The notes under the pieces were generated by a model, which saw nothing but the letters and a program-made list of their open reading frames with translations, ran no database searches and was not told the DNA's origin. A stretch of DNA of 20,534 nucleotides from a virus. The position numbers and the translations under genes were made by a program. Positions within the stretch are counted from its first letter, which is position 1, and the number at the start of each line of letters is the position of its first letter. The DNA is taken from positions 1 through 20,534 of the IMG/VR virus record IMGVR_UViG_3300042691_022575, one strand, 5' to 3'. Shown here one piece after another: positions 1 through 20,534 of the stretch.

Positions 1-2
1 AT

Positions 3-2519
3 AAAAATAATGAGGGAATTATAAAAAATAATTATATAAATAATCAACCAAATATTATTTCTATATCTTCACAAGATAAAAACATTTTTAATGATGGAAA
101 AATATCTTACACAACTAGATATATACAAAGATCATATGGAAGCATAAGACAATCCAGCATGGTTGATCAAGAAAAAACATGGATATATAAACCAGCACTA
201 CTTTGGGAAGTTTCTGGAACTGAAAATACAAAAGCAAAAAATGAAGTTGCATCAAAACAAGGAAATTATGTTTTAGGTGCTATGCCACTTAACTCAGATT
301 TATCTTCAGCGGTACCAGCGGTATCTGGCAATATATTAGTAAATAATATTATAGATATTGGAGAAAACGTATACTGGCTTACTAGGTATCAAGGCTATCT
401 ATATGCTAATGGAGAAGTTATAAGATTTGACGCAGCTCAATTTAATATAACTGGTATTGGAAATGTATGGATTTCAAATAATCAAGAATATCAAAAATAT
501 TTTGCAGAAATTCCGTTTAATGGAAAAATATATCCTACAGGACTTTTAAGAATTTTTGCAACACCGTATTATGAAACAATTAATGGAATTACAAGAATGC
601 AAAATGGTGCGGTTTTAGAACATGGTCGTGGTCAATTTGGTACACCAGTTACATACCATAGTTCAGGTCTGAATGAATATTGGTCTAATAATGATAATGT
701 TCGTGGAATAGATATGAAAACAGAATATTTGTTTACAACTAAGCTAGATTCAGATATACAACTTCCACCAACAGTAATAGGTCCTGCTGGAGGAAATAAA
801 GCAAAAGCTAGGCAAACATCAGTTAATGGAATTATAAAAAATTTTATGTCATCAAATTACTTGACTGAAACACAAGTAAATTCTTTGAAAACAACACAAG
901 CTGGAACAATACAGTCTTCAGCATTAGTTATGAATGGACCAACATTTGAAACTACAGAGGTACCACTTAACTTTGTTTCCTATATTTATAAAAATTTAGC
1001 TCCGTCTGAAGAAGTAACAACACAATCACCAATTCAGTCATATCCAGTTCCAGTATCTAATAAATATAAACATTTTGGCACTAGAATGAGAATTGTTGGT
1101 AAAATAGAAAATAATACAACAAGAGTACAAACTCCAGCTAATGCTACGCCATACTATCAAATTCAAGGAAATCAACCAAATCAAAATATAACCATTTCTG
1201 GAGGTTCTGGAGGAATTGCTGTTTTATTAAACTCATCAACAAATGTAGGATATTATTTTGAAATAATTGCTTTAACTGAAGATAATATAGAGTCATATTT
1301 AAGAACAAACCCTCAAGGTGAATCAGAATTTTCTGTAAACAACGTTGTATTTTATAAAGTTAAAAAAGAAACTTCTTCAGATAAAGCTATACCAATTAAG
1401 CTTTGGGGAGGGCTTTCAAAGATTCTTGTTGATGATGGAAGATTTACTGGACAATATAGAATGGCTGGAGAAGATAATCCTACCGTATATGATTTATCTG
1501 TTGAGTATCAAGATATTGGAAATATTAGAAGATTTTATCTTTATATAAATAATAAACTTATTAAAATTGTTGATGATAAAGATCCGCTTCCAATTTATAA
1601 TGATGTGGCTTTATTCATACGTGGTGGATCACGATGCATGTTTGAAAATATATATGCATTATCAGAAAACTATACCCAAAATACTACCTTCCCAGTTGGT
1701 GAAACAATATCATCTGTATTTGGAGATAAACAAATAGATGCAAACGAATCATTTAGAAAATATGCTATGAGTGGTATTATCCAGGCTTCCTATCTTTCTG
1801 GAATTAGTGCTCAACAACCACCAGTATATAATATGTATTTTGAAGAGTTTGGAACCATTATGCGTGAATGTTCTTATTTTGATATCAGATATGATCGTGC
1901 TTATCCAGCACTTTATGCAAAAATATCTCCTACTTTTAATAGATTAAAAGGTTATACAGTTTCAGGATTTCAGGCAGATTCTTATGGAGCAGAATTTTTA
2001 ATATTTAATGCAACAGATAAAGCACTGGTTTTAGATGAAACAACTGGAAATTATTTAAGAATACAGGGTATAACATTTACACAAGATACTACACAAGAAT
2101 TAACAGTGGATGAATATTTTAAGAAAAAGGGTAATTTGTCAGATCCAGAAATAGTTGGTAATACAAATACAACTTCTTCTTTAGTAGAAAAACAAAGATA
2201 TGATGAAATTAAATTAAGTAGAATGATATATGGTAAAAAAGAATTTTCTTTAGATACTCCATATATTCAGACTCAAGATGATGCAGAATCGTTAATGAGT
2301 TGGATTATTAATAAAACTATGAAACCTAAAAAATCTGTTGGTGTAAATATATTTACAATACCAACATTACAGCTTGGCGACATTGTAACTATTGATTATA
2401 AAAATAATGAAGGAATAGACATGGTTGCTTCTTCATCATCAAGGTTTATTGTATATAATATAGAATATTCTAGAAATATAAATGGTCCATCAATGACTAT
2501 TTATTTGAATGAGGTATAG
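3..2519 (+). CDS. Minor tail / tail-hub protein, 5'-truncated
   Basis: The reading frame is open to the left edge (first full codon at base 3), so the ATG at 159 is an internal methionine and the true start lies outside the window. 838 residues are visible. In order they show: an N-terminal region with 'GYLYANGEVIRFDA' and 'YPTGLLRIFATPYYET', a layout I associate with siphovirus minor tail proteins; a beta-rich LamG/concanavalin-like segment at about residues 355-555 ('FGTRMRIVGKI', 'GYYFEI', 'FYLYINNKLIKIVDD', 'VALFIRGG'); and a C-terminal domain with 'LQLGDIVTIDY' and 'IYLNEV' like the closing domain of tail-hub proteins. It probably sits at the tail tip or baseplate and may bind host surface glycans through the LamG-like part. 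The tail role is inferred from these patterns and from the downstream virion genes. It is followed after one base by the next tail gene. Confidence 0.75.
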   Translation, partial: KNNEGIIKNNYINNQPNIISISSQDKNIFNDGKISYTTRYIQRSYGSIRQSSMVDQEKTWIYKPALLWEVSGTENTKAKNEVASKQGNYVLGAMPLNSDLSSAVPAVSGNILVNNIIDIGENVYWLTRYQGYLYANGEVIRFDAAQFNITGIGNVWISNNQEYQKYFAEIPFNGKIYPTGLLRIFATPYYETINGITRMQNGAVLEHGRGQFGTPVTYHSSGLNEYWSNNDNVRGIDMKTEYLFTTKLDSDIQLPPTVIGPAGGNKAKARQTSVNGIIKNFMSSNYLTETQVNSLKTTQAGTIQSSALVMNGPTFETTEVPLNFVSYIYKNLAPSEEVTTQSPIQSYPVPVSNKYKHFGTRMRIVGKIENNTTRVQTPANATPYYQIQGNQPNQNITISGGSGGIAVLLNSSTNVGYYFEIIALTEDNIESYLRTNPQGESEFSVNNVVFYKVKKETSSDKAIPIKLWGGLSKILVDDGRFTGQYRMAGEDNPTVYDLSVEYQDIGNIRRFYLYINNKLIKIVDDKDPLPIYNDVALFIRGGSRCMFENIYALSENYTQNTTFPVGETISSVFGDKQIDANESFRKYAMSGIIQASYLSGISAQQPPVYNMYFEEFGTIMRECSYFDIRYDRAYPALYAKISPTFNRLKGYTVSGFQADSYGAEFLIFNATDKALVLDETTGNYLRIQGITFTQDTTQELTVDEYFKKKGNLSDPEIVGNTNTTSSLVEKQRYDEIKLSRMIYGKKEFSLDTPYIQTQDDAESLMSWIINKTMKPKKSVGVNIFTIPTLQLGDIVTIDYKNNEGIDMVASSSSRFIVYNIEYSRNINGPSMTIYLNEV

Positions 2520-2520
2520 T

Positions 2521-3405
2521 ATGGCAACTCCAGAAGAAAATATGCAAGCAGCATTAGAAAGAGCAGAAAAATTTAGATCTGCTGGTAACCTAGAAAGAGC
2601 TGCTGTATGGGAAGCATCTGCAGATAGGTATAAAAGAATTATTGATGCAAAAGAAAGAATTGCACAAGCATCAAAAAATTTAGATACAATAAAAGAAAAT
2701 TTAAAAAAAGCACAAGATGGGTCAGACGGAGTAACTTCTGGACCAAATAAAGGATGGTATCAAATTGTTACAAGCAGACCATCAGCAGCATGCCCTGGAG
2801 GTCATGAGCGTGTTCGTATAACATACATGAATGGTGCAGAAACTAATGTAGAATCTTTAGGGTGTATTGACTCAAGTCCAGCTGGTGATAATGGTGGATC
2901 AAAAGAAAGAACTTTATCTACTCCTCCAGTAGATGTTAAGGCAACACCACCAACTCCACCACCACCACCTCCTCCACCACCACCTGTTAAAACGGCACCA
3001 ATAGATACTGTTTTATTTGAAGATTCTGGACTTCCAATAGAAATAATGACAGATTTGATATTTGAAGATATTGGCGGTCAAGAGCTTATTAGTATAGTTA
3101 GAAATGATACTATTAATGGTCAACAGCTTATATATCAGCCAATAAAGAACATTTCTTTAATTCAGCAACAATATAATCCTAACAACATTATTGCACTGCA
3201 AAGCACTTCAGATAAATATTTTAGTAATTTTTATATAAAATTAGACAATAGAGTTCCAATTGTCGGTAATGGACAAAATGGAAATAATGTATATTTTGAC
3301 TTATCATCTGGATCAATAATTATAGATACTATAAATATGGAGTCAGATGAGCAGGTAGAGGCAGAGTTTCTTATTAATGGTACAATATATGAGGCGGAAT
3401 TATAA
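2521..3405 (+). CDS. Tail-associated protein with coiled coil and polyproline hinge
   Basis: 294 residues from ATG 2521, preceded by GAGG nine bases upstream; an in-frame ATG at 2509 would overlap the previous gene and lacks this spacing. The protein has three parts: a charged alpha-helical, probably coiled-coil segment (about residues 5-67); a small domain around residues 78-116 with two cysteines ('AACPGGHERVRITYMNG', 'LGCIDSS'); and, after a hinge of ten consecutive prolines at about 146-155, a beta-rich C-terminal domain ('LIFEDIGGQELISI', 'YQPIKNISLIQQQYNPNN'). The C-terminal part looks like a structural module I have seen in predicted phage tail proteins without known function. The arrangement suggests a helical anchor, a stiff spacer and an exposed domain. 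The stop overlaps the next start (TAATG), which implies coupled translation. Virion role is inferred; no enzymatic motif is seen. Confidence 0.65.
   Translation: MATPEENMQAALERAEKFRSAGNLERAAVWEASADRYKRIIDAKERIAQASKNLDTIKENLKKAQDGSDGVTSGPNKGWYQIVTSRPSAACPGGHERVRITYMNGAETNVESLGCIDSSPAGDNGGSKERTLSTPPVDVKATPPTPPPPPPPPPPVKTAPIDTVLFEDSGLPIEIMTDLIFEDIGGQELISIVRNDTINGQQLIYQPIKNISLIQQQYNPNNIIALQSTSDKYFSNFYIKLDNRVPIVGNGQNGNNVYFDLSSGSIIIDTINMESDEQVEAEFLINGTIYEAEL
2947..2985 (+). repeat. Proline codon repeat (CCN tract)
   Basis: Thirteen consecutive codons made of two prolines, one threonine and ten prolines (CCA/CCT only). It encodes a polyproline hinge in the tail protein that contains it. The mix of CCA and CCT codons argues against a pure slippage-prone trinucleotide run. 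Confidence 0.85.
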
Positions 3406-4532
3406 TGATAACAAATAAAGGTAAATCTATTATTGGTAAATATATGCTTGGTCAAGCACCAGCATATGCTTCTTATATTGCTATAGGATGTGGAGCAAGA
3501 CCATTAGATGATTTAGAAGCATACGGTGATTATTCTACAAAAAATGTATTAGATTTTGAAATGTTAAGAGTTCCAATTTCTTCTCGTGGTTTTATAAATG
3601 AAGATGGAAATGATAAAATTGTTTTAACAGCAGAATTACCAACAGAAGAAAGATATGAAATAACAGAAGTTGGTTTATTTTCAGCAGCATCAAATTCTTT
3701 TGCGGGATCTTATGACAGTAAGACAATATTTTCATTTGTACAAACAGAAGGCTGGCAATATCATACAAGTCTTGCTGCTACTGCAATAGAAACAATATCT
3801 TCTCCATTAGATGAAAATGATGATAATGTTATTTCTACCACAAATAAAGTTTTTCAAACTAATGCTAATAATAATATTTTTTTTAAAACTCCAAGAAGCA
3901 CAAGATATGAAAGATGTAGATTTTTAAATAATGTTGTTTTAATTAGAGGCGACGATGCAGATTTATTAATAGATATAGATGGACACCTAGATCCACAGCT
4001 AGGATCAAACCACATACATTTAACTGGAACAACTGTTGATTTTTCTAAAAATGCTCCAACAGATCTATTAAAGTTAGCTTTTTCTATAGTAAGTAAAAAT
4101 GGAGACTCTACTTCTGTTCCAGACGAGATAAGAATATTGGTTGATTTTTCTGCAACAGATGAGGGATCTGGAGAATATGCTAGATTTGAAGCTATACTTG
4201 AAAATGGTACTGGTTTGGGACAATATGATTTTGAATCAAATAGATATTATGTAGTTTCCAAAGAATTACAAGAACTCTATATAAGTTCTTTATTTACTTG
4301 GAATGCTGTTACAACAATAAAAATATATGCTACCGCAGTTGTAGCTGATTCACCATCAGATGACTACTATATTGCTTTAGATGCAATTAGATTAGACAAT
4401 GTTTCTAGTGAAAACCCTATTTATGGTTTAACTGGTTATTCGGTGATAAAAAATGATAATGCTGAAACAGTTTTAAAATCTCCAAATACAAGCAATTATG
4501 TAGAATTTAGATTTGGTATAGGTGTATCATAA
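3405..4532 (+). CDS. Phage tail / fibre-attachment protein
   Basis: 375 residues. ATG 3405 overlaps the preceding stop by one base (TAATG), with GAGG ten bases upstream. The N-terminal part (about 1-125) begins 'MITNKGKSIIGKYMLGQ', continues 'YIAIGCGA' and contains 'YEITEVGLF', the phrase typical of N-terminal domains of phage tail-fibre or baseplate attachment proteins. The second half (about 170-375) is beta-rich and acidic, with a likely jelly-roll or carbohydrate-binding character ('IRILVDFSATDEG', 'YYIALDAIRLDNV'). Its ending resembles a CBM-like or LamG-like sandwich, which is only a fold impression. Likely a baseplate/fibre subunit that connects the tail tip to receptor-binding proteins. 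One-base overlaps on both sides mark it as part of a strictly coupled structural operon. Confidence 0.65.
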   Translation: MITNKGKSIIGKYMLGQAPAYASYIAIGCGARPLDDLEAYGDYSTKNVLDFEMLRVPISSRGFINEDGNDKIVLTAELPTEERYEITEVGLFSAASNSFAGSYDSKTIFSFVQTEGWQYHTSLAATAIETISSPLDENDDNVISTTNKVFQTNANNNIFFKTPRSTRYERCRFLNNVVLIRGDDADLLIDIDGHLDPQLGSNHIHLTGTTVDFSKNAPTDLLKLAFSIVSKNGDSTSVPDEIRILVDFSATDEGSGEYARFEAILENGTGLGQYDFESNRYYVVSKELQELYISSLFTWNAVTTIKIYATAVVADSPSDDYYIALDAIRLDNVSSENPIYGLTGYSVIKNDNAETVLKSPNTSNYVEFRFGIGVS

Positions 4533-5098
4533 TGGTAGATTCGGGCATTAAAAAAAGTATAATTAGTAATTCTTCTTTGCCTAATGTTGCAATAGATAGT
4601 GATGGTCCACACTATTTATTAAAATATAGAATAGTTTCAGAAGATAAAAATAGATTTTCTCATTGGTCAAATATAAATAGAGTAAATTTTCCATCTACAA
4701 GTTTAGGAAATATGCCATATACATCTTCAAGTAGAATTCATTTAAATACAATCGGATCTAGTCCAGAAACTATTTTTATTATATGGAATTTTCCACAAGA
4801 AGATGAGTTTGATTCAGATCCAGAAATTGCACAATATGAAAATTTATTTTCTTTATATCAAACTTTTGATATTTTTATAAGATGGAACGAAAATAATGCT
4901 CCAGACAATATCAATTGGACAAGCTGGAAATTTTCTGGAACTATATCAGCATATTCTTTTAGCACATTAAAACCAGATCCACTTCCAGCACCATATAACT
5001 ATACACCAAAACAAATTCAAGCTAGTATACAGATACCTTCTGAAATAAAAAGCTTTGATGATAGACTTAGCTTATTTAAAATTACACACAATATATAA
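4532..5098 (+). CDS. Small tail protein, FN3-like (putative)
   Basis: 188 residues, starting at the ATG of a TAATG overlap with the upstream tail gene. 'HYLLKYRIVSEDKNRFSHWS' (about residues 27-46) reads like the first strands of a fibronectin type III-like sandwich of the sort found on tail proteins. Further on, 'TFDIFIRWNEN' and 'WTSWKFSG' are also beta-strand-like. There are no cysteines, no signal peptide and no membrane segment. It is probably a virion decoration or fibre-base component; this rests on position between tail genes and on the strand pattern, not on a specific family match. Nine bases separate its stop from the next ATG. Confidence 0.5.
   Translation: MVDSGIKKSIISNSSLPNVAIDSDGPHYLLKYRIVSEDKNRFSHWSNINRVNFPSTSLGNMPYTSSSRIHLNTIGSSPETIFIIWNFPQEDEFDSDPEIAQYENLFSLYQTFDIFIRWNENNAPDNINWTSWKFSGTISAYSFSTLKPDPLPAPYNYTPKQIQASIQIPSEIKSFDDRLSLFKITHNI
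5055..5082 (+). promoter_or_regulatory. Possible sigma70-type promoter
   Basis: TTGATG at 5055-5060, a 16-base spacer, then TAAAAT at 5077-5082, ending 25 bases before ATG 5108. Both boxes match consensus at four or five of six positions. In DNA this AT-rich such matches occur by chance, so this is weak. The neighbouring gene does have one of the best ribosome-binding sites in the window, which would fit a separately boosted transcript. Confidence 0.25.
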
Positions 5099-5107
5099 GG
5101 AGACAAT

Positions 5108-5551
5108 ATGGCAAAAATACCATTACCAGAACGAGGACAGCCTTTAGATGTAACATACATCTATCAACTTGCTGATACTATTAATGATATAGCTACACAG
5201 GTTTCTTCTGCAACATACAACTATACAACAATAGATACCACAACTGCTGGTAAACAAAGCATTAAAACTTCAGATGCTAGAGTTATTGGTGCAATTGATG
5301 TTGTTGCAAATAATAGCGCAGTAAACGCTGGAAATGAAAAAACATTTTCAGTATCATTTGATAGTGATTTTAAATTTCCACCAATCGTGTCTGCTACACC
5401 AGTTAATTTAAGTGGTACTCCAGCAGGTCAAAATGTTACAGCAGTTGTGACATCAGTTACAACAAGCGGTGTGCGTGGCATAGTTAGATTTAATACTACA
5501 GGTGAAGTTTCTGTATCTGTTCATGTTATTGCTATTGGAGTACCAAATTAA
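5108..5551 (+). CDS. Fibre protein with H-type-lectin-like C-terminus
   Basis: 147 residues behind a strong ribosome-binding site (AAGGAG, seven bases before ATG). Residues 1-35 form a short helix ('YIYQLADTINDIATQV') like a trimerisation or attachment segment. The C-terminal part has the spacing of an H-type lectin / short tail-fibre sandwich: 'FSVSFDSDFKFPPIV' (80-94), a middle strand pair, and 'VSVHVIAIGV' at the end, matching the F..F..PP.V and W-x-AIG style motifs of that fold, although the usual tryptophan is valine here. Likely a receptor-binding or decoration protein on the tail. It is the last clear virion gene before small regulatory-type genes. Family placement is inference from the motifs. 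Confidence 0.55.
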   Translation: MAKIPLPERGQPLDVTYIYQLADTINDIATQVSSATYNYTTIDTTTAGKQSIKTSDARVIGAIDVVANNSAVNAGNEKTFSVSFDSDFKFPPIVSATPVNLSGTPAGQNVTAVVTSVTTSGVRGIVRFNTTGEVSVSVHVIAIGVPN

Positions 5552-5552
5552 A

Positions 5553-5744
5553 ATGATCAAATGTGAAAAATGTAGTAAGAGAATGTTTATTGATAGACAA
5601 TATAGTAACATAGATCATCTTGAAACTTACTGCATTTGTTGTGGTTCTAGAACATTTTATCACCCGCCATCTTCAAGCAAGGAAGGCAAATGGTTGCTAC
5701 AGGTAGAAATACTAAGAGCAAAACGTATAATAGCAGCGATGTAA
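5553..5744 (+). CDS. Zinc-ribbon microprotein
   Basis: 63 residues from ATG 5553, one base after the previous stop. Upstream in-frame codons belong to the overlapped fibre gene, so a longer reading is unlikely. Two CxxC pairs, 'CEKC' near the N-terminus and 'CICC' about 20 residues later, make a compact zinc ribbon, followed by a basic C-terminal helix. It overlaps the following gene by 55 bases. The partner is unknown: such phage proteins may bind nucleic acid or act as protein adaptors. The function is not assigned. Confidence 0.7.
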   Translation: MIKCEKCSKRMFIDRQYSNIDHLETYCICCGSRTFYHPPSSSKEGKWLLQVEILRAKRIIAAM

Positions 5745-6235
5745 TTGTTGGTAATAAACGTATTTGGTTTTTAAATAATGATTTAGTTAGACTTCATCAT
5801 AGCTCAAGATCTTCTAATATTGTAACTATTTATAATATTACACAAGGTAGATTTGAATCATGTTTAAGATCTGATTTTATTAAAAATAGAAAAAGAGCAT
5901 ATACTGTATCACAAACTGCAAAGCTTGTCAATAAGCATACTAAACATATACCAAGATTAATTAAAAAAGGAATTATCCCACCACCAATTGGAGCACAGAT
6001 TGGTGGTACAAGAGCTTGGCAAGTAAGATCTTATTATTCAGAATTGCAAGTAAAAGAGATACGTGATATACTTTCTACTATACATCGTGGAAGACCACGA
6101 AAAGATAATTTAATAACAAATAATTCTGTTCCAAATCAACAAGAGTTGACACAAAAAATGGGTGATGGTATACTGGTTTATACAAAAACACAAGATGGTA
6201 GGTTTATACCTATCTGGGGAGAGAGCATTAATTAG
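5690..6235 (+). CDS. Helix-turn-helix protein with AT-hook-like motif
   Basis: 181 residues. ATG 5690 is preceded by AAGGAAGG (5679-5686) and lies inside the end of the zinc-ribbon gene. Residues about 71-130 ('YTVSQTAKLVNKHTKHIPRL') resemble a MerR/excisionase-type winged helix, with the recognition helix around 'TKHIPRLIKKG'. A wing-like 'GGTRAWQV' follows. At 133-138 is RGRPRK, an AT-hook core that binds the minor groove of AT-rich DNA. Together these indicate a DNA-binding protein. Its place between the tail operon and the replication operon makes a transcription regulator or nucleoid-type role reasonable. The N-terminal 60 residues are beta-rich and not recognised. Confidence 0.65.
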   Translation: MVATGRNTKSKTYNSSDVIVGNKRIWFLNNDLVRLHHSSRSSNIVTIYNITQGRFESCLRSDFIKNRKRAYTVSQTAKLVNKHTKHIPRLIKKGIIPPPIGAQIGGTRAWQVRSYYSELQVKEIRDILSTIHRGRPRKDNLITNNSVPNQQELTQKMGDGILVYTKTQDGRFIPIWGESIN

Positions 6236-6241
6236 CCTATG

Positions 6242-6248
6242 AAGGAGG
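6242..6248 (+). promoter_or_regulatory. Ribosome-binding site that sets a GTG start
   Basis: AAGGAGG, a perfect Shine-Dalgarno core, lies five bases before GTG 6254 and two before GTG 6251. The in-frame ATG at 6239 would place this signal inside the coding sequence, so the GTG is preferred. Confidence 0.7.
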
Positions 6249-6253
6249 CAGTG

Positions 6254-6463
6254 GTGGAAAATAAAGAAACAAAAGTATCAGTAACGCTTGGATATACACT
6301 TAATCTAGGAAACTTTCAGTCTTTGAGAGTTGATCTTGGAGTAGTTGATCATGTACGTGATGGAGAAACTACTAATGATGCAATGAATCGTGTATATGAT
6401 TTTATTGAAGCAAAGGTTGTAGAAAAGGTTCAAGAAGCAAAAGAAGAGATTGTAGAAGAATAA
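6254..6463 (+). CDS. Small conserved-type phage protein, unknown function
   Basis: About 69 residues from GTG 6254, chosen because the full Shine-Dalgarno core sits just upstream; ATG 6239 would give five more residues. 'VSVTLGYTLNLGNFQSLRVD' is a beta hairpin followed by 'LGVVDHVRDGETTNDAMNRV' and a charged C-terminal helix ending in many glutamates. I have seen this beta-then-helix pattern in small phage proteins of Gram-positive hosts, but I know of no function. Two bases separate it from the next gene, and it leads the block that runs into the helicase, so a replication accessory role is possible but unproven. Confidence 0.6.
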   Translation: MENKETKVSVTLGYTLNLGNFQSLRVDLGVVDHVRDGETTNDAMNRVYDFIEAKVVEKVQEAKEEIVEE

Positions 6464-6464
6464 T

Positions 6465-6773
6465 ATGGCTGAACGCAAAGACCGAATGGCTTTGCTCAGT
6501 CGCTACAATAAACTTCATTTGCAGAGATATGAGCAAAAGTCTAATCTCAATCTTAATGTAGAACAATGGGCAGCAGATGCTCTTGTAGAATCTTACGGTC
6601 TTAAAGATTGTTACGATTTACTAGATTATTATTTTGATATAGCACAAAATCCTAGCTGGAATTTTTTTGCTTACAATGCACAAGAAATTATTAATGGTAA
6701 ACTAGAAGTTCAACAAGATATAAAAGAACGACAAGAACGTAGAAAATTGGCTAGGAAGTGGTTAAGTGAATAA
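6465..6773 (+). CDS. Small helical protein upstream of helicase (possible loader)
   Basis: 102 residues, ATG 6465. The sequence is largely helical and charged, with 'WAADALVESYG' and 'LLDYYFDIAQNPSWNFFAYN' forming an aromatic-rich core and an Arg/Lys-rich C-terminus ('ERQERRKLARKWLSE'). There is no ATPase motif. Its stop overlaps the GTG start of the replicative helicase by eight bases. Small basic helical proteins in exactly this position can be helicase loaders or primosome adaptors in phages. Here that is a positional guess only. Confidence 0.55.
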   Translation: MAERKDRMALLSRYNKLHLQRYEQKSNLNLNVEQWAADALVESYGLKDCYDLLDYYFDIAQNPSWNFFAYNAQEIINGKLEVQQDIKERQERRKLARKWLSE

Positions 6774-7989
6774 TACAGAAGCAAAATTAATATCAGCAGT
6801 ACTTGAAGATAAGCAACTTCACGTATTATTACAAGCCAACATTGATGGTATTTTAAGAACCCACAACGACGTATGGAATTTTATTAAACGGTATGCTGAA
6901 ACAAATGGGGTTGTACCACCACAGTCATTAGTAATAGAAAAATTTAGAGATTTTGCTCCAGTAACTGGAGTAGGTGCTACTAAACATCATCTTGAAGAGT
7001 TGCAAGCAGAATATCTTAATGATAGCCTTAAAGATATTATTCGTAACGCAGCATCTGAAGTCCAAGGTGGTCAAGGAGTAAAAGCACTAGAAGATTTGAT
7101 TACCAAAACTTCTGAGTTAAAAAAGAATACATCTACAATTAGAGATGTTGATGTAACAGATCTTGATTCTGCTATTGCATATTTTGAAAATGTAAAAAAG
7201 CAACAAGAACTTGGGAAAATTGGTATTCGCACAGGACTACCAGGGTTTGACAATTACCTTCCTTCAGGAATTATGCCAGGTCAATTGGGGATTTTCCTTG
7301 CATATCCAGGTATTGGCAAATCCTGGTTAGCTCTTTACTTTGCTGTACAAGCATGGAAACAGGGCAAAACACCAATGATTATTTCTTTGGAAATGTCTGA
7401 GACAGAAGTTCGTAATCGTGTATTTGCAATTATGGGTGAAGGTCTTTGGTCACATAGAAAGATATCAAACGGTGACATTGAATTAGATATGATGAAAAAG
7501 TGGCACCAAAATAAACTTGAAGGTAAACCGCCATTCCATATCATATCTAATGATAGTGGTGGAGAGATTACTCCGTCTGTTATTCGTGGAAAGATTGATC
7601 AATATCGTCCAGATTTTGTAATTGTAGACTACTTACAGCTCATGTCTCCTAATCAGAAGTCAGATAATGAAACTGTTAGAATGAAGAATCTCTCTCGTGA
7701 ACTTAAGTTAATGTCAATTAGTGAAGAGGTTCCAATTATTGCAATTTCTTCTGCTACTCCAGACGATGTTAAAGATATGTCAACAGTACCAACATTAGGA
7801 CAAACATCATGGTCAAGACAAATTGCATATGATGCTGACTGGGTTTTAGCACTTGGTCGTGGAGCCAATAGTGATATAATTGAATGTGCATTTAGAAAAA
7901 ATCGTAATGGATTTATGGGAGACTTTTTAATACAAGTAGATTTTGATAAAGGTTATTATAGATATAAAGATTATGAAGACAAAAACTAA
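6766..7989 (+). CDS. DnaB-type replicative DNA helicase
   Basis: 407 residues from GTG 6766, inside the end of the preceding gene. It has an N-terminal helical domain (about 1-125), a linker, then a RecA-fold motor. The Walker A motif is 'AYPGIGKSW' (179-187), followed by 'MIISLEMSETEV' with the DnaB-type glutamate, Walker B 'FVIVDYLQLM' (284-293), and later 'WSRQIAYDADWVLAL' and 'FRKNRNG', which match the H3/H4 and arginine-finger region. It should form the hexameric ring that unwinds the fork and recruits primase. The length is slightly below bacterial DnaB (about 450). The primase gene begins before its stop, so the two are made together. Confidence 0.93.
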   Translation: MNNTEAKLISAVLEDKQLHVLLQANIDGILRTHNDVWNFIKRYAETNGVVPPQSLVIEKFRDFAPVTGVGATKHHLEELQAEYLNDSLKDIIRNAASEVQGGQGVKALEDLITKTSELKKNTSTIRDVDVTDLDSAIAYFENVKKQQELGKIGIRTGLPGFDNYLPSGIMPGQLGIFLAYPGIGKSWLALYFAVQAWKQGKTPMIISLEMSETEVRNRVFAIMGEGLWSHRKISNGDIELDMMKKWHQNKLEGKPPFHIISNDSGGEITPSVIRGKIDQYRPDFVIVDYLQLMSPNQKSDNETVRMKNLSRELKLMSISEEVPIIAISSATPDDVKDMSTVPTLGQTSWSRQIAYDADWVLALGRGANSDIIECAFRKNRNGFMGDFLIQVDFDKGYYRYKDYEDKN

Positions 7990-8905
7990 AGATATATATA
8001 CAACACAACAGATACACAGAGTACTAACAGGCGCAGGAATAGATATAGAGGCTGAATACGGCACTGACTATATTATCTTCTGCCCATACCATAATAATAA
8101 TCGAACACCTGCTGGCGAAGTATCTAAAGAGTCTGGATTATTCTTTTGTTTTGGTTGTCAAACTACAAAAAATTTAACAGAATTAATTATGCATATGACT
8201 GGTAGAACATATTTTGAGGCTATCAGATATATTAAGAGTAAAGAAATAGAAACTGATCTTGAAGCAGTAGTTAATAAAACTTTGTATGCTGCCCCTGATT
8301 TTGTACAATATGATGAATTATTAATTAAAAGACTAAACAAGCAGGCTCTGGATTCTCCAAGAGCTATGTCATATTTTGAAGGAAGAAGAATTACAAAAGA
8401 TTCTATTGCTAAGTTTGATCTTGGATATTCAGATAAACAAGATTCTGTAGTTATTCCTATGCAATCTCCAGATGGTATGACAATTGGATTTGTTGCAAGA
8501 ACAGTAGAAGGAAAAGAATTTAAAAATACACCAGGATTGCCTAAGAGCAAAATATTATTTAATCTACATAGAGTAAAATCATCAAAGGTTGTATATGTTG
8601 TAGAATCATCTTTTGATGCTATTAGATTAGATCAAGTAGGTTTCCCTGCAGTTGCTACACTGGGGGCTAATGTTTCATCAAGCCAGATGAAACTATTAGA
8701 AAAGTACTTCAATAATGTTGTACTAGTAGCAGATAATGATGAGGCTGGCTCAATTATGGCTGATCGCCTAACTGAGAAATTAGGATCATTAATAACAATA
8801 ATTAAATTAGATAAACAGTATAAAGATATTGGTGATATGAATGATGATGCTATTAAAAAACTTGAATACTCATTTGACAACTCAATCATTGCTATGCTAA
8901 AATAG
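7973..8905 (+). CDS. DnaG-type DNA primase (short form)
   Basis: 310 residues from ATG 7973; a TTG ten codons earlier is a weaker alternative. The N-terminal CHC2-like zinc finger has ligands C37, H40, C59 and C62 ('CPYHNNN', 'FFCFGC'). A TOPRIM core follows, with 'VVESSFDAI' (E211, D215; the usual glycine after Glu is Ser) and 'VADNDEAGS' (D254, D256), the metal-binding acidic residues of the primer-synthesis site. A C-terminal helicase-binding domain like that of bacterial DnaG is missing or reduced to a few dozen residues, so contact with the helicase must be made differently or through another protein. The gene overlaps the helicase gene by 17 bases. An extended -10 promoter for the following gene lies in its last codons. 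Confidence 0.92.
   Translation: MKTKTKDIYTTQQIHRVLTGAGIDIEAEYGTDYIIFCPYHNNNRTPAGEVSKESGLFFCFGCQTTKNLTELIMHMTGRTYFEAIRYIKSKEIETDLEAVVNKTLYAAPDFVQYDELLIKRLNKQALDSPRAMSYFEGRRITKDSIAKFDLGYSDKQDSVVIPMQSPDGMTIGFVARTVEGKEFKNTPGLPKSKILFNLHRVKSSKVVYVVESSFDAIRLDQVGFPAVATLGANVSSSQMKLLEKYFNNVVLVADNDEAGSIMADRLTEKLGSLITIIKLDKQYKDIGDMNDDAIKKLEYSFDNSIIAMLK
8874..8903 (+). promoter_or_regulatory. Extended -10 sigma70-type promoter for ssb-polymerase
   Basis: TTGACA (8874-8879, perfect -35), an 18-base spacer, and TAAAAT (8898-8903) with TGC directly in front, giving an extended -10. Transcription would start near 8910, just past the primase stop, leaving a short leader with AAGGAG (8922-8927) nine bases before ATG 8937. 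This is the best promoter candidate in the window and it opens one of the few true intergenic gaps. No operator-like palindrome was noticed around it. Confidence 0.6.
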
Positions 8906-8936
8906 AAAAAAACACTTATATAAGGAGAAAAAATAA

Positions 8937-9590
8937 ATGACTATTGTAAAGGGACTAAAAAATATTAACGCCCTAGTCGACAAACCAAAGTATGAAAGCA
9001 CAGGAACAAAAGTTCGTTGGGTAAAGCTGGCTGACGGACAAGCAGCAAAGATTCGTTTCGTAAACGAACTTGATTCAGATTCGGCAAACTATAACGAAGA
9101 TCGTGGTCTTGCTGTTGTAGTTTCAGAACATACAAATCCAAAAGACTATAAGCGTAAAGCTGCATGTACTCAAGAAACTGAAGGTCGTTGCTTTGGCTGC
9201 GAGATGGCACGTAAAGAGCCTAAGAGTGGTTGGAGAGCACGTCTTCGTTTTTATACAAATGTACTTATTGATGATGGAACTGAAGATCCATATATTGCTG
9301 TATGGTCGCAAGGTATTAGTAAGCAATCATCATTTAACACAATTCGTGAATATGCACTTGAAACAGGTAGCATTTCAAATTTGACTTGGAAGATTAAGCG
9401 TAATGGCATGAGTACAGAAACTAGCTATACACTTATTCCAGGTACACCAGATTCAGAACCATTCAAGTGGGATGGTAATGAATTTTTCAATCTAGAAAAG
9501 GTTGTTCGTGAAGTTCCATATCCAGAGCAAGAAGCGTTCTACTTTGGATTTGATACTCCATCAGTTACTTCAACAAACATTGACTGGTAA
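8937..9590 (+). CDS. Zinc-binding single-stranded DNA-binding protein (gp32-like)
   Basis: 217 residues, ATG 8937, strong ribosome-binding site and its own promoter candidate. Basic N-terminal segment, then an OB-fold-like body. A probable zinc site has H65, C77, C85 and C88 ('SEHTNP', 'AACTQETEGRCFGCEMA'), very close to the His64/Cys77/Cys87/Cys90 pattern of T4 gp32. Aromatic-rich strands ('RFYTNVLIDD', 'YIAVWSQG', 'LTWKIKRNG') would stack on bases. The C-terminus ends in '...NIDW', an acidic-aromatic tip that may play the partner-binding role of gp32/SSB tails. It should coat single strands at the fork and during RecA-mediated exchange. The polymerase gene follows after three bases. Assignment as SSB rests on the zinc pattern, length and replisome context. 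Confidence 0.75.
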   Translation: MTIVKGLKNINALVDKPKYESTGTKVRWVKLADGQAAKIRFVNELDSDSANYNEDRGLAVVVSEHTNPKDYKRKAACTQETEGRCFGCEMARKEPKSGWRARLRFYTNVLIDDGTEDPYIAVWSQGISKQSSFNTIREYALETGSISNLTWKIKRNGMSTETSYTLIPGTPDSEPFKWDGNEFFNLEKVVREVPYPEQEAFYFGFDTPSVTSTNIDW

Positions 9591-9593
9591 TTG

Positions 9594-12500
9594 ATGAATT
9601 ACGTTGGCTTACATGTCCATACACACTATTCATTAATGGATGGTGTTGCTACTCCAGAAGAATACGTGAACCGTGCAGTTGATCTTGGTATGCCTGCAAT
9701 TGCTATCACAGATCACGGTACTTTATCTGGGCATAGGGAACTGCACCGTATTGCAAAAGCAAAGGGCATTAAGCCAATACTTGGCATAGAAGGCTATATG
9801 ACAACCAGTATGGCTGATAAGAGAGCAAAGGCAGATCGTACAGATCCACTTGATCAAAATTATCATCATATAGTTCTTCTTGCCAAGAACCAACAAGGTT
9901 TAGAAAATCTTAATAAGATTAATGAAATTGCTTGGACTGAGGGTTTTTTTAGTAAGCCAAGATTTGATTTTGAAACACTCGCAAAATATAAAGAAGGAAT
10001 TATTGTAACTTCTGCCTGCCTTAGTGGTTGGATAGCAAAAGCGGTAGAACTAGATGAGTTAGCTACAGCAAAAAAGCATGTAGCATGGTTTAAAGAGCAA
10101 TTTGGCGATGATTACTATATTGAGGTAATGCCACATAATCCTGAAAAAGTAAATAAGGGATTAATTGATTTAGCAAAATCTATGGGTGTAAAAATTGTAG
10201 TTACTCCAGATTGCCATCATTCTGACACTAGTCAAAAAGAAATACAAGAGTTAATGCTTATTCTTAATACTCATGCCAAGTTACAAAAAGATGTAACATA
10301 TGATAAATCCAAGAAACACAAAGATATGATGGATAGATTAGACTATCTTTATGGTGCAGATCGTCAAATGTCTTTCCGTTCTTTTGATATTCATCTTCTT
10401 TCATATGAAGAAATGAAAGATGCTATGGCAAAACAAGGTATTAATAATGAAGAAATGTTTCAGTCTACTATTGATATCTATAACAAAATAGAAGAGTATG
10501 AGATTCACAATGGTCTTGATTTACTGCCTGCACAATATCGTAAGCCTGCAGAAGAATTAAAAAAGCTTGCGCTTGAAGGTTTAGCAGAGCGTGGTTTAGA
10601 TAAAAATCAAGAATATCTAGATCGTCTTGATGAAGAATTAAAAATTATTGGAGATAAAAAATTTGAACCATATTTTTTAGTTGTTCGTAACATGCTCAAC
10701 TGGGCAAAAAAGGAAGGAATTATGGTTGGTCCAGGTCGTGGATCATCAGCTGGTTCTTTGCTTTGCTATTCTATTGGAATTACAGATATTGATCCAATTA
10801 AGCACGGTTTATTATTTTTTCGTTTTATTAACCCTGAGCGCAACGACTTCCCTGATATTGACTCAGATATTCAAGATTCTCGTCGTGATGAAGTAAAAGA
10901 TTATCTTGTTAGACAATATAGACATGTTGCTTCTATTGCTACATTCTTAGAGTTTAAAGATAAGGGTGTTGTGCGAGATGTATCAAGAGCATTAAATATT
11001 CCACTTTCAGATGTTAATAAAGTTTTAAAGACCGTAGATACTTGGGATGATTTTTGTACATCAAAAAACTCTGCTTGGTTCCGTGAAAAGTATCCAGAGG
11101 TTGTTGCATATGGTGACCAATTACGTGGCAGAATTCGCGGTACTGGTATTCATGCTGCTGGTGTTGTAACAAGTAAAGAACCTATTTTTAAATATGCTCC
11201 AATGGAAACTCGCAATGTTACTGGAGCAGATGAGCGTATACCAGTTGTGGCGGTAGATATGGAAGAAGCCGAACGAATTGGACTTATTAAGATAGATGCC
11301 CTTGGTCTAAAAACTCTTAGTGTTCTTAAAGATACTCTTGATATTATTCAAGATAGATATGATAAAAAAATAGATCTTTTAGGAATAGACATGGATGATA
11401 AAAATGTTTATCAAATGTTGTCTGATGGGTATACAAAAGGTGTATTTCAGTGTGAAGCAACTCCATACACAAATTTACTAGTTAAAATGGGTGTTAAAAA
11501 TTTATCTGAGCTTGCTGCTTCTAATGCTTTAGTTCGTCCAGGAGCTATGAATACTATTGGTAAGGACTATATTCTTCGTAAGCATGGAAGACAAAATATT
11601 AATTATTTGCATCAAATATTAAAGCCATTCACTGAAGAAACATACGGATGTATTTTATATCAGGAACAAGTTATGCAGGCTTGCGTTGAACTTGGTGGTA
11701 TGACAATGGCAGAAGCAGATAAAGTTCGTAAGATTATTGGAAAGAAAAAAGATGCTAAAGAATTTGATGTTTTTAAGGATAGGTTTATTAAAGGTGCTTC
11801 TAAGTATATTGCTCCTAATGATGCTCTTGATTTATGGCATGACTTTGAAGCGCATGCGGGATATTCGTTCAACAAGTCTCATGCGGTTGCTTATTCTACG
11901 CTCTCGTATTGGACGGCATGGTTAAAGTATCACTATCCACTAGAATTTATGTTTGCATTATTAAAAAATGAAAAGGATAAAGATGCACGAACTGAATATC
12001 TTATTGAAGCGAAAAGAATGGGGATTAGCATTAAACTACCTCACATTAATGATTCGGATATTGATTTTAAAATTGAAGGTAAAGGTATTAGGTTCGGACT
12101 CTCGGCAATCAAATTTATCTCTGATAAGATTGCAGAACGATATATATCGGCACGACCTTTTAAGTCTTTTGCAGAGGTTGAAGAGTTCACATTTACTAAA
12201 GGAAATGGTGTAAACTCACGAGCACTACAAGCAATGAATTCTATTGGAGCTATTACATTTCCAGACAACCCAGCCAATCCAGAGAAGGTTAAGGAAAACT
12301 TATACGAGTACCTTAACCTTCCTGAATTTAATATGCCAATACCACAACATTATTATGCATATATAAATGATATTGAAGAATATGAAGAAAAGGGCGCATT
12401 CATTTTGATGGGTATGGTAAAATCAATTAAGAGATCAAAAGGATGGTCAAGGGTAGAGTTGTTAGATAAAACAGGTAGTGTTGGAATATTTGATGAAGAA

Positions 12501-12872
12501 AATACAACAATAGAGTCTGGTCGTTCATATATTATTCTTGCTTGTGATAATAGGATTGTATCTGCTGTTCCTGTAGATGAAATTAAAGAGTCTAAAGATG
12601 CTCTTGTAAAGTTTTTAAATTATAAGATGTTGCCATATAAAGATGATGAAATGTTTGTTGTTTCATTTAAACCACGAGTTACTAAGGCTGGCAAGAAAAT
12701 GGCATCACTAACATTAGCAGATGCAGGTAGAGATTTACATGCAGTTACAGTATTTCCAACATCATTTGCTAAAGCATATATGAATGTTGAACCAGGAAAT
12801 GTTTATAAGTTTGAGTTTGGTAAAACAAAAGATGGAACAGTAATAATGGAGGATGTAAAAAATGTTGGATGA
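9594..12872 (+). CDS. dnaE: DNA polymerase III alpha subunit (DnaE-type) with PHP domain
   Basis: 1092 residues from ATG 9594 (TTG 9591 is an alternative one codon earlier). The PHP domain (about 1-290) keeps what look like all nine metal ligands: H7, H9, D40, H41, E66, H91, C142, D206, H208. This predicts an active built-in 3'-5' proofreading exonuclease. The polymerase palm has 'GPGRGSSAGSLL' (379-390), 'PDIDSD' (D421, D423) and 'IKIDALGLKTL' (D568) as catalytic aspartates. Thumb/fingers include 'GCILYQEQVMQ' and 'AGYSFNKSHAVAYS'. Then come a helix-hairpin-helix region and two OB-like segments at the C-terminus ('FILMGMVKSIKR', 'ASLTLADAGRD'). I see no clear QxxLF-type clamp-binding motif in the expected place. 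This should be the phage replicase. Bases 11850-12230 use codons unlike the rest of the gene. Confidence 0.95.
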   Translation: MNYVGLHVHTHYSLMDGVATPEEYVNRAVDLGMPAIAITDHGTLSGHRELHRIAKAKGIKPILGIEGYMTTSMADKRAKADRTDPLDQNYHHIVLLAKNQQGLENLNKINEIAWTEGFFSKPRFDFETLAKYKEGIIVTSACLSGWIAKAVELDELATAKKHVAWFKEQFGDDYYIEVMPHNPEKVNKGLIDLAKSMGVKIVVTPDCHHSDTSQKEIQELMLILNTHAKLQKDVTYDKSKKHKDMMDRLDYLYGADRQMSFRSFDIHLLSYEEMKDAMAKQGINNEEMFQSTIDIYNKIEEYEIHNGLDLLPAQYRKPAEELKKLALEGLAERGLDKNQEYLDRLDEELKIIGDKKFEPYFLVVRNMLNWAKKEGIMVGPGRGSSAGSLLCYSIGITDIDPIKHGLLFFRFINPERNDFPDIDSDIQDSRRDEVKDYLVRQYRHVASIATFLEFKDKGVVRDVSRALNIPLSDVNKVLKTVDTWDDFCTSKNSAWFREKYPEVVAYGDQLRGRIRGTGIHAAGVVTSKEPIFKYAPMETRNVTGADERIPVVAVDMEEAERIGLIKIDALGLKTLSVLKDTLDIIQDRYDKKIDLLGIDMDDKNVYQMLSDGYTKGVFQCEATPYTNLLVKMGVKNLSELAASNALVRPGAMNTIGKDYILRKHGRQNINYLHQILKPFTEETYGCILYQEQVMQACVELGGMTMAEADKVRKIIGKKKDAKEFDVFKDRFIKGASKYIAPNDALDLWHDFEAHAGYSFNKSHAVAYSTLSYWTAWLKYHYPLEFMFALLKNEKDKDARTEYLIEAKRMGISIKLPHINDSDIDFKIEGKGIRFGLSAIKFISDKIAERYISARPFKSFAEVEEFTFTKGNGVNSRALQAMNSIGAITFPDNPANPEKVKENLYEYLNLPEFNMPIPQHYYAYINDIEEYEEKGAFILMGMVKSIKRSKGWSRVELLDKTGSVGIFDEENTTIESGRSYIILACDNRIVSAVPVDEIKESKDALVKFLNYKMLPYKDDEMFVVSFKPRVTKAGKKMASLTLADAGRDLHAVTVFPTSFAKAYMNVEPGNVYKFEFGKTKDGTVIMEDVKNVG

Positions 12873-13185
12873 ATTAGCAGAAGAGTTACATAAAACTGCA
12901 GTTAGTAAGGGATTTTGGCGAGATGAAGTAATGTGTGGAGATATTTTTCTTGCTAAACAATGTATGATGATTGTTTCAGAAGTATCTGAGCTTATGGAAG
13001 CAATTCGTAAAGATAAAGGCGAACAAGAAATTGTAATGGAAACAGCAGATATTCTTATTCGTACCCTTGATTTATATGCTGGATTAGTTGAAACTGGATA
13101 TACTACTATATCTCTTGATTATGCCTTACAGGAAAAAGCAAATATTAATAAAGATCGTCCAGAAAAGCATGGGGTAAGATTCTAA
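12862..13185 (+). CDS. MazG-like nucleotide pyrophosphohydrolase
   Basis: 107 residues, ATG 12862 with GGAGG nine bases upstream, overlapping the polymerase gene by 11 bases. The all-alpha NTP-PPase signature is present: 'EVSELMEAI' gives E40-x2-E43, and 'ETADILIRTLDLY' gives E60-x2-D63, the magnesium-binding ExxE...ExxD pattern. Such enzymes hydrolyse dNTPs or modified or alarmone nucleotides to the monophosphate. Beside a polymerase it could clean the nucleotide pool or blunt a host stringent response. The precise substrate cannot be read from the sequence. The TAATG junction couples it to recA. Confidence 0.8.
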   Translation: MLDELAEELHKTAVSKGFWRDEVMCGDIFLAKQCMMIVSEVSELMEAIRKDKGEQEIVMETADILIRTLDLYAGLVETGYTTISLDYALQEKANINKDRPEKHGVRF

Positions 13186-14201
13186 TGACAGTAACTATTG
13201 AAGATGTGTTATCTCAACTAGATCCAAAATTACGTAAGGCAATAATGTCTGGAGATTCTGTTCCAGATACAGAATATGCAGTAACACCAAGTTTTGGATT
13301 GAACCGTGCACTAAATGGTGGCTTGCCTTATGGTCGTCAAGTACTTATCTGGGGATCTAAATCATCTGCAAAATCATCTCTATGCCTTCAAATGATTGGT
13401 CTAGCACAAAAAGAAGGAAAAATTTGTGCTTGGATTGATGCTGAAATGTCATACGATAAAAAATGGGCAGAAGAAATGGGAGTTGATACATCTAAGTTAA
13501 TTGTATCTAAAGCTCGTACTATTAATGAAATGGTAGATGTAGGTGTACAATTAATGGAGGCAGGAGTTGATATGATTGTAGTTGATTCAATTACTTCACT
13601 TCTTCCTGCTATATATTTTGAGAAGGACTCTGATGAACTTAAACAGCTTGAAAACACAAAGCAAATTGGAGCTGAATCTAGAGACTTTAGCAACGCATGG
13701 AAAATGCTTAATTATGCTAATAATAAAATTAAGCCTACTCTCCTTGTCCTTATTAGTCAGTCTCGCAATAACATTAGTGCTATGTATACTAGCCAGCAGC
13801 CTACTGGTGGTCAAGCTACTAAGTTTTATTCCTCTACAGTTATTAAATTATTTTCGTCAGAATCAGATAACCAAGCAATTAAAGGTAAAATAAATGTTGG
13901 TGACAAACTTATTGAAGAAAAAATTGGTAGAAAAGTTCGTTGGGAACTTCAATTCTCTAAAACTTCTCCAGCCTTTCAGTCTGGCGAGTATGATTTTTAT
14001 TTTAGAGGAGATAACCTTGGTATTGACGGCGTTGGCGATCTTGTTGATACAGCAGAACTAGCTGGATTAATAGCAAGAACTGGAGCATGGTATCAACTAG
14101 AAGATGGGACTAAGGTGCAAGGTAGAGATGGACTTATTAGTAGAGTAAGAGAGGATTTGGATTTGCAACAAATGCTAAAGACCAAGTTATCAAATGGCTG
14201 A
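13185..14201 (+). CDS. RecA/UvsX-family recombinase
   Basis: 338 residues. RecA core with Walker A 'GSKSSAKSS' (57-65), in which the usual second glycine is alanine; 'AWIDAEMSYD' with catalytic Glu87 equivalent to E96 of E. coli RecA; Walker B 'DMIVVDSIT' (129-137); and loop L2 'QPTGGQATKFYSS' (205-217), which lines up with the TTTGGNALKFYAS region of RecA. The N-terminal polymerisation domain and the C-terminal domain are short, as in phage recombinases. It should form filaments on single strands, displace the SSB and drive strand exchange for repair and recombination-dependent replication. Starts at the ATG of a TAATG overlap and ends inside the next gene. Confidence 0.92.
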   Translation: MTVTIEDVLSQLDPKLRKAIMSGDSVPDTEYAVTPSFGLNRALNGGLPYGRQVLIWGSKSSAKSSLCLQMIGLAQKEGKICAWIDAEMSYDKKWAEEMGVDTSKLIVSKARTINEMVDVGVQLMEAGVDMIVVDSITSLLPAIYFEKDSDELKQLENTKQIGAESRDFSNAWKMLNYANNKIKPTLLVLISQSRNNISAMYTSQQPTGGQATKFYSSTVIKLFSSESDNQAIKGKINVGDKLIEEKIGRKVRWELQFSKTSPAFQSGEYDFYFRGDNLGIDGVGDLVDTAELAGLIARTGAWYQLEDGTKVQGRDGLISRVREDLDLQQMLKTKLSNG

Positions 14202-14394
14202 TAATAAATTTTCAATATACCCTGGAAAATTTCCATGTCATACATGTAAAGAAGAAGTAAAATCATTAAGGCTATGGAGAGATACTTTAGAATTAAGTTG
14301 GATGTGTAGTAAAAAACATTTGACTAAAGTTAGTATAAAGAAAACGAAAAAGGATTATGAGCGAGAAAAGCGAGAGCAAGAGGATAGGAGCTAA
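14194..14394 (+). CDS. Small Cys/His zinc-binding protein
   Basis: 66 residues, ATG 14194, eight-base overlap with recA. A C-x2-C pair ('PCHTCKEE') and a later C-x4-H ('MCSKKHLT') can form one zinc site, with conserved-looking aromatic residues between. The C-terminus is a lysine/glutamate-rich helix. The first residues ('NKFSIYPGKFPCHTC') resemble small hypothetical proteins that I recall from actinobacterial phages. Position next to recA suggests a recombination or nucleic-acid-binding accessory; there is no direct evidence for this. It overlaps the following gene by 38 bases. Confidence 0.65.
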   Translation: MADNKFSIYPGKFPCHTCKEEVKSLRLWRDTLELSWMCSKKHLTKVSIKKTKKDYEREKREQEDRS

Positions 14395-14680
14395 GCAGCA
14401 TAAAAACTCTGGTAGAAATACCAAAAAGGGTGATGCTACTTGGAGAGATTTTGTTATAGATTTTAAAGAATCTTCAAAATCTTTTACTATTAATCAGGAT
14501 GTCTGGGCAAAAGCTGTTACAGATTCTATAAAATCTGGAACTGATAAATCGCCAGCTATTGTTGTCATTTTAGGTGAGGGCAATAAAAAAATAAGATTAG
14601 CAATTATTGAGTTTGATTTATTAGATCAATTAACGTGGGAGGATAAAAGTGAAAGAAAACGATCAGGTTGGGACGACTAA
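14357..14680 (+). CDS. Putative PD-(D/E)XK nuclease, Holliday-junction-resolvase-like
   Basis: 107 residues, ATG 14357 with AAAGG upstream. 'KNSGRNTKKGDATWRDF' followed by 'VIDFKESSKSFTIN' fits the small resolvase/endonuclease layout: D26 as the first acidic ligand, then D35-x-K37 as the (D/E)xK pair on the next strand, then 'PAIVVILGEG' as the third core strand. The N-terminal basic stretch with 'SGR' is also usual in this group. If correct, it would cut branched DNA made by RecA. The catalytic glutamate expected in the N-terminal helix is uncertain (E3 or E6), and the protein is short, so the call is a motif-based inference. It could also be a non-cutting relative. Confidence 0.55.
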   Translation: MSEKSESKRIGAKQHKNSGRNTKKGDATWRDFVIDFKESSKSFTINQDVWAKAVTDSIKSGTDKSPAIVVILGEGNKKIRLAIIEFDLLDQLTWEDKSERKRSGWDD

Positions 14681-14972
14681 AACAACTCTTGAAATGGTCA
14701 ATGGGTTGTCTGAAATAGCAGAGTTTATGAATGATGAAGAGCTAACGGTTGCTCTTACTATGATTGCTAAACTTATTATTAAGCCAGATATTCCACCACA
14801 AGTTGCTAGTTTAGAAATTGTAAGATTGCAAGCAATTGCAGCAAAAATGTCATTTAAAGCCACTTGGATGACAAATGTTGATAAGTCTGACAGGGGCAAA
14901 AAAAATATTTATTATACAGCAGCAGAAGCAATCAATGATCTTGTTTCAGCACTGAAGTATATAATGCGATAA
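14649..14972 (+). CDS. Helical protein of unknown function
   Basis: 107 residues from GTG 14649, preceded by GGGAGGA (14637-14643) five bases upstream, and overlapping the resolvase-like gene by 32 bases. Several amphipathic helices ('LSEIAEFMNDEELTVALTMI', 'IVRLQAIAAKMSFKATWM') and a basic 'DKSDRGKKNIYYTAAEAIN' segment are visible. There is no catalytic motif and no cysteine. I recall similar small proteins in actinobacterial phages near the recombination genes without known role. About 30 bases of AT-rich DNA separate it from the next gene. Confidence 0.6.
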   Translation: MKENDQVGTTKTTLEMVNGLSEIAEFMNDEELTVALTMIAKLIIKPDIPPQVASLEIVRLQAIAAKMSFKATWMTNVDKSDRGKKNIYYTAAEAINDLVSALKYIMR

Positions 14973-15002
14973 CTGATATAATAGATAAACAAACAAAGGT
15001 AT

Positions 15003-15818
15003 ATGATGACAAAAAACTTGATTAAACAAATAATGCTGAAACCAGAAGACAAAAAAACATTTTTGAATACAGATGCTCTTATAGAAAAGATTAACTCTGG
15101 ATATATTGCTAATAGGCTTCCAAAACATACACAAAAGAAAACATTTGCTCCATCTACTCTTGTATGGGGATATGGAGAATGTCCAAGATATTGGTATTTA
15201 GCTTTTGAAGGAAATGTTTTTGAAACTAATGATACTCCATACGGTGTAGCAAATATGACTTCTGGAACAATGTCACACGACAGAATACAAAAAGCGATGC
15301 TGGATTCTGGAGTAGCTATTCCATATACAAATGATGATGGAAGTCCAACAACAGAGTTTAAAGTGACATTAAATGATCCACCAATTTTTGGATGGGGCGA
15401 TGCTATGCTTAATTGGGAAAACGAAGAAATTGTTGGAGAAATTAAGACAATGCAAAGTGATGCATTTGAATATTATAAAACTAATAATAAACCAAAAATT
15501 GCTCACCTTATGCAACTATTAATATATATGAAAATATTAAAAAAGTCAAAGGGCGTTTTAATTTATGAAAATAAAAATAGCCATGACCTATTATTATTTC
15601 CAGTAGAAGTTAATAGTACATATATAAAGTGGATTGATGAAACATTTGACTGGATGCGTACTGTAAGAGATGCATGGAAAAATAAAACTTTACCACAAAA
15701 AAACTATAGATCAAACTCTAAAATATGTAAAGGTTGTCCAGTAAAAGCTGCATGTACAGCAGCTGAACCAGGGGTGGTAAAGATAAAATCTCTGGAGGCA
15801 TTGAGTGAAGCAGTGTGA
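15003..15818 (+). CDS. Cas4/RecB-type Fe-S exonuclease (PD-(D/E)XK)
   Basis: 271 residues, ATG 15003 (second in-frame ATG at 15006), AAAGG upstream. All signature elements are visible in order: a first cysteine C60 ('GECPRYWYL'), H92 in 'GTMSHDRIQ', D133 in 'FGWGDAML', E146-x-K148 in 'IVGEIKTM', the 'QLLIY' motif (171-175), and the C-terminal triad C242, C245, C251 ('ICKGCPVKAAC'). C60 plus the triad should hold a 4Fe-4S cluster as in Cas4 and AddB-type nucleases. It probably degrades or trims DNA ends to give single strands for RecA. No cas1/cas2 or CRISPR array lies nearby, so a replication/recombination role is preferred over CRISPR adaptation. Confidence 0.88.
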   Translation: MMTKNLIKQIMLKPEDKKTFLNTDALIEKINSGYIANRLPKHTQKKTFAPSTLVWGYGECPRYWYLAFEGNVFETNDTPYGVANMTSGTMSHDRIQKAMLDSGVAIPYTNDDGSPTTEFKVTLNDPPIFGWGDAMLNWENEEIVGEIKTMQSDAFEYYKTNNKPKIAHLMQLLIYMKILKKSKGVLIYENKNSHDLLLFPVEVNSTYIKWIDETFDWMRTVRDAWKNKTLPQKNYRSNSKICKGCPVKAACTAAEPGVVKIKSLEALSEAV

Positions 15819-16095
15819 AAAGTGTGATAAACATTTTAAGCCTAGAGTAACTTATCAAATATACTGTAGTGATGAGTGTCGCACTATAGCAACAAAAGAA
15901 AAAATATCTGAAAGATATTTAATAACTCGTAGACAAAAAAGAAAAAATAAAATTAGGATGTGTTTAGGTGGATGCAATACTAAACTATCTATTTATAACG
16001 ATGATGGATTTTGTGCTAATTGTAATGTTAGCAAAAAAGCTGTAGACAAAATGTTAAAAGAAATTAAAGGATATTTTGATTATGAGCAAGACTAA
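15805..16095 (+). CDS. Double zinc-finger protein
   Basis: 96 residues from GTG 15805, with GGAGG (15794-15798) six bases upstream, inside the end of the exonuclease gene. First finger: 'CEKC' ... 'YCSDEC' (C-x2-C-x14-C-x3-C), similar to small treble-clef or HNH-associated fingers. Second finger: 'CLGGC' ... 'FCANC' (C-x3-C and C-x2-C). A very basic linker ('TRRQKRKNKIR') joins them, suited to contacting DNA or RNA. No HNH catalytic histidines are seen. Function unknown; the context among recombination enzymes suggests a nucleic-acid-binding accessory. Confidence 0.7.
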   Translation: MKQCEKCDKHFKPRVTYQIYCSDECRTIATKEKISERYLITRRQKRKNKIRMCLGGCNTKLSIYNDDGFCANCNVSKKAVDKMLKEIKGYFDYEQD

Positions 16096-16654
16096 CCAAC
16101 CTAGCCATATATGTGCAATTGATGCCAGCACAAATAGTCTTGCTTTTGCATTTTATACATATAAGCAATTAACTGGGTATGGAAAAATAAATTTTGAAGG
16201 TAACAATATTTATGAAAAAGCACAGGATGCTACTGCAAAAACTAAAGCACTGTTTAATCACTACAATATGATTAATGCTATTGTTATTGAGCATACAGTT
16301 TTTATGAATTCCCCTAAAACCGCAGCAGATCTTGCTATGGTACAGGGAGCAATTATAGGTGGTGCTGGATTGTCAGGTATCAAGGAAATAGGCAGGGTAT
16401 CGCCAATAACATGGCAGAACTATCTAGGTAATAAGAAACTATCTAAAGAAGAGCAGCTACAAATAAGGTCTGCTAATCCTGGAAAATCTTTATCTTGGTA
16501 TAAATCATATGAGCGTGATTTTAGAAAGAAAAGAACAATTAAACTTTTAGAAATATCATACGACAAAAAGATAGATGATTATGATGTTGCAGATGCAGCA
16601 GGAATAGGTCATTGGGCAATTAATAATTGGACAAAGGCAATATCATATGATTAA
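16082..16654 (+). CDS. RuvC-like Holliday junction resolvase
   Basis: 190 residues from ATG 16082; a TTG two codons upstream is less likely. RNase H-fold resolvase pattern: 'ICAIDASTNSLAFAF' with D14 as first catalytic aspartate, 'AIVIEHTVFM' with E70, and 'DYDVADAAGIGHWAI' with D168/D171 as the last acidic pair. Basic helix 'YERDFRKKRTIKLLEI' lies before the last motif. It should cut four-way junctions, resolving RecA products or branched replication DNA before packaging. Overlaps its upstream neighbour by 14 bases and its downstream neighbour by 8. Confidence 0.85.
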   Translation: MSKTNQPSHICAIDASTNSLAFAFYTYKQLTGYGKINFEGNNIYEKAQDATAKTKALFNHYNMINAIVIEHTVFMNSPKTAADLAMVQGAIIGGAGLSGIKEIGRVSPITWQNYLGNKKLSKEEQLQIRSANPGKSLSWYKSYERDFRKKRTIKLLEISYDKKIDDYDVADAAGIGHWAINNWTKAISYD

Positions 16655-17579
16655 TATATCTAATATTACATTAAATGATATAGGCGGTTTTACTAAAACT
16701 GTTTATACAGAAAATGATTTAAATATTTTGGGTTGGTATCCAACAAATCTTAATATTTTTGAATATAATAATGAGTATATTGCAGTATTTCGCTCAGTTA
16801 ATTATATTATAGATGACACTGGAGTTGGTAGAACAACAACTGGTAAAAATTTATATAATAAAATTTTTATTGGAAAATTTGATATAAACAAATTAGAATT
16901 GTTTGATATTAAAGAAATTGAAATAAAAGAGTTAGAGAATAGTGGATTGATGGGTATAGAGGACCCTAAAATTATATTTAGAAAAAATTCTCTTTATATT
17001 GTTTGCACATTAACAAAATATGAATCAAGTCATCTATGTAAAATGGCAATATGCAAATTAAACAATGATTTAGATCAAATAGAAAAAATAACTATTTTAG
17101 ACTCACCTAATTCTTTTAAGCCTGAAAAAAATTGGATGTTTCCTAACATTGAAAATAATAATTTTGATTTTGTTTATGAATTTAATACAATAGTAAAAAA
17201 TAACAAATTAGTTAGAGATTTTCATACAAGCTTTTTTACTTCAGAGCTAGATTATAAATTAAGAGGAAACGGAACACTGCTAAACACTGAGGATGGGTAT
17301 ATTTGCATTATGCATTCATCTTATGGAAAATTTTATAATCATTTTTTTTGTAAGTTAGATATAAATGGAAAATTTATAGGCATATCAGATCCATTTATTT
17401 TTGATAGTCCAGGAATAGAATTCGCAGCTGGAATATTTAAATATAATGATAACTATATAATTAGTTATGGGAAAAATGATAGAGAATGCAAGGTGGGCAT
17501 AATACCAATAAAAAATGTAGAAAATTTAATAAATAAAATTGAATACAATAACTTGAAAGATATTGCCCATGTCTGGTAA
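16647..17579 (+). CDS. Beta-propeller glycosidase/phosphorylase-like protein (GH130/GH43-type fold)
   Basis: 310 residues, ATG 16647, inside the end of the resolvase gene. Repeated blade-like patterns of strand-turn-strand are visible: 'PTNLNIFEYNNEYIAVFRS' (32-50), 'GIEDPKIIFRKNSLYIVC' (103-120), 'EKNWMFPNI' (160-168), 'GYICIMHSSYG' (217-227) and 'IEFAAGIFKYNDNYIISYG' (257-275). The 'EDP' and 'KNW-P' motifs and the final 'AAG...ISYGKND' match the general signature of GH130 mannoside phosphorylases and related five-bladed propellers, some of which act as mannosyltransferases. The substrate cannot be read. The gene is even more AT-rich than its surroundings, rich in Asn, Ile and Lys, and interrupts the DNA-metabolism cluster. 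This suggests an acquired accessory gene, perhaps for altering host or virion glycans. Confidence 0.55.
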   Translation: MINISNITLNDIGGFTKTVYTENDLNILGWYPTNLNIFEYNNEYIAVFRSVNYIIDDTGVGRTTTGKNLYNKIFIGKFDINKLELFDIKEIEIKELENSGLMGIEDPKIIFRKNSLYIVCTLTKYESSHLCKMAICKLNNDLDQIEKITILDSPNSFKPEKNWMFPNIENNNFDFVYEFNTIVKNNKLVRDFHTSFFTSELDYKLRGNGTLLNTEDGYICIMHSSYGKFYNHFFCKLDINGKFIGISDPFIFDSPGIEFAAGIFKYNDNYIISYGKNDRECKVGIIPIKNVENLINKIEYNNLKDIAHVW

Positions 17580-17724
17580 ACTATATTCTAATGAATTATG
17601 GCTCAAAAAAAGATTTCATATAGATAAGAAATCTCCAGACGAAATAGCAAAGGAATGTGGGGTAAGTGTGGAAACAATATATGTATACCTTGCTAAATTT
17701 GGATTGAGGAAATCAAAGCGATGA
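17569..17724 (+). CDS. 51-residue helix-turn-helix protein
   Basis: ATG 17569 lies 11 bases before the end of the glycosidase-like gene, and the TGA stop overlaps the next ATG (ATGA). The product reads 'MSGKLYSNELWLKKRF', then 'SPDEIAKECGVSVETIYVYL' and a basic tail. The segment from 'SPDEIAKECG' to 'VETIYVYLAKFG' is a textbook homeodomain-like HTH with 'ECGVS' at the turn. A 51-codon frame could be chance, but coupling at both ends and a coherent HTH argue that it is real. The basic, short form suggests a small DNA-binding regulator or a terminase/endonuclease accessory. Confidence 0.7.
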   Translation: MSGKLYSNELWLKKRFHIDKKSPDEIAKECGVSVETIYVYLAKFGLRKSKR

Positions 17725-17996
17725 ATGACAAAGAAAAATTTATTATTAAGGTTGATCAGGTTAATCATCCTTACCATTACACCACTGATCCAAGTGGTGT
17801 AGAAGCAATTGAAATTACTAGACACAGAAACTTTAATATTGGTAATGCAATAAAGTATCTCTGGAGGGCTGGTATTAAAGATGAATCTAAGCATATTGAA
17901 GATTTAAAGAAGGCTATCTTTTATATTCAAGATGAAATCAATAGACTAGAGGGAAAATATGACAAGCGCAGAATTAGATCTCGTAAAACATCTTGA
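17721..17996 (+). CDS. DUF3310 family protein
   Basis: 91 residues, ATG 17721 with GAGGA about ten bases upstream and an ATGA overlap with the small HTH gene. The family signature is clear: 'VNHPYHYTTDPSGVEAIEI' (14-32), 'NFNIGNAIKYLWRAGIKDES' (37-56), and 'EDLKKAIFYIQDEINRL' (60-76). DUF3310 proteins are widespread in tailed phages; they are sometimes annotated as nucleotide kinase-like, without firm biochemistry. The C-terminus is very basic ('KYDKRRIRSRKTS'). The gene overlaps the small terminase candidate by 38 bases. Confidence 0.85.
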   Translation: MNDKEKFIIKVDQVNHPYHYTTDPSGVEAIEITRHRNFNIGNAIKYLWRAGIKDESKHIEDLKKAIFYIQDEINRLEGKYDKRRIRSRKTS

Positions 17997-18498
17997 TGAA
18001 GTAAATAAAGTTGTTGAGGAATATCTTAAGGGAAATGATCCCACAAAAATATCTAAAACATTAGATTTGCCACGAACTCGTGTTGTTGCACATTTAAATG
18101 AATGGAAGGCTATGGCATCTGCAAATGATGCTATTCGTGCTCGTGCTAAAGATGCATTAGTTGCTGCAGATACACATTATACAAAACTAATTCAGCAGGC
18201 ATATGAAGTTATAGATGATGCTACAACTACTGCAAATTTAGCTGCAAAAACACAGGCAATTAAATTAGTAATGGATATTGAATCTAAAAGAATTGATATG
18301 CTACAAAAGGCTGGATTGCTTGAAAATAAAGAACTTGCAGAAGAAATGGTTGAAATCGAACGTAGACAGGAAGTTCTTGTTGGTATTCTTAGAGATATAG
18401 CATCAGAACATCCAGAGGTTCGTGATTTAATTATGCAAAGACTTTCTTCTATTGCTAAAGAAGGAGAAGTGATCACAGTTGTCAGCAATGTTCAATGA
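17959..18498 (+). CDS. terS: Small terminase subunit (putative)
   Basis: 179 residues, ATG 17959 behind GAGGGA. The N-terminal third has an HTH ('NDPTKISKTLDLPRTRVVAH'), which would recognise the packaging site. The rest is long amphipathic helix ('AKTQAIKLVMDIESKRIDML', 'EEMVEIERRQEVLVGILRDI') suited to ring assembly, ending in a short strand-like tail ('EGEVITVVSNVQ'). This is the usual build of phage TerS. The strongest evidence is the 20-base overlap with the large terminase gene. Confidence 0.72.
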   Translation: MTSAELDLVKHLDEVNKVVEEYLKGNDPTKISKTLDLPRTRVVAHLNEWKAMASANDAIRARAKDALVAADTHYTKLIQQAYEVIDDATTTANLAAKTQAIKLVMDIESKRIDMLQKAGLLENKELAEEMVEIERRQEVLVGILRDIASEHPEVRDLIMQRLSSIAKEGEVITVVSNVQ

Positions 18499-20260
18499 TT
18501 TTCTTGAAGCACTTCAAGATAATCCATTTGAAGAAACTCCAGTAGATGTAAAAACATTTGTTGAGTCTCCAGATTATTTGGGACAACCATCACTGTCTTC
18601 AATTCAATATGACATTGTAGAAGCAATGAGTCAGATTTATAAAAAAGAAGACTTACAAATTTTGCTAGGAACAGAACAAGGAGATAGACATTATTCTAAA
18701 TATACAAAAAATGAAATTATTCTTCAACTCGGAAAAGGTTCTGGGAAAGATTTTGTTTCTACTGTTGCTTGTGCTTACGTTGTGTATAAGTTATTATGCC
18801 TTAAGGACCCAGCAAGATATTACGGTAAGCCCAGTGGCGATGCCATAGATATTATTAACGTTGCTATTAACGCAGAGCAAGCCAAGAACGTTTTCTTTAA
18901 AGGTTTTAAAACAAAGATTGAAAAGTCTCCATGGTTTGCTGGAAAATATGATCCTAAAGTAAATTCTATTGGTTTTGATAAATCTATTACAGTTTATTCT
19001 GGACACTCAGAAAGAGAATCCCATGAAGGTCTTAACTTATTTATGGCGGTACTTGATGAAATTTCTGGATTTGCTACAGAAGTAGGAACAGGAAACGATC
19101 AAGGTAAAACTGCTGATAATATTTATAAAGCATTTCGTGGTACTGTAGATTCTCGTTTTCCAGATTTAGGTAAAGTAGTTCTTCTTTCATTTCCTCGTTA
19201 CAATGGAGACTTTATTTCAAAGCGGTATGAAGATGTAATTATGGAAAAAGATGTAATAGAGCGTAGATATAAATTTATTATTAATGAAGATCTACCAGAA
19301 GGACCAGATAATGAATTTGAAATAACTTGGGAAGAAGATCATATTAAATCTTATAAATATCCTAGAATGTTTGCTCTTAAAAGACCTACGTGGGAAGTAA
19401 ACCCTACTAGAAAAATTGATGATTTTAAGATTGCATTTCTTACTGATATAGGAGATGCCATGATGCGTTTTTTATGTACCCCAACATATTCATCAGACGC
19501 TTTCTTTAAACAAAAGGATAAATTAGAAAAATGTATGACTTTAAGAAATCCTATTGATAATCACAGAAGATTTGAATCAAATTTTAAGCCTGATCCAGAT
19601 AAAATTTATTATGTTCATGCTGACTTAGCTCAAGTACATGATAAATGTGCAGTAGCAATTGCACATGTTGAACGCTGGGTAAATATTCAGGTAATTAAAG
19701 ATTACGAACAGGTGGCTCCTATTGTTGTTGTAGATGCTGTTGCTTGGTGGGAACCAAGAGTAGAGGGACCAGTAGATTTATCTGAAGTTAAAAGATGGAT
19801 TATTAATCTTCGCAGAGAAGGTTTTAATATTGGTATGGTTACATTTGACCGTTGGCAATCTTTTGATATTCAACAAGAATTAAAAGCGGTAGGAATGAGA
19901 ACTGATACTGTTTCTGTTGCTAAAAAACATTATGAAGATTTAGCAATGATGATATATGAAGAAAGAATTGCAATGCCCAAAATACCTTTGCTTCTTGAAG
20001 AAATGAGTGAGCTTAAGATTATGAAAAATAATCGTGTAGATCACCCACGTAAGAAATCAAAGGACTTAGCAGATGCCGTTTGTGGGGCGGTATTTGGGGC
20101 AATCTCGCATACAAGTAGAGACTCTAATCTAGAAATTGAGGTTCATACTTGGTCATCTGCCTCCCGACTTGCAGATAAGCAAAGGGCTATGGTAGAATTA
20201 GATTCTGAGGAAATTCCTGACGATGTTCAAGAATACCTTGGTGAATATAAAATAATATAA
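18479..20260 (+). CDS. terL: Large terminase subunit (ATPase-nuclease)
   Basis: 593 residues from TTG 18479, the first start codon after an in-frame stop at 18470, with AAGGAG 13 bases upstream; ATG 18488 is a close alternative. ATPase: Walker A 'LGKGSGKDF' (84-92, Asp in place of the usual Ser/Thr after Lys), Walker B 'MAVLDEISG' (D193, E194), and a coupling-like 'VVLLSFPRYNGD'. RNase H-like nuclease: D382 in 'VHADLAQVHD', D457 in 'VTFDRWQS', and D532 in 'KDLADAVCGA'. It drives DNA into the prohead and cuts concatemers. Length is normal for TerL. A 24-base gap separates it from the last gene. Confidence 0.93.
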   Translation: MSAMFNDFLEALQDNPFEETPVDVKTFVESPDYLGQPSLSSIQYDIVEAMSQIYKKEDLQILLGTEQGDRHYSKYTKNEIILQLGKGSGKDFVSTVACAYVVYKLLCLKDPARYYGKPSGDAIDIINVAINAEQAKNVFFKGFKTKIEKSPWFAGKYDPKVNSIGFDKSITVYSGHSERESHEGLNLFMAVLDEISGFATEVGTGNDQGKTADNIYKAFRGTVDSRFPDLGKVVLLSFPRYNGDFISKRYEDVIMEKDVIERRYKFIINEDLPEGPDNEFEITWEEDHIKSYKYPRMFALKRPTWEVNPTRKIDDFKIAFLTDIGDAMMRFLCTPTYSSDAFFKQKDKLEKCMTLRNPIDNHRRFESNFKPDPDKIYYVHADLAQVHDKCAVAIAHVERWVNIQVIKDYEQVAPIVVVDAVAWWEPRVEGPVDLSEVKRWIINLRREGFNIGMVTFDRWQSFDIQQELKAVGMRTDTVSVAKKHYEDLAMMIYEERIAMPKIPLLLEEMSELKIMKNNRVDHPRKKSKDLADAVCGAVFGAISHTSRDSNLEIEVHTWSSASRLADKQRAMVELDSEEIPDDVQEYLGEYKII

Positions 20261-20274
20261 ACAATGAATAATAC

Positions 20275-20280
20275 AAGGAG
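20275..20280 (+). promoter_or_regulatory. Strong ribosome-binding site of the secreted-protein gene
   Basis: AAGGAG four bases before ATG 20285, in a 24-base AT-only-like gap after terminase. It resembles the site of the ssb gene (AAGGAG-A-rich-ATG). No convincing -35/-10 pair was found upstream, although several TATAAA strings occur. Confidence 0.6.
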
Positions 20281-20284
20281 AAAA

Positions 20285-20534
20285 ATGAATTCATTTAAGA
20301 AAATCGCTCTAGCCATGGTTGCAGCCATGACTACCGCAACAATCGTAGCAACACCTGCAAGTGCTGCTGTAATGACAGTCGCAGTAGATCTTAACGGAAC
20401 AGCAAACACAACTGCTTCCGCTATCGCTACTCCAGCTGCATTGCCAGTACCAGCAGACAACACTGTAGATGCAGCAGATGCACTTAAGTTTGTAGCAACA
20501 GTTGATACAGGAACATCTGTTTCTGTAGTAGCAA
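20285..20534 (+). CDS. Secreted Ala/Thr/Val-rich protein, 3'-truncated by window
   Basis: 83 residues are visible; the frame is open to the right edge. A classical Sec signal peptide is clear: 'MNSFKK' basic start, hydrophobic 'IALAMVAAMTTATIVA', and an AxA cleavage region 'TPASAA' around residues 24-28, in a style common in Actinobacteria. The mature part is rich in Ala, Thr, Val and Asp ('VDLNGTANTTASAIATPAAL', 'DNTVDAADALKFVATVDTG'), beta-prone and without Lys/Asn excess, so its base and codon use differ from the neighbouring AT-rich genes. It may be a phage-encoded surface or secreted protein, or a precursor processed like an S-layer or adhesin domain. Function not known. A signal peptide directly behind terminase is unusual, where portal is normally expected. 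Confidence 0.7.
   Translation, partial: MNSFKKIALAMVAAMTTATIVATPASAAVMTVAVDLNGTANTTASAIATPAALPVPADNTVDAADALKFVATVDTGTSVSVVA

Follow-up and report, generated by a model that had tools for sequence, protein, structure and literature searches.

Results

A single gene between the resolvase and the packaging genes

The window, by which we mean the whole stretch of 20,534 nucleotides analysed here (IMG/VR record IMGVR_UViG_3300042691_022575), is a 20.5-kb fragment of the genome of a freshwater phage that has Streptomyces phages among its relatives. Its large terminase subunit (TerL) and DnaE are 54–55% identical to those of Stanwilliamsviridae Streptomyces phages (Karimac, BillNye), and all three phages have the gene order RecA, Holliday resolvase, Cas4-like nuclease, RuvC, HTH and terminase in common; on this basis, an actinobacterium is the likely host. 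A tight co-directional operon in the window includes an intact ORF encoding a 310-aa protein, referred to as the cargo gene (Table 1). As an earlier note on this DNA had stated, it lies between a RuvC-like resolvase and the packaging genes.

Table 1. Positions of genes, codons and motifs at the cargo locus, and of a protein recurring at the same spot in relatives
Feature	Record	Position	Strand	Remark
RuvC-like resolvase (phrog_159)	window	16076..16654	+	left flank of insertion site; overlaps cargo start by 8 bp
Cargo gene, 310-aa protein (predicted five-bladed propeller) of the viral GH130-related family	window	16647..17579	+	from sequence, fold, profiles and tree
Asn34 codon	window	16746..16748	+	= BT3780 Asn74, donor mannose site (PMC4599007, PMC4264767)
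Glu105-Asp106 codons	window	16959..16964	+	= BT3780 Glu141-Asp142; Asp is the GH130 catalytic acid candidate (PMC4599007)
Arg206 codon	window	17262..17264	+	invariant in viral family; column of hydrolase base Glu268
His223 codon	window	17313..17315	+	His in GH130 phosphorylases, Asn in GH130 hydrolases
Asp278 codon	window	17478..17480	+	= BT3780 Asp363, holds O4/O6 of donor mannose (PMC4599007)
51-aa HTH protein	window	17569..17724	+	right flank of insertion site; overlaps cargo end by 11 bp
DUF3310 protein	window	17721..17996	+	Pfam match
Probable small terminase subunit (TerS; phrog_9507)	window	17959..18498	+	function inferred from position
TerL	window	18479..20260	+	~54% identical to Stanwilliamsviridae Streptomyces phages
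EDP motif	cargo protein	residues 105-107
KNW motif	cargo protein	residues 161-163
ISYGKND motif	cargo protein	residues 272-278
~214-aa cargo-spot protein	L023	2979-3641
~214-aa cargo-spot protein	L080	8360-8992
~214-aa cargo-spot protein	L081	452-1093
~214-aa cargo-spot protein	L082	1068-1709
~214-aa cargo-spot protein	L084	6436-7077

The GC content of the cargo gene is 0.240, compared with 0.277–0.387 in the other window genes longer than ~280 bp (z -3.3), and 47% of its residues are FYMINK (z 3.9 versus the other window genes). Third-position GC is ordinary (0.158, z -0.5), and the AT bias thus sits in the choice of amino acids rather than in foreign or unadapted codons. The AT bias and the Asn/Ile/Lys richness reported earlier are therefore real, but they do not extend to foreign codon usage, and a recent transfer as read from codons is unsupported. 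No hydrophobic segment was seen in the N-terminus of the protein (MINISNITLNDIGGFTKTVYTEND), which looks cytoplasmic and without secretion signal, as previously suggested.

Using the window TerL as query, at least 597 related stretches were found in IMG/VR, 80 of which were read, and the insertion site was compared in the 65 relatives carrying RuvC, HTH and TerS. RuvC is directly followed by HTH in 50 of the 65, i.e. the site is empty. The other 15 carry inserts comprising small ORFs, a ~214-aa protein, an HNH-like ORF (in L021, called from reading of the sequence and with no Pfam match), a methyltransferase and a tryptophan-halogenase-like protein. A GH130-like gene occupies the RuvC–HTH site in none of the 80 relatives' loci, and a family member is absent from the whole record in 19 of 20 relatives searched. 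The exception is contig G307 (TerL 91% identical to that of the window), in which a family member lies at another place, with genes for a TPR-like protein and an FkbM methyltransferase after it. From the mostly empty site, the varied inserts and the absence of the gene in relatives we conclude that the gene is cargo, precisely inserted as a single gene into a spot of interchangeable genes; that it was acquired had been proposed from the sequence.

The interval between HTH and TerS is variable too, with Gly_transf_sug glycosyltransferases in L049 (two) and L081, and in cultured phages a gene annotated as glycosyltransferase (BillNye gp160) or a gene for an FkbM methyltransferase (Karimac gp95). 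The earlier remark that no other sugar genes lie beside the cargo gene is correct for the window but misleading for the locus, since this interval in relatives holds glycosyltransferases and methyltransferases and the closest homologues have a methyltransferase upstream.

Several features of these variable intervals deserve mention in their own right. The tryptophan-halogenase-like flavoprotein (L080:6897-8357, Pfam E 3.6e-89) occupies the RuvC–HTH spot of its phage. The conserved ~214-aa protein (MPELNANIPPIECYVRGN...) recurs at the cargo spot in five relatives' loci, and a ~256-aa protein family recurs between HTH and the terminase genes (L010:8483-9250, L011:2606-3373, L005:4857-5660). The HTH protein of the window is similar to the HTH found at the N-terminus of HNH endonucleases and, together with the HNH-like ORF in L021, may point to homing endonucleases that keep the site active.

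The cargo protein is related to GH130

Taken alone, the sequence evidence for GH130 is marginal: the cargo protein scores 26.2 bits against Pfam PF04041 (cut-off 26), PHROGs and NCBIfam profiles have no family for it, and PDB sequence searches with it are weak. The relationship is made firm by the predicted structure, a profile-profile comparison and a joint alignment. An AlphaFold2 model based on 63 aligned sequences (pLDDT 87, pTM 0.88) is a five-bladed propeller, and its best 34 matches in the PDB are all GH130. They are headed by the beta-1,2-mannobiose phosphorylase 7fir (E 7.5e-11, TM 0.63) and include the mannoside synthase Uhgb_MS (9erg) and the hydrolase structures 5a7v and 3qc2. The first GH43 structure is found at rank 35 (E 9.7e-6, TM 0.39) and Leishmania GT108 (MPT4, 6q50) at rank 49 (TM 0.50), and these ranks rule out GH43 and GT108 as the closest families. 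Neither phmmer nor profile searches at E 10 found a sequence match to 6q50. The five-bladed propeller of the GH130/GH43 superfamily predicted in the earlier note is thus borne out as one of GH130 type, and no confident placement in a non-sugar family was obtained.

The profiles of the viral family and bacterial GH130 align colinearly over 254 columns (E 6.6e-6), and Pfam GH130 at E 0.01 recognizes just 13 of 63 viral family members. A quick tree separates 48 viral rows from 6 GH130 rows with 100% support, albeit with long branches and few GH130 rows. In this tree, the window protein groups with seven sequences including DSL-LC01 (98% SH-aLRT) on a very long branch of its own (2.15). By sequence, it appears to sit outside the sampled GH130 of characterised type, in a separate virus-borne clade.

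The donor site is kept and the hydrolase base is replaced

In the joint alignment, N34, R49, E105, D106, Y230, F259 and D278 of the cargo protein correspond to N74, R89, E141, D142, Y302, F344 and D363 of the beta-1,2-mannosidase BT3780, residues with a role in mannose binding or catalysis (PMC4599007; for the donor triad also PMC4264767). N34, D106 and D278 are kept across all GH130 and viral rows in which the column is present. The beta-1,2-mannoside phosphorylases Teth514_1788, Teth514_1789 and Lin0857 and the synthase Uhgb_MS are only 14–17% identical to the cargo protein in structural alignment. Even so, they have in common with it the five-bladed propeller, the EDP motif, the Asn/Asp/Asp donor residues, the +1 subsite Arg, the cradle Tyr/Phe and the phosphorylase-type His. 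With the GH130_NC mannosidases (BT3780, BACOVA_03624) it has the fold, the donor site and the Glu-Asp pair of EDP in common. The GT108 mannosyltransferase/phosphorylases of Leishmania (MPT4) belong to the same fold class and likely use the same inverting beta-mannosyl transfer (PMC8950772).

Where hydrolases carry the base Glu268, phosphorylases have Gly and the viral rows Arg206, the same residue in each of the 63 aligned members; because hhalign shifts R206 by one column relative to E268, the register is uncertain by one residue. The column of the second hydrolase base, Glu227, is a gap in the cargo protein, and column 285, Asn in hydrolases and His in phosphorylases, is His223. Unlike the phosphorylases, the viral family does not conserve the basic residue of the phosphate-binding KIG/RIG motif, two positions before the R206 column, and has a signature of its own (R206-G207, H232, E258-F259). 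Judging from position, R206 and H223 may bind phosphate. Equating K161 with the beta-1,2-specific Lys199 of BT3780 was dropped because the alignments disagree in this ambiguous region.

Pfam GH130 includes beta-1,2-mannosidases such as BT3780 (PMC4599007), and hydrolases are among the fold matches, but the invariant Arg at the base column, the change of Asn285 to His, the lack of a counterpart to Glu227 and the missing secretion signal make a beta-mannosidase or other hydrolase stripping host or capsule sugars the least credible reading, and on the active-site columns we rejected it. The protein is probably not a hydrolase, and the Arg makes transfer or reverse phosphorolysis the likely reaction.

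Of the 22 columns with an identity of 97% or more among the other 62 members, the window protein retains 20, although its nearest relative is only ~34% identical; the gene is thus not a decaying copy. The same columns bear on the notion of a non-catalytic propeller derived from GH130, retained for sugar binding or as a scaffold. The long branch and the strong shift in composition are what such a protein might display, but every GH130 donor-site residue compared is among those kept, and decay or scaffold drift is not expected to spare exactly these. We consider this reading improbable.

A virus-borne family

A tblastn search of 50,697 phage records with the cargo protein gave three matches. These genes of the cultured phages DSL-LC01, DSL-LC02 and S-SCSM2R, automatically annotated as 'beta-mannosyltransferase' or 'MGP', are 25–29% identical to it and reside in backbones that differ from the window; in DSL-LC01 a methyltransferase gene immediately precedes the homologue, and nothing matches the window TerL. 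Queried directly with the window protein alone, IMG/VR gave no match, and an alignment of the three phage homologues was needed to recover relatives, which are encoded on at least 423 IMG/VR contigs. Among the contigs of the nearest family members, a TerL search for a window-like phage, run without a positive control, found none.

Searching 84,980 species of cellular genomes with short conserved patterns gave two loci only, both on phage-like 3-kb contigs whose content includes a TPR-type gene directly downstream of the family gene. Within one phylum, 296 genomes were searched with a profile and yielded just the same phage-like contig. Ordinary GH130 genes, distinct from the viral family, occur in 24–25 of 61 genomes of that phylum, and a cellular origin was rejected on these results. 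The family is virus-borne and hardly present in cellular genomes. A Foldseek comparison with models of viral proteins added predicted proteins of pithovirus and other giant viruses, some of them large proteins named fucosyltransferase, LicD or pyruvyltransferase. In the literature searched, we found no work on the viral family described here.

Family members are fused to GT25, radical SAM/SPASM, TPR, TPR plus an FkbM-like domain and, once, a methyltransferase-like domain; the TPR, FkbM-like and methyltransferase-like labels rest partly on reading of the sequences. Neighbours, mostly downstream, belong chiefly to TPR, FkbM and glycosyltransferase families: the counts are TPR 20, FkbM 15, GT2 8, radical SAM 8 and GT17 5 of 79 proteins scanned. 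L088 has a polysaccharide pyruvyltransferase. Large upstream genes, from a selected set, are often tail-fibre or virion proteins; others are a NolO-like carbamoyltransferase and a 2OG-Fe(II) oxygenase. The association with TPR, FkbM and tail fibres derives mainly from the main clade of the family, not from the subclade of the window, where a Methyltransf_23 gene lies directly upstream (in L089 adjacent on the other strand).

Discussion

Most of what is known about GH130 concerns catabolism in cellular microbes. The viral branch described here is large, poorly covered by Pfam and PHROGs, has predicted relatives in giant viruses, and in environmental phages lies within cassettes for glycan synthesis and tail fibres. 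Such a branch would give viruses a new set of tools for glycosylation and could serve as a source of enzymes for beta-mannosylation. In the window, one copy has moved by itself, as cargo, into a replication-packaging block that is conserved in other respects.

On balance, sequence, model and gene context favour a beta-mannosyl-type transferase that works on surface glycoconjugates in the synthetic direction. A cytoplasmic, catalytically competent GH130-related propeller would transfer a mannose-like residue with inversion from a phosphate-bound sugar (mannose-1-phosphate, GDP-mannose or a lipid phosphate) to part of the virion tail or to a glycan of the host envelope. Phage-phage exchange would have brought it, as an accessory gene, into the spot between the RuvC resolvase and the small HTH gene, within a block whose sugar-modifying and other genes are repeatedly exchanged in these phages. 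We infer catalysis, donor, acceptor, direction and biological benefit from what is observed: the predicted fold, the kept donor site, the lost hydrolase base, the insertion, the virus-borne family and its glycan-synthesis neighbourhood. Mannose is assumed as the sugar by analogy with GH130, and the specificity could have changed. Several observations run counter to this reading: the basic residue of the KIG/RIG motif is not conserved, the window protein has a very long branch, no glycan gene adjoins the cargo gene within the window, and the TPR, FkbM and tail-fibre association comes mainly from the main clade.

A more specific and tentative version, which we consider possible but short of probable, is that of a virus-specific family of propeller glycosyltransferases apart from GH130 and GT108, in which an Arg/His phosphate site (R206, H223, H232, E258) would handle nucleotide- or lipid-linked mannose for decorating tail fibres, often collagen-like, or host-envelope glycans.

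The earlier note had allowed for both transfer and phosphorolysis of mannosides. A catabolic phosphorylase would convert host beta-mannosides and phosphate into mannose-1-phosphate for GDP-mannose or energy, and the reactions of GH130 are reversible (PMC4264767). The nearest solved structures are indeed beta-1,2-mannoside phosphorylases, His223 is of their type and the donor site is preserved. However, the family lacks a conserved Lys/Arg of the classical phosphate-binding kind, and the fusions and neighbours are biosynthetic or decorating, with no transporters, epimerases or other glycan-degrading genes seen among them, which favours transfer onto virion or envelope glycans. We regard the catabolic reading as unlikely, although it fares better than the other rivals.

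In line with the idea in the earlier note of a sugar fed to DNA modification, the enzyme might add a sugar to phage DNA or feed a hypermodification pathway. The gene does lie in a DNA-metabolism and packaging block, and some homologues occur near genes of nucleotide metabolism (ribonucleotide reductase in L200 and L002, dCMP deaminase in L085). Hydroxymethyl-pyrimidine or other base-modification genes were, however, seen neither in the window nor among annotated family neighbours, and the spot is a general cargo site; the suggestion found no contextual support and is very improbable. Superinfection exclusion, another role raised in the earlier note, likewise found no specific support.

Collagen-like genes (with runs of 8 to 256 Gly-X-Y) were observed at 27 of 83 family loci, compared with 0 of 80 unmatched control loci, mostly upstream and on the same strand (among others in L096, L101, L119, L120, L126, L133, L139, L148, L158, L162 and L003). 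Of four long contigs, G326 has no such runs, and in G327, G328 and G334 every run found is within ~10 kb of the family gene on the same strand. Glycosylation of collagen-like fibres by family enzymes is possible. Finally, the fusion of the propeller to radical SAM/SPASM in L127, L142, L149, L143 and L155 suggests coupled modification chemistry.

Follow-up and report, generated by a model that had tools for sequence, protein, structure and literature searches.

The window, i.e. the whole stretch of DNA analysed here, is an entire IMG/VR record of 20,534 bases, and the gene that begins at position 20285 is therefore cut off at the contig end. The genes of the window follow the order tail genes, DnaB, primase, SSB, a DnaE-like polymerase, MazG, UvsX, resolvases and the large terminase TerL (positions 18479 to 20260, on the plus strand like the other features of the window given below), which matches the PHROGs family 'terminase large subunit'. 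Past the end of TerL, the first ATG to be preceded by a Shine-Dalgarno sequence is at position 20285, after 24 nucleotides. The Shine-Dalgarno motif AAGGAG (positions 20275 to 20280) can be read directly, and AAGGAG or an AAGGA-type motif occurs at the same place in nearly all relatives. From this ATG an open frame of 83 codons runs to the contig end (positions 20285 to 20534; 83 of about 386 codons), and its translation reads MNSFKKIALAMVAAMTTATIVATPASA up to the predicted cleavage site and AVMTVAV... after it.

The first 27 codons (positions 20285 to 20365) encode a predicted Sec signal peptide whose n-, h- and c-regions can be read directly: a basic n-region MNSFKK, the hydrophobic core IALAMVAAMTTATIVA and TPASA-AVMTV, with the cleavage site at ASA-A in agreement with the Sec criteria (AxA at -3/-1). 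The two alanines, A25 and A27, are invariant across 53 diverse family members, and a simple filter finds a signal-peptide-like N-terminus in this gene only among the 25 genes of the window. The rest of the fragment (positions 20366 to 20534) corresponds to the beginning of a predicted Ig-like domain (about codons 28 to 148 in relatives), as judged from the AlphaFold2 model of the relative L002 and from Ig-like matches in the PDB. Alanine, threonine and valine make up 57% of the 83-residue fragment, while segments of the same length from the other genes of the window stay at or below 40% (954 segments). The initial annotation, which had described an Ala/Thr/Val-rich protein with a Sec-type signal peptide and an AxA site 24 nucleotides after TerL, was thus accurate on these points.

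Relatives of the protein are encoded at no fewer than 527 viral loci in a scan of viral contigs (locus counts take in near-duplicate contigs), the best 80 of them being 84–99% identical over the 83 residues. TerL lies directly upstream in 66 of these best 80 loci, mostly 18–78 nucleotides away, and is 73–92% identical to that of the window. With this many loci and this recurrence of TerL, the gene is neither a chance reading frame nor an assembly joint; a chimeric junction, which the initial annotation had considered at this gap, was ruled out on the same grounds. In most other loci with readable flanks there is a second context, in which the gene comes after a thioredoxin gene and near a signal-peptide-bearing S8 subtilase. 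Each of the 11 large relatives carries exactly one copy. Full-length relatives (56 distinct ones in the first set) are mostly 350–390 amino acids long and supply the full gene that the initial annotation had hoped to read by extending the contig; L002 is the nearest one, with 98.8% identity across the 83 residues that can be compared. What is said below of the window's protein past residue 83 is read from these relatives and, given the swapping described below, its second domain and stalk could differ.

The neighbourhood of the gene contains other genes that deserve a mention. Directly upstream in the second context there are genes for a pyrimidine-dimer glycosylase and a thioredoxin-like protein (L005:9020-9789). 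The S8 subtilase, which has a signal peptide in several phages, is found beside an HslV/proteasome-like gene and near the signal-peptide gene in both contexts (L005:8017-8964, L032:15425-16402, L042:15104-15937 and equivalents). In type A loci the next gene downstream, at about +1.3 kb, encodes a signal-peptide protein with a coiled coil and a PA14 domain (L032, about 12027-14163; L002, from about 10416 onward). In many phages the apparent start codon of this PA14 gene is ATT or ATA, preceded by a strong ribosome-binding site, GGGGGAAAGG; no in-frame ATG, GTG or TTG was seen at that place in these, and some relatives have a TTG there. Downstream of the signal-peptide gene in L003, L005, L027 and L070 there are several related genes per locus (cluster 20), presumably 2-oxoglutarate oxygenase-like, as if they were a repeated family of modifying enzymes.

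It is interesting to compare the locus with that of Streptomyces phage Karimac (Stanwilliamsviridae). The two phages share the order of tail genes, then helicase, polymerase and recombinase, then TerL, and their TerL proteins are 54% identical; by TerL and by a core gene order common to a named member, the phage of the window can be classed as Stanwilliamsviridae-like. The region after TerL is different. In Karimac, where TerL is at 69.4 kb, the genes after it are HNH, hypothetical genes, tRNA genes and FtsK, with no relative of the signal-peptide protein, and the portal and major capsid protein (MCP) genes are at 24.8–29.2 kb, i.e. about 40 kb upstream. In the near-complete relatives G005, G007 and G002 (118–120 kb, unclosed records) portal and MCP are likewise tens of kb from TerL. 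The initial annotation expected a portal or another head gene after TerL, which is mistaken for this lineage, where portal and MCP lie about 40 kb or more away. That the gene itself is a head or portal gene, the outcome that would have overturned the annotation, was also ruled out: it has no match in PHROGs or to any known head family, and portal, protease and MCP are located elsewhere in all three genomes. One of these, G005, contains two distinct major-capsid-like genes near opposite contig ends (L109, positions 115247-116407 of the record, and L104:28-861), which are 43% and 38% identical to the Karimac MCP and are each followed by similar head-completion genes. The head block may have been duplicated in tandem here and the copies may have diverged; in G007 a single such gene is seen.

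A WhiB gene, regarded as an actinophage marker (PMC10202952), is present in 9 out of 11 large relatives, which points to actinobacteria as hosts. No integrase, serine recombinase or reverse transcriptase was detected in the same 11 records, some of which are possibly fragments, and the lifestyle is therefore likely to be virulent.

The AlphaFold2 model of L002, built from 53 diverse relatives, has a mean pLDDT of 82.9; an earlier model from 26 close sequences had reached 61, and it was the diverse alignment that raised the value. The predicted layout is a signal helix, two beta-sandwich domains (residues 30-148 and 150-263), one Ala-rich helix of about 110 residues that forms a stalk (265-376) and a conserved basic tail, WNxKNPKAKVxLVK. 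In structural comparison, domain 2 matches Ig-like domains with Z of about 12 and an rmsd of 2.0 over about 95 residues, for example the Ig-like domain of beta-galactosidase III (Z 12.1, rmsd 2.1 over 98 residues), and the domain pair resembles, at high ranks and with Z of about 10–12, the tandem Ig-like domains of invasin, intimin, FdeC, InvD and the S-layer protein SbsC. The fold is thus predicted to be an Ig-like beta-sandwich. Ig folds are very common and indicate a surface-type architecture, not a function. The likeness to Big-domain surface proteins such as invasin, intimin, FdeC and SbsC lies in the tandem Ig-like domains of the predicted fold; unlike them, the signal-peptide protein is phage-encoded and has neither a significant Pfam match nor an outer-membrane barrel or S-layer anchor.

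Sequence comparison gave no name to the family. Among 26 members scanned against Pfam the best E-values were 0.025–0.046, with no Big family and nothing above the curated cut-off, and PHROGs, NCBIfam and PDB sequence searches gave no significant match to the protein. Nor was there a match for types I, II or III (see below) among named phages (50,697 phage records) or for type I among plasmids, and no description of the family was found in open-licence papers. Past the signal peptide, the protein shows no recognisable domain for cell-wall binding, no sortase motif and no membrane anchor, so that it may be released rather than attached.

The gene seems to be a transcription unit of its own. At 98 TerL-adjacent loci, promoter-like sites cluster at -125 to -100 from the start codon, and 65% of the loci score at least 10 of 12.5, as compared to 5% of control stretches from the same TerL genes. 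The window's own sigma-70-like site (TTGCAG, 18 nucleotides, TAGAAT, with a TG ahead of the -10; positions 20169 to 20198, in the 3' end of TerL) is weaker, with 8.5 of 12.5; these calls are consensus matches, and the site partly overlaps conserved TerL codons. In most relatives an intrinsic terminator is found right 3' of the stop codon, which together with the promoter-like site and the strong ribosome-binding site suggests a single-gene unit. This terminator is relevant to the idea that the protein acts with nearby holin-like proteins and a CHAP endolysin to make the cell wall ready for release. Small membrane proteins, a CHAP endolysin and the secreted subtilase are indeed found nearby in both genome contexts, but a gene with its own terminator probably does not share a transcript with the lysis genes, the predicted structure has no enzymatic fold, and discrete swappable head types would not be expected of lysis factors. 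We regard a function in lysis or envelope opening as rather unlikely.

The codon usage suggests that the protein is probably strongly expressed. In a ranking built on simple ORF calls, the gene has the 5th, 6th and 4th strongest codon bias among about 80 genes in the three near-complete relatives, and MCP and the major tail protein are likewise near the top. The share of AAG among lysine codons is 0.83–1.0 in the signal-peptide gene as opposed to 0.15–0.56 in TerL. GC3 (0.18–0.23) is not raised, i.e. the higher GC of the gene is due to its Ala and Thr codons. The sharp difference in codon choice that the initial annotation had noticed is thus real with respect to synonymous bias in the relatives, which is AAG-rich and like that of capsid genes, but it does not extend to GC3. 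Of the two explanations it offered, selection for high expression is supported by the codon bias, the promoter-like site, the strong ribosome-binding site and the terminator. Host origin is not: besides the GC3 values and the capsid-like bias, the search for homologues in host genomes, two scans that relied on near-exact patterns of 8–9 residues and could miss divergent host genes, found no bacterial relative.

The same data bear on the possibility that the phage captured a host surface protein and uses it to copy the coat of its host. An Ig-like plus helix build is like that of bacterial surface proteins, and the export signal would suit a Gram-positive host; on the other hand, GC3 is not raised, the codon bias is like that of the phage's capsid gene, and the genome scans, insensitive as they are, did not reveal a relative. 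Host mimicry thus appears improbable to us.

A new finding on the family is the variability of the part predicted to be exported. Assigned by identity, the heads fall into three classes, I (that of the window), II and III, which are about 31–53% identical to one another and all occur in both genomic contexts. When head class is compared to a tree of 99 TerL sequences (FastTree), at least 23 class changes are needed; 14 of these, for class I, follow from well-supported branches alone. The phages L004 (class I) and L308 (class II) illustrate this: their TerL proteins are 99.8% identical and their DNA is 98% identical up to nucleotide 80 of the reading frame, in the codon at which the signal peptide would be cleaved; beyond it the heads are very different, and recognisable similarity returns in the helix. 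The shared 5' block ends exactly at nucleotide 80 in 367 out of 517 cross-type pairs, and similarity on the 3' side mostly returns at codons 250–290, near the start of the helix; the pairs are drawn from 90 loci and are not independent, and some breaks fall elsewhere. Exchange also crosses lineages, as the heads of L002 and L005 are 98.5% identical in DNA while their TerL proteins are 57% identical, and the block common to the two is just the gene plus its ribosome-binding site and stop codon.

Since phages with near-identical TerL differ in the head, with breaks at the cleavage site and identity regained at the helix, the head, predicted to be exported, is a swappable cassette, and the signal peptide and the stalk are usually kept. 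In class I, dN/dS values of 0.16–0.22 show purifying selection on the head, and the constraint on the helix is weaker (0.42). Synonymous divergence is lowest in the signal peptide, which would fit a role of this segment as an anchor for recombination. A part that is conserved inside a class and wholly replaced between classes shows the pattern expected of a specificity determinant. The exchange boundary coincides with the predicted cleavage site, which speaks for a functional signal peptide and indicates that selection for change acts on the portion outside the cell. Diversity-generating retroelements, site-specific inversion and prophage immunity were ruled out as sources of the variation, as no reverse transcriptase (RVT_1 in 0 out of 11 relatives, possibly fragment records), integrase or resolvase was found in these genomes. 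A weak test among 20 relatives showed no visible linkage between head type and the identity of one minor tail protein.

The exchange boundary also bears on a further alternative, namely that the product is a decoration or fibre protein of the virion whose N-terminus merely resembles a signal peptide. Phage virions often carry Ig-like domains and coiled coils, structural genes have a similar codon bias, and phage structural proteins are among the BFVD matches. However, the signal peptide is conserved and its AxA site is invariant, head exchange stops at that very site, and the gene is far from the structural block; a virion protein seems to us an improbable interpretation.

Which function would then fit such a protein? 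We start from what was observed directly, i.e. the gene and its conservation, the likely regulatory signals, the codon bias, the predicted modular build and the allele swaps. The initial annotation had suggested that a protein exported to the host surface could block receptors, alter the envelope or assist release, and the head swapping makes an outward-facing role more likely than could be known at that time. A role as an envelope or extracellular protein is the most likely one, and within it superinfection exclusion is best supported, because the phage is apparently virulent, the expression capsid-like and the exchange takes place between near-identical phages. We tentatively propose, as a reading that is quite possible and still short of probable, that this is an abundant Sec-exported protein of a virulent actinobacterial phage that acts in superinfection exclusion or receptor masking. 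The Sec pathway of the host would export the protein during infection, with cleavage at ASA-A, and the mature protein would consist of an N-terminal head of two Ig-like domains, a long Ala-rich helical stalk and a basic tail. Most likely its tail or stalk would retain it at the envelope of the host during infection, and the head would bind something variable on the outside, the best candidates being the surface receptor and the tail of rival phages. The protein would thus act as an exclusion or receptor-masking coat, and phages trade its head classes by recombination, in most cases with the signal peptide and the stalk left unchanged.

Allele swapping suits any outward-facing role, exclusion included, and the partner could as well be a host surface molecule or a grazer. 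We considered that, towards eukaryotic grazers or in the environment, released or surface-bound Ig-like heads might make infected cells and debris adhere or aggregate differently or alter their palatability. The evidence of export, abundance and allele swapping applies here equally, and the secreted S8 subtilase and the signal-peptide PA14 protein belong to the same gene cluster; discrete head types traded by near-identical phages, on the other hand, fit an arms race between phages or between phage and host at least equally well. We consider a role towards grazers or the environment unlikely, and keep superinfection exclusion as our working proposal.

The closest working analogue that we know of, which is not a relative, is CwpV of Clostridioides difficile, an exported cell-surface protein with a constant export and anchor part and discrete types of outer domain; its effect is described as superinfection-exclusion-like, and the antiphage activity resides in the outer domain (PMC4737114). 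The likeness lies in the combination of a constant export part with discrete outer types, as the phage family has three head types and a signal peptide that is usually common. The differences are substantial: CwpV is host-encoded and phase-variable, with a C-terminal repeat domain and an N-terminal wall-binding domain (PF04122), whereas the signal-peptide protein is encoded by a probably virulent phage, its variable head is N-terminal, and its family has no Pfam match to PF04122.

Phages themselves also encode superinfection-exclusion proteins, such as Llp of T5, Sp and Imm of T4 and Ltp of TP-J34, which are lipoproteins or membrane proteins. What they have in common with the gene described here, as far as its predicted export is concerned, is a small phage gene with a product destined for the envelope of an infected cell or a lysogen. 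To our knowledge, neither an Ig-like head-and-stalk build nor swappable head cassettes are known for any of them.

With this work a family that is absent from PHROGs, Pfam, NCBIfam and named phage records has been identified, and its three head classes, which repeatedly replace one another, are new. Capsid-level expression of an exported protein has rarely been imagined for virulent phages. We may speculate, with less confidence than for the exclusion role itself, on a serotype-like system in which virulent actinophages coat infected cells with the exported protein, carry its heads as cassettes on a constant signal peptide and stalk, and so confront rival phages or grazers with a changing surface. 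The near-identical phages with different heads form a natural allele series and, with a concrete gene at hand, a starting point for studying the competition of lytic phages on actinobacteria. If head types decide over superinfection of, or attack on, the infected cell, hundreds of environmental phage contigs would contain a discrete and readable specificity system.
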